64,000 bases of DNA from Planctomycetota bacterium (GTDB lineage Bacteria > Planctomycetota > Phycisphaerae > Phycisphaerales > Phycisphaeraceae): positions 1-64,000 of the forward strand of contig JAJRRS010000152.1 of NCBI GenBank assembly GCA_024279275.1, read 5' to 3'. The position numbers and the translations under genes were made by a program. Positions 1 to 64,000 of this stretch are shown piece by piece. How positions within the stretch are numbered: the first letter of the stretch is position 1; every line of letters begins with the position of its first letter. The notes beneath the pieces are model-generated. The model ran no database searches. It was not told where the DNA came from and saw only the letters and a program-made list of their open reading frames with translations.

Positions 1-222
1 CTACAGGTCTTGAGCGTCTCGCTATTCGAGAAAACCCCGTTAATACAGGTGTTTTCACGCCCGGGCGGCATAACTCAAACCGACTCATTCGCTAACCAGT
101 TGGTATTATTCGACTAACGTTGGGACAGTAGTGATAGACAATATAAACAGACACCGGAATCTATATTTTGTTTTTTGATGTATGGCGACACTTGCCAACA
201 CCACCCCGCCACCCCATCCCCC

Positions 223-1590
223 CTACAACAACAACGTCGCAAAGAACAGCACAATCGAAAAACTAAACAGATCCACCACCGTCGTCACCACCGGCCCCGA
301 CGCCATCGCCGGGTCCAGGCCCAGCGACCGCAGCACCAACGGCACCGTCCCCCCCACTGTCTTGGCGATAAAGATTACAATCGGCACCGACCCGCCAACC
401 ACCAGCCCCAGGTAAAAATCCTGCTGCCAGACCCAAATAATCACCAGCAGCAGCACCCCAAGCACCGCACCCGCCACCAGCGACAGCACCGCCTCCTTGA
501 TAAATACCTGCATGAAGTCGCCGGGCATAATCAGCCCCAACGACACTTCACGCAGCGACACGCCCACCGCCTGATTCCCGCCACTGCCACAAAGCCCCGC
601 CACCACCGGCAAGAACATCGCCAACTCCGGATGCTGCGCTACCGTCTCCAGGAACAAATGAATCACACTCGCCGAGAATAGCAACAACACCATGATCGGA
701 AGCAAGAATACCAGCCGCCTAAGTAGCCGCGAGATCATCGGCATCGAACGGAACTCTTCGCCGGTAATAATACCCGCAACCATCAACAGATCTTCGTTCG
801 CCGAATCGCTCAATGCTTCCTGCACCGCCGCACGCTGCACCACCCCGACCAGCCGACCGTCGACATCCACCACCGGGACCGCGGAAAAGTCCACGCGATC
901 AAACAGCCCCTCCAAATCCTCCAACGCCGCATCCACCGCCACGCTCTTAGGCTTCTTGATCTTCAGATCAATCAGCTTCCGCCCAGCCGGCGCCATCACC
1001 AGGCTACGCATCGTGACCAAACCAATAAACTTCTTCGCCGCATCGATCAGGTAAGCAAACCGCACCTCGTATTCGTCATACTCATCCGCATTCGCACGCA
1101 GGTCAGCGATCACCGCATCCACATCCTGGTCTTCCCGATACGCCAGATACTCGGTAATCATCAGCCCCCCAGCCGTGTCTTCGTCGTATTGCAACCGGTG
1201 CCGGGCGTCCGCCGCCTCTTCCGGATCCATCTCTTCAAGAATCGCCTGAGCATCTTCATCGTCCAACTCCGCCAGCACGTCCGTCTGCTCGTCGCTGTCC
1301 ATCTCATCCACGATCGCCGCAGCCTCGCTAGGCTCGAGCTGCTCGATCATGTCCGCCGCGTGTTCATCGACGAAGTGCTCCATCAGGTCGGCCGCAAGGT
1401 CCGAGTGCTCCGCTGACAACAGCGACAACATCCGCGTCCGACGATCCTCATCCAGATGGCTGATCGTGTACGTCGTGTCCTCCGGCGGCAACAGTTGCAA
1501 AAAAGCCGCCAGGTGCTCAGCAATACCTGTGTCAATCACCTGCGCAAGCTGTTGCGTCGCGTCCATCTCGATGTCAGGATCAAAGCTCAT
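223..1590 (-). CDS. mgtE: Magnesium transporter MgtE (N domain, CBS pair, C-terminal TM domain)
   Basis: 455 aa ORF; MgtE_N-like acidic repeats, CBS region, TM segment with GLCGSGGNQAVGVSLREVSLG. Confidence 0.95.
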   Translation of the reverse strand: MSFDPDIEMDATQQLAQVIDTGIAEHLAAFLQLLPPEDTTYTISHLDEDRRTRMLSLLSAEHSDLAADLMEHFVDEHAADMIEQLEPSEAAAIVDEMDSDEQTDVLAELDDEDAQAILEEMDPEEAADARHRLQYDEDTAGGLMITEYLAYREDQDVDAVIADLRANADEYDEYEVRFAYLIDAAKKFIGLVTMRSLVMAPAGRKLIDLKIKKPKSVAVDAALEDLEGLFDRVDFSAVPVVDVDGRLVGVVQRAAVQEALSDSANEDLLMVAGIITGEEFRSMPMISRLLRRLVFLLPIMVLLLFSASVIHLFLETVAQHPELAMFLPVVAGLCGSGGNQAVGVSLREVSLGLIMPGDFMQVFIKEAVLSLVAGAVLGVLLLVIIWVWQQDFYLGLVVGGSVPIVIFIAKTVGGTVPLVLRSLGLDPAMASGPVVTTVVDLFSFSIVLFFATLLL

Positions 1591-1635
1591 CCACAGCCTC
1601 CGTCACAAGGGCCAGCCAAATCCGACCCGCCAATC

Positions 1636-2421
1636 TCATCCGATATGCTCACACCAACGCGGCAACTGCTCCGTATCCGTCACGTCGTGTTCCAACGGCG
1701 TCAGCGTAATATAACCGTCAAACAGCGCCGCCACGTCCGTGCCCGGCTCACGCTTGCGGAACGTCATCGCATTGCACGTCTGGTAGTGAAACGACCCGTC
1801 ATCCGCCGGCGTAATCTCGTACTTATCCACCATCGAACTCGTTGAAATCGGTGCCGCCGTCATACCCTTGGGTTCGGCCCCATCATCCAGTACCGGGATA
1901 TTGATATTCATCACCGTGTGAGGCGTCATCGGCCCATCCAACACCCGGCGGATCGCTTCACCCGCGTGCTTCGCCGACGCCTCCCATCGGATGTCGTCCC
2001 AGTCCCCGATGTGTTGACTCACCGCAATCGCAGGCAACCCCATAAACGCCGCCTCACGCGCCGCACCCACCGTCCCGGAATAAATCACATTCACCCCGAC
2101 ATTCGCCCCCGCATTGATCCCACTAATTACCAGATCAATCGGCTCAGGCACCAGGTGCGCAATCGCCAGCTTCACACAATCCGCCGGCCTCGCATCCACA
2201 CTCGTCGCAACCACCCCGGCCCCATCCCCAACCCGGGGGGGGCCAAACCCGCAATAGCTCGCCACACGGATCGGTCGATGAAACGTCACCGCATGGCTCG
2301 TCGCCGACTGCACCTTCAACGGCGCAACCACATGCACCTCGCCCAGCCCCTCGATCGCCTCATAAAGCGCCGCCAACCCAGGTGCCTCGATACCATCATC
2401 ATTCGTCAAAAGAATTCGCAT
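1636..2421 (-). CDS. surE: 5'/3'-nucleotidase SurE
   Basis: Starts MRILLTNDDGIEAPGLAAL; VISGINAGANVGVNVIYSGTVGAAREA motif. Confidence 0.96.
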   Translation of the reverse strand: MRILLTNDDGIEAPGLAALYEAIEGLGEVHVVAPLKVQSATSHAVTFHRPIRVASYCGFGPPRVGDGAGVVATSVDARPADCVKLAIAHLVPEPIDLVISGINAGANVGVNVIYSGTVGAAREAAFMGLPAIAVSQHIGDWDDIRWEASAKHAGEAIRRVLDGPMTPHTVMNINIPVLDDGAEPKGMTAAPISTSSMVDKYEITPADDGSFHYQTCNAMTFRKREPGTDVAALFDGYITLTPLEHDVTDTEQLPRWCEHIG

Positions 2422-2487
2422 GGATCGGATTGTACCGACCCCCGCCTTGCCGCGTGTGATGATTCACAAACACCCGCCCCCATCTGT

Positions 2488-2518
2488 AAAAAAGGCCGAC
2501 CCATCACGGGTCGGCCTT
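2488..2518 (-). terminator. Rho-independent terminator downstream of the ribosomal operon
   Basis: On minus strand GGCCGACCC-gtgat-GGGTCGGCC followed by TTTTTT; 9 bp perfect stem after rplQ. Confidence 0.85.
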
Positions 2519-2555
2519 AACGATCTTAATTTATCTCACACCTTCGCAGACGTGC

Positions 2556-3194
2556 TTATTCCGACTTTTCTTCGCTGGCTTCGGGCTGTCCTTCGGCCTG
2601 TGCCTCCTCGACAGGTGCCGTGGCGGCCTCCTTGGCCGGTGCCTCAGGCTCGGCAACCGCTGTGGCCGCTCCACCCTTACGCAGCGAAGCAGCACGTTCC
2701 ATACGCCTGTTCGCCTTGTCACGCCGACGCGAGTACCGGCCGGAAACCTGTGGCCCACCCTCGTCATCCCCGCCGACCAGTTGCAGTACGCACAACGACG
2801 AACCATCGCCGATACGGTGCTTGGTCAGCTTGATGATACGCGTGTACCCACCGGTGCGGTCGGCATACTTAGGAGCGATCTCGTCGAACAGGGTCTTGAC
2901 GACCTTAGGCCCGCTGACAACTTCGCCGTACTTGTTACGCTTGATCGCGGGGTCGTCTTCGCCCTTGATCATGATCTGGTCGCCGATCATCTTGATGACG
3001 CGACGCCTGCTGGCGAGGTCGCCCTTCTTCGCGGCACTGATCAACTTCTCAACGAAGGGCTTTAGACTCTTCGCTTTGGGAATCGTCGTAGTGATCTGGC
3101 CGTGGGTGAACAGGGCAATAGCCATGTTGCGCCACAGTGCGATCCGGTGATTGGTATGGCGACCCAGCTTACGGCCATAAACTCTATGTCTCAT
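2556..3194 (-). CDS. rplQ: 50S ribosomal protein L17 with acidic C-terminal tail
   Basis: MRHRVYGRKLGRHTNHRIALWRNMA...; Ala/Glu/Pro-rich tail. Confidence 0.96.
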   Translation of the reverse strand: MRHRVYGRKLGRHTNHRIALWRNMAIALFTHGQITTTIPKAKSLKPFVEKLISAAKKGDLASRRRVIKMIGDQIMIKGEDDPAIKRNKYGEVVSGPKVVKTLFDEIAPKYADRTGGYTRIIKLTKHRIGDGSSLCVLQLVGGDDEGGPQVSGRYSRRRDKANRRMERAASLRKGGAATAVAEPEAPAKEAATAPVEEAQAEGQPEASEEKSE

Positions 3195-3351
3195 CGCTAA
3201 ACTCCTTTATTGACTGCCGAACGGGTGAGACGCCGTCCGGCGATGCCACTCCCGCCTGACGTATAAATACGCGGCGAGGCAATTAGATCCCACGCGGGAC
3301 CGGGGCGTGATGGCCCCAAAAACCAACCGGGACAAGCCCGGTGTGATTGAC

Positions 3352-4362
3352 TTACGGTGCGCTGCTACCAGCAGCCTGAACCTCCGCGGGCAGTTCCATG
3401 CCCAGGCTCAGGCCCATATCCGTCAGCTTACGCTTCACTTCACGCAGCGATGTCTTGCCGAAGCTGCGGACCTTCAAGAGGTCCGCCTCGGTGTGTACGA
3501 CCAATTCCGCCACGGTCGCGATCTCCGCCGTCTCCAGGCAGTTGTTCGCACGCACCGACAGGTCCAGATCGTTGAGGTTCATCTTGAACTTGCGGATCTG
3601 CTCCTCATCGACACGGGCGGCAGCGGCAGCGGTCTCGCTGGCGGTTGCTTCACCCAGCTCGAAATACTGCACGAACGGGTTGAGGTGCTTGCGGAGGATC
3701 TTGGCAGCCTCGACCAGCGCCATCTCCGGCGTGACCGTGCCGTTGGTCCAGATCTCCAGCGTCAACTTATCGTAGTTGGTCTTCTGACCGACCCGGGTGT
3801 CTTCCACCTTGTAACGCACGCGGGTGACTGGCGAGAAGATCGCATCAACCGGGATCAGCCCGATCTCTTGCTCGCCGGTGCTCACATAATATTCACTGGC
3901 CGGGACATACCCACGACCCTTCTCGACGTGGAACTCGATGTCGAAATCGACCTGCTTGGTCAGCGTCGCCAGGATCAGATCCTTGGTATGGATCGTGATG
4001 GAGGTGTCAGCCTCGATCAGATCACAGGTGACTTCGCCGGGGCCTTCCGCCTGGAGCCGCATGGTCTTGGACTCTTCCGAGTCCAGCGAGACAACGATAT
4101 TCTTGATGTTCAGGAGGATGTCGGTCGCATCTTCCTGCACGCCGTCGAGGCTGGTGAACTCGTGCTGAGCGCCCTTGATCTTGATTGCCGAGATCGCCGC
4201 GCCTTCAAGGCTCGACAGCAGGATGCGCCGGATGCTGTTCCCGACCGTCGTGCCGAAGCCACGCTCAAACGGCTCGACAGTGAACCTGCCGTACGTCTCG
4301 GTGTTCTCTGAGTCGGCAATAACACGGTGGGGAAGCTCTAATCCACGCCATCTGATTCTCAT
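3352..4362 (-). CDS. rpoA: DNA-directed RNA polymerase subunit alpha
   Basis: MRIRWRGLELPHRV...FTVEPFERGFGTTVGNSIRRILLSSLEGAAI; alpha-CTD at end; ORF extends to 4410. Confidence 0.97.
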   Translation of the reverse strand: MRIRWRGLELPHRVIADSENTETYGRFTVEPFERGFGTTVGNSIRRILLSSLEGAAISAIKIKGAQHEFTSLDGVQEDATDILLNIKNIVVSLDSEESKTMRLQAEGPGEVTCDLIEADTSITIHTKDLILATLTKQVDFDIEFHVEKGRGYVPASEYYVSTGEQEIGLIPVDAIFSPVTRVRYKVEDTRVGQKTNYDKLTLEIWTNGTVTPEMALVEAAKILRKHLNPFVQYFELGEATASETAAAAARVDEEQIRKFKMNLNDLDLSVRANNCLETAEIATVAELVVHTEADLLKVRSFGKTSLREVKRKLTDMGLSLGMELPAEVQAAGSSAP

Positions 4363-4553
4363 GATAATCTCCAAATCATCCCAGCAGCCCTTAGTGAGGG
4401 AAACGCCCAAGGCTTATCGCATGCCGGCCCGCTGCTGGACGGGGCGACGGCTTCTGTTTCCTGGGCGGAAGTAAACTGATTGAATACACAACACGCCGGT
4501 CGGTTCCAACCCCAACGGGGCGGGGTCATTAACCGGGGGTGCCAACCCGGGGG

Positions 4554-4931
4554 TCACACGCGGCGACGCTTGCGGGGCCGACATCCGTTGTGCGGGATCG
4601 GAGTGTGGTCTTCGACGGCCGTGATCTTGATGCCGTTGGCCTGCAGCCCGGTGACCGCCGACTCACGGCCCGACCCTGCACCGCGGATCCTGACCTCAAC
4701 CTCCCGGATACCAAACTTCTTCGCAGCCGCCGCAGCCTCTTCGGCCGCACGGGTCGCCGCGAACGGGGTACTCTTGCGTGATCCCTTGAAACCGGCGCTG
4801 CCGGCCGACGCCTGGCAGAGGGTCTCACCGTTCACGTCGGTGATCGTGATCAGGGTGTTGTTGAATGACGCCTTGATGTGGGCGATGCCCCGGTTGACGT
4901 TCTTGCGGATCTTCTTGGTCTTCTTGGCCAT
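4554..4931 (-). CDS. rpsK: 30S ribosomal protein S11
   Basis: [22 protein letters not shown]...[11 protein letters not shown]. Confidence 0.97.
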
Positions 4932-5154
4932 GTCTTTTCCTCGAAGTTCGTGGCGTTGCCGGCTTTCCCGATTTCAGGCGGGCGGGCAACTGGCTTCGGA
5001 TGTCTTGTGCGGGCACGCGCCCAACACTTATTCTTAATTGAGGCTGCCTTCGGGTGAAGGGTTCGCCATCTTGAGTCGTCGTGATGCGTCGCCAAGCGGC
5101 GACGGTTAAACGATGCTGCGCAATCCACGGCAAGGCCGTGAGTCGCACAGGGTG

Positions 5155-5538
5155 CTACTTCATACCCTTGACCGACTTCTTGCCGGCAACGGTACGCTTA
5201 CGGCCCTTACGGGTACGGGCGTTGGTCTGGGTCCGCTGACCACGCACGGGCAACCCACGGCGGTGGCGGTCGCCACGGTACGAGCGGATATCACGAAGCC
5301 GATTGATGTTCTGGGTAACCTGACGACGCAGGGCACCCTCGATCACCAGCTTCTCTTCGATGATCCCGCCGACCTGCGCGAGTTGATCTTCCGTCAGGGT
5401 ATTGGCACGGGCCTGACCATCCAGGCTGGCCTCCTTGACGATGTCTTCCGCGATCTTCGGACCGATGCCGTAGATGTAACGCAGTGCGATACGGATGGGC
5501 TTGTTGTCCGGGATGTCTACACCAGAGATACGGGGCAT
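5155..5538 (-). CDS. rpsM: 30S ribosomal protein S13
   Basis: MPRISGVDIPDNKPIRIALRYIYGIG...RGQRTQTNARTRKG. Confidence 0.97.
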   Translation of the reverse strand: MPRISGVDIPDNKPIRIALRYIYGIGPKIAEDIVKEASLDGQARANTLTEDQLAQVGGIIEEKLVIEGALRRQVTQNINRLRDIRSYRGDRHRRGLPVRGQRTQTNARTRKGRKRTVAGKKSVKGMK

Positions 5539-5653
5539 GGTTCGTTCCGAGGTTGGGGGCTGGGTTCTTGTCTACTAGGGATCAGGGTCGCTATACGGGT
5601 CAGGGCGGGCCATTATAGCCTTAATGAACATCGGACCAAAGCCCGATCTCCGC

Positions 5654-5767
5654 TCATCCCTGCCGTTGCTTGTGCTTGGGGTTGGTGCAGATCACACGCA
5701 CGACGCCTTTACGCCGGACGACTTTGCAATTCTCACATATTCGTTTGACGCTGCTTCGTACTTTCAT
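5654..5767 (-). CDS. rpmJ: 50S ribosomal protein L36 (C+ zinc-ribbon form), absent from the supplied ORF track
   Basis: Hand translation: [37 protein letters not shown] (37 aa), conserved C-x2-C...C...H. Confidence 0.97.
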
Positions 5768-5891
5768 GATCGTGCCTTCCTATTCCAATTCCCCCAGCGG
5801 TTCCAGGGGAGTATTTCAATTCTCTATGTATCGACCCGGTGTTATCCGGGGGGGTTATCCGGGGGCCGGGGTGTTATCTGGGGGCCGGGGG

Positions 5892-6107
5892 TCAGTGCCG
5901 GTATGTAATTCGGCCCTTGGTCAGGTCATACGGACTCAGCTCCACCGTCACGCGGTCCCCGGGGAGGATGCGGATATAAAACTTACGCATCTTCCCGGAG
6001 ATGTGGGCGATCATCTCGTGATCGTTTTCGAGCTTCACCCTGAACATCGCGTTGGGCAGTGCGTCGATCACTTCGCCTTCAAACTGGAGTTTATCTTCTT
6101 TAGCCAC
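5892..6107 (-). CDS. infA: Translation initiation factor IF-1
   Basis: 71 aa; [61 protein letters not shown]. Confidence 0.97.
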
Positions 6108-6179
6108 TGACTCTCTTTTGCTTGTTCGTTGCTATCCCGGTTACTTACCGGCCAGCCCGCCTTAGCGAACCCTTTTATT

Positions 6180-6953
6180 TTACCGTCCATCCGTCAACAC
6201 ATCCGCACCGTCTTTGGTCACCGCCACCGTGTGCTCGTAGTGAGCCGACGGCTTGCGGTCCACCGTCACAACGGTCCAACCGTCGCGTAGGGTCCGCACC
6301 TCGTACGAACCCAAGTTGCACATCGGCTCGATCGCCAGCACGACGCCCTCCCGAAGCTCGATATCGTTCCCGAGCAGCTCTCGGCTAACGAAGTTCGGCA
6401 CCTGCGGGGGTTCGTGCATCTTCGACCCGATCCCGTGGCCCACGAACTGCCGCACGACACTCATGCCCTGCGACTCCGCGTAACCCTGCATCAACCTGGC
6501 GACCTGGCTCCACTTCTTGCCAGGCCGAATATTTTCTATCGCTATCCCGAGCACCCGCTCGGTCACTTCACACAGCTTGCGGGTCGCCGGCTCAACATCC
6601 CCTACCAGGATCGTCGTCGCCGCGTCACCGCACCACCCGTCAAACTCGACACCGCAATCGACACCGACGATGTCGCCGTCCTTAATCACCCGATCGCCCG
6701 CGATCCCGTGAACGACCTGCTCGTTCACACTGATGCACAGGTTCGCAGGAAACGGCGTCGGCCCGGGGTAGCCCTTGAACAACCCCTTGCCACCGGCCTC
6801 GGCTATCACCGAAGCACCCGCGTCGTCGATCTCCCGGGTTGTCACCCCCGGCTTACATATCTCACGGCAACGCCGATGGACCTTCTGGACGATACGCCCA
6901 GCGATCCGCATCTTCTCAATCTCTTCTCGCGTCTTCCGCTTTATTTTTGTCAC
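6180..6953 (-). CDS. map: Methionine aminopeptidase type I
   Basis: NEQVVHGI, VDCGVEFDGWCGDAATT, GHGIGSKMHEPPQVPN motifs. Confidence 0.97.
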   Translation of the reverse strand: MTKIKRKTREEIEKMRIAGRIVQKVHRRCREICKPGVTTREIDDAGASVIAEAGGKGLFKGYPGPTPFPANLCISVNEQVVHGIAGDRVIKDGDIVGVDCGVEFDGWCGDAATTILVGDVEPATRKLCEVTERVLGIAIENIRPGKKWSQVARLMQGYAESQGMSVVRQFVGHGIGSKMHEPPQVPNFVSRELLGNDIELREGVVLAIEPMCNLGSYEVRTLRDGWTVVTVDRKPSAHYEHTVAVTKDGADVLTDGR

Positions 6954-7063
6954 TTTGGCTTGGAACCGGTTCGCTCAAAATCGTTCGTTCTACCCCAAGC
7001 CGCAGTGAGTCGCTTATCGTATCACGGCTCCCAAGGCCTGACAAATATCTTCCGCCACGGGGT

Positions 7064-8482
7064 TTATGCCGTACCCCGAGGTCCGCGAATCTTCGGCCCC
7101 TTACCCCCGCCCGACGACAGGAACCCCTGGTAATTCCGCATCAAAAGACTCGCCTCGATCCGCTGAACAAAGTCCAACATCACGCTGACCACGATCAGAA
7201 GCCCCGTACCACCAAGGTATTGCGTCACCTTGAAGTCGATTCCAAATGCCCCGTTCACGATTGAAGGCACCACCGCGATCAACGCCAGGAACCCTGCCCC
7301 GACATAGGTGATCCGCTCCATCACGGTTTCCAGGTAGTCCGCCGTCCTGGGACCCGGACGCAGCCCCGGGATGAAGCTGCCGTGGTCCCGAAGCTGGGTC
7401 GCCATCTCCTTGGGCTGGAACTGCACCGTCGTCCAGAAGTACGCGAAGAAGTAGATCAGCCCGATATACACCACCGTGTACAGGTAGCCGTTGAACCCAA
7501 AATTCACATTCAGGAAATTCACCGTGCCGTACATAAAGTTGTACAACCCCGACGTATCCTCGCTCGGCAGATCCGTCATCGACGAGTCCAGATAACTAAT
7601 CAACATCGACGGGATGATCATCAACGAACTCGCGAAGATGATCGGCATCACACCGCCGTGATTCACACGCAACGGCAGGTAACTTCGCTGCCCGCCATAA
7701 ACCCGCCGACCGCGCGTGTGCTTGGCCTGCTGGATCGGGATACGACGCTGCCCCTGCGTGATCACGATCGACCCGGCAACCACCGTCACAAACGCCACCA
7801 CCAGGAAAATCACCGTCATCGGCGTGTATTTCGCGTCCGGGCTGTTGACCTCGAACCCACTAATGATGTCACCGATCGCGTTGGGCATCCCCGCAACAAT
7901 ACCCGCCGTAATAATCAACGAGATACCGTTGCCGATCCCGTACTTGTCGATCTGCTCGCCAAGCCACATCAGGAACACCGTCCCGCTGGTCAAAGCCGTC
8001 ACACCGCACGCCCAGAACAGGAATGTGTTCTGATATTTCGGGTAAACAACCGACGTCTCGCCGGACTGGAAAAACTTCAGGTAAACAACCGACTGGACCA
8101 GGCAGAGCAAAACCGTTGCGTACCGCGTGTATTCCTGCACCTTCTGCCGGCCGGCAGGGCCTTCTTTATTCAACGCCTTGAGCGGCTCGTACACCGTCCC
8201 AAGCAACTGAAAAATAATCGCCGCCGAAATATACGGCATGATCCCCAGCCCAAACACCGTGGACTGCGTCAACGAACCACCCGTGAAAATACTCACATAA
8301 TCAAGGATATTCCCCGTCGCCCCGCCGCTCTGCTTCTCCGCCCAGGACTTCATCGCCACCTGGCTGATACCCGCCAGCGGGATAAAGTACCCAATCCTGT
8401 AGATGCACAGCATCCCAAGCGTGAAGAATATCTTGTTGCGTAGCTCAGAGATCCGGAAGATGTTCAGAAACGCTTGGAGCAT
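7064..8482 (-). CDS. secY: Preprotein translocase subunit SecY
   Basis: MLQAFLNIFRISELRNKIFFTLGMLCIYRIGYFIPLAGI; multi-TM; ORF extends to 8515. Confidence 0.97.
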   Translation of the reverse strand: MLQAFLNIFRISELRNKIFFTLGMLCIYRIGYFIPLAGISQVAMKSWAEKQSGGATGNILDYVSIFTGGSLTQSTVFGLGIMPYISAAIIFQLLGTVYEPLKALNKEGPAGRQKVQEYTRYATVLLCLVQSVVYLKFFQSGETSVVYPKYQNTFLFWACGVTALTSGTVFLMWLGEQIDKYGIGNGISLIITAGIVAGMPNAIGDIISGFEVNSPDAKYTPMTVIFLVVAFVTVVAGSIVITQGQRRIPIQQAKHTRGRRVYGGQRSYLPLRVNHGGVMPIIFASSLMIIPSMLISYLDSSMTDLPSEDTSGLYNFMYGTVNFLNVNFGFNGYLYTVVYIGLIYFFAYFWTTVQFQPKEMATQLRDHGSFIPGLRPGPRTADYLETVMERITYVGAGFLALIAVVPSIVNGAFGIDFKVTQYLGGTGLLIVVSVMLDFVQRIEASLLMRNYQGFLSSGGGKGPKIRGPRGTA

Positions 8483-8547
8483 GTTTACCCTACATAAAGC
8501 CGTGGATACATCCACAGTCCGTTATCCGCAGCCTCAAAAAACCTATC

Positions 8548-9003
8548 TCACTTAGCGATAGTCGCAGAGCCACCAGCTTTATTGATCTTTTCTTCTGCAG
8601 ACTTCGAGAACGACGCCGCAGTGATCGATAGCTTCTTGGTGATCTCACCCTTGCCAAGCACCTTCACAGGCAGCTTGTCGTCGCGGATCAACCCGACCTT
8701 CACCAACATCTGGGCGTTCACCTCAGCCCCGTCGTCAAACCGGGCGTCCAAAGCGCTGATGTTTACCACCGAACACTGCTTCTTAAACAGCACGTTGGAA
8801 AAACCACGCTTGGCGACACGCCTGAACAACGGCGTCTGACCGCCTTCTCGGCTGGCGCGGATCGAACCGGTCGCACCCGAGCGGGAGCCGGCACCGTTGT
8901 GCCCACGCCCACAGGTCTTGCCCGAGCCGGAGCCTGGACCACGACCGACACGCTTACGCTTCTTATGTTTGCCCACCTTTACGGTGACTTCATGAATCAT
9001 CAT
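8548..9003 (-). CDS. rplO: 50S ribosomal protein L15
   Basis: KRKRVGRGPGSGSGKTCGRGHNGAGSRSG. Confidence 0.96.
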   Translation of the reverse strand: MMIHEVTVKVGKHKKRKRVGRGPGSGSGKTCGRGHNGAGSRSGATGSIRASREGGQTPLFRRVAKRGFSNVLFKKQCSVVNISALDARFDDGAEVNAQMLVKVGLIRDDKLPVKVLGKGEITKKLSITAASFSKSAEEKINKAGGSATIAK

Positions 9004-9053
9004 CGCTCAGACACTCCTAATCACTCGGCGAGGTTACGCCGGGGTGTCGCTTA

Positions 9054-9989
9054 TTACTCTTGGGTCTTTTCAGCTTCTGGGGCTTTGTCTTCCGAGCCAG
9101 CGGCTTCGGGAGCTGTCGCCTCCGGAGCCTTGACTTCCGGTGTTGCTTCCGGGGTTACTTCCGGGGTTACTTCCGGGGTTGTTGTCACGGGGGCATCAAC
9201 CACAGCCTCTGTCACGGGCTTATCTTCAACCGGTGCGCCGTCTTTCGCTTCCGCCGCAGCCTCGGCCTCAACCGCCTTAGGCTTGGGCTTAGGCTTTGGC
9301 TTGATCTGGGTAACGGTCGCGGTCACACCCTTGCCCCCTGGTGTGCTCTCGCTACGTCGGCCACCCTTGCGACCGCCACGCTTGCCGCCACGACCACCCT
9401 CGTTTTCATCCTTCACAGGTGCAGCCGCCTGCTTCGGTCCAGAACTTGTCGCGGTCGTGTACCGCTTACCCAGTGCGATCATCTCTTCCACTTCCGTGGA
9501 TTCGATCTCAACACCACGGTAGCTGGCGACCTGTTCCTTGGTCCGCAGCCGCGTCAGCCCGTCGAGCACCGCCTTGCTGAGGTTCTTCTTATTCGTAGAG
9601 CCATACGCCTTGGTCAGGCAATCCTGCACGCCAACCATCTCCAGCACAGCGCGGGCTGTGCCGCCTGCGATAACACCCGTACCAGGTGAAGCCGGGATCA
9701 ACCGAATCATCGAAGCGCCAAAACGCCCCTCGATCTGGTGCGGCAGCGTACCGTCCTTTAGCTCGATCTTGACCAGGTTCTTACGCGCCGCCTTCTGAGC
9801 CTTCTCAATAGCGACCGGCACGCCCCGACCCTTGCCGTAGCCGATCCCAACGCTCCCGCGACGATCGCCTACAACGACCAGAGCCGCGAAGCTGAATCGA
9901 CGACCACCCTTAACCACCGTCGCCGTTCGGAAAATTCCGACCGTGGTAGATTCCAATGCTTGTGTGCTGTCTTCAAGTAATTCCGGCAT
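9054..9989 (-). CDS. rpsE: 30S ribosomal protein S5 with long acidic/Pro-rich C-terminal extension
   Basis: Core VVKGGRRFSFAALVVVGDRRGSVGIGYGKG...; tail with TPEV repeats. Confidence 0.95.
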   Translation of the reverse strand: MPELLEDSTQALESTTVGIFRTATVVKGGRRFSFAALVVVGDRRGSVGIGYGKGRGVPVAIEKAQKAARKNLVKIELKDGTLPHQIEGRFGASMIRLIPASPGTGVIAGGTARAVLEMVGVQDCLTKAYGSTNKKNLSKAVLDGLTRLRTKEQVASYRGVEIESTEVEEMIALGKRYTTATSSGPKQAAAPVKDENEGGRGGKRGGRKGGRRSESTPGGKGVTATVTQIKPKPKPKPKAVEAEAAAEAKDGAPVEDKPVTEAVVDAPVTTTPEVTPEVTPEATPEVKAPEATAPEAAGSEDKAPEAEKTQE

Positions 9990-10041
9990 GTTGTTCCTCT
10001 AAACGTAACCCGTGGCCGAAGGCACACGGAGATGAGCCTGG

Positions 10042-10392
10042 TTACAGCCCAAGGCCGCCCTCGCGAGCGGCATCGGCCAGGGCCTTCACCCTGCCGTGAT
10101 ATCGAAAACCGTTGCGGTCAAAAGACACTTGGCTGATCCCAGCATCCTTCGCCTTCTGAGCAATCTGCTTGCCGACCTCGACCGCAGCGGCGATGTTCCC
10201 GCCACCGTCCGCCTTGATGGTGCTGGCCGACGCCAGTGTCTTGCCATCCAAGTCGTCGATGATCTGCGCGTAAATGTGGTTCAGGCTGCGAAACACCGTC
10301 AGGCGAGGGCGATCGGGAGTACCCGTCACACGCTTGCGAATACCGGTCTTGCGGCGGCTTCGACGCACAGCCTTGAGTTTGTGTTTATCCAT
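10042..10392 (-). CDS. rplR: 50S ribosomal protein L18
   Basis: [20 protein letters not shown]...[26 protein letters not shown]. Confidence 0.97.
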
Positions 10393-10512
10393 CGTTTCGT
10401 TTCCAAATCCCGGAACCTTATCCGAGGGTCAATCCAGTGGGGCCAAAATCCCGTGGCCATTCTCCGGGGGTCTAATCTCCGGGGTAATCTCCGGGGTTTA
10501 ATCTCCGGGGGC

Positions 10513-11052
10513 TTACCCGCCGCTGGCAAAGGCCTTGCCCTGCTTGCGGATAATGTGTTCCTCTGCGTACTTGATCCCACGCCCGTTGTAAGGCTCGGGC
10601 TTGCGGTGCGCTCTGATCTCAGCAGCCACCTGCCCGACCATCTGTTTATCCGCGCCGCTGATCTTCAACTTGTTCTGCTGGATATCAACCTTGATCCCCG
10701 CAGGCACTTCCACCACCCGGGTGTCAGCGTAGCCGACCTTCAGGTTGACCTTGTTGCCCTGCAGCTTCGCGGTCCAGCCCACGCCGTTGATCTCAAGGTT
10801 CTTCTCAAAGCCCTTGGTCACGCCCTCGATCATGTTCGCGATCAGCGAACGGGTCAGCCCGTGCATCGCCTTGGCGGTGCGGGAATCCGAGACACGTTCG
10901 ATGACGACCTGGTCGCCTTCGACCTTGACGGAAACCTCGGGGCGGTGGGTGATGCTAAGCCGATTGCTGCCGGCCTCAACAGTGACCTGGTTGCCACTGA
11001 CCGACACCTTGGTGCCAGCGAGCGCGACTGGTTTTTTTCCGATACGGGACAT
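10513..11052 (-). CDS. rplF: 50S ribosomal protein L6
   Basis: MSRIGKKPVALAG...PEPYNGRGIKYAEEHIIRKQGK. Confidence 0.97.
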   Translation of the reverse strand: MSRIGKKPVALAGTKVSVSGNQVTVEAGSNRLSITHRPEVSVKVEGDQVVIERVSDSRTAKAMHGLTRSLIANMIEGVTKGFEKNLEINGVGWTAKLQGNKVNLKVGYADTRVVEVPAGIKVDIQQNKLKISGADKQMVGQVAAEIRAHRKPEPYNGRGIKYAEEHIIRKQGKAFASGG

Positions 11053-11141
11053 CGTTCAAATCCTTATTCCGTGGTTGGGGGCAAACGGGGGTTAACCGGG
11101 GGCGCCCTTCTCCACAGGTTTTTCCTGGGCCTAACCCGGGT

Positions 11142-11540
11142 TTACTCCACGGTACATAACAGTTCGCCGCCGACGTGCTGCTCCCGGGCCTTGCGGTCCG
11201 ACATCACGCCGCTGGACGTGCTGACAATCGCGATCCCCAGACCACCCAGAGGCCTGGGCAGCAGATCGGCCTTGGTATACACACGACACCCCGGCTTGCT
11301 CTCACGTTTAAGCACATGGATCAACTGCTCGCCGTTGGGGCCGTAACGAAGATCGACACGCAGGATCCCCTGCCGGCCGTCGTCGATGATGCTGTAACCA
11401 GCGACGTAACCCTCGTCCTGAAGAACCTGGGCGATGCCGGTGCAGATCTTGCTGTTACGGCAATCGACGCGCTTGGCTTTGTTACGGGCCGCGTTGCGGA
11501 TCCGGGTAATCATGTCTGCGATGGGGTCTGATAGAGACAT
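11142..11540 (-). CDS. rpsH: 30S ribosomal protein S8
   Basis: MSLSDPIADMITRIRNA...GLGIAIVSTSSGVMSDRKAREQHVGGELLCTVE. Confidence 0.97.
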   Translation of the reverse strand: MSLSDPIADMITRIRNAARNKAKRVDCRNSKICTGIAQVLQDEGYVAGYSIIDDGRQGILRVDLRYGPNGEQLIHVLKRESKPGCRVYTKADLLPRPLGGLGIAIVSTSSGVMSDRKAREQHVGGELLCTVE

Positions 11541-11632
11541 TACGTTTGAACCTTACCTGTGAGTTTCACTCTTATTCAATCTCGTGCCAGTCTGCTCTTT
11601 AACGGCTAACCGCTAACAGCTAATGGCTCCTC

Positions 11633-11902
11633 TTACCACGACGCCTTACGCATTCCGGGGACTTTGCCTTCCAACGCCAGCTCACGCAGCTTGATCCGGG
11701 AGATACCGAACTTGCGGTACACCGAACGCGACCGCCCCGTCAGGGCACAAAGGTTGCGATAGCGTGTCGGGCTTGCATCACGAGGCAGCTTCTGCAGGCC
11801 CGCGTAATCGCCCTCAGCCTTGAGCTTCCGCCTAAGGTCGGCGTACTTCTCAATCGTCTTCTTGATCCTCGCCATCCTGACGATGGTTGACTTCGATGCC
11901 AT
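11633..11902 (-). CDS. rpsN: 30S ribosomal protein S14 (long form lacking the zinc motif)
   Basis: [43 protein letters not shown]. Confidence 0.96.
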
Positions 11903-11961
11903 GGTGTTCTCTTACCTGTCTCGGTGTTAGTGACCGTTGCTTACGTTCATCTTTTCGTGTG

Positions 11962-12531
11962 TTAGTTCTTCTTCTCGTCGGGCTTGATCAACGGGAAGCC
12001 CATCTCAAGCAGTGCCGCCCGCGAGATATCATCCGTGCTTCGCTTGAAGACCAGGTTGATATTCATGCCGTGGATGAATTGAGCACGGGTCATATCGACC
12101 TCGGGGAAGATCCCCTGCTCGTCCACACCAAACGAGTAGTTCCCACGCCCGTCGAACTTATCCCTCAGGCCGCGGAAGTCCTTGATCCGGGGGATCGCCA
12201 CCGTGATCAGGCGGTCCAGGAATTCCCACATACGGTCGCCTCGCAGCGTGACCATCGCACCGACCTCGTAACCGATACGCAGCTTGAAGTTCGCGACCGC
12301 CTTCTTGGCCTTCTTGACGATCGGCTTCTGACCGGAGATCAACTCCAGGTCCGATAGCACCTGCTCGCGGGCCTTGGGGTTCAGCTTCGTACCTTCAAGC
12401 TGCTTACCCATGCCGACGTTGAGGATGATCTTGTCCAGCGTCGCAATAGCCATCGGGTTTTGAATCCCGAATTGCTCCTTGAGCTTCGTGGTGATCTGCT
12501 CGTTGTATTGTTTTTTTAACCGCGGGGTCAT
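11962..12531 (-). CDS. rplE: 50S ribosomal protein L5
   Basis: RLKKQYNEQITTKLKEQFGIQNPMAIATLDKIILNVGMG. Confidence 0.97.
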   Translation of the reverse strand: MTPRLKKQYNEQITTKLKEQFGIQNPMAIATLDKIILNVGMGKQLEGTKLNPKAREQVLSDLELISGQKPIVKKAKKAVANFKLRIGYEVGAMVTLRGDRMWEFLDRLITVAIPRIKDFRGLRDKFDGRGNYSFGVDEQGIFPEVDMTRAQFIHGMNINLVFKRSTDDISRAALLEMGFPLIKPDEKKN

Positions 12532-12534
12532 GGT

Positions 12535-12620
12535 TTTAGCCTTTAGCTGTTAGCTCTTAGCCGTTAGCCTGATATCTGTGTTTCTGTCTTCTTCAAGCTA
12601 ATAGCAAAAGACTATTAGCC
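12535..12620 (-). repeat. TTAGCYN-heptad inverted element in rplE/rplX spacer
   Basis: Left arm TTAGCCTTTAGCTGTTAGCTCTTAGCCGTTAGCC, right arm AGCTAATAGCAAAAGACTATTAGCC. Confidence 0.88.
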
Positions 12621-12629
12621 AACCTCTTC

Positions 12630-12965
12630 TTACTTCCGTGCCTTCTTCAGTGCCGGCCCCAACTGCTCGCCCGTGCTCGCAGCCACTCGGATCTTCGAGC
12701 CGTCTTCCTTATTCACAAACCGCACACGTGTCGGCTTGCCTGCAGCGACGGGCGATACGTTGGAGATATGAATCGGCATCTCCTTGCTCACCACCCCGCC
12801 CTGGGGATTATTCTGACTGGGCTTGACGTTCCTGGCACGAACATTCGCACCCTCAACCAGCACCTGGTTCTTCTCCGTCAGCACACGCAGGATCTTGCCC
12901 TGCTTGCCCTTACTCGAACCGCTGGTGACGATGACGTTGTCGCCTTTTCTTACATGTCGTGCCAT
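12630..12965 (-). CDS. rplX: 50S ribosomal protein L24
   Basis: HVRKGDNVIVTSGSSKGKQGKILRVLTEKNQVLVEGANV. Confidence 0.96.
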   Translation of the reverse strand: MARHVRKGDNVIVTSGSSKGKQGKILRVLTEKNQVLVEGANVRARNVKPSQNNPQGGVVSKEMPIHISNVSPVAAGKPTRVRFVNKEDGSKIRVAASTGEQLGPALKKARK

Positions 12966-13014
12966 TTAATTCAGCCTTTATCCGTTAGCTCTTAGCCCTT
13001 AGCCAGCGTGGTTA

Positions 13015-13401
13015 TTACACCACCTCCGACGCGAGGGAAACAATCTTCATAAAGTTCTTCTCACGCAGCTCCCGGGCGACCGCACCGAAGATGCGTGTGC
13101 CACGGGGGTTCCCGTCGTCATCGATCAGGACTACCGCACTACGGTCAAACCGCACATAGCTGCCGTCCTTACGACGGATCGGGTTGCGTGTTCTGACAAC
13201 CACCGCCTTGACGATCGTGCCGGTCTTCAGGTCGCTGCCGGGCAGGGACTTCTTGACCGAGCAGACGACCCTGTCGCCGACGCCCGCGGTCTTACGCGTG
13301 TACTTGCCTCGGCCGGTGGACCCGCCCAGCACACGGATCACATACGCGATCTTCGCACCGGTGTTGTCCGCGACGTCGACTCTTGATTCTGCCTGGAGCA
13401 T
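13015..13401 (-). CDS. rplN: 50S ribosomal protein L14
   Basis: [28 protein letters not shown]...[28 protein letters not shown]. Confidence 0.97.
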
Positions 13402-13443
13402 GTCTCAATTCCTTGCATTGACCCCTAAGGGCCGGCCCGTTTA

Positions 13444-13755
13444 TCAGGCCTTGGATCCGCCATGTGCCTCGAGCGGCGCCAGTGCCTTTTCGACAACCTT
13501 CACAAGCCGCCAGTTCTTGGTCTTGCTGATCGGTCGGCAACCGGTGATCTCAACACGGTCCCCCATCCCGCACTCGTTCTCCGGGTCGTGGACCTGGAAC
13601 TTCGCTTGGCGGTGAAGGTACTTGCCGTACTTCTTGTGCTTCTGCTGGTAGTCCACTGCCACGGTGCAGGTCTTGTCACGCTTGTCGCTGACAACAACCC
13701 CGATCTTCGTGCCGGTGAGTATTCGCTGCTTAGCGTTGCTGGCTTGTTCGGTCAC
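13444..13755 (-). CDS. rpsQ: 30S ribosomal protein S17
   Basis: GVVVSDKRDKTCTVAVDYQQKHKKYGKYLHRQAKFQVHDPENECGMGDRVEI. Confidence 0.96.
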   Translation of the reverse strand: MTEQASNAKQRILTGTKIGVVVSDKRDKTCTVAVDYQQKHKKYGKYLHRQAKFQVHDPENECGMGDRVEITGCRPISKTKNWRLVKVVEKALAPLEAHGGSKA

Positions 13756-13988
13756 TTCGTGGACTCCCGTAACTGGCGGGCACGCTGCTCGGTGAGCAGC
13801 CGTGCGATGTCTCTGCGGATATTCCCCAACTGCTTGGGGTTCTCCAGCTTCTCGGTCACAGCCTGCGTACGCAGCTCAAAATGGCTCTTGCGCAGACGCT
13901 CGACCTCGACCTTCAACTCTTCGTCTTTGTACTTGTGTGTTTCGCTGGCTTTCATAGCTGTCTCAATGTCCGCGGCCATCAGGACCAC
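13752..13988 (-). CDS. rpmC: 50S ribosomal protein L29
   Basis: ELKVEVERLRKSHFELRTQAVTEKLENPKQLGNIRRDIARLLTEQR; start may be slightly internal. Confidence 0.93.
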   Translation of the reverse strand: MVLMAADIETAMKASETHKYKDEELKVEVERLRKSHFELRTQAVTEKLENPKQLGNIRRDIARLLTEQRARQLRESTK

Positions 13989-13997
13989 GGCGGTGTT

Positions 13998-14414
13998 TTA
14001 GGCGTGACGCTTCTCCACGAAACGACACTTAAACGGCATCTTGTATGCCACACGGGCAAACGCCTGACGGGCCGCATCCCGCGGCACACCGGCAATCTCG
14101 TAAATAATCGTCCCAGGCTTCACACGCGCAACCCAGTATTCAGGCTCCGCCTTGCCTTTTCCCATACGCGTTTCCAGCGGCTTCTTGCTGATCGGCTTGT
14201 CCGGGAACACCCGCACAAACAACCGGCCCTCACGGCTGCAGTACTGCCTCGCAGCGATACGCCCAGCCTCGATCTGCCGAGCAGTCAGCCAGCCACCCTC
14301 AAGCAACTGCAAACCAAACTCGCCGTAAGCAACATAGTTGCCACGCTGGGCGTTACCGCGCACCTTGCCCCGCTGTTGTTTGCGGAACTTCACTCGTTTT
14401 GGCATCAGAGGCAT
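13998..14414 (-). CDS. rplP: 50S ribosomal protein L16
   Basis: MPKRVKFRKQQRGKVRGNAQRGNYVAYGEFGLQLLEGGWLTARQIEAGRIA. Confidence 0.97.
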   Translation of the reverse strand: MPLMPKRVKFRKQQRGKVRGNAQRGNYVAYGEFGLQLLEGGWLTARQIEAGRIAARQYCSREGRLFVRVFPDKPISKKPLETRMGKGKAEPEYWVARVKPGTIIYEIAGVPRDAARQAFARVAYKMPFKCRFVEKRHA

Positions 14415-14465
14415 CGGTCTTATCTCCGTCCACGGCTAACGCCGTGCTTTTCTTCTTACTCTTGC

Positions 14466-15170
14466 TTAGTGACGACCACGTGCACGAGGCCTGGCACCCG
14501 CGGCCTTGGACTCGATCTCGCCCTCGATCACTTCGCTGTACAGGCCGTGGAACACCCAAACCTTCACACCAATGATCCCGTAGGTCGTATGCGCCTCGGT
14601 CAAGGCATAATCAATATTCGCCTGAAGCGTCGCCAACGGGATCGCACCCAACCGAACATTTTCAGTACGGCTCATCTCGTGACCACCTAGACGCCCGGAC
14701 AACTGGATCTTGCAACCCTTCGCTCCGGCGCTCATCGCGGCCTCGGCCTTCATCTTCATCACACGCCGGAAACCCGCACGCTTCGCCAACTGCTCCGCGA
14801 TCGACTCGCCGACCAGCTTCGCATCCAGGTCCGCGTGGTGAACCTCGAGGCAATTGATCGAGACATTACGACCGGTCAGACGTTGAAGCTCAGCCGTCAG
14901 AGCGTCGATCTCCGAACCCTTGGGACCAATCACCAGACCAGGGCGTGCGGTCTTGACGATGATCTTCAACTCTTCACGCGTGCGCTCGATGTGGATATCA
15001 CTCACAGCAGCGTAAGGAGCCTTGCGGTTGAACCGGTAGTCGCAAAACTTGCGGATCTTCTGGTCCTCGACCAACAGCTCGGCGTATAACGCCTTGGGCG
15101 CGTACCACCGGCTCTTGTGAGCCTCGGTGATGCCGACGCGGAAGCCGAATGGATGAACTTTCTGTCCCAT
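14466..15170 (-). CDS. rpsC: 30S ribosomal protein S3
   Basis: MGQKVHPFGFRVGITEAHKSRWYA... Confidence 0.97.
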   Translation of the reverse strand: MGQKVHPFGFRVGITEAHKSRWYAPKALYAELLVEDQKIRKFCDYRFNRKAPYAAVSDIHIERTREELKIIVKTARPGLVIGPKGSEIDALTAELQRLTGRNVSINCLEVHHADLDAKLVGESIAEQLAKRAGFRRVMKMKAEAAMSAGAKGCKIQLSGRLGGHEMSRTENVRLGAIPLATLQANIDYALTEAHTTYGIIGVKVWVFHGLYSEVIEGEIESKAAGARPRARGRH

Positions 15171-15213
15171 ATTGAAACCTGTTTCTGTCGCCGGGCTACA
15201 CGCCCCGCGTGAG

Positions 15214-15567
15214 TTATTTTCGTTTGCCGGCCTGGTCCACGGTCACGGTAATGTGGCTGGATCGCTTAAGGATCGGGTGCGCCCGGCCACGGTCCTTGGG
15301 TTGAAATCGCTTCATCGTCGGGCCACTGTCAACCCGCACCTCGGTGACGATCATCGCCAACGCCTCGCGGTCCGACATCCCCTGCGCCTCTTGTGCGTTG
15401 GAGCGTGCCGCCTGCAGGCAGTTCTTGAGCATCACCGCCGCACGCTTCTTGGACAGCGTCAGCATGTTCATCGCTTCAAAGACGCTCTTGCCGCTGATCA
15501 TCTGCGCGACCGGCCTCGCCTTGGTCGGGCTGATCCGTGCGCCTCGATGTATGTTCGTGTATCCCAT
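15214..15567 (-). CDS. rplV: 50S ribosomal protein L22
   Basis: ARISPTKARPVAQMISGK...VDSGPTMKRFQPKDRGRAHPILKRSSHITVTV. Confidence 0.96.
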   Translation of the reverse strand: MGYTNIHRGARISPTKARPVAQMISGKSVFEAMNMLTLSKKRAAVMLKNCLQAARSNAQEAQGMSDREALAMIVTEVRVDSGPTMKRFQPKDRGRAHPILKRSSHITVTVDQAGKRK

Positions 15568-15570
15568 GGT

Positions 15571-15664
15571 TCTTAGCCTTTAGCCTTTAGCTGTTAGCCT
15601 TTAGCTTGTGTCTTCGTTTCCGCCATCCGTCTTCATTCCGGCTAGTAGCTAAAAGCTAATAGCC
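15571..15664 (-). repeat. TTAGCYN-heptad inverted element in rplV/rpsS spacer
   Basis: Left arm TTAGCCTTTAGCCTTTAGCTGTTAGCCTTTAGC, right arm GGCTAGTAGCTAAAAGCTAATAGCC. Confidence 0.9.
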
Positions 15665-15676
15665 AACGGCTTCTTT

Positions 15677-15964
15677 TTACCTCACACCCGAACGCTGGGC
15701 CTTGGTGCCCGTGGTGTGTGCCCTGAATATCCGCGTCGGGCTGAACTCGCCGAGCTTGTGCCCGACCATGTCCTCAGTCACGAACACCGTGTGGAACAGC
15801 TTGCCGTTGTGCACCATGAACGTGTGCCCGACAAACTCGGGGACGATCGTGCAGGATCGAGCCCAGGTTTTGATCGGATCGTGCCTGCCCATCTGAGTCA
15901 ACTTCTCAACCTTGCGGTAGAGCTTGATGTTAACAAACGGGCCTTTTTTCAGTGATCGTGCCAT
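15677..15964 (-). CDS. rpsS: 30S ribosomal protein S19
   Basis: [22 protein letters not shown]...[15 protein letters not shown]. Confidence 0.97.
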
Positions 15965-15971
15965 ACGTTCT

Positions 15972-16065
15972 TGCCTTTAGCTATTCGCTCTCAGCCCTTA
16001 GCTTGTTCCGTTCTAATGTCCGTCCGTTCTTATCCGCTACCAGCTAACGCCCAGCAGCTAACGGC
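15972..16065 (-). repeat. TTAGCYN-heptad inverted element in rpsS/rplB spacer
   Basis: Left arm GCCTTTAGCTATTCGCTCTCAGCCCTTAGCT, right arm CAGCTAACGCCCAGCAGCTAACGGCC. Confidence 0.85.
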
Positions 16066-16069
16066 CCTC

Positions 16070-16927
16070 TTATTGCAACTTCAACTGCCCGTATCGCTTG
16101 GATACGCGGCGGCGGATAATCAACTTGTTCGAAGCCTTGCCACGCTGACGTGTCCGCCCACCCTTGGATTGAACACCCGTCTTGGACGCGGGGGCACGGT
16201 TGCCCTTACTGCGACCATCACCACCACCCAACGGGTGATCGTGGTGGTTCTTCGCCACACCACGAACGTGCGGCCGACGACCCATATGACGGGCACGACC
16301 CGCCTTACCAATCACCACGCGGTTGTGGTCGGTGTTCCCGACCTGCCCAATCGTGGCCCGGCAATCAAGCGAAACACGACGGATCTCACCCGATGGGAAA
16401 ACCAGGGTCGCCCACTCGCCTTCCTTATTAGTCAGCCTGGCGTAGCTGCCAGCCGATCGGCAGATCTGACCGCCGCGGCCGGCTACCAGTTCGATGTTAT
16501 GCAGATTCAGACCGGCGGGGATCCAACGCAACGGCATGTTGTTGCCGGCCTTAGGCTCAACCCTCTCATTGCTCGAAATGACCGTGTCGCCATCGGTCAG
16601 CTTCAACGGAGCGATGATGTAACGGCGATCGCCGCCTTCATACTCAAGCAACGCGATGTTGCAGGTCCGGTTCGGGTCGTACTCAATCCCGATGACCGTC
16701 GCCTGCACGTCGTCCACGTTCCGCTTGAAGTCGATCCTGCGGTAACGCTGCTTGGCACCGCCGCCGCGACTCTGCACGGTGATCTTGCCATGGTGGTTGC
16801 GCCCACCGTTCTTGGTCTTCTTCACAAGCAACGACTTCTCCGGACGCTTCTTGGTCACCTCCGAGTAGAGGTTCACCGAAGCATTACGCCGACCGTTGGT
16901 TGTCTTTTTATATATTCGAATGGCCAT
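16070..16927 (-). CDS. rplB: 50S ribosomal protein L2
   Basis: MAIRIYKKTTNGRRNASV...GRRPHVRGVAKNHHDHPLGGGDGRSKGNRAP. Confidence 0.97.
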   Translation of the reverse strand: MAIRIYKKTTNGRRNASVNLYSEVTKKRPEKSLLVKKTKNGGRNHHGKITVQSRGGGAKQRYRRIDFKRNVDDVQATVIGIEYDPNRTCNIALLEYEGGDRRYIIAPLKLTDGDTVISSNERVEPKAGNNMPLRWIPAGLNLHNIELVAGRGGQICRSAGSYARLTNKEGEWATLVFPSGEIRRVSLDCRATIGQVGNTDHNRVVIGKAGRARHMGRRPHVRGVAKNHHDHPLGGGDGRSKGNRAPASKTGVQSKGGRTRQRGKASNKLIIRRRVSKRYGQLKLQ

Positions 16928-16933
16928 GTCTTA

Positions 16934-17062
16934 TCTCACATTACCCAGCCATCTTGGCCGGAATTCCATCTCATATATCCCAGCCATCCTGGCTGGAACC
17001 GATTCTCATATAGCCCGACTATTTGGGTCGGGTTTTTACGACCCGACCAAAATGGTCGGGCT
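16934..17062. repeat. Three exact-period 35-bp units plus an inverted fourth, each containing a hairpin (rplB/rplW spacer)
   Basis: TCTCAYAT units start at 16934, 16969, 17004; stems CCAGCCAtccTGGCTGG, CCCGACCAaaaTGGTCGGG; outer ATAGCCCGAC/GTCGGGCTAT. Confidence 0.93.
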
Positions 17063-17074
17063 ATGTACCGCTGT

Positions 17075-17353
17075 TTAGAACAAATCAATCCTGTCGTCAC
17101 CGGCAAGCAGCACGGTGGCACGTTTCCAATTCGACGTCTTGGCCGGCCCAAACTTCGTGCGGAAGTACTGGCCCTTGCGGATCTGCGTGCAGACCTTCGC
17201 GACCTTCACGCCGTAAATCTTCTCAATCGCCGCCTTGATCTGCGGCTTGCGGGCACGCATATCAACCTCGAAGCTGTACCGGTTGCGGGACTCGGTTTCC
17301 CAAGCGCTCTTCTCGGTAATCAACGGCTTTTTAATGACGGTGGTAGGTTCCAT
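17075..17353 (-). CDS. rplW: 50S ribosomal protein L23
   Basis: VIKKPLITEKSAWETESRNRYSFEVDMRARKPQIKAAIEKIYGVKVAKV. Confidence 0.96.
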   Translation of the reverse strand: MEPTTVIKKPLITEKSAWETESRNRYSFEVDMRARKPQIKAAIEKIYGVKVAKVCTQIRKGQYFRTKFGPAKTSNWKRATVLLAGDDRIDLF

Positions 17354-18015
17354 TATTTAGACCCTTCCTGCTTGGCCTTGCCCAGCTCATCGCTAGTCAC
17401 CCTGCCCATGTAAGCCACAAAGGCCTCCTTGTCCACCAGCAAATAACGATGGTTCAACAGATCGAACGCGTTAAGGCGGTCGATCTGGGTGACGTGAACG
17501 TGTTCGAGGTTCCGGGCCGAAGCGGCTTCGTGACCGGCGACAGAGGGGAGGGCGACCAGGCAGGTCCGGTCGATTTTCAGCGAGACCAGGAGGCTGCTGA
17601 AGTTTTTAGTGTTGGGTTTGTCGTAGTCGAGCTTGTCGACGATCTTGATCTCGCCGTCGATCGCTTTCGCCAAGACGGCATTGCGATTGGCCAGGCGGCG
17701 CATCTTCACGGGCATGTCCTGTCGCCAGGAATGCGGACGCTTGGCAAACCCGTGCCCGCCGTGCCGCATGATGTTCGTGCCAGCAGCACCGCGACGAGCA
17801 TTACCCGTGCCCTTCTGCTTATACAGCTTGCGGGTCGAATAGGCCGTATCCGCACGGCTCTTCGTCCGGGCCGAGCCTTGACGGCGGTTCGCGTGGTAAC
17901 GGACATACGCCTGCTTCAAAAGTATGGGCCGAACCTCACCGCCGAGCTTCTGCTCGTCGATCTGGATCGTCCCGACTTCTTCGCCGGCCTGATTGTGTAC
18001 TGTGATATCGATCAT
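17353..18015 (-). CDS. rplD: 50S ribosomal protein L4
   Basis: MIDITVHNQAGEEVGTIQID...RSWRQDMPVKMRRLANRNAVLAKA-like core; upstream ORF extension to 18078 probably untranslated. Confidence 0.95.
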   Translation of the reverse strand: MIDITVHNQAGEEVGTIQIDEQKLGGEVRPILLKQAYVRYHANRRQGSARTKSRADTAYSTRKLYKQKGTGNARRGAAGTNIMRHGGHGFAKRPHSWRQDMPVKMRRLANRNAVLAKAIDGEIKIVDKLDYDKPNTKNFSSLLVSLKIDRTCLVALPSVAGHEAASARNLEHVHVTQIDRLNAFDLLNHRYLLVDKEAFVAYMGRVTSDELGKAKQEGSK

Positions 18016-18194
18016 CTTAAAGTCACCTACGGTCCCGCTACGGGATGCGTGTGTTTCGCCGCCAGGGCATTGGCCCACAACTGGGCCTGGTTGGGATGCC
18101 CCACGACTCGGCTGTTAAACCGAATTGTTGTGGCGTGGTAGTTTCTTTTAGAAGCCGTTAGCTATCAGCTAACTCTCGGCTCCCACCAGACTTT

Positions 18195-18872
18195 CTACGC
18201 CTTGGCGAGCTTTGCCTTTCCCTTGTAGAGGCGTACCGCCTCACGGATCATCAACAAACCCTTGTTCGCTCCAGGCACCGGGCCTTTAACCAGCAAGAGG
18301 TTCTTTTCTTTATCTATCCCGACGATCGGCAGACTCCGAACAGTTACCCGCTCATTGCCCATCCGCCCGCCCATCCGGATACCCTTCTTAGGCTTACCCG
18401 TACCCAGGTTCGAGCTACGGCCACTGATTGAACCAGGCGAACGGTGCTTACGCTCCACGCCGTGCGTCGCCAGTTGACCCTTAAAGCCATATCGTTTCAT
18501 CACCCCAGCCGTGCCCTTGCCCTTGCTGGTGCCGGTGACATCGACGAACTTGATTTCGTTAAATACTTCGACGGTCAGCTCTTGCCCAAGCTCATACGAA
18601 GCCGCCTCGCCGTCCGCCAGACGTACCTCGCGGTGACGCCGCTTGGGGGTCAGCCCCGCCTTGGCGTCGTGACCGATCACCGGGAACGTCGAGTTTCGCC
18701 CTTTAATATCCTCAAAAGCGATCTGCACCGACTCGTAGCCGTCAGCCTCAGTCGTCTTGAGTTGGCTCACGAAGCAAGGCCCAGCCTGAATAACGGTCAC
18801 AGGGATGTTGTTCCCGTCGTCGTCGTACAGCCGGGTCATCCCGATTTTTCTACCTAGTATCGCTGCGGGCAT
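18195..18872 (-). CDS. rplC: 50S ribosomal protein L3
   Basis: MPAAILGRKIGMTRLYDDDG...KGKGTAGVMKRYGFKGQLATHGVERKHRSPGSISG. Confidence 0.96.
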   Translation of the reverse strand: MPAAILGRKIGMTRLYDDDGNNIPVTVIQAGPCFVSQLKTTEADGYESVQIAFEDIKGRNSTFPVIGHDAKAGLTPKRRHREVRLADGEAASYELGQELTVEVFNEIKFVDVTGTSKGKGTAGVMKRYGFKGQLATHGVERKHRSPGSISGRSSNLGTGKPKKGIRMGGRMGNERVTVRSLPIVGIDKEKNLLLVKGPVPGANKGLLMIREAVRLYKGKAKLAKA

Positions 18873-19015
18873 CGTCGTCGTCTCCAAGGGGGCAAACCAT
18901 CTTGCGGTTGCGGATCGTGGCTCTTTTCGCCAGAGGATCACGCCCCTGTTTTGATCGTTCCAGTTCTATCTAACAAACAGGCGGGACTTGCCCGCCAACA
19001 CACGCGCCTCGCAGG

Positions 19016-19324
19016 CTACGCCTTGATCTTCACAAATACACCCGCCGGGACAACCAAGCGGTTCAACGCCTCAACTGTCCGGGCGTTGGGATCGATGATG
19101 TCGATGATCCGCTTGTGTGTCCGGATCTCAAACTGATCACGACTCTTCTTATCCACATGCGGACTACGCAGCACCGTGTACCGCTCGATCCGCGTCGGCA
19201 GCGGAATCGGACCCGCAACCTTCGCGTTGGTACGCTTGGCGTGGTCTACGATCTCACGGGCCGAGGCATCCAACGCCTGGTGATCGTAAGCTTCCATCCT
19301 GATTCGGATCTTCGTTGCTGCCAT
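19016..19324 (-). CDS. rpsJ: 30S ribosomal protein S10
   Basis: [72 protein letters not shown]. Confidence 0.97.
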
Positions 19325-19536
19325 CGACTGCTAGCCTCTACTCTTGCGTGACTTACGCACAAATATCCATCGCGAACGCCGCGACGAGGTGAGCCGAGTA
19401 GTGTAACCATCCCAGTAAAGTTGTCAATTCGGTTAAAGCCTACGCCCCAATCCCCAAAACCCCACCCTTCCCAACCCCAAACCCCAAACCCCAGACCCCA
19501 GACCCAATCCCCCCACAAACCCTGCCCCCACAACAC

Positions 19537-19974
19537 CTAAAGATCTCGGCAAGCCTCTTCCAACACATGCTCCGCCACAAAGATCGGCACGTCCTGAGCC
19601 ACACCCAACGCGATCGCGTCGCTCGGCCGAGAGTCGATATCAATCAACTCCCCGTTATGTCGAAGGTGCAGCCTCGCAAAAAATGTACTCTTTTTAAGGT
19701 CCGTAATCACGATTTTCTCGAGTTTTGCCCCCAGCCCCGCGATCACCTCCGCCAACAGCTCGTGCGTCAAAGGCCTCGGCGGCTCCTGACCCATCAACCG
19801 CCGCTCGATCGCCGCAGCCTCCGTCAGCCCGATCACGATCGGAAATACCCGCTCGCCATCGACCTCACGTAATTCCACGATGTGCATGTCATCCGTCTCA
19901 CGGATCAATATCCGCGATAATTCCATACGAACTGTCATTTTAAGAAGCTCCTGCACGACCCGATATGCATCCAC
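19537..19974 (-). CDS. Bifunctional nuclease (DUF151/BFN) family protein
   Basis: FPIVIGLTEAAAIERRLMGQEPPRPLTHELLAEVI...DSRPSDAIALGVAQDVPIFVAEHVLEEA. Confidence 0.9.
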   Translation of the reverse strand: MDAYRVVQELLKMTVRMELSRILIRETDDMHIVELREVDGERVFPIVIGLTEAAAIERRLMGQEPPRPLTHELLAEVIAGLGAKLEKIVITDLKKSTFFARLHLRHNGELIDIDSRPSDAIALGVAQDVPIFVAEHVLEEACRDL

Positions 19975-20110
19975 TTAAACCATCCACAACCACCCACATC
20001 ATACCCCCCACTCCCCCCGCTTCCCACTCCCCACCCCTTCTTATTTCCAGCTTTCTCCCCCTCCCCTCTTCACATCATAAATCAGCACTCATCAATCAGT
20101 ACTCTCCCCC

Positions 20111-21442
20111 CTACCCCCCCACCCGCACCAGCGCGTGATACCCCCCATCCTGATAATCCGTCACCCGCCCCGTCGGCCAAACCTGCTGCTCATGAATAAC
20201 CTCCCCCTTCACCACCCCCGCTAACCACCGAGCCTGCGCACCGTTCTCCTCCTCTTCAAGACTACATGTGCTATACAAAATCACCCCGCCTGGCCCGACC
20301 CACTTGGCGCTCCGCCGCATGATCTGCCTCTGCAATGTCACCAGCGAACCCAGCGTCCGGGTATCAAACCGATACCGCGCCTCAGGCCGACGCGCCAGCA
20401 CCCCCGTATTCGAGCACGGCACATCCAACACCAACAAATCCAGCTCATCCTTAGGCTCACTCTCCGGCCCAACCACCCGCACATTCTCAAGCCCCTGGAT
20501 CGAACCCCGTAACGCCGCCCGCCGCGTATCATCCACATCCGTCGCACCGATCTTCGCCCCCGGGTGCATCGCCGCTAGCTGCCGCGTCTTCGTCCCCCGA
20601 CCCGCACAAAAATCCAAGGCAAGCGACACACTCAAATCACCCGTACTCTCCATCGGCTTCGCCGACCCGGGATCCTGCACACGCCTTGAAGAATCCGCCC
20701 GGATGAAATCACCCAACGCACCATGACCCCCACGCCAAACCACAAACCCACCCTGGTCGTGCGGCTGATACAGCTCCGTCACCTCTCGCTCAAACCCCGC
20801 CTCCACCGCCACAATCACCGGCGCAGATACCACACCGTGCAGGCAGTATTCCGTCGCGCGATCCTCACCAAACGCTGTAATCCAGCGGTTAATCAGATAT
20901 TTCGGATGACTCGTCGCCACCCCCAGATGCCGCGTCGTCCTGTCCGTCTCCGGCAGCAACCCCTCGTTCAACCTCACACACCCCCCATCCACCGGCAACA
21001 AATCACGCGCAGGCTCCCACGTCACCCCCGGCTCAAACCCCTGCACCATCTGCGAAATCTTCCGCAGCACCGCGTTCACCAACGCCGACGCCCCCGACCG
21101 GATGTGCTGCCGCGCAATCGTCACCTGCTCATCCACCACCGCATGCGCCGGCAAACGATCCATAAATACAAGCTGCGCCGCACCCGTCAGCAGCACCCCC
21201 TGCATGCTCGCCTCCATCGACGCCAAGGGCTTCTCCAACGCCTTATTCAACAGGAATTCAAGCGTGATCCACCGCTGCAGCGCCGTCCGCTGGATCGCCA
21301 GCGCCAGCGCAGAATCCTGCGGGCTTAGCCCCGAGGTATTCAATATCACAGCCGGAAGGTCGGGGAAACGCTTGGCGGCACCAGCCAGCGAAGACGCGGC
21401 GGCACCCCGTGCGGTACGAGGTCGATTGGTTTGCACTGGCAT
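20111..21442 (-). CDS. RsmB/NOP-family 16S rRNA (cytosine-C5)-methyltransferase with NusB-like N domain
   Basis: NusB-like N half; LALDFCAGRGTKTRQLAA, VLDVPCSNTGVLARRPEARYR, YSTCSLEEEENG. Confidence 0.9.
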   Translation of the reverse strand: MPVQTNRPRTARGAAASSLAGAAKRFPDLPAVILNTSGLSPQDSALALAIQRTALQRWITLEFLLNKALEKPLASMEASMQGVLLTGAAQLVFMDRLPAHAVVDEQVTIARQHIRSGASALVNAVLRKISQMVQGFEPGVTWEPARDLLPVDGGCVRLNEGLLPETDRTTRHLGVATSHPKYLINRWITAFGEDRATEYCLHGVVSAPVIVAVEAGFEREVTELYQPHDQGGFVVWRGGHGALGDFIRADSSRRVQDPGSAKPMESTGDLSVSLALDFCAGRGTKTRQLAAMHPGAKIGATDVDDTRRAALRGSIQGLENVRVVGPESEPKDELDLLVLDVPCSNTGVLARRPEARYRFDTRTLGSLVTLQRQIMRRSAKWVGPGGVILYSTCSLEEEENGAQARWLAGVVKGEVIHEQQVWPTGRVTDYQDGGYHALVRVGG

Positions 21443-21530
21443 ATTAATAGATCATACGGATTCTGAATTAGGCCGTGAGTAGTCCCCCCACCCCCTTCCC
21501 CCAAAGCCCGGCAATCCCCTTTCCCCAAAG

Positions 21531-21561
21531 CCCGGTCATGGCCCAACGGGCCTTGGCCGGG
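21531..21561. repeat. REP-like hairpin CCCGGtcatGGCCCaacGGGCCttggCCGGG
   Basis: Second copy at 26143-26173 with identical internal loop and different apical loop. Confidence 0.88.
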
Positions 21562-21576
21562 GTCGCCTCCAAAGCA

Positions 21577-23301
21577 TCACCCGCCCTTAGGCTTCCCCGT
21601 CTTGTCAGCCTCAGGCGTCGGCTCAACCACCGCAATACCCAACGCCTTATAAACCTCTTCCATCAGTTGATCCACCTTAAAAGGCTTGAACATCACGCTC
21701 GACAACCCATCCTGACTCGCACGGACGATCGAGTGGTGCGGGTCATAACCAAAACCCGTCATCAGGATCACAGGCATATCATCCCGCTGACGACGCGCCG
21801 CCGCAAACACCTCATACCCATTGCGGTAAGGCATCTTGATATCAGAAATCACCAGGTCAAACGCATCCTGCTCCAACAGCGTGCAACTCTCATACCCATC
21901 CTTACACACCTCGACCACACACCCCGCCTTAACCAGGATGTCGCCGATCGACTTGCGAATGTTCGGCTCATCGTCCGCCACCAACACACGCTTCCCCTTC
22001 AATAACGGGTCAGGCCCCACCGACACATGCTCCTTCGCGCCCAGCACCACGTTAGGCCCAGCCGCCACATGCTTCATCGAGTCCCGGATCTTCTCCACAT
22101 GATCCACGATCCGATTCAGCCGACCGCGCATCGTGTCGTCGCCGATGTATTCCTCCATCAGCGTCCGAGCCTCGGTCACGATGTCCGCCATAGGCTGAGC
22201 CATCTCCTGCACCACGCTATCCGTGATCTGCCCGCTGGTCGCGCAACGCTCCGTCACCAGCAGATCCAGAATATTCAACGCCATCCCCACATACCGCCCG
22301 AATATCTCCGCAAACTGCCGATCGTCCTCGTTAAATTCCACAACCGTCTCCGACTCGATGTTGTAAACACCCACCACCTTGTCGAACAGCTTCAACGGCA
22401 CCGTCAACGAACTCTTGCAATGCCCCAAACCCAGCACATAACGCGGGTCTTTCTCCGTGTCGTGGCAGATGTAGCTCCGCCCCGTCGCCGCCACATACCC
22501 GCAGATCCCGTTGCCCTCCGGCTGGGCATATAAATCAATCTCCAACGCCTCACTCGGCAACCCCTCCGCAATCACCACCTCCAGCTTGCTGCTCCGCTTA
22601 TCCAACAGCCTCACCGCGAAGTGGTCGAACCGCATCAGCTTCTTGGAGTACTTGATGATCTTCTCTTCAAGCAGACGCAGCCGTTCCGTCGGCGAGAGCT
22701 TGGAAACCACCTCCGTCTCGATCCGCGACAGCTCACGCCCCGCCGCATCAATCGCATCGATCTTCCCCTGCAAGCGCCGCCCGCTCGTCGCATCCCACAC
22801 CACCGCCACCACCTGCTGCACTTTCCCATCGTCCGTCACCACCGGCGAACAGATCATCTCAAAGTAATAATCCTCAACCTGGAACGTGTACTTCTTACTT
22901 CGCGGGCTGGACACATCCGTGATCGGCCCGGACTGGGTCGCGAAAACAGACAACGCCTGCAAACACACCTGACGCACATGCTCACTCACCGCAGGCGTAA
23001 AACTACGCATCTTCCGGTTCGACCACGTCGTCCGACCATCCGGATCAACAATACACACGCCCTCACCGATCGTGTTCAGCACCAGGCTCGACTTATCGCC
23101 GACCAGCGCACGCTCCAAGGGCAAAAAATCCCCCACATCCGCAAACACCGCGTGGTACGAATGCGTCCGCAACGCCGCCATCGCCTTTTCCATCTCGTCG
23201 AACACATCGACATGGAATATCTGGCTAAGCTCCTGCGTCACAGGAAAATCCTGCGTCACCTTCCCAGCAAGAATTAAAATACGCGGTCGAGTCTCATCCA
23301 T
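21577..23301 (-). CDS. Multi-domain signalling protein: PAS/GAF with C-terminal receiver (REC) domain
   Basis: GEGVCIVDPDGRTTWSNRKMR (PAS-like), GICGYVAATGRSYICHDTEKDPRY (GAF), KRVLVADDEPNIRKSIGDIL...LVISDIKMPYRNGYEVF...MFKPF (REC). Confidence 0.85.
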   Translation of the reverse strand: MDETRPRILILAGKVTQDFPVTQELSQIFHVDVFDEMEKAMAALRTHSYHAVFADVGDFLPLERALVGDKSSLVLNTIGEGVCIVDPDGRTTWSNRKMRSFTPAVSEHVRQVCLQALSVFATQSGPITDVSSPRSKKYTFQVEDYYFEMICSPVVTDDGKVQQVVAVVWDATSGRRLQGKIDAIDAAGRELSRIETEVVSKLSPTERLRLLEEKIIKYSKKLMRFDHFAVRLLDKRSSKLEVVIAEGLPSEALEIDLYAQPEGNGICGYVAATGRSYICHDTEKDPRYVLGLGHCKSSLTVPLKLFDKVVGVYNIESETVVEFNEDDRQFAEIFGRYVGMALNILDLLVTERCATSGQITDSVVQEMAQPMADIVTEARTLMEEYIGDDTMRGRLNRIVDHVEKIRDSMKHVAAGPNVVLGAKEHVSVGPDPLLKGKRVLVADDEPNIRKSIGDILVKAGCVVEVCKDGYESCTLLEQDAFDLVISDIKMPYRNGYEVFAAARRQRDDMPVILMTGFGYDPHHSIVRASQDGLSSVMFKPFKVDQLMEEVYKALGIAVVEPTPEADKTGKPKGG

Positions 23302-23553
23302 ATATACAGCACACCTGGGTCCAGGTAATAACGACATCCAATACCACTGCCAAATTAGTATCGAGCCAACCCCAACCAACCCATTAGTTTACCCCACCCC
23401 ACCCACGAATCAACACCCGACAAACCGCAATAAAAAGACCCATATAACCCCATAACCCCGCCCCATCCCCCCTCACCCGGCTGAGGCCGCTTCACCAGCC
23501 GTGTCTAATACGGACCCAGGCTAATCTTCGCGCGTTTACGAAACGCCCCCTAC

Positions 23554-24579
23554 CTACAACTTTCGCATCACCACCGAATCCGCCAGCCCAAGCAGATATG
23601 CCCGCGCCGCCGTCTCCTCCAGATTCTCAATCAACCCCAACTTCGCCCGCTGCACCAGCGAAGCCGCCTTTTCTCGGGCGTAATCCAGCGACTTCCCAGC
23701 CGTCAACACCTCACGCACGCGCCCCGCATTATCACGCGCTTGCTCTGCCGACACCCCCGCCTGTGCCTGCGACTTCAACAGCCCCAGCAACGCCTCGCGC
23801 CCCCCACCCTCACACGCACCGATCGCATGAATCAATGGCAACGTCAGCTTGCCCTTCGCCAAGTCCTGCCCAAGTGTCTTGCCCACCGTCGCCTGATCCC
23901 CCGCCAGGTCCAGCACATCATCAATAATCTGAAACGCGATCCCCAGCGTCTCCCCGTAGCCATACAACGCATCCGCCACCTTCTTCTCGCACCCACTCAA
24001 CTCCGCCGAAACCCCGCAGCACACCCCGCACAGGCTCGCCGTCTTACGCTTGATAATCTCGAAATACGTCTGCTCCGTAAGCCCCAACGCGTGGCGGTTC
24101 GATAGCTGCAACAACTCACCCTCGCACACCGTATTCGTCGCGTGCGCCACCATCCGGCTCACCGCCGAACTACCCAGCGAAGAACACAAATGATACGCAT
24201 GACTAATCAGATAATCCCCCAGCATCACCGCCGCCTCGTTCCCCTGAAGATGATTGATCGTCGCACCCTGCCGGCGCATCCGCGCATCGTCAAGCACATC
24301 GTCATGCACCAGCGTCGCCATGTGAACCATCTCCACCACCGCCGCCGCCGTCAGATGCTCTCGCCCGGTCCGCTCACGCCCCGGCTCAACCGCCATCGCC
24401 GTCGCCAGCACAAGCATCGGCCTAAGCATCTTCCCGTGGTATCGCTGCGCGTGCTCCGCCAACTCATTCACACAAGCCAGATCACTCTTTAGTTCCTCCG
24501 CAAACAACCGCCCAACCTCCACCAGGTCGGCGTCCAGCCGTTGACGCACCGTGCTGTCCTGCGATGTGAGTACAGACAT
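23554..24579 (-). CDS. Trans-isoprenyl (polyprenyl) diphosphate synthase
   Basis: HDDVLDDARMRRQGATIN first Asp-rich motif and FQIIDDVLDLAGD second motif. Confidence 0.94.
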   Translation of the reverse strand: MSVLTSQDSTVRQRLDADLVEVGRLFAEELKSDLACVNELAEHAQRYHGKMLRPMLVLATAMAVEPGRERTGREHLTAAAVVEMVHMATLVHDDVLDDARMRRQGATINHLQGNEAAVMLGDYLISHAYHLCSSLGSSAVSRMVAHATNTVCEGELLQLSNRHALGLTEQTYFEIIKRKTASLCGVCCGVSAELSGCEKKVADALYGYGETLGIAFQIIDDVLDLAGDQATVGKTLGQDLAKGKLTLPLIHAIGACEGGGREALLGLLKSQAQAGVSAEQARDNAGRVREVLTAGKSLDYAREKAASLVQRAKLGLIENLEETAARAYLLGLADSVVMRKL

Positions 24580-24803
24580 CCAGCCATTCCTGACATAAAA
24601 AAAGTGGACCCACACACGATTGTAGCGGCACCCAGCCGCCCATGCTCGCCGATCTCCCTAAAAATCCCCACGAACCCCGCCCGACACTACGTTTTTAGTT
24701 GACAGGGTTTGCGCCCGATTCTACTGTTCATATAGCTAGGCCATCCTTGAGGGGACGGCCGCCTGGCCCCGGATCGTCTAACCACCACACCGCCTGTCTA
24801 ACG

Positions 24804-26069
24804 ATGAATCAATCAAACGAAACAGGCTCCGACACCCTCCTGGGCAAACTACTCGTCGAACGAGGACTCGCCACCAGCGACGACATCCAATCCTGCATCC
24901 AGGTCCAACGCGAAGTCTCCCTGGAGTCCAGCGTCGCAGACGAACAGGAAACCCCAAATCAACGCAGCCTCGCACAGGTGATGATCGACGAAGGCATCGT
25001 CACCCAGAAGCAGATCGACCGCATACGCCCCGAAGTCGAAGAGCAAAGCGGCAAACGCCAAATCCCCGGCTACCAGATCCTCGAACGGCTCGGCGCAGGT
25101 GCCATGGCCACCGTCTACAAAGCCAGACAACTCAGCCTCGACCGCATGGTCGCCGTCAAGGTCCTGCCCCGCAAACACACCAACAACGAAGACTTCGTCA
25201 GACGATTCTTCGACGAAGGCAAAGCCGCCGCCAAACTCAACCACCCCAACATCGTCGCCGCCATCGACGTCGGCCAGGCCGGCGAAACCTACTACTTCGT
25301 CATGGAATACGTCGAAGGCAGAAGCGTCTTCGAAGACATACAGGACAAAGGCCCCTACGCCGAAAAAGACGCTCTCAAGATCGCCATCGACATCGCCAAA
25401 GCCCTCGAACACGCACACAACGCAGGCTTCATCCACCGCGATGTCAAGCCTAAAAACATCATGCTCACCAACGACGACACCGCCAAGCTCGCCGACATGG
25501 GCCTCGCTCGCGCCATCTCCGACCGCGAAGCAGCCGAAGCAGAAGCCGGCAAAGCCTTCGGAACCCCCTACTACATCTCACCCGAACAAATCAAAGGCGA
25601 AGTCGATGTCGACAGACGCGCCGACATCTACAGCCTCGGTTGCACACTCCACCACATGGTCACAGGACGCGTCCCCTTCGACGGCTCAAACCCCTCAGCC
25701 GTCATGCGCAAACACCTCAACCAAGACCTCACCCCCGTAGACCACATCAACCACGACCTCACCAAAGGCCTCGCCGAAATTATCGAGGTCTGCATGGCGA
25801 AAAATCGCAAACAACGCTACGCCACCGCCAGCGACCTCCTCCAGGACCTCAAAGCCGTCGCCAAAGGCGAAGCACCCCCGTTCGCACGCAAAATGTTCGA
25901 CCTCTCAGAACTCTCCGCACTCGACCAATCCGCCGGCCCACTGGACATCGTCGCTCTCCCCCAGCCCGAACCCCTCATCGAATCCCCCCTCTTCTGGATC
26001 GCAGCCATCGGCTGGTTCGCCGTCGTCCTCCTCCTGGTCATCCTCCTGGTCACCCTCGCCTCAAACTGA
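24804..26069 (+). CDS. Serine/threonine protein kinase with N-terminal helical repeat region and C-terminal TM helix
   Basis: YQILERLGAGAMATVYKARQLSLDRMVAVKVLP, FIHRDVKPKNIMLT, LADMGLA, GTPYYISPEQIKGE; C-terminal hydrophobic LLLVILLVTLASN. Confidence 0.93.
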   Translation: MNQSNETGSDTLLGKLLVERGLATSDDIQSCIQVQREVSLESSVADEQETPNQRSLAQVMIDEGIVTQKQIDRIRPEVEEQSGKRQIPGYQILERLGAGAMATVYKARQLSLDRMVAVKVLPRKHTNNEDFVRRFFDEGKAAAKLNHPNIVAAIDVGQAGETYYFVMEYVEGRSVFEDIQDKGPYAEKDALKIAIDIAKALEHAHNAGFIHRDVKPKNIMLTNDDTAKLADMGLARAISDREAAEAEAGKAFGTPYYISPEQIKGEVDVDRRADIYSLGCTLHHMVTGRVPFDGSNPSAVMRKHLNQDLTPVDHINHDLTKGLAEIIEVCMAKNRKQRYATASDLLQDLKAVAKGEAPPFARKMFDLSELSALDQSAGPLDIVALPQPEPLIESPLFWIAAIGWFAVVLLLVILLVTLASN

Positions 26070-26142
26070 TCCCCCCCATCCCACGCCTGCGGCTTAGCGC
26101 CCCATCCCCCTCCTCACATCATCAATCAATTCCCCCGCAAAG

Positions 26143-26173
26143 CCCGGTCATGGCCCTCCGGGCCTTGGCCGGG
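26143..26173. repeat. REP-like hairpin CCCGGtcatGGCCCtccGGGCCttggCCGGG
   Basis: Matches copy at 21531-21561. Confidence 0.88.
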
Positions 26174-26333
26174 GTCTCCCCTCCCACTCCCCAAATCAGC
26201 AATCAGCAACCGAAGGTCCGCGAAGCGAAATCACACATCATAAATCCACCCCTCCCCCCGCCCGATAACCCCCATCACGGGAACATTCCCGTCCCCCCAA
26301 CTGTTAACCCTCTGGACGCAACAGACGATACCT

Positions 26334-26927
26334 TTGAACAAGGGCATCCAGGGCTTTGACCTTATGAACCCACATAACGACCACCCACAACCCGCCAATA
26401 CCAACCCACCAGCCACCAAAAAACCGTGGCCCTGGCGCTTTATCCTCCTGGTCACCCTCTTGGCAACCGGCGTCGCCTACGCAAGTTACGCACGAAGCAA
26501 CGGCAGACACGACAAAATCGCCTGGCGACATTCCTACAACCAGGCCACCATCGAAGCAGATGAAAACAACAAGCCCCTGCTCGTCTTCTTCACCGCCGAC
26601 TGGTGCGGACCCTGCAAACAAATGAAAACATGGGTCTTCTCAGATAAGCTCCTCGCCAACACCATCGAAGCAGCCTTCGTACCCGTCAAAATCGACCTCA
26701 CATCCCAAGGCCTACCCGACCAGCACATCGCCGATCGCTACAACGTCACCGCTATACCCACCCTCCTGACCTTGACCCCCGACGGCAAACAGATCAGCAT
26801 ATCCTCAGGCGCACTCACCAAAGACCAACTACTCGCCTGGCTTGATAACGCAAACCAACGCTACGCCAAATTAAAAACCGAACACGCCTCCGCAACCGCA
26901 CTCGTCCAGGAAAAACACGGAAACTAA
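26334..26927 (+). CDS. Membrane-anchored thioredoxin-family protein
   Basis: N-terminal TM; PLLVFFTADWCGPCKQMKTWVFS (CGPC), YNVTAIPTLLTLTPDG. Confidence 0.9.
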   Translation: MNKGIQGFDLMNPHNDHPQPANTNPPATKKPWPWRFILLVTLLATGVAYASYARSNGRHDKIAWRHSYNQATIEADENNKPLLVFFTADWCGPCKQMKTWVFSDKLLANTIEAAFVPVKIDLTSQGLPDQHIADRYNVTAIPTLLTLTPDGKQISISSGALTKDQLLAWLDNANQRYAKLKTEHASATALVQEKHGN

Positions 26928-27048
26928 ACCCACAACACTCTGACTTAAATCAACCGCTCCAACCCAGCCGCTTGCGGCTTCGCGATCCTAATATTAAATC
27001 GCCCGCACACACAGCCGGGAATGATCCACCACGAAAGGAACGACGACG

Positions 27049-28107
27049 ATGACCACACCACTACGTTCACTGATCGACTCAGGCACCAAGCTCTGGCTTG
27101 ATTCCATCGACCCCGAACTCACGACCAAGAACCGCGAGCTTGGCGCAACCGGCGCAACCTCCAACCCCATCATCATCTCCAACCTCATCAACACCGGCCG
27201 ATTCGACGCCATACTCGGCAGCTTCTTCCAAGCAGGTCACACCGACGAAGAAGTCGCCTGGCTCACCACCGACCACCTCGTCAAACAAGCTCAAGACGTC
27301 TTCCAACCCGTCTGGGAACAGACACAAGGCAACGACGGCTACGTCAGCTTCGAACTCGACCCCCTTCTCGAAGACGGCGAGCTGGGACCACCCCACGACC
27401 AACGCGTCAAACAATACATCGCTCTCGGCAAAAAATGGGCCGCCGGCCACACCAACCGCATGATCAAAGTCCCCGCCACCGCCGCAGGACTTGACGCCGT
27501 TGAAGAACTCGCCGCCGCAGGCATTACCCTCAACGTCACGCTCATCTTTTCCAAACGTCAATACGAACTGGCACGCGACGCCGTCTGGCGCGGTGCCCAA
27601 CGACGCAAGGACGGCCTCGACGGATTCAAGAGCGTCTACAGCATCTTCGTCTCACGCGTTGACGTCTACACCGAAAAACGTGTACCCAACCTTATCGACG
27701 CAGCCCAAGGCGAAGTCGGCATCGTCAACGTCAAACGACTCTGGCAAAATAACCAGGCCTTCTGGGCTGACAAGGGACTCAAGCTCGACCAGGAAATCAT
27801 CTTCGCATCCACCGGCACCAAGAAGCCGCAAGACCCCGCCGACAAATACGTCGGCGCTCTCGCCGGCAGCGACATCCAGACCAACCCACCCGCCACCAAC
27901 GACGCCATCCAACTCCTGGGCAACGCCTACACCCGCACCGTCGATCAACTCCCCCCCCAGGAAGTCCTCGACGACATCGACGCCAAGGTAGACCAGGACG
28001 CGCTCGAGCAGACCCTCATGGAGGAAGGCACCGCCAAGTTCGCCGACCCCCACAAAGCACTACTCGAACTCATCAGCACCAAACGTCAATCACTAGCAGC
28101 CGCCTAA
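27049..28107 (+). CDS. tal: Transaldolase
   Basis: [17 protein letters not shown]...[13 protein letters not shown]...[39 protein letters not shown]-like motif. Confidence 0.9.
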
Positions 28108-28136
28108 CCAGCGACCCCTCAAAACAAACCCACCCC

Positions 28137-28167
28137 AAAGCCCCGCCCAAACGGCGGGGCTTTTTTT
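28137..28167 (+). terminator. Rho-independent terminator of the transaldolase gene
   Basis: GCCCCGCC-caaac-GGCGGGGC followed by T7. Confidence 0.93.
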
Positions 28168-28182
28168 CCGCCCCTCCTCCCC

Positions 28183-28212
28183 GTTTAGCGGCGGATCGTA
28201 GATCCGCGCGTC
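28183..28212. repeat. REP-like hairpin GTTTAGCGGCGGATCgtaGATCCGCGCGT
   Basis: Second copy 29489-29518 with loop gca. Confidence 0.88.
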
Positions 28213-28337
28213 CCCCCACACCCCCATAATTCTCCCCAATTCAAACTATTTACAGCGTGACAACCGACTACCAACGCTATACTTAATCAAGACGACAAGC
28301 GATACACCCCCCGCTAATTTTGCCCGTGTAAACACAC

Positions 28338-29375
28338 ATGTTCACGCATACCCCACCCCCCCACCCACGAAGCGCCGCAACTTGTCGCGTTTCCCAACCC
28401 CCATTTCCTGCTTTTCCTGATTCCCAGTTTTCCTGCTTTCGCACCACCGCTTTCACACTCATCGAACTGCTCGTCGTCATCTCCATCATCGCTCTACTCG
28501 TCGGCATCCTCCTCCCCGCACTGGGCGCAGCACGCAAAACCGCACAAGCAGCCGTCTGCCTCGGACACGAACGCGGGCTCGGCCAAGCCGTCGCCTCCTA
28601 CACCACCGACGAACGTAACTTCCTGCCAGGCCCAAACACCTCCGGCGCCTACCTCTGGAAAAACAACGCCTACCAATCCAACCGCCCCAACGAACCCGTA
28701 CAAAGCTGGGACTGGATCTCACCCACACTCGGCAACTCAATCGGCTTCTCCGAAAACCCCACCACACGCTACCGCGACATCTTCCAAACCGAATTCAAGT
28801 GCCCCGCCAACGACCAGTTCTACGACGGCAAATACGCCGGCCCCGACATCGGCATCGACCCCGCCAGCCTACCCATGAGTAGCTACACCTCATCCATCGG
28901 CTTCCACGGCGGCAGCAACCCCGGCGATTTTTCTCCCGTCTTCCCCATCACCAACGCACTGATACTCCCCGAAAACACCGGCTCAAAACTTGACGCAATG
29001 GGACCCCCTTCAATCAAGATGTGGGCCATGGACGGCTCTCGCTACGTCAACACACAGGGTGTCATCACCTTCGACACCCTCACCAAAGGCAACATCCAGG
29101 GCGGCAACTTCATGACCCGCAGCCCCGCCGTCGCCACACGACTAAGTAACGGCAGCCCACACCGCGTCGACAACAACGGCGATCTCGTCGAAGCCTCCAA
29201 ACGCACCGGCTTTAGACACAGCGAAAAAATGAACGGCGTCTTCCTCGACGGTCACGCCGAAGCCTTCGACAACGATTCCTCTAGAAACCCCGAATACTAC
29301 TTCCCCACCGGCTCCAAAATACGCACACCAACCTTCTTCGTCGCCCCAGTAACCTTCGGCCAAACCCTCCGCTAA
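28338..29375 (+). CDS. Prepilin-type N-terminal cleavage/methylation domain protein (planctomycete pseudopilin-like)
   Basis: AFTLIELLVVISIIALLVGILLPALGAARKTA and C-terminal GVFLDGHAEAFD; start codon uncertain. Confidence 0.82.
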   Translation: MFTHTPPPHPRSAATCRVSQPPFPAFPDSQFSCFRTTAFTLIELLVVISIIALLVGILLPALGAARKTAQAAVCLGHERGLGQAVASYTTDERNFLPGPNTSGAYLWKNNAYQSNRPNEPVQSWDWISPTLGNSIGFSENPTTRYRDIFQTEFKCPANDQFYDGKYAGPDIGIDPASLPMSSYTSSIGFHGGSNPGDFSPVFPITNALILPENTGSKLDAMGPPSIKMWAMDGSRYVNTQGVITFDTLTKGNIQGGNFMTRSPAVATRLSNGSPHRVDNNGDLVEASKRTGFRHSEKMNGVFLDGHAEAFDNDSSRNPEYYFPTGSKIRTPTFFVAPVTFGQTLR

Positions 29376-29488
29376 CCCCCCCCCCCACACTCACTCACTT
29401 CCCCCCTCCAAAAAACCACGCTTGCGGTTTAGCGCCCCATCCCCTCTTCAACTCAACACTCACACCTCCCCACCAAAACCACACCCCC

Positions 29489-29518
29489 CGTTTAGCGGCG
29501 GATCGCAGATCCGCGCGT
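29489..29518. repeat. REP-like hairpin GTTTAGCGGCGGATCgcaGATCCGCGCGT
   Basis: Matches copy at 28183-28212. Confidence 0.88.
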
Positions 29519-29594
29519 TGACCAACGGGCCAAACCCTCAGATAACCGCTAAACCCTGACCGCCACAATCACCCCTTCACACCCCAAGCCCGAA

Positions 29595-30551
29595 TCAAGG
29601 CGCATCAATAATCGTCGGCGTCATCGCCGCAGGATCCCATATCCGCCCATACTCAAACCGCCGCGACGAACCCGCTATCGTGAAGCCACGCACATACTTG
29701 TAAATCTCTTCATCCGCTTTTTGTCGCAACTCCCCGTGACCATCCGCAAACCCATACGCCGCCTGATTGCTGTGATAAAACTTAACACGATCGACGAACC
29801 CCGAGTTCCCGCCCGGCAGATCGCTCCAGAAATCCATGAAGTACCCATCGTTCACCCCCCGCGGTGGTGACCCGTCAGAAGTCGAATCCGGCGTCCCACC
29901 CTCATCCATCAGAAAAATCAGGTTCGACGGCTCACGGAACTGCGGCGTCTTGGGATAACGCACCAATAGATTCCTGCTCGGCCCAACAACCGCCTCATAC
30001 GCAGGCTCCATCGATGTTCGCGGCGCACTCGTGATCACTTTCCGATACAGGTGATGGCTGATCGTGTAACTAAGATTACTCCCACGATGCTCCCAGGGAT
30101 CACTCGGACACACAAAGACATTCTTCTCTGGCGTGTACTGAAACAAACTCCCGTCCGCGAGATCAATATTCGGCGGATCCTCCGTTGTATTCAGATAGTC
30201 CCCCGAGGGAATCCACGAACCCGTGTAGTCGTTCCGGATGTCCGTCGTACCACGCTTGGACCACCCCGGCCACCACTCACCGTTGTCCGTCCCATACGCC
30301 ACGAACGCCGTCGAAAGGTTCTTCTGATGTGTCAAACACACAAGACCACGCGCAGACTCACGCGCCGCCCCCAACGCAGGCAGCAAGATCCCCACCAACA
30401 ACGCAATAATCGAAATCACCACCAACAACTCGATCAACGTAAACCCACGACCCACACGCCCCCCAATGCCCACGCTCTCCAAACGCGGCACCGCCCCCGA
30501 TACACCCAATACCCCCCGCGCCCACGCAGCCGTCTTACACATACAGATCAT
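29595..30551 (-). CDS. Prepilin-type N-terminal cleavage/methylation domain protein
   Basis: RGFTLIELLVVISIIALLVGILLPALGAARESARG; H-x9-DG type YHSNQAAYGFADGHGELRQ. Confidence 0.87.
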   Translation of the reverse strand: MICMCKTAAWARGVLGVSGAVPRLESVGIGGRVGRGFTLIELLVVISIIALLVGILLPALGAARESARGLVCLTHQKNLSTAFVAYGTDNGEWWPGWSKRGTTDIRNDYTGSWIPSGDYLNTTEDPPNIDLADGSLFQYTPEKNVFVCPSDPWEHRGSNLSYTISHHLYRKVITSAPRTSMEPAYEAVVGPSRNLLVRYPKTPQFREPSNLIFLMDEGGTPDSTSDGSPPRGVNDGYFMDFWSDLPGGNSGFVDRVKFYHSNQAAYGFADGHGELRQKADEEIYKYVRGFTIAGSSRRFEYGRIWDPAAMTPTIIDAP

Positions 30552-30992
30552 GCTCTTAACTCCCAATAGTTTGATGGGCACCGCCGAAGCAACTGATATG
30601 AGATGCCGAAATGAATGCGCTACAGATATCTCTGAAGCCGCGCCCTGACCATAATGACACCATTATCCTACAATCATCCCGCCCGCTTTCGCAACATAAT
30701 TATGCGATTGCCGTGAATTTAGCTTGCCATCTCAGAATAAATTTCATCTTTTGATTTGCCTTGCGAACCTACCAATCACGCACCCGCAGGTATTTACAGA
30801 GGGGCTTCGCTAAAAACCATTTCCACATACTCAATCCCCCACGACTAGCCGCCTACAACTTCGCTAGCTCAACCGTTATCCCGGGATCAGGTGTTTTACG
30901 GCTTACAAGAACTTTTCCCTTGGATTCTTCCCGATCTACCACTATTATCATCCTGTGGGGCGGCACGTCAGATATCAATTCGTGAGGGTGGA

Positions 30993-31661
30993 ATGAAATA
31001 TCAACTAAGCATACTTTCGACCGTATCGCTCCTCGCGACACTCGCACCCCCCGCCGCACACGCCGCCATCATCGGGGCCCAGGCACAGTTGATCGAAAAC
31101 TTCCACAACGTCGGCGGCACCGTCACCATCATCGACAATGACACCTTCCGCGTCGATAACTTCACCTACGACGGCGGCGGACCCCTGGTCTACTTCTATC
31201 TGGCCCCAGAAGAAACCAACGCATCCTTCACCACAGGCCTGGAAATCTCCCCCCTGCTCAACGGCACCATCTTCGACGGCACACAAGGACCACTCTTCTT
31301 CGACCTACCCGCTGGCGAAACCTTTGACAGCTACAATGCCATCTCCGTCTGGTGCGCACAGTTCAATGCCAACTTCGGTTCAGCCACATTCAACCCCGTC
31401 CAAGGCGACCTCGACGCCGACGGCTTCGTCGGCATCAACGACCTGAATATCGTGCTAACCGCATGGAACATGAACACACCGCCCGCCGACCCGATGGCCG
31501 ACCCCTCAGCCGACGGCTTCGTCGGCATCGACGACCTTAACTTCGTACTGAGCAACTGGAACGCAGGCTCCCCACCACCACCAGCAACCTCCACCATCCC
31601 AGAACCCGCAACCGCCGCGCTCCTTTGCTGCGCGGGCTTGACCCTCTTACGTCGCCGCTGA
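30993..31661 (+). CDS. PEP-CTERM sorting domain protein with dockerin-like repeats
   Basis: Signal peptide; GDLDADGFVGINDLNIVLTAWN + SADGFVGIDDLNFVLSNWN; C-term TIPEPATAALLCCAGLTLLRRR. Confidence 0.9.
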   Translation: MKYQLSILSTVSLLATLAPPAAHAAIIGAQAQLIENFHNVGGTVTIIDNDTFRVDNFTYDGGGPLVYFYLAPEETNASFTTGLEISPLLNGTIFDGTQGPLFFDLPAGETFDSYNAISVWCAQFNANFGSATFNPVQGDLDADGFVGINDLNIVLTAWNMNTPPADPMADPSADGFVGIDDLNFVLSNWNAGSPPPPATSTIPEPATAALLCCAGLTLLRRR

Positions 31662-31744
31662 ACCGCATACCTCCCCCGACACACCGGGGGGTGCCGGGGG
31701 ATGCCGGGGGACCGGGGGACCGGGGGATGCCGAAAGCGTAAAGC

Positions 31745-33022
31745 CTACTCCAGGCTCGCGCCGTTCGGTAAAGTCACCCGCGGCGCATCCTCACCATCAA
31801 TCTCCCTCAGATTCCCCAACGGATCCTTCTGCAACCGCAAAAACTTAAACCCAAGCAGCCGTGCCTTCCCCGCCGCATCACGCTCAGCATTATTCGCTAT
31901 CGAACGCGCAATATATTCATCGATCGGCTCCTCCCGAACCTCCGGCCTAGCCGAATGAATCAGATGCACCTCACCATCATCACCCAACACGATCAGCCCC
32001 GTGTGCCCCACCCACGCGCTACCACCAAATATATCCTCCATCGAACCCGCCGCCGCACCCCCGCTACCCCCCGCATTTCGGCCTCCCCGACCCCCGTGCC
32101 CAGCCACCTTCTTCTTACCGGGCGTTTCACCGGGGGTCCCCCGCACAATATTCACAAAATCCCCATCCCGTAACCGCCCCTTCGCCATCTCAATATCCTC
32201 AAACCGAATAAACTCATGCACGTATTTCTGCACCGGGATATCCGTCTCCAGCTTGTACCGCCCACGCAAAAACTTCGCACGATCCACCTTCTGCTCAAAA
32301 CGCGCCGTCCGACCACGCGCAAGCTCAGCCGTAATATCACGCACCAGCCAACCGTTGTTCGGGTTCCAGTCCGCCTCCGTGTAATGGTTCCGCGTCACCA
32401 CCCCGATCCGCCCATCCTTATAACGGATCCGCTGCAGCATCCGGATAAAATCTTCCCAATTCCCCGTCAACGCCATCGCATAAGTATGCTCCGCATACAC
32501 CAGACAATCGCTCTTGCCCAGACTATAAATCGGCTGCGGATCGTAATGCTCAAAAGGCATCTCACCCAACAAATACAACTCATAAGGCTGACCAATATTC
32601 TTCCGCGCCAGATGCGCCACACGCCTGGGCAACTCAGGCTCAAACACACACAAATACCGCAGATATAGATCCACCTCACCCTCATCAAACTCATACAACG
32701 GCTTCGCAATCAAACCCACCAACACCTTCGGATCAATCCCCGCCTCATCACATATCCGCCGCTGCTTACGAGTCAACCCCACACGCCTGGGCTTCGCCTT
32801 GAGTACCTCAGCCTCCTGCTCCCCCTTGAGCAATTCAAGCTGCGCCTCCAGTTCCTTAACCCTCGCATCGATCTGTGCCTGGGCCGTCAACTGCTCCGCC
32901 GGCTGCGTCCCCGCCACATTGTCAGGAGCAACTCCGGGGGCCGCATCCTGACACCACCCCACCGATCCCATCGAAAGCACCAAAGCCAACCCCAACAACG
33001 CGCTTGTCTTAAAGTAGTTCAT
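31745..33022 (-). CDS. Secreted protein, probable DUF1460/amidase-like (NlpC/P60-fold) family
   Basis: N-term signal MNYFKTSALLGLALVLSMGSVGWC; KSDCLVYAEHTYAMAL...RIRYKDGRIGVVTRNHYTEADW...HTGLIVLGDDGEVHLIHSA. Confidence 0.65.
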   Translation of the reverse strand: MNYFKTSALLGLALVLSMGSVGWCQDAAPGVAPDNVAGTQPAEQLTAQAQIDARVKELEAQLELLKGEQEAEVLKAKPRRVGLTRKQRRICDEAGIDPKVLVGLIAKPLYEFDEGEVDLYLRYLCVFEPELPRRVAHLARKNIGQPYELYLLGEMPFEHYDPQPIYSLGKSDCLVYAEHTYAMALTGNWEDFIRMLQRIRYKDGRIGVVTRNHYTEADWNPNNGWLVRDITAELARGRTARFEQKVDRAKFLRGRYKLETDIPVQKYVHEFIRFEDIEMAKGRLRDGDFVNIVRGTPGETPGKKKVAGHGGRGGRNAGGSGGAAAGSMEDIFGGSAWVGHTGLIVLGDDGEVHLIHSARPEVREEPIDEYIARSIANNAERDAAGKARLLGFKFLRLQKDPLGNLREIDGEDAPRVTLPNGASLE

Positions 33023-33451
33023 CCCCCAATCATACCCCCACCCAAACCCTTTCACACCCCCACCCAATCCCCAAGCCGCAAGGCCGCGAAGCTGCCGCGG
33101 TTCCCCCCAACACTTCCCCCACCACGCTTAAATCCCAAAACCCACGCTTGCGGTTTAGCGCCCCCTCCCCTCTTCACATCAGCAATCAGCACTCATAAAT
33201 CAGACATGCCTTCTACCCCACCTCCGACCTCTACAACTCCGTCCTATTCTTATCCGTGTTTATCTGTGCTCATCCCTGTTACCCGTCTTGGAATCCCGCC
33301 ATCATCTTCTTCATCCGTTTGTATCCGAACCCATCCGAATTAATCCCCATCCCCACCCCGACTATTTCTCTCCATTCTTATCACCGTTCATCAGCGTTCA
33401 TCCCTGTTACACCTCCTCATCCCCCATCCCCCCTTCCCCTACAATACCCCC

Positions 33452-34339
33452 ATGCCCACCATCAACTGGTTCCCAGGCCACATGAACAACACGCGCCACG
33501 CCCTCGCTGCGCTCATGCCCACCTGTGACGTCATCATAGAACTCCTCGACGCACGCCTCCCCCTCTCCTCAAGCAACCCCCTGCTTGACGAACTCCGCCG
33601 AAACATCCCCGGCAAAGGCGAACACGGCGCCCACGGCGACGTCCCCTGCATCACCCTACTCACCAAAGCAGACCTCGCCGACCCCAAAGTCACCGCCGCC
33701 TGGCAGCAATACCTACACGACCACCGCAACGTCAAAACAGCCGCCGTCTGCCTCAACGACAAAGACGACATCAAACGCCTCCCCAAGCTCGTCAAAAAAC
33801 TAGCCCTCAAGAAAAACCGCCACGGCAAACCCCTCCGCGTCATGATCGTCGGCATCCCAAACGTCGGAAAATCCACTCTCGTCAACGCACTCCGCGGCAA
33901 AAGAATCGCAAGAGTCGGAGACGAACCCGCCGTCACCAAGGGCCGTCAAGAAGTCAAGCTTGGCAAAGACATCGTCCTCGTCGATACCCCAGGCATCCTC
34001 TGGCCCAAGTTCGAGGGCCAAGGCGTCGGCCTAAAACTCGTCATCAGCGGCGCAATCAAAGACACCGCCTACGAATACAACGACATCGCCATCCCCCTCA
34101 TCCGTTGGCTGCAATCCCAATACCCCGACGCCCTCCAGACCCGCTACAAACTAGACGACCCCCAACTAGAACCCACCCAACTCCTCAATCTCATCGGCAA
34201 AAAACGCGGCTGCCTCGTCGCCGGCGGCCAAGTAGACGCCTCCCGAGCCTGCGAACTACTCCTAAGAGAAATCCGCAGCGGCAAACTAGGACGACTCAGC
34301 CTCGAATCACCCGATAGCACCAACGCCCTCACCGAATAG
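33452..34339 (+). CDS. ylqF: Ribosome biogenesis GTPase YlqF/RbgA family (circularly permuted)
   Basis: INWFPGHMNNTRHAL...TKADL (G4) precedes GIPNVGKSTLVNAL (G1) and DTPGILWPK (G3). Confidence 0.93.
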   Translation: MPTINWFPGHMNNTRHALAALMPTCDVIIELLDARLPLSSSNPLLDELRRNIPGKGEHGAHGDVPCITLLTKADLADPKVTAAWQQYLHDHRNVKTAAVCLNDKDDIKRLPKLVKKLALKKNRHGKPLRVMIVGIPNVGKSTLVNALRGKRIARVGDEPAVTKGRQEVKLGKDIVLVDTPGILWPKFEGQGVGLKLVISGAIKDTAYEYNDIAIPLIRWLQSQYPDALQTRYKLDDPQLEPTQLLNLIGKKRGCLVAGGQVDASRACELLLREIRSGKLGRLSLESPDSTNALTE

Positions 34340-34423
34340 CACCATCACCAAATAAAGCCCACGAGGGAGAAACGCTGTCGGATACCGTGATCCCCATGAA
34401 AACGAATAACGGCTTAAAATCAG

Positions 34424-34975
34424 ATGACGAATCATGTCGCCATTCTCGACACGAGCATGACGGATGAGGTGAATATGAATAATATCATGCGGGAAAATCG
34501 TGGGGCGGTCTACCGTGTTTCCTTGGTCGTGGTGACAATGTTGGCGGTTGTTTGTGGGCTGCTATGGGTCGGATCGTATTTTGTAAATATCATGGCTGAC
34601 ATAGCGATGTCTTCTAGCACCGCGTGGATGGCTTCGGTGAATGTTGGTTCTCTGGAGTTTATTTACATCGATTCACTTCTGCCTGTGGCTTCCGGCTACA
34701 GATTTGAGTGGCACGGCGGGGGTTTTCTCCCAAGTCGTTTGTGGACATTCTATTGGCATGATCGTCCTTATGGATGGACAATGATGCTTCCTCTTTGGGT
34801 TCCTTTTCTGTTTCTATCTATCTGGCCGACCACCGCCACCGTACAGTGGCTTCGTGCCAAGCCAATTGTGGGCCTATGTACCGCTTGCGGCTACGACTTG
34901 CGAGGCTCCCCGTCAGGTGTGTGTCCTGAATGCGGAAAAGAACCGGTGCCCGAGCACGAAATCGGGCCAATCTAA
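34424..34975 (+). CDS. Hypothetical membrane protein with C-terminal zinc-ribbon
   Basis: TM segments; CTACGYDLRGSPSGVCPECGKEP; final residues and stop lie within a repeat unit. Confidence 0.7.
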   Translation: MTNHVAILDTSMTDEVNMNNIMRENRGAVYRVSLVVVTMLAVVCGLLWVGSYFVNIMADIAMSSSTAWMASVNVGSLEFIYIDSLLPVASGYRFEWHGGGFLPSRLWTFYWHDRPYGWTMMLPLWVPFLFLSIWPTTATVQWLRAKPIVGLCTACGYDLRGSPSGVCPECGKEPVPEHEIGPI

Positions 34976-35110
34976 GGGGTCGGGCCAATCTAAGGGGTCG
35001 GGAGTCGTATAATATCATATTGGCCAATCTAAGGCCAATCTAAGGGGTCGGGAGTCGTATAATATCATATTGGCCAATCTAAGGGGTCGGGAGTCGTATA
35101 ATATCATATT
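34965..35110 (+). repeat. Tandem/nested array of a 39-bp repeat
   Basis: GGCCAATCTAAGGGGTCGGGAGTCGTATAATATCATATT at 34983-35021, 35033-35071, 35072-35110, with partial units at 34965-34982 and 35022-35032. Confidence 0.97.
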
Positions 35111-35130
35111 GGATTATTGCGTCAGTGGGG

Positions 35131-35575
35131 CAAAAGGGGACGTTCTACTTTATCGGCAACGTAGTGGGGAGCAGAATAATGACCTGGCCTTGGTCTCCCT
35201 CTGTGCCTCCGTGCGCTCCGTGACACCGCCTTCTCTTGCTCGCCTCCCTCGGCGTCCTCCCCATCTTGGCGGTTCATCTTCTTAATCTGCGTCATCTGCG
35301 CAATCTGCGGACACCTCCCCCTCCGCCGTCTTCTCTGCGCACTCCGGGGATCAAAGGGGACATTCTACTTTATCAGCAACGTACCGTGGAGCAGAAAAGT
35401 GACCTGGCCTTTGCCTCCCTCCGTGCCTCTGTGCCTCCGTGCGTTCCGTGACACCGCCTTCTCTTGCTCGCCTCCCTCGGCGTCCTCCCCATCTTGGCGG
35501 TTCATCTTCTTAATCTACGTCATCTGCGAAATCTGCGGACACCTCCCCCTCCGCCGTCTTCTCTGCGCACTCCTC
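35131..35575 (+). repeat. ~220-228 bp tandem duplication beginning with an AAAGGGGAC(A/G)TTCTACTTTATC element
   Basis: Unit 1 from ~35131, unit 2 from ~35351; near-identical text with offset 220 then 228. Confidence 0.93.
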
Positions 35576-36068
35576 GTCTTGACGATTCATCCCACAAGCC
35601 AACACCGTGCGCACACGCGCGCCAAGTTTCCAATCAAAAATCCACCACGACACACAATTCCTTACCAACCCTGCCAGCACGACTTATTCTTGCCTGACTC
35701 ACGCCCAAACCACTTCCATGCGCACAAACCCGACGTTTCCACCAAGAGTGGAGACGCAACTTATCCTTGGAACTACTACTCCGGGGGCCGGGGGCCGGGG
35801 GGCGTCTGCCGACAACCTCACGACGGCGATCGTCAGCTACCCTGAGAATCCAAAGATTAAAAGGACCAGGACTCGAGGGCTGTTGTGACCGGGGATACCC
35901 GATCACAAACTTGGTAGCGGATCGCCCCGGCCAGATGACGGACTCACAGGACACGGGCTTGACCTGGTCCCCATGATCCCGCGCCTGCCGTTACCGCCGG
36001 AACCCCGTGAGGCTTTGGATTTCTGATTTATGATGTGTGAATGATGATTGAATGACCCGATCTTTAAA

Positions 36069-36239
36069 CACAGAGCGCACGGAGCCACAGAGTCACGGAG
36101 AAAAACAAGGCGGATAAACCACGACACAAAGCGCCGCGACTTGTCGCGTCCTCTTCATAATCTGTGTCATCTGCGCAATCTGCGGATACCTCCCCCTCCC
36201 CGTATTCCTCTGTGTCTCTGTGCCTCCGTGCGCTCCGTG
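36069..36239. repeat. Long imperfect inverted repeat of CACAGAG/CACGGAG oligomers with a CGCGACttGTCGCG hairpin inside
   Basis: Left arm 36069-36100 and right arm 36208-36239 are reverse complements at about 28/32 positions; hairpin at 36135-36148. Confidence 0.85.
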
Positions 36240-36347
36240 TTATGACTTAAAGCTCCCACCATGCGCACCAAAAAACCCAGACCATGCAGACACATGACCC
36301 GGGCTCTATTTCAATTCAGTGAGGGTTCACCTACGACCGCTACAAAA

Positions 36348-36587
36348 TCACAGCGTCGCGCTGGTGTAAGGCAGCAGCCCCATATAACGCGCACGCTTGA
36401 TCGCCTGCGCCGCAAGCCGTTGCTCACGAGCGTTCAGCCCGGTGCGCTTTCGGCCCTGGATCTTGCCATTGGGCGTCAGCAGTCGGCGAAGGTCGTCCGC
36501 ACGCCTGTAATCAACGAACTTGGTGCCGTTGCTTGTTTCTACGACCACGTTCACGCGTGTCGCGCCGAAGCTCTGGAAATCTGCCAT
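36348..36587 (-). CDS. rpsR: 30S ribosomal protein S18
   Basis: FVDYRRADDLRRLLTPNGKIQGRKRTGLNAREQRLAAQAIKRARYMGLLPYT. Confidence 0.94.
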   Translation of the reverse strand: MADFQSFGATRVNVVVETSNGTKFVDYRRADDLRRLLTPNGKIQGRKRTGLNAREQRLAAQAIKRARYMGLLPYTSATL

Positions 36588-36776
36588 GGTTTTCGTCTCC
36601 GTCTCGGTTTGGCAGCCCCAAGGTCCGGCATCGGACAGCCTGGGGCGACGGTTAAGTTGAGCCACGCATTATAACGAACCCACCCCATGCCCGCCAACCC
36701 GACCATAATCCTCCCGCTGCCCCCCCTCAGCCCCCGGCTCTGCCGGGGGATTCCTGAATACCAACGGCTTCCACAC

Positions 36777-37955
36777 TTACCGAATCACCGAAGGTGCCCG
36801 ATCCGCCTGACTCACCCGCCAACTAACCCCCCGGCTCCCCCGCCCGCCCCCGGGGCCGGGAGTCAGCTTCGCCAACCGACGCTTATAAGTCCCCAAATAC
36901 GGCCTCTCCGTCTGCGTATGCCCCGCCAACACCACCGACACCCCCCGACTCACCGCATCCAAAACATCATGATGCCTCATCTCACCCGTCAAAAATACAT
37001 CAATCGCCCCCGCCTCAGGCAGCAGCGAAACCCCAGCCCCCGCACACAACCCGATCCGCTTAACCTTGCCCCCACCGGCCCCCCGGATTCCCCCGGTTCC
37101 CCCAGCTCCACCCGCTCCCCCAACCGCCTTCGCCACCTCCAATGTCTTCACCCCCAGATGAGTCTTCACCCGGTTGACCAACGTCGTCAGCGAGACCGCT
37201 TTCACCAGCTCAACCACCCGCCCCTGCCCTGTCCGCGGGTCCGTCTCCAACGCCAACGGATAAATATCAAACGCCGGCTCCTCATAAGGATGAGCCAACC
37301 GCAACGCAGCCACCACCGCCTCAATCCGGGGGGCGGGGACGTGGACCTCCAAACGATGTTCAGCAACGCGCTCAAGCCGACCCGCCTTACCGACCGCTGG
37401 CGAAGTCGTCGCGTCACCCCTAAAAGTCCCCTTCCCTTCACTGGTAAAACTGCAAGCATCGTAGCCGCCCAACCGCCCCGCACCCGCTGCACAAAGCGCA
37501 GACCGCACCACCTCCACCGCATCGCTCGGCACAAACGTCACCAACTTAAAACCCTTCCCATGCGCCGCACCCGCGCGTTTGATAACACGGACCTCACCCT
37601 CACCCAACCCCGACGCCAGCCAGTCATTCACCCCACCCTCCGCAGCGTCCAGCGCAGTGTGCGGGCTGTAAATGGCGATCCCCCTGCGCGCCGCACGCAG
37701 AATGATCCGTTGCTTCACATCCAGCGTCGTCAGCCGATCCAACGCCTTAAAGATCGGCGGGTGATACGCAACCACCAACTGGACCTTCTGGTCAACCGCC
37801 TCCTCCAACACCGCCTCGGTCAGGTCGATACACACCATCGCTCGGCTCACAGACGCCCCGGGGTCGCCCACATGCAACCCCACCTGGTCCCAACCCTCCG
37901 CCAGCCTCAACGGCGCAATCGCCTCACAAGCCTCAATAACCTCGCTTAGTTTCAT
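36777..37955 (-). CDS. Nif3-like dinuclear metal center protein
   Basis: LAEGWDQVGLHVGDP...VVAYHPPIFKALDRLT...IAIYSPHTALDAAEGGVNDWLA; C-term FLTGEMRHHDVLDAVSRGVSVVLAGHTQTERPYL. Confidence 0.93.
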   Translation of the reverse strand: MKLSEVIEACEAIAPLRLAEGWDQVGLHVGDPGASVSRAMVCIDLTEAVLEEAVDQKVQLVVAYHPPIFKALDRLTTLDVKQRIILRAARRGIAIYSPHTALDAAEGGVNDWLASGLGEGEVRVIKRAGAAHGKGFKLVTFVPSDAVEVVRSALCAAGAGRLGGYDACSFTSEGKGTFRGDATTSPAVGKAGRLERVAEHRLEVHVPAPRIEAVVAALRLAHPYEEPAFDIYPLALETDPRTGQGRVVELVKAVSLTTLVNRVKTHLGVKTLEVAKAVGGAGGAGGTGGIRGAGGGKVKRIGLCAGAGVSLLPEAGAIDVFLTGEMRHHDVLDAVSRGVSVVLAGHTQTERPYLGTYKRRLAKLTPGPGGGRGSRGVSWRVSQADRAPSVIR

Positions 37956-38061
37956 CCCACGAGGATACCCACACCCGCCCTATTTTGCAGCCCCAACCCG
38001 ATCTGACCGATAACCCTAAAGCAGTTCCAAGCCACTTAGGACACCCCGGACAGGTATAGAT

Positions 38062-38874
38062 ATGAGCCGTGCATCCTCAATAACCAACGACCCCAACCCC
38101 CCCGGACTCCACAGCCTGACAGGCCTAAGCTCCCTGAGCCGTCAGCCCCTGACACCCGATCAGCAGCTCCAGGCCCTCAAGCGCGTCCAGGCCCAGGCCG
38201 AGCAACGCGTCAAGCTCGGCATGCAGCTATTCAAGGCCGCCGAAGCACGACTCTCCACCCAGACCGATATGCTTGGCCAGATCAAGACCCTCCAGGACCA
38301 GCTCCGCGAACAGGTCAACCAGGATGTCGCCAAGAGCCTCCACGAATACGACCAGTGGATCGGCCAGATCGACGAGAGCTTCACCACCGCCATCCGCAAA
38401 CTCGAAGAAAAAATCGACGCCGTGCAGTCCAACATCGTCTCCAGCGAATCCCGTATCCAGAACATGCTCCAACGTGCCGAAGCCCTCCTCGATCAGAACC
38501 GCGCACTCGTGGAACAAAACAGCCTCAAGTCAATCGACGAACCAACCCAATCACCCGCATCCGCTTTAACACCCGCGCCCAAACCCAAACCAACCATCCT
38601 GGATTCGGTAGCCGCATCAAAACAGATCGCACAAAACCCAACACCTCTAAGCACCCCCCCCACACCCGCCGAACCCGCCGCCGCCGACAGCAACAACGAT
38701 CCGGATAACGAACCCCACAAGTTCCAACCCGAGCAGGAAAAAATCTACCTGACACTGTTGCAACGGTTGATGAATGAGGGAGCCGAGGAAGACGATGGGA
38801 AAAACATGGGGGACGATGCCGAGGAAAACACAACGAACGACGACACCCCCGAAGAAAACGCCAGCGCCGCGTGA
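38062..38874 (+). CDS. Hypothetical coiled-coil protein
   Basis: 270 aa ORF, long heptad-rich central region, acidic C-terminus; coding-like composition. Confidence 0.65.
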   Translation: MSRASSITNDPNPPGLHSLTGLSSLSRQPLTPDQQLQALKRVQAQAEQRVKLGMQLFKAAEARLSTQTDMLGQIKTLQDQLREQVNQDVAKSLHEYDQWIGQIDESFTTAIRKLEEKIDAVQSNIVSSESRIQNMLQRAEALLDQNRALVEQNSLKSIDEPTQSPASALTPAPKPKPTILDSVAASKQIAQNPTPLSTPPTPAEPAAADSNNDPDNEPHKFQPEQEKIYLTLLQRLMNEGAEEDDGKNMGDDAEENTTNDDTPEENASAA

Positions 38875-38950
38875 CACATCTACAAAACCCAGCGCCTGCC
38901 CGCGAGAGCTAAACAGGTCCTGGGGGCGCTGCACGGGACAACACAAGAAT

Positions 38951-38983
38951 ACAGTATATGATTCTACGACTCCCGGCCCTTTT
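38951..38983 (-). repeat. Reverse-oriented copy of the GGGAGTCGTA-type element (left flank of AT-rich gene)
   Basis: Reverse complement AAAGGGCCGGGAGTCGTAGAATCATATACTG vs array AAGGGGTCGGGAGTCGTATAATATCATATTG. Confidence 0.8.
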
Positions 38984-39132
38984 TCCGGTCCTTCTCAAAA
39001 CAACTGGACCAAAGAACCCGAGGGGATCAGTGTACGGGTTGAAGCTCAAGCTGACGGTAGATTACTTACCTTGTGCTATCGCGTATGCTGCGGGTATCAT
39101 ATCTTGTCACTTTCACAAGACGGGGTCTATCT

Positions 39133-40143
39133 ATGACAGAATCTACCGAGACTACACCGCCAGCATCCAAACAGACCCCGAGCCAGCGGCCCCCGTCTAC
39201 TAATCGCTGGACACGCTTTGTCACTGTGTGGTTAGCACCCCTTACAGTAGGCTTGGTGTTTGTATTTGCAACTGCATATGCATTCGTATGGACAACAGAA
39301 TATTTGTCCCGCGTCAGGCATCTGTCATATCGCATTACAAAGAATGATGCAATAATGCCAACCGATAAAGTTGGCGGCGTTGATCTTGAGATTACAGCTA
39401 ATGGCCAGCAAGTAGATAATTTAAGTTTAGTTACTATAGAGTTGTTCAATAAGTCGGATCATAGCTTTACAGATATCGAACTAACAGTTGATTTCTCCGT
39501 AGATGATATTACACGCAAGAGCTTTGACACTGATGGTTGGGGTCTTCTTCCACTATCGGAAACAGATATACAAGGCTATCTCAATGTCAAAAGCAATCTG
39601 GCGGCTTATGAATCAACGATTCCTGATTATGGAAGTGCTATCCATCTGCTACAGTCCGCGCAGAATAAGATAGCATCCGAGTTGCGATCATCTAAAGAAT
39701 TTTCTGGCGATGTTGCAGTATGGTTTGATGCTGCTTTTAGAAATGCAATAGTTGGGCTGGATATTTCGTCATCTGCAAAGCGAATGTCTGATTTTGATTA
39801 TCGCATGGCTGTTCAAAGGCACTACAGAATCACGGTTGCCAATCACGGGGACGCCTCAATATTCAAGGCAACATATATCTTTGCCGCTCCAAAGGCACCA
39901 GATGTTAAACTTATTATGATAGAAGATGGATTAGACTTAGTAGAGCTACCAGAACTAGCGGATAGTCAGTACAGTTTCTTTGATAATCCCGTACCCGCGC
40001 TAGTCGGCGGTGCAATCGGCGGCTTTCTCGCTTTACTATTTTCGTTAAAGTATAGAGTGTCGGCTGAGCTAAATCTTATTGCTGACAGTCTGAAGGTTCT
40101 TATCAGCGCTAAGGATGGCAAACAGAATTCCAATTCAGACTAA
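39133..40143 (+). CDS. Hypothetical membrane protein, AT-rich, N- and C-terminal TM helices flanking a predicted ectodomain
   Basis: 336 aa; WLAPLTVGLVFVFATAYAFVW and VPALVGGAIGGFLALLFSL; visibly lower GC than neighbours. Confidence 0.75.
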   Translation: MTESTETTPPASKQTPSQRPPSTNRWTRFVTVWLAPLTVGLVFVFATAYAFVWTTEYLSRVRHLSYRITKNDAIMPTDKVGGVDLEITANGQQVDNLSLVTIELFNKSDHSFTDIELTVDFSVDDITRKSFDTDGWGLLPLSETDIQGYLNVKSNLAAYESTIPDYGSAIHLLQSAQNKIASELRSSKEFSGDVAVWFDAAFRNAIVGLDISSSAKRMSDFDYRMAVQRHYRITVANHGDASIFKATYIFAAPKAPDVKLIMIEDGLDLVELPELADSQYSFFDNPVPALVGGAIGGFLALLFSLKYRVSAELNLIADSLKVLISAKDGKQNSNSD

Positions 40144-40166
40144 CGTATTGTGAACCCGCCGGGATC

Positions 40167-40260
40167 GGATAAAGGGTCGGGAGTGCTCGGTAGAAAACCT
40201 CCGATTTAACGCCAGAGGATCATAACATTGGACAATCTAAGGGGTCATTCTACATTGATT
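40167..40260 (+). repeat. Forward-oriented copies of the same element family (right flank of AT-rich gene)
   Basis: AAAGGGTCGGGAGTGCTCGG at ~40171; ATTGGACAATCTAAGGGGTCATTCTACATTGATT at 40227-40260. Confidence 0.8.
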
Positions 40261-40297
40261 GAATGCCGCCAAATTAACGTGGAATGTATCTTGCTTG

Positions 40298-41500
40298 TCA
40301 TGTTGTCGTAGTAGCGGTTCCGATGACGCGTTCGAGTTGTCTTAGCGCTTGACGTATGCGTTGTTCGTTTTCGACCAGCGCCATGCGGACGTAGCCTTCG
40401 CCTAATGCGCCGAAGGCGGCGCCGGGGGTCATGGCTACTTCGGCTTGGTCTACCATCGCTAAACAGAAATCGTTGGTGGAACCGTTGTATCTGGCTAAGA
40501 GTTCGGGGTTGACTTTGGCCCAGACGAACATGGTGGCGCGGGGGGAGTCGATCTGCCAGCCTAGTTTTTGCAGGCCACGGACGAGCAGGTCGCGGCGGGA
40601 TTGGTAGATTTTGGCTTGTTTTTCGACGTGTTTATCGCCCTCGCGCATGGCGATGATGGCGGCGATCTGGACGGCCTGGAATATGCCGTAGTCGTAGTAG
40701 CCTTTGACGGTTTTCAGTGCGTCGATCATCTGGCTGTTGCCGCAGCAGAAGCCGATGCGCCAGCCGGCCATGTTGTAGGGTTTGCTTAGGGTTGAGAACT
40801 CGACGCCGTAGTCTTTCGCGCCGTAGGCGGAGAGGTAGCTTGGGGCTTGGTAGTTATCGAAGCATGTTTCGCCGTAGGCGAAGTCGTGCATGACCATGAC
40901 TTGGTGCTCGGCGGCAAGGTCGACGACGCGCTGGAAGAACGCGGGTTCGACGGTCATGGTCGTGGGGTTGTGCGGGTAGTTGAGGATGACGACCTTGGGC
41001 TTGGGGGTGAGGTGCGTCAGCACGTCGCCGATGCGTTGAAGGAACGCATCGTCATTACCTAATGGGACCGAGACCGTGCTTGCGCCGGCGAGGACGACGG
41101 CGTAGGTGTGGATCTGGAACGCGGGGTCTGCGACGACGGCGATGTCACCTGGGCCTAAGAGGCCGAGGCACATGTGGCTGAAGCCTTCTTTGGAGCCGAT
41201 GGTGGCGATGACTTCGTTGTCGAGATCGAGTTCGACGCCCCATTTGCGCTTGTATTTCAGAGCCATCTCACGGCGGAGATTGTAGACGCCGGCGGAGACG
41301 GAGTATCGGCTGTTGCGCGGGTCAAGCACAGCCTCACGGATCTTGTCGATCACGGCGTCGGGCGCGGGGTCTGACGGGTTGCCCATGTTCATGTCGATCA
41401 CATCGGCTCCGGCTTTGCGCCGTTCGTAGATCAACTGCTTGAGCTGGCCGAGGATGTAGGGCGGGAGGCGTTCGATGCGAGTGGCGGGTTGGATGTCCAT
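40298..41500 (-). CDS. Class I/II pyridoxal phosphate aminotransferase (AlaC/LL-DAP-aminotransferase-like)
   Basis: VVILNYPHNPTTMTVE, VMHDFAYGETCFD, STLSKPYNMAGWRIGF (PLP Lys). Confidence 0.93.
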   Translation of the reverse strand: MDIQPATRIERLPPYILGQLKQLIYERRKAGADVIDMNMGNPSDPAPDAVIDKIREAVLDPRNSRYSVSAGVYNLRREMALKYKRKWGVELDLDNEVIATIGSKEGFSHMCLGLLGPGDIAVVADPAFQIHTYAVVLAGASTVSVPLGNDDAFLQRIGDVLTHLTPKPKVVILNYPHNPTTMTVEPAFFQRVVDLAAEHQVMVMHDFAYGETCFDNYQAPSYLSAYGAKDYGVEFSTLSKPYNMAGWRIGFCCGNSQMIDALKTVKGYYDYGIFQAVQIAAIIAMREGDKHVEKQAKIYQSRRDLLVRGLQKLGWQIDSPRATMFVWAKVNPELLARYNGSTNDFCLAMVDQAEVAMTPGAAFGALGEGYVRMALVENEQRIRQALRQLERVIGTATTTT

Positions 41501-41647
41501 GTGGTGGGGTCTGGGGTTTGGGGTCTAGGGTCTGGGTGTGGAGTCTGCGCGGGTCTGTAAGACTTCTGGAATAACTTGTGTTTCTTAAACTCGCCCCCCG
41601 AAAATCTTCCCCCGCAATAGTCCACCCGCCCCCGGATTACCCCCGGA

Positions 41648-42610
41648 TCATTCGGTCTGCATCTTTGCCTTCTGGTTTAGCCAGCTCTTATTCAGCACGG
41701 GTTCCAAGACCACTACTTTAGCGTCTGCGAGCATGGAACGCGCAGCCTGCTGCATGCGTTGGCCTTCCAACTCCAATTGTACTGTGTATTCAAGCTGCGC
41801 GCGGGCCTGCTCAAAGGGGATCGCATCGGCGGGTAGTATTTTTTCGAGCTTCATAATTATGAAATGATCGTCCACCGCGATCAGGTCGCTGATGGTGCCG
41901 GTTTGCATGGAGGCCAATGTCTGGCGTAAGGCTTTGGGGTAGGTGTTATCGACGGGGCTGATCGGCGAGAGCAGGCCGCCTTGCGCGGCGCTGGCGTCGG
42001 TCGAGTTTAAGGATGCGAGGTCTGCAAATGATTCGCCTGCGACAGATCGGGCTTGTAGATCGCTTGCCTGGGGGAGTGAGTCGGTGACGATGATGCGAAT
42101 GCGGTAGCGTTGGCCGTGACGTAGTTCGTAGGCTTGGCGGAGAAGAGTTTCGGGGACCTGGACCTGATCTTTAATAAGGAGGCGCAGGCCGGCGTTGCGG
42201 AAGAGCATGGACTGGAACCCCAGCTTGCCGAGGCCTCGGTCACTGAACATCTTGATGAGCAGTCTCGTCGCCTCGTTGGGGTCGGCGGAGAGTGTGTTTC
42301 TCATGTGCGACTCTTCGGCGTCAATCAGTTCGGGCGTGAGTGTGAGGCCTCGCTGTTTGAGGCGGTCGCGGATCATGTTGTCGAGTATGAGTTCGGACAG
42401 AACTTGTCCGCCGGACACTTCGATGAGTCGGGTGTGGAGGTCGGACCGGGTGACGGGTTGGCCGTTGATGTAGGCGACCGGGGCGGAGTTTTGTCGAGCA
42501 GCCGAGGTTTGGGCGGGTGTGGTAGAAGCTGCGGGGGCTGGCAGAGGTTGGGATTCGCAACCTATCAGGAGGGCCGCCGCGATCGCCGGTAGGCATACTG
42601 TTTTGTGCAT
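41648..42610 (-). CDS. SurA/PpiC-like (parvulin) peptidyl-prolyl isomerase, probable lipoprotein
   Basis: MHKTVCLPAIAAALLIGCES lipobox; VAYINGQPVTRSDLHTRL...; parvulin-like ARSVAGESFADLASLNSTDASAAQGGLL. Confidence 0.82.
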   Translation of the reverse strand: MHKTVCLPAIAAALLIGCESQPLPAPAASTTPAQTSAARQNSAPVAYINGQPVTRSDLHTRLIEVSGGQVLSELILDNMIRDRLKQRGLTLTPELIDAEESHMRNTLSADPNEATRLLIKMFSDRGLGKLGFQSMLFRNAGLRLLIKDQVQVPETLLRQAYELRHGQRYRIRIIVTDSLPQASDLQARSVAGESFADLASLNSTDASAAQGGLLSPISPVDNTYPKALRQTLASMQTGTISDLIAVDDHFIIMKLEKILPADAIPFEQARAQLEYTVQLELEGQRMQQAARSMLADAKVVVLEPVLNKSWLNQKAKMQTE

Positions 42611-42698
42611 GTGAGGCACGCTAAGGGTGAGGTGGGCTGCTGTCAATGCGATGGGTTGGGTGTATTTCATGGGGGTGTGGTGGATTGCTGCGATCTGG

Positions 42699-42716
42699 CG
42701 CGACAAGTCGCGGCGC
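42699..42716. repeat. REP-like hairpin CGCGACaaGTCGCG followed by GCGCTT
   Basis: Same as 36129-36148 (other orientation) and, with a mismatch, 28371-28389. Confidence 0.85.
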
Positions 42717-42814
42717 TTCATGGGGAGTTGTGGATTGGGAAGGGGCTGGTGGGGTTGGCCCCCGGTTTGCCTCGGGGCGGGTGATGCCTAGAATCGACGC
42801 AGATAAACATCCGT

Positions 42815-44035
42815 ATGGACCCACCGATGCAGCGACGCTATCTGGATAACGCGGCGACCAGTTTCCCCAAGCCGCCCGAGGTGCTTGAAGGGGTGACGCG
42901 GTATGCCTGTGAGTTGGGCGCAAGCCCGGGGCGGGGCGCGTATGGTGAGGCGAAGGAGGCCGGGCTTCTTTTTGATGAGTGTCGGGGGCGTATTAATGAA
43001 TTGATCCACGGGGAAGATCCGAATCATGTTGTGTTTACGCTGAATGCCAGCGATGCCTTGAACATGGCGATACGGGGTGTGGTGCATGGGTGTGATTCGT
43101 CGAACACAAAGCCGCACGTCATTACAACGTGGATGGAGCACAACTCGGTGCTTCGGCCGATGAATGAGTTGGTTAGCCGTGGGGATATGGAACAGACACG
43201 AGTGCGTTGCGATCCGGTGACGGGGTTGGTTGATCCGGATGACATACGCAAAGCGATACGACCTAATACGGTGTTGATCGCGGTGGTGCATGGCTCGAAT
43301 GTGACGGGTACGTTGCAACCGGTGGCGGAGGTTGGTGCGATCGCGCGCGAACGGGGCGTTGCGTTATTAGTCGATGCGGCGCAAACCGTGGGGCATGTGC
43401 CGATTGATGTGCGTGCGATGGGGATTGATTTGTTGGCGTTCCCGGGGCACAAGGGTTTGCTTGGGCCGTTGGGGACGGGGGCGTTGTACATCCGGCCTGG
43501 GGTTGAGAAGCGGATGGCGACCAGCCGTGAGGGGGGGACGGGTTCGGTCAGCGATCAGGATACGCAGCCGACTTTCATGCCGGATCGTTTTGAGCCGGGC
43601 AGTCATAATGCGCCGGGGATTGTTGGGTTGTCGCAAGGGGTGAAGTGGATTCTTGATAAAGGCGTCGATGAGTTGTGGCAGCATCAGCGCGGGTTGATGC
43701 GGTTGATGATCGAGCGACTCGGCGATGGCATGCCGGGGCTGCGGCTTTACGGGCCGCAAGGTGTGGAGGATCGTGTCGGGGTATTCAGCATCCGCATTGA
43801 TGGGTTTGGTGATCCGCAGTCGTTGTCGGATGTGTTGGAAAAAGATTTTGGATTACTTACGCGGTCGGGGATCCACTGTGCGCCGTTGGCGCATAAGACG
43901 ATCGGGACGGATCAACTCGGGGGGACGACGCGGTTGAGTTTCGGGCCGTTCACGACGGAAGAAGATGTCCTGTTTATCAGCGACAGCTTGGCGCACCTCT
44001 GTCAGGGTCAGGCGGCGCGGGTATCTTCCTGCTGA
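42815..44035 (+). CDS. Class V aminotransferase, cysteine desulfurase-like
   Basis: YLDNAATSFPKPPEV, TWMEHNSVLRPM, VDAAQTVGHVPIDV, AFPGHKGLLGPLGTGALYI. Confidence 0.92.
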   Translation: MDPPMQRRYLDNAATSFPKPPEVLEGVTRYACELGASPGRGAYGEAKEAGLLFDECRGRINELIHGEDPNHVVFTLNASDALNMAIRGVVHGCDSSNTKPHVITTWMEHNSVLRPMNELVSRGDMEQTRVRCDPVTGLVDPDDIRKAIRPNTVLIAVVHGSNVTGTLQPVAEVGAIARERGVALLVDAAQTVGHVPIDVRAMGIDLLAFPGHKGLLGPLGTGALYIRPGVEKRMATSREGGTGSVSDQDTQPTFMPDRFEPGSHNAPGIVGLSQGVKWILDKGVDELWQHQRGLMRLMIERLGDGMPGLRLYGPQGVEDRVGVFSIRIDGFGDPQSLSDVLEKDFGLLTRSGIHCAPLAHKTIGTDQLGGTTRLSFGPFTTEEDVLFISDSLAHLCQGQAARVSSC

Positions 44036-45336
44036 ACTTCTTGGACAGCTTGGCCACCTATAGATGCAACGGGGGCTGCTATTCGTTGGCGGGTTGCTGC
44101 GCGGATCAGTTGTTGAAAACCCACGGCGGCGAAGACTAACAACACGGGTGCCAGGGCATCGCGGAAGCGGTCGCTGCCGTAGAAGATGACGGTGCTGGCG
44201 AGTGTTGCGAGGATCGGTAATAGCAGCAGGCCGGCGGTGGCGGGCGAGCGTTTTAGGCTTAGTAATAGGCCAATTAGTAACAGTGGTGCGACGGCGAGCC
44301 ATCCGGCGGCGAAGGCGATTTGTACCAGGCGGTTGTCGGTGTCCTTGATGGGTGCGACCAGACGCCAGAGTTTGGCTGCGATGAGGGCGGGCATTTTGTC
44401 GGCGTTGGCGCGGATAGCGTCGAGGCCGTAGCGGGTGGCCTGGTCGTTTCGTTCTACTTCGCTCCCGGTAAGTGGGTGGTCGGCATCTATTAATAGACTG
44501 GCCTTGACCCAGCCGCCTTGGTGTGCGGGATTGTTGAAGGTCAGGTCGTTGTGCGATCCCCACAGGCCGTAGCCGGTGATGGTGGACAGGGTGGGCTTAC
44601 CCATGACAACGGCGTTACGGATTATCCAGGGTGACAACACCAGCGATAGCACAACAACCTGCACGGCAAAGCGCTTTAGATGTTCGCGGTCGCGTAGGGC
44701 AAACGCGATCAATGCCAGCGCACCGGCGATCGGGACGGCCAGCAATAATTGCGGGCGTGTGTAGATTGCCATTGCCCAGCACGTCCCTGCCAGGGCGTCG
44801 AGGGTCCATTTGATAGCTGCGCCGCCTTGCCGTCGGTTGTGTGCGTAGATCGATGCGATCAGTGCGAGGGTCAGCCAGAAACCAAACGGTGTTTCGCTGA
44901 CGAAGTGCATGGCGTTGTAGGCGTGTGCGGGGTAGATCGCAAGGCCGATGCCAGCGAGGAGGCCGACGGTACGATTGAAGCAGATGGCACCCAGCCAGGC
45001 GACGAGCAGGCAGGTGAATGCGGATAGTGCACAGAACCAGACGCGACCGGCGATGAAAGATCGTCCGAATGCGGCGTAGATGGGTGCGAGTGTGAGTGAG
45101 GTGCCGGGCGTGCGGGATGCGGTGGGTGAACCGGGGGGGCCGGGGACGACTGTGTAGCCCTGGCCGGTAACCATGTGATAGGCGAGTAGCTCGTAGTCGA
45201 TCTGGTCGGAGTTGGCGTTGGCGTCGGGGGGTGAGTTTAGGCCGACGAATTGGTGGGTCAGGGCGAGGCGTGCGGTGAAGGCGACCAGGAAGATCAGGAT
45301 GAGGCCAAGAGTGAATTGTCGGGTGGTTGGGTTCAT
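44008..45336 (-). CDS. Glycosyltransferase family 39-like membrane protein
   Basis: Multi-TM; DSDQIDYELLAYHMVTGQGY-like N-terminal loop (NSDQIDYELLAYHMVTGQGYTV); 3' end overlaps preceding convergent gene by 28 nt. Confidence 0.75.
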   Translation of the reverse strand: MNPTTRQFTLGLILIFLVAFTARLALTHQFVGLNSPPDANANSDQIDYELLAYHMVTGQGYTVVPGPPGSPTASRTPGTSLTLAPIYAAFGRSFIAGRVWFCALSAFTCLLVAWLGAICFNRTVGLLAGIGLAIYPAHAYNAMHFVSETPFGFWLTLALIASIYAHNRRQGGAAIKWTLDALAGTCWAMAIYTRPQLLLAVPIAGALALIAFALRDREHLKRFAVQVVVLSLVLSPWIIRNAVVMGKPTLSTITGYGLWGSHNDLTFNNPAHQGGWVKASLLIDADHPLTGSEVERNDQATRYGLDAIRANADKMPALIAAKLWRLVAPIKDTDNRLVQIAFAAGWLAVAPLLLIGLLLSLKRSPATAGLLLLPILATLASTVIFYGSDRFRDALAPVLLVFAAVGFQQLIRAATRQRIAAPVASIGGQAVQEVQQEDTRAA

Positions 45337-45591
45337 GGGGGAACCTGTTAAGAAAGCGAGTTCGCCACAGAGGCGCAGAGACACAGAGAAGAACAAAGAT
45401 GAGTAACAGGGATGAACGCTGATGAACGCTGATGGGATCGGCCGGCAGGTACGTTGCTCATCGGGATGTAATCATTAACGTTTATTTGCGTGTGTCCCTG
45501 TGTTAATTCTGTATTTCTGTGCGCGTGTGGTGGTAAGAGGGGCGCTAAACCGCAAGCGTGGGTTGAGCGATTTGTGGTAGTTGAGGCGGTG

Positions 45592-46419
45592 TTAAGCGGC
45601 GCGTCGGTAGTTGGCTGGTAGCTGTGATGGGAGGGCGGCTGTTAGTGGTTTGCGTGCGACGCCGATGACACTTTGGCCGAACGGTGGATTGATTAGTTTT
45701 TCCAATCGGCTGAGGATTGGGACGAGGCGGTTGAACCAGATGGCCTGGCCGCCGGGGACAGTGGTTTTTTTGAGGATGACGCTGTTGAACCACCAGCCGA
45801 GCAGGCCGACTGCATTACTGTACCGGCCGTCGATCCATTGCAGTCCGGCGTCCTGCATGGCGTTGCGGAGGGAGTCGACGGTGTATCGGCGGTAGTGGCC
45901 AAGTTCGTGATCGAGTTTGCCGAATGCGATTGGGCCGGCGGGTACGAAGATGACGGCCTTGCCGCCGGGGCGTAGGTGGGTCGCGACCTGCTTGAGTGCG
46001 CCGACGTGGTCTTCGATGTGTTCAAGGACATTGCAGCTCACGGCGGTGTCGAAGCAGTCGGTATCTTGCGTCGGCGCGGAGAGGTCTTCGAGAGTGCAGC
46101 GGTGGCTGGTCACCGACTTGCTGGCGGCGAAGCGTTGACGGAAGCGGTCGATGAATCTTGCGACGGGATCGATGCCGACGACTTCATCTGCGGACTTGGT
46201 CAGGAACTTGGTGATGTTGCCTGTGCCGCAACCGACTTCCAGGACACGGCCCTTGACGTGGGATTTAAGCAGGTCGTAGACCCACTGGTTATAGGCCCCA
46301 AGGTCTTCGATCATATCCAGAGAGTCTTCAATGACGCCGGTGGACGAGTCGGTTTCGTAGGCATCGGCGGCAAGTGAGCGGGGGCTGATGCGGAGTGGAT
46401 GGGTATCGGCTTGAGGCAT
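45592..46419 (-). CDS. SAM-dependent methyltransferase (type 11/12)
   Basis: VKGRVLEVGCGTGNITKFLTKSADEVVGIDP...FDTAVSCNVLEHIEDHVGAL. Confidence 0.9.
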   Translation of the reverse strand: MPQADTHPLRISPRSLAADAYETDSSTGVIEDSLDMIEDLGAYNQWVYDLLKSHVKGRVLEVGCGTGNITKFLTKSADEVVGIDPVARFIDRFRQRFAASKSVTSHRCTLEDLSAPTQDTDCFDTAVSCNVLEHIEDHVGALKQVATHLRPGGKAVIFVPAGPIAFGKLDHELGHYRRYTVDSLRNAMQDAGLQWIDGRYSNAVGLLGWWFNSVILKKTTVPGGQAIWFNRLVPILSRLEKLINPPFGQSVIGVARKPLTAALPSQLPANYRRAA

Positions 46420-46714
46420 CCGTTGTGGTCCTGTGCCGTTGCGTGTGCGTGGTGGACGCTGAGCGCTGGCGGGCTGTGTCGTGGCGGTAGTCCATATTAA
46501 GTATCGGCTGGATCGGTTATCGCGATTAGACGGATTACGGTGCGTGCTATCAACGTTGACCGTTGCGTTCGTTGTGTCAATCGGCGGCGATTTATCGGTC
46601 GTATGGGTGCTGGGGTAGGACATTAAGGCGTATATGGAATGTGCCGACTGTAAGGGTTGTATGGCCGCGTATGAATCGGCCTGAGAATTGAACTGGAACC
46701 CCCGGAGCTTGCAC

Positions 46715-47545
46715 ATGGGCCAAGTACTGAGCATCATCATCCCGGTTTACAACGAACGCGATCTGCTGCCGCAGTTGCTAGAGCGTGTGGAGCAGGTGGA
46801 ATTGCCCGGCGGGCTTGAGCGTCAGATCGTGATCGTCGACGACGGTTCGACCGACGGCACACGAGACATCCTGCGGGGATTGATCCGTGAGCGGCCAGAC
46901 TACATCATCCACTTCCACGAAGAGAACCAGGGCAAGGGTGGCGGCGTCCGCACGGGTATGAGGTTGGCAACAGGCGACATTGTGTTGATTCAGGATGCGG
47001 ATCTGGAATACAACCCGCGCGACTACCCGCAGCTACTTAGGCCGATCCTTGAGAACAAGGCGGACGCTGTGTTTGGTTCACGTTTTATCGGGGACAGCCG
47101 ACGGGTGCTGTACTTCTGGCATTCGGTGGCGAACAAGATGCTAACGACGCTGAGCAACATGCTCTCGAACCTGAACCTGACGGACATGGAGTGTTGTTAC
47201 AAGGTGTTCACTCGGGAGTTGGCGGATCGTCTTGACATCACCGAGTCGCGGTTCGGGCTGGAGCCGGAGATGACGGCAAAGGTGGCGAAGCTCAACGCCC
47301 GGCTGTACGAGGTGCCTGTGACTTATGACGGGCGGACCTACGCAGAGGGTAAGAAGATCACATGGAAGGACGGTTTCTCTGCGTTGCGTTGCATCCTTAA
47401 ATACAACCTGTTGGTAGCTAAAGAGCCAGCGGTTGCGCCGCGTGTCGAGCAAGTCACGGGCACGGGGCCTATCCCGATTGCGGGTCATACAGGCATGACG
47501 CGTCAGGAAGATAAGGTCGAACAAGGATTGAAGAAGGCTGCGTAG
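46715..47545 (+). CDS. Glycosyltransferase family 2 (dolichyl-phosphate mannose synthase-like)
   Basis: VLSIIIPVYNERDLLPQLLERV...IVIVDDGSTDGTRDIL...DIVLIQDADLEYNPRDYPQLL. Confidence 0.95.
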   Translation: MGQVLSIIIPVYNERDLLPQLLERVEQVELPGGLERQIVIVDDGSTDGTRDILRGLIRERPDYIIHFHEENQGKGGGVRTGMRLATGDIVLIQDADLEYNPRDYPQLLRPILENKADAVFGSRFIGDSRRVLYFWHSVANKMLTTLSNMLSNLNLTDMECCYKVFTRELADRLDITESRFGLEPEMTAKVAKLNARLYEVPVTYDGRTYAEGKKITWKDGFSALRCILKYNLLVAKEPAVAPRVEQVTGTGPIPIAGHTGMTRQEDKVEQGLKKAA

Positions 47546-47731
47546 CCATTGATCGGATGACTGGGGCCGGCGACACGCCGGATACGATTTTAACTCGCCA
47601 CGTGTGTTGATTGAAGTGTTGAACCGCGTGAATTCAGCAAGTAACAAGCCATGATCAAGTTCGGACTCAACTCGCTCACCACGCTCCTTAGTGAGATCGG
47701 AACGCACTCGAGCAAAGTCGAGGGCAATGCT

Positions 47732-49093
47732 ATGAAACAAGTCACATTATTATCGTTGATGACCGTGCTGGGTGCGGTGGGTGCGATGCAGACGCCGTTC
47801 TGGGGGGTGCTTCTGTACTACACGCTCGCGGTGCTTCGTCCGCAACACCTGTGGGACTGGGCGTTGGACGGCAGCATACGCTGGTCGTTTCTGGCGGCTG
47901 TGATCACCATGCTCAGCTTCTGGTTGCACCTGAGCCGGCTTGTGACGCGCAGCGCGTTCAACGGCATGGTCACGCTCATCATCCTCTACGCACTGCTGGT
48001 GATGTTCAGCACGATCACCGCGTTCAACCCACAGATCGCGCAGGGATGGGCGATCGAGTACGCCAAAATCATGGTAATCGCGGTGATCGCCAGCATGGTG
48101 ATCGAACACTTCTGGCAGGTGAAGCTTCTGGCTTTGATGATGTTGTTGATGCTGGGATACATCGCGTGGGAGATCAATTTTCTGTACTTCTTCCAGGGTG
48201 GACGTTTGAATATTTTCCACTACGGGTACGGCGGTCTTGACAACAACGGCGCGGGTCTGCTGCTTGCGATGGGTGTGCCGTTCGCGTACTGCTTTGCGTT
48301 ATCACCCGAGAAGGGGTGGCGACGTTTCGGCGCTATAGGCGCGGCGTTTCTGGGGTTGGTGATGATCCACGCGGTGATGATGACGTATTCCCGTGGCGCG
48401 ATGCTTGCTACGGCGGTGGGGATTATCTGGGTGCTGGTGCATCATCGTCCGCGTTGGCAGTCTGCGGGGGCGGCGATCGGGCTGGTGCTTGTGCTGTCAG
48501 TGATGGCGGGGCCACAGATTCAAGAGCGGTTCATGTCAACGACGAACTTCAAGACCGACGCCTCGGCGCAGTCGCGGCTGGCATCCTGGTCCGCCGCTTG
48601 GCAGATCGCCTGGGAGAACCCGGTGCTGGGTAAGGGTATTCGAAACTCCAATCAATACACGCGTAACTTCGGCGCCGACTACCAGGGCCGAACCATTCAT
48701 AACCAGTACCTGCAGATCGCAGCCGACACCGGGATACCCGCGGCGACGCTGTACCTGTTTATGCTTGGGTTTGGCCTGTGGAACTTCCGCAAGGCCAGGA
48801 CGATGTGCCGGGACGCGATCGAAGATGATCCAGACGACGATGTAAAACGTAAGATCGATCACGCATCGCGTATCTGCCTGGCGGCGCAGGCGAGCCTGGT
48901 GATCTTCATTTTCGATGGGATGTTCCTGTCGCTTGAGATGTTCGAGCCGCCGTGGCTTCTACTGGTGATGGCTGGCGTGCTGCCGCGCGTGATGAAGGCG
49001 CACCTGAATCAGTTGTGTAATCTTACGGAAGAGGAAGCAGAAACGGTGCCTGTACCGCGACCCCAGACAAACAAGGGTGTGATGCCGGCCTGA
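47732..49093 (+). CDS. O-antigen ligase-like protein, resembles exosortase-associated O-glycosylation ligases
   Basis: Multi-TM; TPFWGVLLYYTLAVLRPQHLWDWAL N-term; MIHAVMMTYSRGAMLA; NSNQYTRNFG...TIHNQYLQIAADTGIPAATLYLFMLG. Confidence 0.82.
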   Translation: MKQVTLLSLMTVLGAVGAMQTPFWGVLLYYTLAVLRPQHLWDWALDGSIRWSFLAAVITMLSFWLHLSRLVTRSAFNGMVTLIILYALLVMFSTITAFNPQIAQGWAIEYAKIMVIAVIASMVIEHFWQVKLLALMMLLMLGYIAWEINFLYFFQGGRLNIFHYGYGGLDNNGAGLLLAMGVPFAYCFALSPEKGWRRFGAIGAAFLGLVMIHAVMMTYSRGAMLATAVGIIWVLVHHRPRWQSAGAAIGLVLVLSVMAGPQIQERFMSTTNFKTDASAQSRLASWSAAWQIAWENPVLGKGIRNSNQYTRNFGADYQGRTIHNQYLQIAADTGIPAATLYLFMLGFGLWNFRKARTMCRDAIEDDPDDDVKRKIDHASRICLAAQASLVIFIFDGMFLSLEMFEPPWLLLVMAGVLPRVMKAHLNQLCNLTEEEAETVPVPRPQTNKGVMPA

Positions 49094-49152
49094 TGAATCA
49101 AGTGCCGCCTTAACATAGCGGCAGTCAATCCTGAGGATTCTTACAAGAACCC

Positions 49153-50394
49153 ATGACCGCAATAAGCACACACGTCGAACGCTCACTGGCACAAACCGTT
49201 GCCGTCACCGGCAGGTGGAAGGCCAGCGGTGCGCATACCCTGGTCCTTGACAAGGTGTTGTCACTGGTCGACTTCACCGCACGGGGCGTGTTCCATGTTT
49301 GGCGTAACCGGCGGTATCTGACGCTGTTGAAGTTGGCGAATATGGCGTTGGTGAATATCCAGTTCAAGCTCAAGACCGAGCGTGTGATCGGTCGGCCGTA
49401 TTCGATGAAGATCGAGCCGACCAATATTTGCAACACTCAATGTCAGCTCTGCCCCACGGGGATTGGTCTTGAAGGTCGGCCTAAAGGCAAGATGGATCTG
49501 GGCAAGCTCAAGAAGTTGATTGACTCGTTGAAGTGGCACCTGCGTGATCTTGATTTGTCGATGTGGGGCGACCCGTTGATCGTGCCGGATATCTATAAGA
49601 TGATCCGTCACGCCCACGATCGGGGGATCTGGACGTACATCAGCTCTAACCTGCATGCGTTTAAGATCAAGACCAAGCCGGGGCAGAAGAGTCAGGCTGA
49701 GATGCTGGTTGAATCGGGGCTGGACACGCTGACCTGCTCTCTGCACGGGGCGAGCCAGGCGACTTACGAGCACTACCAGCCCGGTAAGGACTTTGGTGAT
49801 GCGGTTGAAAAGGTTCGCCACATCATCAAGACACGCGACCGGATGGGCAGCAAGACGCCGATGGTCCAACTCAATTTTGTGGTAACAAGACACAACGAGC
49901 ACGAGCGGGCTGATTTCCAACGTCTCGCCGACGAGTTGAACTGCAAGGCCATCTTCTCGACCGCGTCGATGAACGCACGGTTCCAGAACCAGGACAAAAA
50001 TCTCCAGACGCTTGGGCTGGCGGATGATCTACTTAAGAAAAAGGTCAAGACGCATCTGCAAGACTGGCTGCCTGATGATCCGGAGTTTGTGCTTGAGCCG
50101 TATAAGAAGATGAAACAGACGGGCGAGATCGCCGACGGGGATTACAACGGCAAGAAGCTGTTCGATTGCTCCTGGCCATGGCGGCAGAGCGTGATTAATT
50201 GGGATGGGCAGGTCGTGACCTGTTGCGGTTCGTTTGATCCCGGGGAAGACATGGGAGATGTGTTCGAGCAGGGATTTGGGAAGATCTGGAACGGGCCGAG
50301 CTACCGGCTGGCGCGGCGGAGTTTTAAGAAACGATTGACCGATGAGCAGGCCAAGGAAAATGCCTGCGCCAACTGCCCTGGCTTTATGCTTTAA
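49153..50394 (+). CDS. Radical SAM protein with C-terminal SPASM-like domain
   Basis: KIEPTNICNTQCQLCPTG (CxxxCxxC) and C-terminal CSWPWRQSVINWDGQVVTCCGSFD...CANCPG. Confidence 0.93.
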   Translation: MTAISTHVERSLAQTVAVTGRWKASGAHTLVLDKVLSLVDFTARGVFHVWRNRRYLTLLKLANMALVNIQFKLKTERVIGRPYSMKIEPTNICNTQCQLCPTGIGLEGRPKGKMDLGKLKKLIDSLKWHLRDLDLSMWGDPLIVPDIYKMIRHAHDRGIWTYISSNLHAFKIKTKPGQKSQAEMLVESGLDTLTCSLHGASQATYEHYQPGKDFGDAVEKVRHIIKTRDRMGSKTPMVQLNFVVTRHNEHERADFQRLADELNCKAIFSTASMNARFQNQDKNLQTLGLADDLLKKKVKTHLQDWLPDDPEFVLEPYKKMKQTGEIADGDYNGKKLFDCSWPWRQSVINWDGQVVTCCGSFDPGEDMGDVFEQGFGKIWNGPSYRLARRSFKKRLTDEQAKENACANCPGFML

Positions 50395-50418
50395 CCTTCC
50401 GCGGTAATTTCATCCGTT

Positions 50419-51807
50419 ATGGATTACGAACCCACCCAAGACCTCAACCTCACCGCAGGCGATCTGTTCCCGGACAAGAAGCCGCCGGATGCCGCGTGGG
50501 CCGATCATCCCGAATTGCCTGTTGCCCTACCCGACTTGGATACGCCGGTGGTTGAAGAGCCGACCGAGGCGTTGGCGGTGGTTGCACCCAGGAAATCCGC
50601 AGTCCCCCAACCCGGCAAAGATCACCAGGCAGCCGTTGTACTACACGCCCGGGTGGTGACCGGATGCGGCGGCGGGCCTGAGAAAACTATCCTGCGCAGC
50701 CCGCGGTTTGCAGACACCACACGTTACAAGATGGCTGCGGCATACCTTTATCCCCAAGGCGATCCGGGGATGTGCGTGATCCGTGAAAGTGCCAAACAAC
50801 TGGGCTGCCCGCTTTATGAAATCGCTGAGGCGCACGCACTGGATCATCACGCGGTTGATGCGATGGCGGTGCTTTGCCGTGACCTGAAGGTTGATATCTG
50901 GCACAGCCACGACTACAAGACTAACGTGCTGGGTCGGTTGATCCGACGTTATCACCCGATGAAACTGGTCACGACCGCGCACGGCTTCACGCGAGAAACA
51001 TGGCGTACACGGCTGTACTACCACGTCGATAACCTGGCGATGCTCGGCTACGACCAGGTGATCGCGGTGAGTCCGCCGTTGGTAAAACATTGCGCGTATC
51101 ACGGCGTGAACCCTGAGCGGCTGACCTATATCCCCAACGCGATCGATGCCGCGGAATACACCCGAACACGGCCCCCGGCTCAGGCGAAGTCAGCGATGGG
51201 TTTGCCAGCGAATCGTTTTGCGATCGGTGTGATCGGCCGACTCAGCATTGAAAAAGGTGTGGACCGTGCGATCCGTATGATGACGAACCTAATCAAGACT
51301 CACCCCCAGACCGAATTGCATCTGATCGGTGACGGGCCGCAACGAAAAGAGCTTGAGGCTTTGGCGAAGCAGCTAGGCGTCGCGGGTTCGATCCGTTGGT
51401 GGGGCTGGCAGACCGATGCGCGTCCGATCTACGAGATGCTCGACACGCTGCTGCTACCCAGCCGTACCGAGGGGCTGCCTAATGTCGTGCTGGAAGCGAT
51501 GGCGATGGGCGTCCCCGTCGCCGCAACCAACGTCGGCGGCGTCAGCGACCTGCTAGATCACGGCGGCTGCGGTGTGATCCTTGAAGATGATGAAGACACC
51601 TGGGCCAATCAGATCGCCCCACTGCTATCGACGCCGGACCTGCATCATTCCTACACCGATCAGGCCGAGCAACGCGTTCGCGACGCGTTCAGCTTTGAGA
51701 ACAGGATGCAGAAGGTGATGGGGGTTTATGACAGGGTGTTGGGGCGGAACGTGAACGACACTGCCGCTGCCGCGCCCCCTTCAACTCAAGCCCGCCTAGC
51801 CGCCTGA
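50419..51807 (+). CDS. Glycosyltransferase family 4
   Basis: GGGPEKTILRSP, FAIGVIGRLSIEKGVDRAIRMM, LLLPSRTEGLPNVVLEAMAMGVPVAATNVGGVSDLL. Confidence 0.93.
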   Translation: MDYEPTQDLNLTAGDLFPDKKPPDAAWADHPELPVALPDLDTPVVEEPTEALAVVAPRKSAVPQPGKDHQAAVVLHARVVTGCGGGPEKTILRSPRFADTTRYKMAAAYLYPQGDPGMCVIRESAKQLGCPLYEIAEAHALDHHAVDAMAVLCRDLKVDIWHSHDYKTNVLGRLIRRYHPMKLVTTAHGFTRETWRTRLYYHVDNLAMLGYDQVIAVSPPLVKHCAYHGVNPERLTYIPNAIDAAEYTRTRPPAQAKSAMGLPANRFAIGVIGRLSIEKGVDRAIRMMTNLIKTHPQTELHLIGDGPQRKELEALAKQLGVAGSIRWWGWQTDARPIYEMLDTLLLPSRTEGLPNVVLEAMAMGVPVAATNVGGVSDLLDHGGCGVILEDDEDTWANQIAPLLSTPDLHHSYTDQAEQRVRDAFSFENRMQKVMGVYDRVLGRNVNDTAAAAPPSTQARLAA

Positions 51808-51868
51808 CCTGGGGTGACGCTTCGAGATTGAAGCCGTTTCACCTCACTGGCAGAGTTGCAACACCTCT

Positions 51869-53011
51869 TCACCTGCGTCGCAGCAGTGCTGTACCCCCAA
51901 AGGCGAGCAGCGACAATGTGCCCGGCTCGGGGATCACTGCGATAAAGGCTTCGCGGAGACCGTCGGGGTTGTTGCCAAAGCCCACGATAGTCAGGCCGTC
52001 GGCCGAGATACCGCTGGCATGCTCCAATTGCCAACCCGTCAGATTGAGGCCGAAATCGGTGGCCAGTATATCCTGCAACGAGCGCATGCCGTCGCCGGCC
52101 GTCCACAAAAACGCCTCAGGGCCGGATGCAGTATCGCCGCGTCCCACGATGACTGAACCGTCAGCCGACGTGGCAGACGCGCCGCTAGAGAAGATGCCGC
52201 CGGGCAGATCGCCTAGGCCGACCATCCCGCCGCCAGCCGTCCAACGAAACGCTTCAGGGCCAGATGATGTCTGGCTAAACCCCACGACGACCGCGCCGTC
52301 CGCCGACGTGGCAGACGCACTGCTAAGGTTGATGCCGCCGGGCAAACCGCCCAGACCAACCATCCCGCCGTCCAACGTCCAGCGAAATGCTTCCTCGTTG
52401 GGGAATGTGGTGGACCTGCCATGCCCCACGACGACTGAGCCATCGGCCGAGATGCCGTTCGCGGTGCTATTGAAACCGCCGCCGGACAGGTCGCCGAGGC
52501 TGAGCATGCCGCCGCCGACCGTCCAGCGAAATGCCTCGAAGCCGGATGCATTAATGCCTTGCCCCACGACGACCGAGCCGTCCGCCGAGGTGGCAATCGC
52601 ATTCTGAAAGAAGGTGTTGTCGAGAGGATCGCCCAGGCCGATCATGCCACCGCCGACCGTCCAGCGAAACGCCTCGGAACCGTTTGCGGAAATACTACCT
52701 ATCCCCACGACGACCGAACCGTCGGATGAAACGGCGTTGGCAAAGCTATTGAACTGGCCACCTGCCAAGTCGTCCAGACCGACCATACCGCCAGCCGCTG
52801 TCCAGCGAAACGCCTCAGCGCCGGATGCGGAAATGCCCTTCCCCACGACGACCGAGCCGTCCGCCGAGACGCTTTCCGCTCTACTAGAAAAAATGTTACC
52901 AGGCAGGTCGCCCAAGCCCTGGAAATTGGCGGCCATCGCCGCGCCAGGCATCGCCACGGCCACAACCAACACGCACGGGAAGATCCCGATCTGAACATTA
53001 AAACAACGCAT
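51869..53011 (-). CDS. HAF-repeat PEP-CTERM protein
   Basis: Tandem ADGSVVVGxGxxxxGxEAFRWTxxGGMxGLGDLxGG repeats; C-term VIPEPGTLSLLAFGGTALLRRR. Confidence 0.92.
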   Translation of the reverse strand: MRCFNVQIGIFPCVLVVAVAMPGAAMAANFQGLGDLPGNIFSSRAESVSADGSVVVGKGISASGAEAFRWTAAGGMVGLDDLAGGQFNSFANAVSSDGSVVVGIGSISANGSEAFRWTVGGGMIGLGDPLDNTFFQNAIATSADGSVVVGQGINASGFEAFRWTVGGGMLSLGDLSGGGFNSTANGISADGSVVVGHGRSTTFPNEEAFRWTLDGGMVGLGGLPGGINLSSASATSADGAVVVGFSQTSSGPEAFRWTAGGGMVGLGDLPGGIFSSGASATSADGSVIVGRGDTASGPEAFLWTAGDGMRSLQDILATDFGLNLTGWQLEHASGISADGLTIVGFGNNPDGLREAFIAVIPEPGTLSLLAFGGTALLRRR

Positions 53012-53108
53012 CGCGTAACTCCTTTTCTTAGACGTTGCCACAGCAAATCAAAGTGGTGGCAACGTCCATGTTAATTTTGAAGGTTTGTATTCTTACTTAC
53101 GTTCTATC

Positions 53109-54443
53109 TCAACCGCCTGAGGCCGCCAACCGCCGACGATGCAGCAGGGCCACGACGCCACCCAAAGCTAACAGCGATAGTGTCCCGGGCTCGGGGACTA
53201 CCGATCCTGTAAGATTTAGGGTCAGGACTTGACCACCCACTGCTCCGACTAAATCCTGATCAGACAGAGTTAGTAAATATGTAGCGTCGAATGTACCAAG
53301 TGTGCTGGTATCAAAGAAGGCAGAAAGATTCTGGCTTGAACCAGCAGCCAAGTTGGAAAAAGTCGCCATATCTGTAGTCAACACACCTACATCGCCGCTA
53401 GGCGCGATACTATCCAAGTCCAGCCCAGCAGTGAAGCCCGCAGTCGCCAAGAGATTTGAAAGGCTAAAAGACTCACTCAATGAGTCGATGTTTGCGGCAA
53501 TTGAGCCAAAGTCAATTGTCAGCACGTTCTGGTCTGCTGCGCTACTGAACGACGCATTGGCATGATCCAATATAGTCGCAGAAACAGAAATCAAGTCATC
53601 GGGATCATCGCTGCCCAAAGCAGATCCGGCCGAGGTGGAGGCCAGATTGTCGAGCACAACGTCGCCGCTCTTATTGCCTGCCGTCGATGTATTGACTCCG
53701 ATAGTTAAAGGCAAGGTGACACTACCACTTGCCAAACCTTGGGATCCATTGGGTGAAACGGTCACATCAGTACTAGTCGTGTTGATGCCCACAGTTGTAC
53801 TCTGGGTACCTGTCTTACTCAATAAGACACCACTATTACTTAGGTTTGCACCGACAATTGCTGTTCCAAAGTTGATGGGCCCGTTTGCAGTTATAAGAGT
53901 GTTATTGCCTGGGAGGGCCGTTCCTGAAAATTGGATCTCAGAATACTCAACTCGTGATGTACCATCAGAAGCTGTTAGGGGTGTGAAAATAAAGGAGCGA
54001 ATACCGTTGAAGCCCTGCGTGCTGATGTTGTACTCAACTAGCGTTGTAGGGTTGGTTTGTGTATCGAAATATGTAGTGCCAATCTGACTTCCAGTAGCAT
54101 CGGGCTCATTAAAGAATGCTAGCTGAAAAGAAGAGACCGCATTAAGTGAGTTAGAGCCATGTTCACCCAGTAGAAAGAATGAATCAAGATCATAGTTTTG
54201 ATTGAAGTTGTATGTGACACTCACTGGCAAAAAGTCTATCGAAACACCATTGTTCACAGGGGTCATGCCAGGTAAGTCTAAAATACCATCGACAGTTTGG
54301 GCAAATGATCCGGAAGGAATCGATTCAACACCGCTAGCGCTGGAAAATGATATTTGGCCCGGCCCTGTGATTGTCCCCGCGCCGTTCGCTGATTGGAAAG
54401 TGATGAGAAATACTAAAGCAGTAAAGATACTGATGCGTTTCAT
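53109..54443 (-). CDS. PEP-CTERM sorting domain protein
   Basis: Signal peptide MKRISIFTALVFLITFQSANGA; C-term VVPEPGTLSLLALGGVVALLHRRR. Confidence 0.9.
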   Translation of the reverse strand: MKRISIFTALVFLITFQSANGAGTITGPGQISFSSASGVESIPSGSFAQTVDGILDLPGMTPVNNGVSIDFLPVSVTYNFNQNYDLDSFFLLGEHGSNSLNAVSSFQLAFFNEPDATGSQIGTTYFDTQTNPTTLVEYNISTQGFNGIRSFIFTPLTASDGTSRVEYSEIQFSGTALPGNNTLITANGPINFGTAIVGANLSNSGVLLSKTGTQSTTVGINTTSTDVTVSPNGSQGLASGSVTLPLTIGVNTSTAGNKSGDVVLDNLASTSAGSALGSDDPDDLISVSATILDHANASFSSAADQNVLTIDFGSIAANIDSLSESFSLSNLLATAGFTAGLDLDSIAPSGDVGVLTTDMATFSNLAAGSSQNLSAFFDTSTLGTFDATYLLTLSDQDLVGAVGGQVLTLNLTGSVVPEPGTLSLLALGGVVALLHRRRLAASGG

Positions 54444-54600
54444 GAAATGTACTCCAAAGAGTGGGTAGTATTAATGGCAGTATGCCATAGAGTTAGAAAA
54501 TCGATTCTTCATTAAGAGGAATCGCGAATACTGAAAATAAGTGACGCATAATATAGATGGAATTATGCTGAACCCATGTTCAGCCCATGGTACACAGTAC

Positions 54601-54700
54601 AATTCCGATCTGATCATGAACGTAACGCGATGCGATTCTCCTTTTCGCTGACGTTCCGGCCCAAACGGATGCGACGGCAAGTGCCATGAATATGCTTTGT
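54601..54700 (-). pseudogene. Decayed copy of the HAF gene leader/start region
   Basis: CCGATCTGATCATGAACGTAACGCGATGCGATTCTCCTTTTCGCTGACGTT vs 52985-53036 CCGATCTGAACATTAAAACAACGCATCGCGTAACTCCTTTTCTTAGACGTT. Confidence 0.6.
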
Positions 54701-55170
54701 GGTTTCAATCCCTTTCTCCCTTTGTTATTGCTGCGATGGTGTACGCGGCATCTTCGATCTTCTATAGCGATCCGCCGGGTGTGAACAGTTAGAACGCGAG
54801 GTGCTCGGCAGAATTGATCTCGGCGCGCATATAAAGACCTGGCAGTGACCACACCCGCCGTGAGGCCCCGAGATGTCTTGGTTTCTTTCTCCCGTCCTTT
54901 TGTTGCTCTGCTCTAGACGCCGTCGCCCCCGAACCGCCCACGGCTCAAAACTCGAACTGTGGCAACTACTCACGATATGCAGGGATGAGCTTACTCCCCT
55001 CGTGGCGGCGTGTCAAGACAAAGTATAGATAAGACAAAGTCCTTGCTACGCAAGAAAATGCAGGTAGACAGGGACATGAGTGCGAGGATAAGGGAATAAG
55101 CTCATTTAATGATACACCTTCATCTCAGACTCGTATGGCAGCGTGATACCACGACAGAACCACACCCGGC

Positions 55171-55502
55171 TCAGTTGTCCGCCTGGTAGCGGACCAGTTC
55201 TGCCCAGATTTCGTGGCGAAGTTCTTTGACGGGTTTGTTGGAGCCGGTGTAGCCGTTGGCGAGGAAGGAGAAGGCGAGCCATTGGTTGTCGAGGGTTTTG
55301 ATGTAGCCGGAGATGGTGGAGACGCCGGTCATGCCGCCGGTTTTGGCGAAGACGCGCTTGGGGTTGTAGTCGGTGAGTGGTTTGTGGTTCCAGGTTGCGT
55401 CGTCGGGGATCTCAACTTTGTAGATGGGTAGGCCGTCGAAGAAAGGGGCGAAGTGTGGGTGGGTTTTCATGAATGCGAGGAGCTTGCCGGGCGAGTCGGG
55501 AT
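55171..55502 (-). pseudogene. Truncated duplicate of dacB 3' end
   Basis: KTHPHFAPFFDGLPIYKVEIPDDATWNHKPLTDYNPKRVFAKTGGMTGVSTISGYIKTLDNQWLAFSFLANGYTGSNKPVKELRHEIWAELVRY matches the C-terminus of the 57953-59425 gene; homology stops near 55500. Confidence 0.93.
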
Positions 55503-55520
55503 AGAAAAGGGTCTGCTCTG

Positions 55521-55548
55521 CGTTAAAGTAGAATGTCCCCTTTGATTT
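55521..55548 (-). repeat. Reverse copy of AAAGGGGACATTCTACTTTAA element
   Basis: Plus strand TTAAAGTAGAATGTCCCCTTTGA. Confidence 0.92.
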
Positions 55549-55703
55549 CCCGACCGAGGTGTTGTCCGCTTTACCCGGTGTTGCGCTTCGGAATTGAATC
55601 CGCCGGGTGTGAGGTTTTTATTTGAAGCGATCCACCAGTCCACGAGCAAACACCGGTCGCTAGGAAGCGGTGCGGTCTTGTAGCCGTTGAGATGGACGGA
55701 TGC

Positions 55704-57548
55704 CTAAGCCGGAATTGGCGAAGAACCCTGCCGTCGAGTCAACAGACCCAACGAGGACAACCCCAAGCAAACCAGCGATGCGGGTTCCGGAATGTTAGCG
55801 GTAACGCTCGGCGGGGTACCCGCGTTCCAGTTGCCCAAAACGGCGTTGAGATCGTCGATACCGACGAAGCCGTCACCGCTGGGGTCCGCCAGCGGGTTGG
55901 CGGGCGGGACGTTCTGATTCCAGTTACTCAACACGATGTTCAGGTCGGCGATGCCCACGAAGCCGTCGCCATCGAGGTCGCCGGTCAGACTGGTAAAGCC
56001 ACTGCTGGCCACACCCGATCGGCCGTCAAGCAGGCGGAAATGATAGGCGACCTGGCCGAGGTTGTTCAGGCCGCCGCGCTCGGCGCGGTTGGAGACGCCG
56101 CTGTGGCTGAAGGACAGGTCGGTGATGGTGCTGCCCAGCAGGGCATCGCCCTCTCGGACGACCAGGCGCAGGCCGAGGATATCGTCGTACAGGAAGATGC
56201 CCGTGTCATCGAAGGTCGCGCCGCTGGTGCCGGAGAGGGAGCTTTTGAACGCCACCTGCCCGGCGTCGTTGATCGCGGGCTCCCCCATGTTCAAGCTAGA
56301 GAAGGTGCCGTTGCCATCGGGCGAGGCCTGGCCTTCGCGGACGATCTGGGTGAGCGTCAAGCCATCGCTGCGGAAGATGCCCGCGTTGTCGCTGGACCCG
56401 CCGCTGGTGCCGACGAAGGCGCCGAAGAACGCCACCTGCCCGGCCTCGTTGAGCGCGGGGTTGATGCTGAAAGCCTGCCACCGAAAACTGTCGAAGGTGC
56501 CATTGCCGTCTGGTGCCGCCTGGCCTTTACGGACGATTCGGACGAGATTGCCGGGGGTGTCGGGGGTGCCGGGGGTGCCGGGGGTGCCGTCGCCTCGGAA
56601 GATACCCTCATTGTCGCTGGAGCCGCCACTGGTGCCGGTGAATATGGCTATGAACGCCGTCTGCTGGGCATCGTTGAACGCGGGGGCTAGAAATTGGGAG
56701 AAGACGCCGTTGCCATCGAGCGCAAAATCGTCCTTCTCGACGATTTGAGTGGGCGTGGTGATGCCGTTGCCGTGGAAGATGCCTTTCCCGGCGCCGAAGA
56801 CGTCCGTGCGGCCCGAGAACGCCACCTGGCCGTTCTGGTTCAGAGTGACCACGGCGCTGAATCCGCTGAAACCGCCGCCCGTGATCGCGGGGTCGCCTGC
56901 GCGGACGATCCGGGTGAGCGTGGCACCGTCGCTGCGGAAGATGCCCAGTTTGGCCCCGACGGTGCCGGCGAAGCCGCCGCGGAACGCCACCTGCCCGGCG
57001 TCGTTGAGCGTGGGGGTAAACAAGGCAAAGTTGAAGCTGCCGTTGCCATCGGGTGCGGCCTGGCCTTCGCGGACGATCTGGGCGAGGCCTGCGGGGGTGC
57101 CGTCGCTGCGGAAGATGCCCGTGTCATCGCCGGACCCGCCGGAAGTGCCGGTGAGGGAGGTGAGGAACGCCACCTGCCCGGCGTTGTTGAGCGCGGGGAT
57201 CTTGCTGGAAGAGAGGAAATTGGCGAAGCTGCCATTGCCGTTGGGTACGCTCTGGCCTTCGCGAGCGATCTGGCTAAGCGTGGTCCCGTTGCCGAGGAAG
57301 ATGCCCGTGTCATCGCTGGACCCGCCGGAAGTGCCGGTGAGGGCGCTGAAGAACACCGCCTGCCCGGCATCGTTGAACGCGGGCCCAAGGAGAAAGATGG
57401 AGCCAATGGTGCCGTTGCCATCCGGCGCCGCGTCACCGCTGACGGCGATGACTTGGGTGGTCGTCTGGGCGGGGGCCGACACGCACAGGGTTAACAAACA
57501 CACGACAGCACAGACGCGGCCAATCCGCTGAGAAGAAGTGATAAGCAT
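55704..57548 (-). CDS. NxxGxxAF-type tandem-repeat protein with dockerin-like repeats and PEP-CTERM
   Basis: Repeated NDAGQVAFxxxxxGTSGGSxDDxGIFRSDG...VREGQAAPDGNG; GDLDGDGFVGIADLNIVLSNWN; NIPEPASLVCLGLSSLGLLTRR. Confidence 0.93.
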   Translation of the reverse strand: MLITSSQRIGRVCAVVCLLTLCVSAPAQTTTQVIAVSGDAAPDGNGTIGSIFLLGPAFNDAGQAVFFSALTGTSGGSSDDTGIFLGNGTTLSQIAREGQSVPNGNGSFANFLSSSKIPALNNAGQVAFLTSLTGTSGGSGDDTGIFRSDGTPAGLAQIVREGQAAPDGNGSFNFALFTPTLNDAGQVAFRGGFAGTVGAKLGIFRSDGATLTRIVRAGDPAITGGGFSGFSAVVTLNQNGQVAFSGRTDVFGAGKGIFHGNGITTPTQIVEKDDFALDGNGVFSQFLAPAFNDAQQTAFIAIFTGTSGGSSDNEGIFRGDGTPGTPGTPDTPGNLVRIVRKGQAAPDGNGTFDSFRWQAFSINPALNEAGQVAFFGAFVGTSGGSSDNAGIFRSDGLTLTQIVREGQASPDGNGTFSSLNMGEPAINDAGQVAFKSSLSGTSGATFDDTGIFLYDDILGLRLVVREGDALLGSTITDLSFSHSGVSNRAERGGLNNLGQVAYHFRLLDGRSGVASSGFTSLTGDLDGDGFVGIADLNIVLSNWNQNVPPANPLADPSGDGFVGIDDLNAVLGNWNAGTPPSVTANIPEPASLVCLGLSSLGLLTRRQGSSPIPA

Positions 57549-57762
57549 GTAATAGTCCGCCCTTAATATGGCCCGTCAGATAGGCCTTGGATAGGAAACC
57601 ACCCGGGTGCCCGCCTCCCCGCAGGCCGAACGCCAACCCGACCCGAGTCGCCCTGATCGTACAGCACAACGGTCTGTAATGATAGAAAAATCTCAGTTTA
57701 ATAAGACGGCAAAAACGTGTTAACATCGCCACCAAACATGCGAAGCCAACACCGCCCAGCGC

Positions 57763-57795
57763 ACAAAAAAGCCCGCCCCAAGGAGGACGGGTCCA
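57763..57795 (-). terminator. Probable Rho-independent terminator downstream of dacB
   Basis: Minus strand ACCCGTCCtccttgGGGCGGGCTTTTTT; imperfect stem plus T6. Confidence 0.6.
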
Positions 57796-57867
57796 ATCCT
57801 GTTTGGCATGGCGGTTGCCGGTTTTTGTGGCTGGGGGCAGATCGTCGCCGTGAGTGCGTTGGGGGAA

Positions 57868-57893
57868 TTCAAAGGGGACATTCTGCTTTAATC
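57868..57893 (+). repeat. Forward copy of AAAGGGGACATTCT(A/G)CTTTAA element
   Basis: TTCAAAGGGGACATTCTGCTTTAATC. Confidence 0.92.
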
Positions 57894-57952
57894 TGGCCAA
57901 CCGTCGCTATTACTATCCTATTTGCTGCCGTAGAAAAGATGGATGGCTAATT

Positions 57953-59425
57953 TTAATTGCCCGGGCTATCTGTGGGGCTGTAGCGGATCAGCTCTGTCCA
58001 GATTTCGTTGCGTAATTCTTTGACGGGTTTGCTGGAGCCGGTGTAGCCGTTGGCGAGGAAGGAGAAGGCGAGCCATTGGTTGTCGAGGGTTTTGATGTAG
58101 CCGGAGATGGTGGAGACGCCGGTCATGCCGCCGGTTTTGGCGAAGACGCGTTTTGGGTCGTAGTGGGTGATTGGTTTGTTGTTCCACGTTTCGTTGTCAA
58201 GGAGTGGGACTTTGTAGATGGGTAGGCCGTCGAAGAAGGGGGCGAAGTGTTTGTGGGTTTTCATGAATGCCAGGAGCTTGACGGACGAGTCTGCGGAGAT
58301 GAGGTTGTAGCGGGAGAGGCCTGACCCGTCGACGAGGCGGAAGGAGCCTGGTTCCAGGCCGGCGGTGTTGGTCAGCCAGTCGGTGATGACTTTGGCGCCG
58401 GCGGGCCAACTTACATCGCCATCGGTTTGTGTTTCCGCGAGTTTTAGAAGCACCATTTCGCCGACGGCGTTTTCGCTGACTTTCAGGAAATGGCGAAGGG
58501 CTTCTGCGAGGTTTTCGCCTTCACGAGAAGTCAGCGTATGCCTTAATAACTCATCGCGTGCACAACCCGTCACAAACTTAACCCCTCGTTCTTCCAACAT
58601 CTGCTTAAACACCGATGCGATCCATGGGAAGGGGTCGTGCATCGTAATTGTCTCACGCACCGGGTCGCTCCCGGGTTTTAGTACACCGGTGACATGGATG
58701 GCCTCCTCGAAAGATTCACGCTCAATTCTGATCCCCATGTCATCAGTGTTATTCGGAGTCACGACGACAACCGGGGGCCAACTTGTTGCAGGTTCTAGTA
58801 CCACTGAAATACCGCCAGCACTGGGGCTGACCACCACGTCCAGTGTATTGAAGTTCAGCATGACCGATCGGATGGACATGTTGTAGTAGTCGGGGTCGTC
58901 GTCCCACATCCAGCCGGGGCCTTTGATGGGCACGTTTTGCCAGCGTGGCGATGTTGCGACACTTACACCGCCGTATACCTTTGTGAGCTTGTGTTTGTTT
59001 ACCAACTCGTTTGCCATCTGTGATAATTGTTCAGTATCCAGCATCGGATCACCCGTACCCCCGATGACCAGATCACTGGAACTTACGCCATCCCGGATAG
59101 GCACCTGGGCACCAACCTGCGTTGTCCATGTGTAGTCCGGGCCGAGCAGGTCGAGTGCGGCGGCGGCGGTGTAGATTTTGAGGTTGGATGCGGGGATGAG
59201 GAGTCGGTCGCCGCCGCGGTCGTAGAGGACTTCGCCGGTTTCAAGATCGACGACCTTGAGAGTGAGGGTGGTGCGCCGGGCGGCGGAGCTGTTGTCCAGG
59301 AGGGTGTTGAGGGTCTGGGTTAACGCGCTGGCGTCGAGGGGTTCGATGGCGTGGGCGGTATTTACAACCGTCAGGCTGTAGGTGGCGATCACGATGGACA
59401 ACAAGAAGGTTTTGGCGGCCTGCAT
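57953..59425 (-). CDS. dacB: D-alanyl-D-alanine carboxypeptidase/endopeptidase (PBP4 family)
   Basis: LLIPASNLKIYTAAAALDLLGPDYTW (SxxK), LVDGSGLSRYNLIS (SxN-like region), FAKTGGMTGVSTISGY (KTG). Confidence 0.95.
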   Translation of the reverse strand: MQAAKTFLLSIVIATYSLTVVNTAHAIEPLDASALTQTLNTLLDNSSAARRTTLTLKVVDLETGEVLYDRGGDRLLIPASNLKIYTAAAALDLLGPDYTWTTQVGAQVPIRDGVSSSDLVIGGTGDPMLDTEQLSQMANELVNKHKLTKVYGGVSVATSPRWQNVPIKGPGWMWDDDPDYYNMSIRSVMLNFNTLDVVVSPSAGGISVVLEPATSWPPVVVVTPNNTDDMGIRIERESFEEAIHVTGVLKPGSDPVRETITMHDPFPWIASVFKQMLEERGVKFVTGCARDELLRHTLTSREGENLAEALRHFLKVSENAVGEMVLLKLAETQTDGDVSWPAGAKVITDWLTNTAGLEPGSFRLVDGSGLSRYNLISADSSVKLLAFMKTHKHFAPFFDGLPIYKVPLLDNETWNNKPITHYDPKRVFAKTGGMTGVSTISGYIKTLDNQWLAFSFLANGYTGSSKPVKELRNEIWTELIRYSPTDSPGN

Positions 59426-59761
59426 ATCGACATACTCCGGTAAACAAGAGTGGTTGATGTTCCGAGTCTGCGGCATGATACCCGGCGCGCAGGAGGTGGC
59501 ACAACACCGGGTCGATCAGGCGGTGGTTAAGTCGAACCGTTGTTTTACGAATTGACTGATACCAATCGCGTAAATAACTCGTGCGGTAATGCGTGACACC
59601 GTTCCCACGTTCTACAGAACGTGGGCTTCGCAGGGGCATGAAGATTAAATGGGATTGGTATGAATGCGGTGAAGAACCAGCGGATACCCCGCCGAAGCAC
59701 CGGGGCGGTGCATCAGCGGGCTTCTGCCAGAGCTATCTTGATGTCCGCTCGGACGCGGTGT

Positions 59762-61585
59762 TTAGATGGTGCTTTCGGTGACGCGTAGGACTTCGTCGAC
59801 GGTGGTTTGGCCCAGGCCGACTTTCTTGAAGCCGTCTTCGCGTAGTGTGACCATGCCGCGTTCGACGCACATTCTTCGGAACTCGGTGACGTTGGGGTTA
59901 CTGACGATCCTGTCGCGGAGGTTGTCGTCGAGGACGAGGATTTCGTAGAGGCCGAGTCGACCTGAGTAGCCGGTGTTGCGGCACTTGTCGCAGCCTTCGC
60001 CAGCACAGACTTCGTCCATGGCGATGCCGTGCATGGCCAGGTGTTAGGCGACATCGCCGGTGGGTGGCAGTTTGATTTTGCAGTTTTCACAGATCTTGCG
60101 GACCAGGCGTTGGGCGAGCGTGGCGTTGACGGCGCTACCGATGAGGTAGGGTTCGACGCCGATGTTGATCAGGCGGGTGACGGAGCTTGGAGCGTCGTTG
60201 GTGTGGAGTGTGGAGAGGACCAGGTGGCCTGTGAGTGAGGCCTGGATGGCGATTTTTGCGGTTTCGGCATCACGGATTTCGCCGACCATCAGGACGTCGG
60301 GGTCCTGGCGCAGCAGCGCGCGGAGTGCGGCGGAGAAGGTCATGCCGATCTTGTCGTGGACCTGCGTCTGGTTGATGCCGTTGAGGTGGTATTCGACGGG
60401 GTCTTCGGTGGTGGAGATGTTGAGCTTACTGCGGTCCATCTTGCCAAGCGAAGCGTAGAGGGTGGTGGTTTTCCCTGAGCCGGTGGGTCCGGTGACCAGG
60501 ACGATGCCGTGGGGCTGATCGATCTGGTGCTTCCACATCAGCAGTGTGTCTTCGTCCATGCCCAGTTCGTCCAGGCCGACCTGGATGGAGCGTGTGTCGA
60601 GGATACGCATGACGACTTTTTCACCCTGGACCATGGGGAGGGTGGAGACGCGCAGGTCGAGTTTTCGGCCGTGGACCATGGCACGGATGCGACCGTCCTG
60701 GGGGAGACGGCGTTCGGAGATATCGAGGTTGGCCATGATCTTGATACGCGAGACGATGGCGGCCTTCATGTGGTGCGGTGGACTCATGGAGTCGAACATG
60801 ATGCCGTCGATGCGGTAGCGGATCTGGAGTTTCTTCTCCATCGGCTCGATGTGAATATCAGATGCGCCTTCCTTGACGGCGTTGAAGATCAGGTAGTTGA
60901 CGAAGCGGATGACCGGGGATTCACCGGCCATTTTTTCGAGGTCCAGGTCTTCCTCTTTGTTCTCGACCAGCTCGACGTCGTCTTCCTCGATGCCGGCGAT
61001 AATATCTTCGACGGTGCTGTCGTCCTGGTCATCGTCGGCCTGTTCCTTGCGGGCTTCGATGTAGAGGGTGATATCCGCGCGACAAACTACAACGGTCTTG
61101 ATGGGTAGCTGAAGCTTGTGTCGTATCTCATCGATGATGGGCAGGTTGTCCGGATCGGTGACGCCCAGAAGCAGGCGTGGGCCTGACATGCGGATGGGGA
61201 GTACGCCGTGGCTGAGGCAGAAGTCGAGGCCCAGGCGGTTTATATGCCGGTCTGCTTCGATCGATTCTTCGTTGATTCTCTGGAAGGGAACGCCTGTTAC
61301 CTTCGCGCGGGCCTGCTGGACAGCAACTTCATCGACACCCATATCCAGAAGGACATCCGTCATCCGTCTGCCGGGTGATTTTTCGATCACGGAGCGTGCG
61401 GAGGTCAGTTGTTCCGGTGTGATAGCGCCTGCACTGATCAGTGCCTGGCCCAGGTTCTGTGAAAGCCCGGTGGCGTCGGTGCCGTCTTCGGGTGTGTAGA
61501 GGTTGGTCGAGGCCACCGACTGGGGGACGACAAAACCTAACTCCCCGGGGCTCTGTGGGTGATCTATGGGGTCATCGGTCGTCAT
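59762..61585 (-). pseudogene. GspE/PilB-type secretion/pilus ATPase interrupted by an in-frame TAA at 60044-60046
   Basis: GPTGSGKTTTLYASLGKM Walker A, MVGEIRDAETAKIAIQASLTGHLVLSTLHTNDA; ...CENCKIKLPPTGDVA*HLAMHGIAMDEVCAGEGCDKCRNTGYSGRLGLYEIL same frame on both sides. Confidence 0.93.
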
Positions 61586-61668
61586 GTGCAGGCCCTTGTG
61601 GTGAGTCCATCGTCCTGTGTCAGGCCGGGAGGGCCGTGGCATGACGAAGCGTGTACGACTAGAGTTTT

Positions 61669-62391
61669 TTAGTTGATCTGATCTTTCAGGGACAACTCAA
61701 ACGGTTTGCCGTCACAGTGCATGTAGACGGTGAACTTATCGATCTCGGTAACGGTGAAGCTGCCGATGCTGTCGCCGCGTTTGTAGAACTCCCCGCTGAC
61801 CACGGCGATATTCCTTGCGCCGAGCATGATGGATTGCAGGTCCAGAGACTTGGCTTCAGAATGGAGTTTCGCAAGGGCGCGGTCGCTTTGCTGAGTGTCT
61901 GGGCCAGCGTTGCCGTCTTGTGAACTATCCGCCAAGCCGAGCGAGAACGGGTTTTTCTTGACCTGCTCGATGGGGACCTGCTGGTCACGGACATCGTGTT
62001 TGAAGATCGCGGTGATCTCGTCGGTGGGTGCCAGCAGTGTGCTGAGGTTTTCGGCCGAGAGCGGGTCACCCTCCGGCAGCAGCGAGGGGTTGTTAAGCCT
62101 GTTCAGCGCGTTGGCGATCTTAGTTTCGATTTCCTGAACCTCTGCGCTGGTAGAGAGTTCGCCTTGGCTTGCGCGCATGAGGAACAGCGAGCCGGCGGCT
62201 ACGATGGCGACCGCGACGATCAGGAGTGTGGTGTGCGACAGCAGGCCGCCGTTGGTTGCGGTGGCCTCTTCATCGAAGCCGTCCTCGGGCAGCACGTCAC
62301 CACGACCGACCCCGCTAAGGGTCATGGACATGGGTTCGTCGTTGTCCTGAGGGATCAGTGCGTTTTGATTGTCGTCGTTGAAGTCGGTCAT
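61669..62391 (-). CDS. Hypothetical single-TM protein in pilus/T2SS block (possible GspC/PilP-like)
   Basis: One TM (TTLLIVAVAIVAAGSLFLM); C-terminal GEFYKRGDSIGSFTVTEIDKFTVYMHCDGKPFELSL. Confidence 0.6.
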   Translation of the reverse strand: MTDFNDDNQNALIPQDNDEPMSMTLSGVGRGDVLPEDGFDEEATATNGGLLSHTTLLIVAVAIVAAGSLFLMRASQGELSTSAEVQEIETKIANALNRLNNPSLLPEGDPLSAENLSTLLAPTDEITAIFKHDVRDQQVPIEQVKKNPFSLGLADSSQDGNAGPDTQQSDRALAKLHSEAKSLDLQSIMLGARNIAVVSGEFYKRGDSIGSFTVTEIDKFTVYMHCDGKPFELSLKDQIN

Positions 62392-62411
62392 GGCCGTGTC
62401 TCCGTGAATGT

Positions 62412-62963
62412 TCAGCGTGCGCTGGCTTGGCGTTTATCGCCCTCGAAGAAGATGCTGAGGACCATGTCGGCCTGCATCTCACCTTCTTCCTTGTCGAGCT
62501 TCTTGAGTTTCATGCTTGGGGTGCGAGTGATCCGTGGGAGTTTTTCGAGTTCCTGGAGGAAGGTGTAGAAGCCGCTGAAGTTGCCGATGATGGTCATCTT
62601 GATCGGTAGCTCGGCGTAGTGTGCGGATTCGACGATCTTGTCGGTGCGTACGCTCTTGGGCGTGAGGTTGTTTTCAGCGGCGAGCCGCCAGACGTCGCGT
62701 AGGACGACCTCGACGTCACGCTGAGCGGGTAGTTTTTTCTCGAAGAGTTCGATGGCTTCGCGCAGCTTGTCGATTTCGTCGCCGAGGTCTTCGATGCTCT
62801 TGGTGGCGGCTTCGAGTTCCCTGAGCTTGGTCTGCTTGGAGGCGATCTCTGAGCGAGCCTCGGCGATCTGTGTGGCACGCGGCTCAAAGACAAAGAAGTA
62901 GGCGGCCACGGGCATCGCCAGCAGCAGCAGGACGAAAGTTGCTTCTCGTAATCCGAATTGCAT
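62412..62963 (-). CDS. Type IV pilus PilO-like protein
   Basis: N-term TM, coiled coil, then ESAHYAELPIKMTIIGNFSGFYTFLQELEKLPRI. Confidence 0.85.
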   Translation of the reverse strand: MQFGLREATFVLLLLAMPVAAYFFVFEPRATQIAEARSEIASKQTKLRELEAATKSIEDLGDEIDKLREAIELFEKKLPAQRDVEVVLRDVWRLAAENNLTPKSVRTDKIVESAHYAELPIKMTIIGNFSGFYTFLQELEKLPRITRTPSMKLKKLDKEEGEMQADMVLSIFFEGDKRQASAR

Positions 62964-62965
62964 GG

Positions 62966-63769
62966 TTACTTATCCTTTCCGTTGGCCGGCGCCGAGGCCG
63001 GGACGGCCGTGGGTTCGGTCATGACCCGCTTGCCTTGCTGGTTGATCTGGATGGTGTCACCCATGGGGTCCATCGGGAGATCGGTGGCGGTGTTGTCCAG
63101 GCGGTGCGGGGCGATGTTCTGATTCAGGGTCATCTCGATCTCAAACTTACGCATCTGACGGTCCTGGATTTTTGTGCCCTCGGAGTAGCGAAGGAAGATG
63201 TTCTGGAAAAGCTCGTGCTGGTTGAGCATGGCCATGAACTGCGAGACTTCGAGGTCGGTTGGTGCGACCCCGATGAGGTTCAGTGTCAGTTCGGTGGGCT
63301 TGATGTCAGGTTGGTTGGGCTGCTTGAGTTTATTGCGATTTTTGCGGTTTTTCTGTGCTTCGCGTTGTATGGCGGTCTTGGGCCTGGGCGCGCTGCGGAG
63401 GACCTTGGTCTCCATCTCGAACTCAAGGAGGCTGAGGGTCGAGGGCATACGGTTGGTCAGCTCGGCGAGGATCACGCTGCGGGGGACGCGCTCGACGAGA
63501 ACCTCGGCGACCCTACGCCGTTGCATCATGAGTTTTTTATCGACCTGTAGCTGGTCGAGCTGCTCGATGCGGAGGGCGGCGTCCTGAAACTGTTCGTTGA
63601 TTTTCACCTGCTCGCGTCGGACTTCTGCGCGCTGACGGTCGGTGACGAGGAAGGCCCCGATCACGCCTGCCATCACCAGCGCGAAGAGTGTGATGCAGAT
63701 GGCGTTGGTTCGCCTAGCGATCTTCTTCTGCAGGTAGTCTTCTGGGAGGAAGCTCTCATTGTTAGCCAT
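62966..63769 (-). CDS. Type IV pilus PilN-like protein
   Basis: N-term TM, coiled coil, LIGVAPTDLEVSQFMAMLNQHELFQNIFLRYSEG. Confidence 0.8.
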   Translation of the reverse strand: MANNESFLPEDYLQKKIARRTNAICITLFALVMAGVIGAFLVTDRQRAEVRREQVKINEQFQDAALRIEQLDQLQVDKKLMMQRRRVAEVLVERVPRSVILAELTNRMPSTLSLLEFEMETKVLRSAPRPKTAIQREAQKNRKNRNKLKQPNQPDIKPTELTLNLIGVAPTDLEVSQFMAMLNQHELFQNIFLRYSEGTKIQDRQMRKFEIEMTLNQNIAPHRLDNTATDLPMDPMGDTIQINQQGKRVMTEPTAVPASAPANGKDK

Positions 63770-63843
63770 ATCAATACTCCACGTTCAGGGCGTTTGTTGC
63801 CCTTGTTGGCCTGTTTGGCCGGGTGTTGTTCGTGTGGTTTTGG

Positions 63844-64000
63844 TTAAAGGTTTGCCTCGCTGAAGCAAAGCCCAAGGGGGACGGCCCAACCGGGCATGGG
63901 TTTGTAGAGTTCGATGCCGCCGGAGCGTCCGCGGTGGTCCAGTGTGTCCACACCGGCGAACGGGTCGCCCAGCCTGGCGGCGATCCGGACCGAGCGTGCG
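63844..64000 (-). CDS. Partial C-terminus of PilM-like ATPase (truncated by window edge)
   Basis: Hand translation ARSVRIAARLGDPFAGVDTLDHRGRSGGIELYKPMPGWAVPLGLCFSEANL*; position next to PilN. Confidence 0.65.
   Translation of the reverse strand, partial: ARSVRIAARLGDPFAGVDTLDHRGRSGGIELYKPMPGWAVPLGLCFSEANL

What the first reader, a model, noticed from the sequence alone, without database searches (positions are those of the whole stretch)
38951..40260. AT-rich single-gene island boxed by inverted copies of a dispersed short element
The 39133-40143 gene is conspicuously AT-rich against a C- or G-rich background. On its left (38951-38983) is a reverse copy of the AAAGGG(T/C)CGGGAGTCGTA-type element. 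On its right (40167-40190 and 40227-40260) are forward copies. The AAAGGGG heads face inward and the tails outward. The gene has no recognised function (two TM helices around an ectodomain). This looks like a gene cassette moved by a non-autonomous element rather than by a conventional IS; no transposase is present.
Basis: partly seen in the sequence, partly recalled or inferred. Interest (0 to 1): 0.72.

Follow-up and report, generated by a model that had tools for sequence, protein, structure and literature searches.

The report
Orphan gene boxed by inward-facing repeats
A foreign-looking single gene in a planctomycete chromosome sits between two inverted copies of a short repeat that belongs to a RAYT-like (TIRYT) transposase; the same inward-facing boxing of AT-rich accessory genes, some of them phage-defence genes, recurs across the bacterial family, which suggests a little-known route by which single genes are inserted or swapped.

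Summary
The gene (39133-40143, GC 0.434 against 0.58 in the window) is an orphan, absent from 50 genomes of its family. It is boxed by a reverse R1 repeat on the left and a forward R1 hybrid on the right. The second right copy (40238) belongs to another family, R2. R1 is the terminal inverted repeat (TIR) of a RAYT-like Y1 transposase gene elsewhere in this genome, so the kind is TIRYT/TIRtron (known since 2013). What appears new is the pattern. In Phycisphaeraceae, non-transposase TIR pairs 0.3-3.5 kb apart face heads-in in 14 of 16 cases. DNA is AT-richer on the head side (42 of 54 clusters; 16 of 19 in a fresh set). Heads coincide with breakpoints of gene content. At three sites an orthologous TIR borders different cargo in two species. 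A second box in this window (55526-57888) lies between 312-bp direct repeats of its target gene. Head-side cargo includes a type II R-M system, an FRG gene and an OLD-like gene. That TIRYT moves cargo is inferred, not shown: one TIR was clearly added beside an older AT-rich gene, and relatives carry accessory genes here without TIRs.

The parts
38938..38983 (-). left R1 TIR, head at 38983 facing the gene, tail towards core gene 38062-38874
38986..39029 (+). truncated copy of a separate dispersed element (ACAACTGGACCAAAGAACCCGAGGGG)
   Evidence: 10 copies in the genus
39133..40143 (+). AT-rich orphan gene, 336 aa, two hydrophobic segments (cargo)
40167..40213 (+). right R1 hybrid TIR (R1 head, tail GTGCTCGGTAGAAAACC), head facing the gene
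40232..40262 (+). R2-type repeat, a diverged copy at the same place in G023; shared homology begins here
38062..38874 (+). left flanking gene (coiled-coil), conserved in relatives
40298..41500 (-). right flanking core gene (class I/II aminotransferase)
55526..55543 (-). second box: left R2 TIR
55704..57548 (-). second box: cargo gene (DUF7453)
57871..57888 (+). second box: right R2 TIR
55186..55497 (.). second box: left copy of 312-bp target duplication (truncated 3' end of S13 peptidase gene)
57980..58291 (.). second box: right copy of the duplication, inside the intact S13 gene 57953-59476
34983..35121 (+). three tandem R1 copies
35133..35573 (+). tandem duplication of R2 plus about 200 bp (35133-35345 / 35353-35573)

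Best explanation
The island is an accessory-gene insertion between two convergent core genes, bounded on both sides by TIRs of RAYT-like Y1 (HUH) transposases (TIRYT class), with heads towards the cargo and tails towards the core genome. In this family the TIR head is the junction at which accessory DNA is joined, duplicated or exchanged. Shown: heads-in pairing, GC polarity, head-coincident breakpoints, TIRs at the local duplications, and a target duplication around one whole box. Inferred: TIRYT, acting in trans, nicks at the AAAGGGG head; repair or strand transfer there attaches foreign DNA and copies 10-300 bp of flank, so that single genes are inserted or swapped while the TIRs stay as borders. 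For this particular box, arrival of the cargo together with its R1 pair is likely but not demonstrated.
For: Cognate Y1 gene with heads-out R1 flanks at C81. Pairs 0.3-3.5 kb apart: 12 heads-in, 2 heads-out (one around the C81 Y1 gene, one around an ORF with a Y1-like start), 1 same orientation; two more heads-in and one heads-out in an unselected set. GC step at the head, repeated in the unselected set 16 of 19, p 2.7e-4, absent in 20 copies of the same head from other Planctomycetota. Tail flanks match core DNA of relatives, head flanks mostly match nothing. Orthologous TIR with different cargo at three sites. Second box of the window inside a 312-bp target duplication. All 10 local direct duplications in 717 kb involve a TIR. 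Same hybrid right end with another AT-rich single gene in G035.
Against: C44: TIR inserted beside an AT-rich gene that relatives have without TIR. The R-M relative in G015 lies in another island without R1. The finding's site holds other cargo without R1 in G023 and G026. No cargo was found twice with its TIRs. No duplication flanks the finding's own box. Most loci were fetched because they hold TIRs.
Confidence: 0.45

Rival explanations
1. Biased marking: accessory genes arrive at permissive intergenic hotspots by other means (phage, recombination), and TIRs later insert at the edges with the head towards the AT-rich side. The TIRs are followers of islands, not their vehicles.
For: C44, where the TIR is younger than the AT-rich gene; accessory genes without TIRs at the same sites in relatives; R-M relative in another island without R1; several unrelated TIR families show the same polarity.
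Against: Box 55526-57888 lies as a whole inside a target duplication; breakpoints of content fall at or within a few bases of the head at three shared sites; polarity on both sides of a box needs two independent oriented insertions each time.
Confidence: 0.38
2. Placement rule only: repeats sit between convergent genes downstream of coding regions, as REPs do, and heads-in pairs are a by-product of insertion with the tail towards a gene's 3' end.
For: 3'/3' intergenic regions are preferred (27 of 51 copies); REPs are known to prefer them (PMC3733652).
Against: Over all copies no head or tail preference for 3' ends within 150 bp (21 against 17). Several heads-in boxes lie between co-directional genes (L091, L182, L185, L186, window 55526-57888).
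Confidence: 0.08
3. Selection for insulation: TIRs act as transcription terminators that shield core genes from foreign inserts, so copies with this orientation are kept.
For: Reading from tail to head the element ends in CCCCTTTT.
Against: Single copies do not fold better than shuffles; the terminator scan finds no site at the left TIR; in co-directional contexts one of the two TIRs would have no use.
Confidence: 0.05
4. An integron-type gene cassette (attC site, IntI).
For: Single AT-rich orphan genes; an adjacent dispersed element that can form an imperfect hairpin.
Against: No IntI: all TIGR02249 matches are far below the cut-off and miss the stretch around positions 190-238, as XerC/D-like proteins do. 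attC was not searched with a model.
Confidence: 0.03

Closest known systems
TIRtron / TIRYT (Di Nocera et al. 2013, PMC3733652; probably TnpA-Y1 subclass 2.1 of Quentin et al. 2018, PMC6006769)
   Same: Y1 transposase gene flanked by inverted repeats with a GGGG motif instead of GTAG REPs; the repeats are also dispersed as singles, doublets and clusters.
   Different: Here repeats also bracket non-transposase accessory genes in the opposite sense (heads in), with a GC step at the head and long duplications; I found no report of this.
REPIN / RAYT (Bertels and Rainey 2011, PMC3116915)
   Same: Non-autonomous repeat doublets tied to a RAYT-type gene; heads-out doublets 26-60 bp apart occur here too.
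   Different: Single copies here are not stable hairpins and lack GTAG; boxes are gene-sized and heads-in.
Composite transposon
   Same: Gene between two inverted copies of a mobile element.
   Different: No transposase inside or in the borders, borders of about 50 bp, long rather than short target duplication where one is seen.
Integron gene cassette
   Same: Single, often orphan or defence genes, exchanged at fixed sites.
   Different: No IntI found; the ends are TIRs of a Y1 transposase.

Membership tests
TIR family of a TIRYT (TIRtron) | Y1_Tnp gene flanked by inverted copies of the repeat | tested here: met
   C81 gene, 232 aa, Pfam Y1_Tnp E 5e-10, R1 copies 21 bp at 90% on both sides, heads out
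TIR family of a TIRYT (TIRtron) | Motif GGGGWSAS in the repeat | tested here: inconclusive
   R2 GGGGACAT and R1 GGGGTCGG each fit 7 of 8 positions (read)
TIR family of a TIRYT (TIRtron) | Dispersed copies as singles, doublets and clusters | tested here: met
TIR family of a TIRYT (TIRtron) | Transposase of subclass 2.1 with a C-terminal HTH | tested here: inconclusive
   Pfam shows Y1_Tnp only; no subclass tree built
REP / REPIN of a RAYT | Single copy forms a stable hairpin tagged GTAG | tested here: not met
   fold z-scores mostly near 0 for single copies, no GTAG tag
IS200/IS605 element | Transposase gene inside the box | tested here: not met
   none in 38984-40166
Integron cassette | Integron integrase in the genome or genus | tested here: not met
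   no TIGR02249 match over the cut-off in 6 genomes; assemblies are incomplete
Integron cassette | attC site at the cassette end | not tested
   looked at by eye only
Mobile cassette (in general) | Target duplication around the unit | tested here: inconclusive
   not seen at the finding's box; 312 bp around the second box in the window

The most novel reading that the evidence does not exclude
In Phycisphaeraceae, TIR pairs in heads-in orientation are the borders of a gene-capture and gene-exchange system run in trans by RAYT-like TIRYT nucleases: nicking at the AAAGGGG head attaches single accessory genes (defence systems, toxin- or immunity-like and orphan membrane proteins) with long target duplications, and later swaps the cargo while the borders remain.
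Probability: 0.33. Interest if true: 0.85.

Novelty: new variant of a known kind. Interest (0 to 1): 0.7.

Why it matters
What RAYT-like proteins do for or to their hosts is an open question. Here their repeats are tied, with orientation, to the borders of accessory genes, to long local duplications and to content exchange between species. If the link is causal, a domesticated single-strand nuclease would be a route for gain and swap of single genes, including phage defence. The claim can be tested with sequence data from complete genomes and with one purified protein.

Tried and rejected
Integron cassette: no IntI. The dispersed element at 38986-39029 as the cassette end: 10 copies in the genus with different neighbours, no Rfam match to it, not specific to boxes. 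Homologues of the 336-aa protein: none in 51 family genomes, plasmids or GTDB contigs; the weak phylum hits (E down to 4e-5) that I looked into do not lie in recognisable relatives (flagellin, ABC permease). AlphaFold without relatives: pLDDT 42, not used for a fold search. Orientation relative to gene 3' ends as the full cause: rejected (and co-directional boxes). Terminator function: weak. Replication origin at the skew switch: no perfect DnaA box within 19 kb. A Pfam call on ten further cargo ORFs failed on a wrong coordinate and was not repeated.

Full report
SETTING. The window is contig C175 of a 3.76-Mb assembly in 200 contigs. Relatives are unnamed, but contig lengths of two (22,331 bp in G025, 127,494 bp in G040) equal those of records titled Phycisphaeraceae bacterium OFTM326 and OFTM12, so I place it in Phycisphaeraceae (inference). 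In what follows, R1 is the AAAGGGGTCGGGAGTCG element of the finding, R2 is AAAGGGGACATTCTACTT, R5 is AAGAAACGGTGTCGGATACC. Head is the A/G-rich end, tail the other.

OBSERVATION. The AT-rich gene and the two inward-facing R1 copies are real. Six R1 heads with at most one mismatch occur in the window against 0.025 expected, and 20 in the genome against 4 for the reversed control. The right R1 copy carries a different tail, GTGCTCGGTAGAAAACC. The gene's protein has two hydrophobic segments and matches no family. No homologue was found in 50 other genomes of the family, in plasmids or in GTDB contigs; hits in the phylum are weak and those inspected lie in unrelated genes.

THE ELEMENT. One of eight Y1_Tnp matches in the genome, C81:6259-6606, lies in a 232-aa gene between R1 copies with heads outward. 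This anatomy, with a GGGG-type motif and no GTAG hairpin, is that of TIRtrons with TIRYT transposases (PMC3733652; PMC6006769). Single R1 and R2 copies do not fold better than shuffles in most cases, so 'terminal inverted repeat' (TIR) fits better than 'REP'.

THE SITE. Between the same two core genes, G023 holds three other genes (5.1 kb, GC about 0.52), G026 an autotransporter-like repeat protein with a PEP-CTERM-like end, and G024 about 0.4 kb with remnants that I read by eye as a transposase end and a PEP-CTERM end. The place is thus a site of turnover. Homology between this genome and G023 resumes at the R2 repeat at 40238 and continues on its tail side; on the head side the content differs.

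A FAMILY-WIDE PATTERN. Positions of R1 and R2 were tabulated in 51 genomes and loci fetched. Same-family neighbours 0.3-3.5 kb apart are 12 heads-in, 2 heads-out and 1 in the same orientation. The two heads-out pairs enclose the Y1 gene of C81 and an ORF with a Y1-like start (G048 C43). A further 20 loci, taken without regard to pairing, added two heads-in pairs and one heads-out pair around what I read as a DDE fragment. Of 16 non-transposase pairs 14 are heads-in; with 25% expected, p is about 3e-7 (my arithmetic; the pairs are not fully independent). The finding's own box is not in this count because its right head has a mismatch beyond the pattern; the same holds for boxes in G023 C22 and G025 C44.

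GC POLARITY. Aligned on the head, GC is flat at 0.57-0.60 over 2 kb on the tail side and 0.51-0.54 for about 1.2 kb on the head side, returning to 0.59 near 2 kb (54 clusters, 42 with the head side lower, Wilcoxon 1e-6). Part of this set was chosen for pairs; the unselected R1 set of this genome (15 of 18) and the later validation set (16 of 19, p 2.7e-4) agree. The same head in other Planctomycetota shows nothing (10 of 20), which serves as a control.

CARGO. Boxes hold an EcoRI-type methylase with a type II nuclease (G023 C22), an FRG-domain gene of the candidate defence group PDC-S15 (G025 C49), a DUF6572 gene (C76), an Rhs-like fragment (weak match) with a small membrane protein (G027 C53), and AT-rich orphans, e.g. 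G048 C50 (340 aa, GC 0.33), G048 C43, G035 C16 (143 aa, GC 0.35). The last has the same hybrid right end as the finding. An OLD/GajA-like ATPase lies on the head side of a single TIR (G025 C53).

HEADS AS BREAKPOINTS. Tail flanks often match core DNA of relatives, while head flanks rarely match anything (some hits are to dispersed repeats). Three repeats are orthologous in two species but border different cargo: R1 of C26 against G027 C53, R2 at 40238 against G023, and the left R5 at C135 against G023 C67. The cargo proteins are not similar. The alignments stop at the head or a few bases beyond.

DUPLICATIONS. The second box of this window, R2 55526 and 57871 around a DUF7453 gene, lies between 312-bp direct repeats, 91% identical. 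The left one is a truncated copy of the 3' end of the S13 peptidase gene; the right one is inside the intact gene. This is the layout of a target duplication around the whole box (a single-crossover insertion of a circle carrying the gene end would look the same). At C44 a single TIR, within 49 bp, lies between 152-bp copies of the end of a SulP-like transporter gene (named by eye). In 717 kb of fetched sequence, all 10 local direct duplications (90 bp or more, 88% or more) involve a TIR at or within the junction. The loci were fetched mostly around TIRs, so the control is partial; in later loci one 442-bp duplication lies 0.8 kb from a TIR. Shorter tandem units of 10-19 bp, different at each locus, abut many heads on the cargo side.

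AGAINST A SIMPLE CASSETTE. At C44 the AT-rich gene is present near the transporter in G023 and G024 without a TIR, so there the TIR came later. The R-M relative in G015 (83%) lies in another island without R1. No cargo was found twice with its TIRs. The box of G048 C50 (between ilvD-like and nrnA-like genes, named by eye) is empty in three relatives, but diverged flanks hide the exact join.

MECHANISM. Shown: association, polarity, breakpoints, duplications, cognate transposase. Inferred: TIRYT nicks at the head; the released end is extended, rejoined or joined to other DNA, which yields tandem flank copies, single-TIR insertions with target duplication and, when foreign DNA is joined, boxes. 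The strongest rival is that TIRs merely mark the edges of islands that come by other routes. I put these at 0.45 and 0.38.

NOVELTY. The element class is known. I found no report of inward boxing of accessory genes by these repeats in the open-access library searched; subscription papers were not searched. I file it as a new variant of a known kind.

Noticed in passing
window 35705-36239; also L091 4190-4884, L183 6579-7261, L198 4038-4675, L096 3896-4517, L102 5392-6251: A dispersed intergenic repeat of 500-700 bp with a strongly conserved core of about 235 bp (up to 95%) that matches no Rfam family and often lies on the tail side of TIRs; it could be a structured RNA or a larger non-autonomous element.
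   Followed up: partly
window 38986-39029; L145-L153: Dispersed element of about 50 bp (ACCACCCCCGATTCTCTCATAACAACTGGACCAAAGAACCCGAGGGGGTCA) with a sharp right edge at TCA and an imperfect hairpin, often next to accessory genes such as a C5-methylase/helicase/Vsr-like cluster in G025 C21 (named by eye).
   Followed up: partly
window 39000-40500: GC skew changes sign here, from about -0.3 to +0.2, and does so at the same site in G023, although no perfect DnaA box is near.
   Followed up: partly
window 40184-40235; L102 4430; L106 5477-5540; L207 4633 and 4746; L265 3556: A tail module TGCTC(G/T)GTAGAAAACCTC follows different heads (R1, R5 and others), so these repeats look modular, with exchange of heads and tails.
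   Followed up: partly
window 53109-54443: AT-rich (GC 0.48) PEP-CTERM gene next to the second box; G023 seems to lack the stretch from about 53 to 60 kb.
   Followed up: no
L097 5027-5086 (C82); L104 4993 (G024 C106): R1 copies inside predicted coding genes: a heads-out doublet and a single copy.
   Followed up: no

Follow-up and report, generated by a model that had tools for sequence, protein, structure and literature searches.

The closest described relatives of the repeat studied here are the TIRtron/TIRYT elements, whose inverted repeats share the motif GGGGWSAS and are also found as dimers and clusters (Di Nocera et al. 2013, PMC3733652). TIRYT corresponds to Y1 subclass 2.1, or RAYT group 1, and Y1 class 2 transposases occur in about a quarter of surveyed species (PMC6006769). 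RAYT/TIRYT transposases are known as movers of their own short repeats, not of other genes, and in the parts of PMC3733652 and PMC6006769 that describe TIRtrons and TIRYTs no mention of passenger genes was found. REPINs (PMC3116915, PMC2817692) are short hairpin dimers, mobile through a Y1 transposase acting in trans and built from GTAG/GGAG-tagged REP palindromes in inverted pairs. Composite transposons carry their cargo between two whole insertion sequences. In mobile insertion cassettes, the ends keep the transposon's own orientation. These cassettes, or transporter IS (e.g. the qnrS2 MIC, PMC5444012), hold a passenger between transposon-like ends, with the transposase located elsewhere.

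Behind dacB in the window (the whole 64-kb stretch of DNA analysed), we found the following features:

51869-53041 and 53109-54443 (51869-54443), minus strand: two further PEP-CTERM genes, in the same lineage-specific insertion, missing from the dacB-glycosyltransferase junction of genome G003
55171-55497, minus strand: 3' fragment of dacB (Peptidase_S13) with its own stop codon, without the 5' part
55498-55553, minus strand: apparently decayed two-armed terminal-repeat element, with one arm at 55525-55543 and a second at about 55498-55516 carrying a 5-nt deletion; its outer edge abuts the dacB fragment
55704-57548, minus strand: cargo gene, a DUF7453 repeat protein of 614 aa with a dockerin-like and PEP-CTERM tail
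57861-57891, plus strand: lone terminal-repeat arm at the cassette end that faces dacB, forming a 29-nt inverted repeat with 55523-55551
57953-59476, minus strand: intact dacB, possibly starting from the ATG at 59425; orthologues in G003, G004 and G005

The inverted repeat (55523-55551 and 57863-57891) is complementary at 27 of 29 positions and encloses one intact gene, 55704-57548, which matches Pfam DUF7453 (E=1.4e-82) and whose PEP-CTERM tail scores slightly below the cut-off (19.7 vs 20.7 bits). The best boundary inverted-repeat score of this cassette is 23, while shuffles reach 11 at most. The original prediction of inverted element copies around a PEP-CTERM gene was borne out, as was the claim that their heads face inward, the GGGG ends pointing to the gene. 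A 17-mer of the element occurs five times in the window when up to 3 mismatches are allowed (0.11 expected), and the whole 3.76 Mb genome holds eight copies of the element with up to 2 mismatches, compared to one match of the reversed pattern.

In a transposon family of RAYT/TIRYT-type Y1 (HUH, IS200-like) elements, this repeated element is one of the terminal arms; it thus marks the end of an already described kind of transposon, not the private cassette boundary that it had been taken for. Scanning GTDB contigs for a 20-mer of it yielded at least 115 stretches, which among the matches listed were mostly from Planctomycetota, with some from Nitrospira and Proteobacteria, and often lay at contig ends, a position typical of repeats. 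The distribution is patchy, with the motif present in 12 of 395 genomes of a sample of the phylum and the reversed control pattern in none. Over 216 distinct contexts, conservation does not reach beyond the 19-nt arm except for a weakly conserved GG some 8 nt further out. The arm reads GGGGACAT, fits the GGGGWSAS motif of PMC3733652 at 7 of 8 positions, and is found in three settings. In many MAGs, two arms with heads inward, about 710 bp apart from start to start (a unit of about 730 bp), enclose a gene for a Y1_Tnp / REP-associated tyrosine transposase (REP_Tyr_transpos), and the arm forms both ends of such transposase units across phyla. Hairpin dimers, consisting of two arms around a short loop, are also common, and in the third setting the arms point in the opposite direction with a gene between them. 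In the host genome, the sole RAYT whose ends are known, on contig C81, carries a sister motif, and no intact transposase shown to own the exact motif was found there. The exact motif did not turn up in the literature searched.

Two units with this same arm (L223 and L104) resemble TIRYTs as outlined in PMC3733652 and PMC6006769, in that inverted repeats flank a Y1 transposase gene (Y1_Tnp E<1e-13 in both), and the additional occurrence of the repeats as dimers and clusters is shared with those outlined in PMC3733652. The window cassette differs from a TIRYT in lacking a transposase, and the arms here bracket unrelated genes in reverse geometry. The hairpin dimers recall REPINs, but the arm consensus has neither a GTAG foot nor a GTAG/GGAG tag, the arm itself is no REP palindrome, and a cargo is present. 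As in mobile insertion cassettes, a passenger lies between transposon-like ends without an adjoining transposase, whereas the window cassette, like the other boxes described below, has a geometry that is inverted (inside out) relative to the transposon's own. Unlike the cargo of a composite transposon, the window gene is flanked by an arm and a decayed dimer only. Integron cassette arrays are characterised by attC sites and an integron integrase, and around the boxed genes inspected no integrase gene was noticed. The element type is already known; the bracketing use of its arms seems to be a new variant, and hints at a little-noticed form of gene movement.

A covariance model (R1), trained on 19 dimers taken from other genomes, matches 55496-55553 with 26.7 bits and an E-value of 3.2e-6 for the local 3.5 kb, or 2.3e-4 when 257 kb are searched; the model ends at 55496 and the element proper at 55498. 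Despite its 5-nt deletion, the second arm of this copy scores above random local DNA (p=0.004), and the copy therefore appears to be a dimer. Its hairpin folds no better than shuffles, marking it as a fossil. At the 57.9-kb copy, no second arm is recognisable by either the covariance model (8.3 bits, E=0.51) or the arm score (p=0.64). The segment 55537-55610, adjoining the left element, recurs with 85-88% identity at C174:14243 and G004:C20:10874 and represents a separate short repeat family in the genus.

The genome G003 (same genus; dacB protein 72% identical) is collinear with the window on both sides of the locus. Its gene order is T2SSE-dacB-glycosyltransferase, with 52 bp separating the stop codons of dacB and the glycosyltransferase gene, and this empty junction identifies the window arrangement as a lineage-specific insertion of about 6.1 kb. 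The extra DNA comprises the cassette, the dacB fragment, about 0.7 kb of non-coding DNA and the two further PEP-CTERM genes, such that the insertion is larger than the cassette; its lineage-specific nature supports the original interpretation. The proposed synteny check in relatives thus produced a junction without the cassette in G003, but no relative with a tandem dacB. Mobility of the window cargo is plausible but unproven here, because this cargo is GC-rich (0.634 vs 0.578 for its surroundings) and its homologues elsewhere are unboxed, with no motif found near those in G030 and G041.

The dacB fragment and the intact gene both match Peptidase_S13. Their nucleotide alignment, suggested in the original prediction, shows a direct repeat of 300 nt in which the fragment shares 91% identity with 57980-58279 (28 of 300 sites differ), and maps the breakpoint to 55497 rather than to about 55502. 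The homology thus breaks at the element as predicted, and does so exactly at its outer edge; the 63 bases before 55497 hold no dacB similarity. A protein-level match from 55512, by which dacB homology would run into the element, was rejected, since the nucleotides there fit the second arm and there is no further match upstream. The event is not recent, as the fragment is 9% diverged and ends in a divergent C-terminus and stop codon of its own. It had been suggested that a cassette either replaced most of a second dacB copy or duplicated its end; with no tandem dacB in any relative, these two options are inseparable. A related scenario, in which a tandem duplication of dacB came first and a deletion starting from the outer edge of the element then left only the 3' quarter of the second copy, is in our judgement close to an even call, falling slightly short of it. 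It would account for the start of the fragment at the element edge, for its separate C-terminus and stop codon, and for the approximately equal distance of fragment and intact dacB from G003, G004 and G005, but its duplicated intermediate appears in no relative, and the deletion endpoint is not datable.

A search for other genes bracketed alike, also proposed originally, found them in the same genome and in several others, and the similar cassette claimed at 39-40 kb is real, with a 23-nt inverted repeat of a related but different motif:

38969-38991, minus strand: left arm of the 39-kb cassette, with a CGGGAGT motif akin to the C81 transposon ends
39073-40143, plus strand: cargo of this cassette, an orphan membrane protein of 356 aa
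40162-40184, plus strand: right arm of this cassette
L217, in the congener G004: box of the same geometry
L219, in G041 (another family): box of the same geometry, GC 0.50 vs 0.65
L225, in G363: box of the same geometry, both ends intact dimers
L222/L125, in G425: box of the same geometry, dimers at both ends
L114, L109, L049, L055, L071 and L127, MAG loci: boxes of the same geometry

The 39-40 kb box has an inverted-repeat score of 14 (null maximum 9) and a GC content of 0.442 compared to 0.575 around it, and the sister motif that bounds its orphan gene is that of the C81 RAYT unit ends. On contig C87 of the same genome, a methyltransferase and a glycosyltransferase gene are boxed (score 18, null maximum 10), and a truncated RAYT start adjoins one end of this cassette, just outside. 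An ankyrin gene on C174 was considered as a third box and dropped, its right end scoring 7 against a null mean of 7.6, with no significant inverted repeat.

Could such boxes be real mobile arm-cargo-arm units that a Y1 transposase acting in trans excises and reinserts, their single arms arising by loop-cutting of two flanking dimers? Among 15 genomes with listed copies, five hold a total of six close '- ... +' pairs (up to 2.5 kb), whereas uniform placement predicts 0.085 for the 15; as repeats of this kind tend to cluster, this null is a generous one. Furthermore, at six ends of four boxes (the right ends of the window and C87 boxes, and both ends of the G004 and G041 boxes) the inner arm is almost perfect but an outer arm cannot be recognised. 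Decay alone hardly accounts for this pattern, which is the best hint, not proof, of arm-cargo-arm units. The cargo is of accessory type (Imm26, Imm35, SMI1/KNR4, SET, RDD, GNAT and orphan proteins), and in 12 of 18 cargo segments the GC content lies below that of the locus itself (Wilcoxon p=0.014); single genes boxed in several other genomes often look foreign. However, several boxed genes, including that of the window, are not GC-poor, clustering of repeat copies is known, and no cassette was found at two sites or as an otherwise identical pair of empty and occupied sites, such that we regard mobile units as rather unlikely.

Bracketing might instead be incidental, with short repeats landing side by side in intergenic slots that are accessory and GC-poor, and thereby flanking a resident gene, in which case the inverted geometry would arise automatically between neighbours. 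Neighbouring arm-RAYT-arm or dimer units indeed yield '- ... +' gaps by construction, and both orthologous slots tested, on C174 (L009 8029-10373) and C87 (L010 5588-8254), are hypervariable, holding different DNA in every congener with the locus assembled while the neighbouring genes are conserved. Their contents are mostly whole genes (the C174 slot of G003 is without a long ORF), and no significant box of any sequence was found in the relatives' slot contents. The close pairs are nevertheless too many for the copy number, and ends often lack the second arm expected from neighbouring intact units; we therefore consider incidental bracketing possible, while leaning against it. That the arms merely signal gene ends, for example as terminators with no tie to mobility, would fit their position near gene ends but is very improbable, as the same arm ends transposase units on both sides across phyla and, taken singly, does not have the form of a GC hairpin followed by a T-run.

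Combined, these results are probably best explained by a DUF7453 gene that came to lie between two Y1-transposon element copies within a lineage-specific insertion behind dacB, the copies having moved in trans and the DNA beside the 55.5-kb copy having been rearranged. Under this explanation, a Y1 transposase acting in trans would move element copies, as arms or hairpin dimers; two copies would come to bracket the gene, either by insertion on each side or by movement of the segment as a unit; and rearrangement next to the 55.5-kb copy, possibly mediated by the element, would have left dacB homology beginning at its outer edge. In favour of this explanation are the recurrent arm-RAYT-arm units, the common dimers, the patchy motif, the G003 junction, the coincidence of edges and the truncated RAYT at C87. 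The data show what the element is, the bracket, the lineage-specific insertion and the fragment edge at the element edge, while the action in trans, the order of events and a role of the element in the breakpoint are inferred. Pointing the other way are the missing owner transposase, the decayed 55.5-kb hairpin, the extent of the insertion well beyond the cassette, the GC-richer cargo, the unboxed homologues in G030 and G041, and the unboxed C87 and C174 slots in relatives.

A more far-reaching proposal, which we think unlikely to hold, is that inside-out TIRYT-type Y1 arms define small cassettes, each with one or two genes of accessory type (such as those for immunity, SMI1, GNAT or orphan membrane proteins), which travel between Planctomycetota and other bacteria and are moved as single-stranded DNA by Y1 transposases in trans. 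Should RAYT/TIRYT ends indeed enclose and mobilise ordinary genes, gene exchange would become a further role of a common transposase family, and the recurrent boxes offer concrete loci for testing such movement.

Further arrangements were noted. In the window, two tandem direct arm copies without a box (35133-35371, plus strand; arms at 35133-35151 and 35353-35371) lie next to 34960-35110, where GGCCAATCTAAGGGGTCGGGAGTCGTATAATATCATATT, the sister motif found at the ends of the C81 transposon, is repeated in tandem. A non-coding repeat of about 650 nt (about 70-75% identical) accompanies arms at window 35372-36230, L009 7502-8178 and L217 10078-10729. In an Alphaproteobacteria MAG (L078 220-3435), the same arms in native orientation surround 3.2 kb (GC 0.54 vs 0.75 around) with, as judged by eye, an IS1595-looking transposase and toxin/antitoxin-like small ORFs. 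A Schlesneria contig (L070 1-6407) has identical 141-nt ends with a RAYT inside, and is either a circle or a repeat-bounded contig; its repeated end holds a hairpin with the GGGGACAGGC motif and a tRNA-like end.
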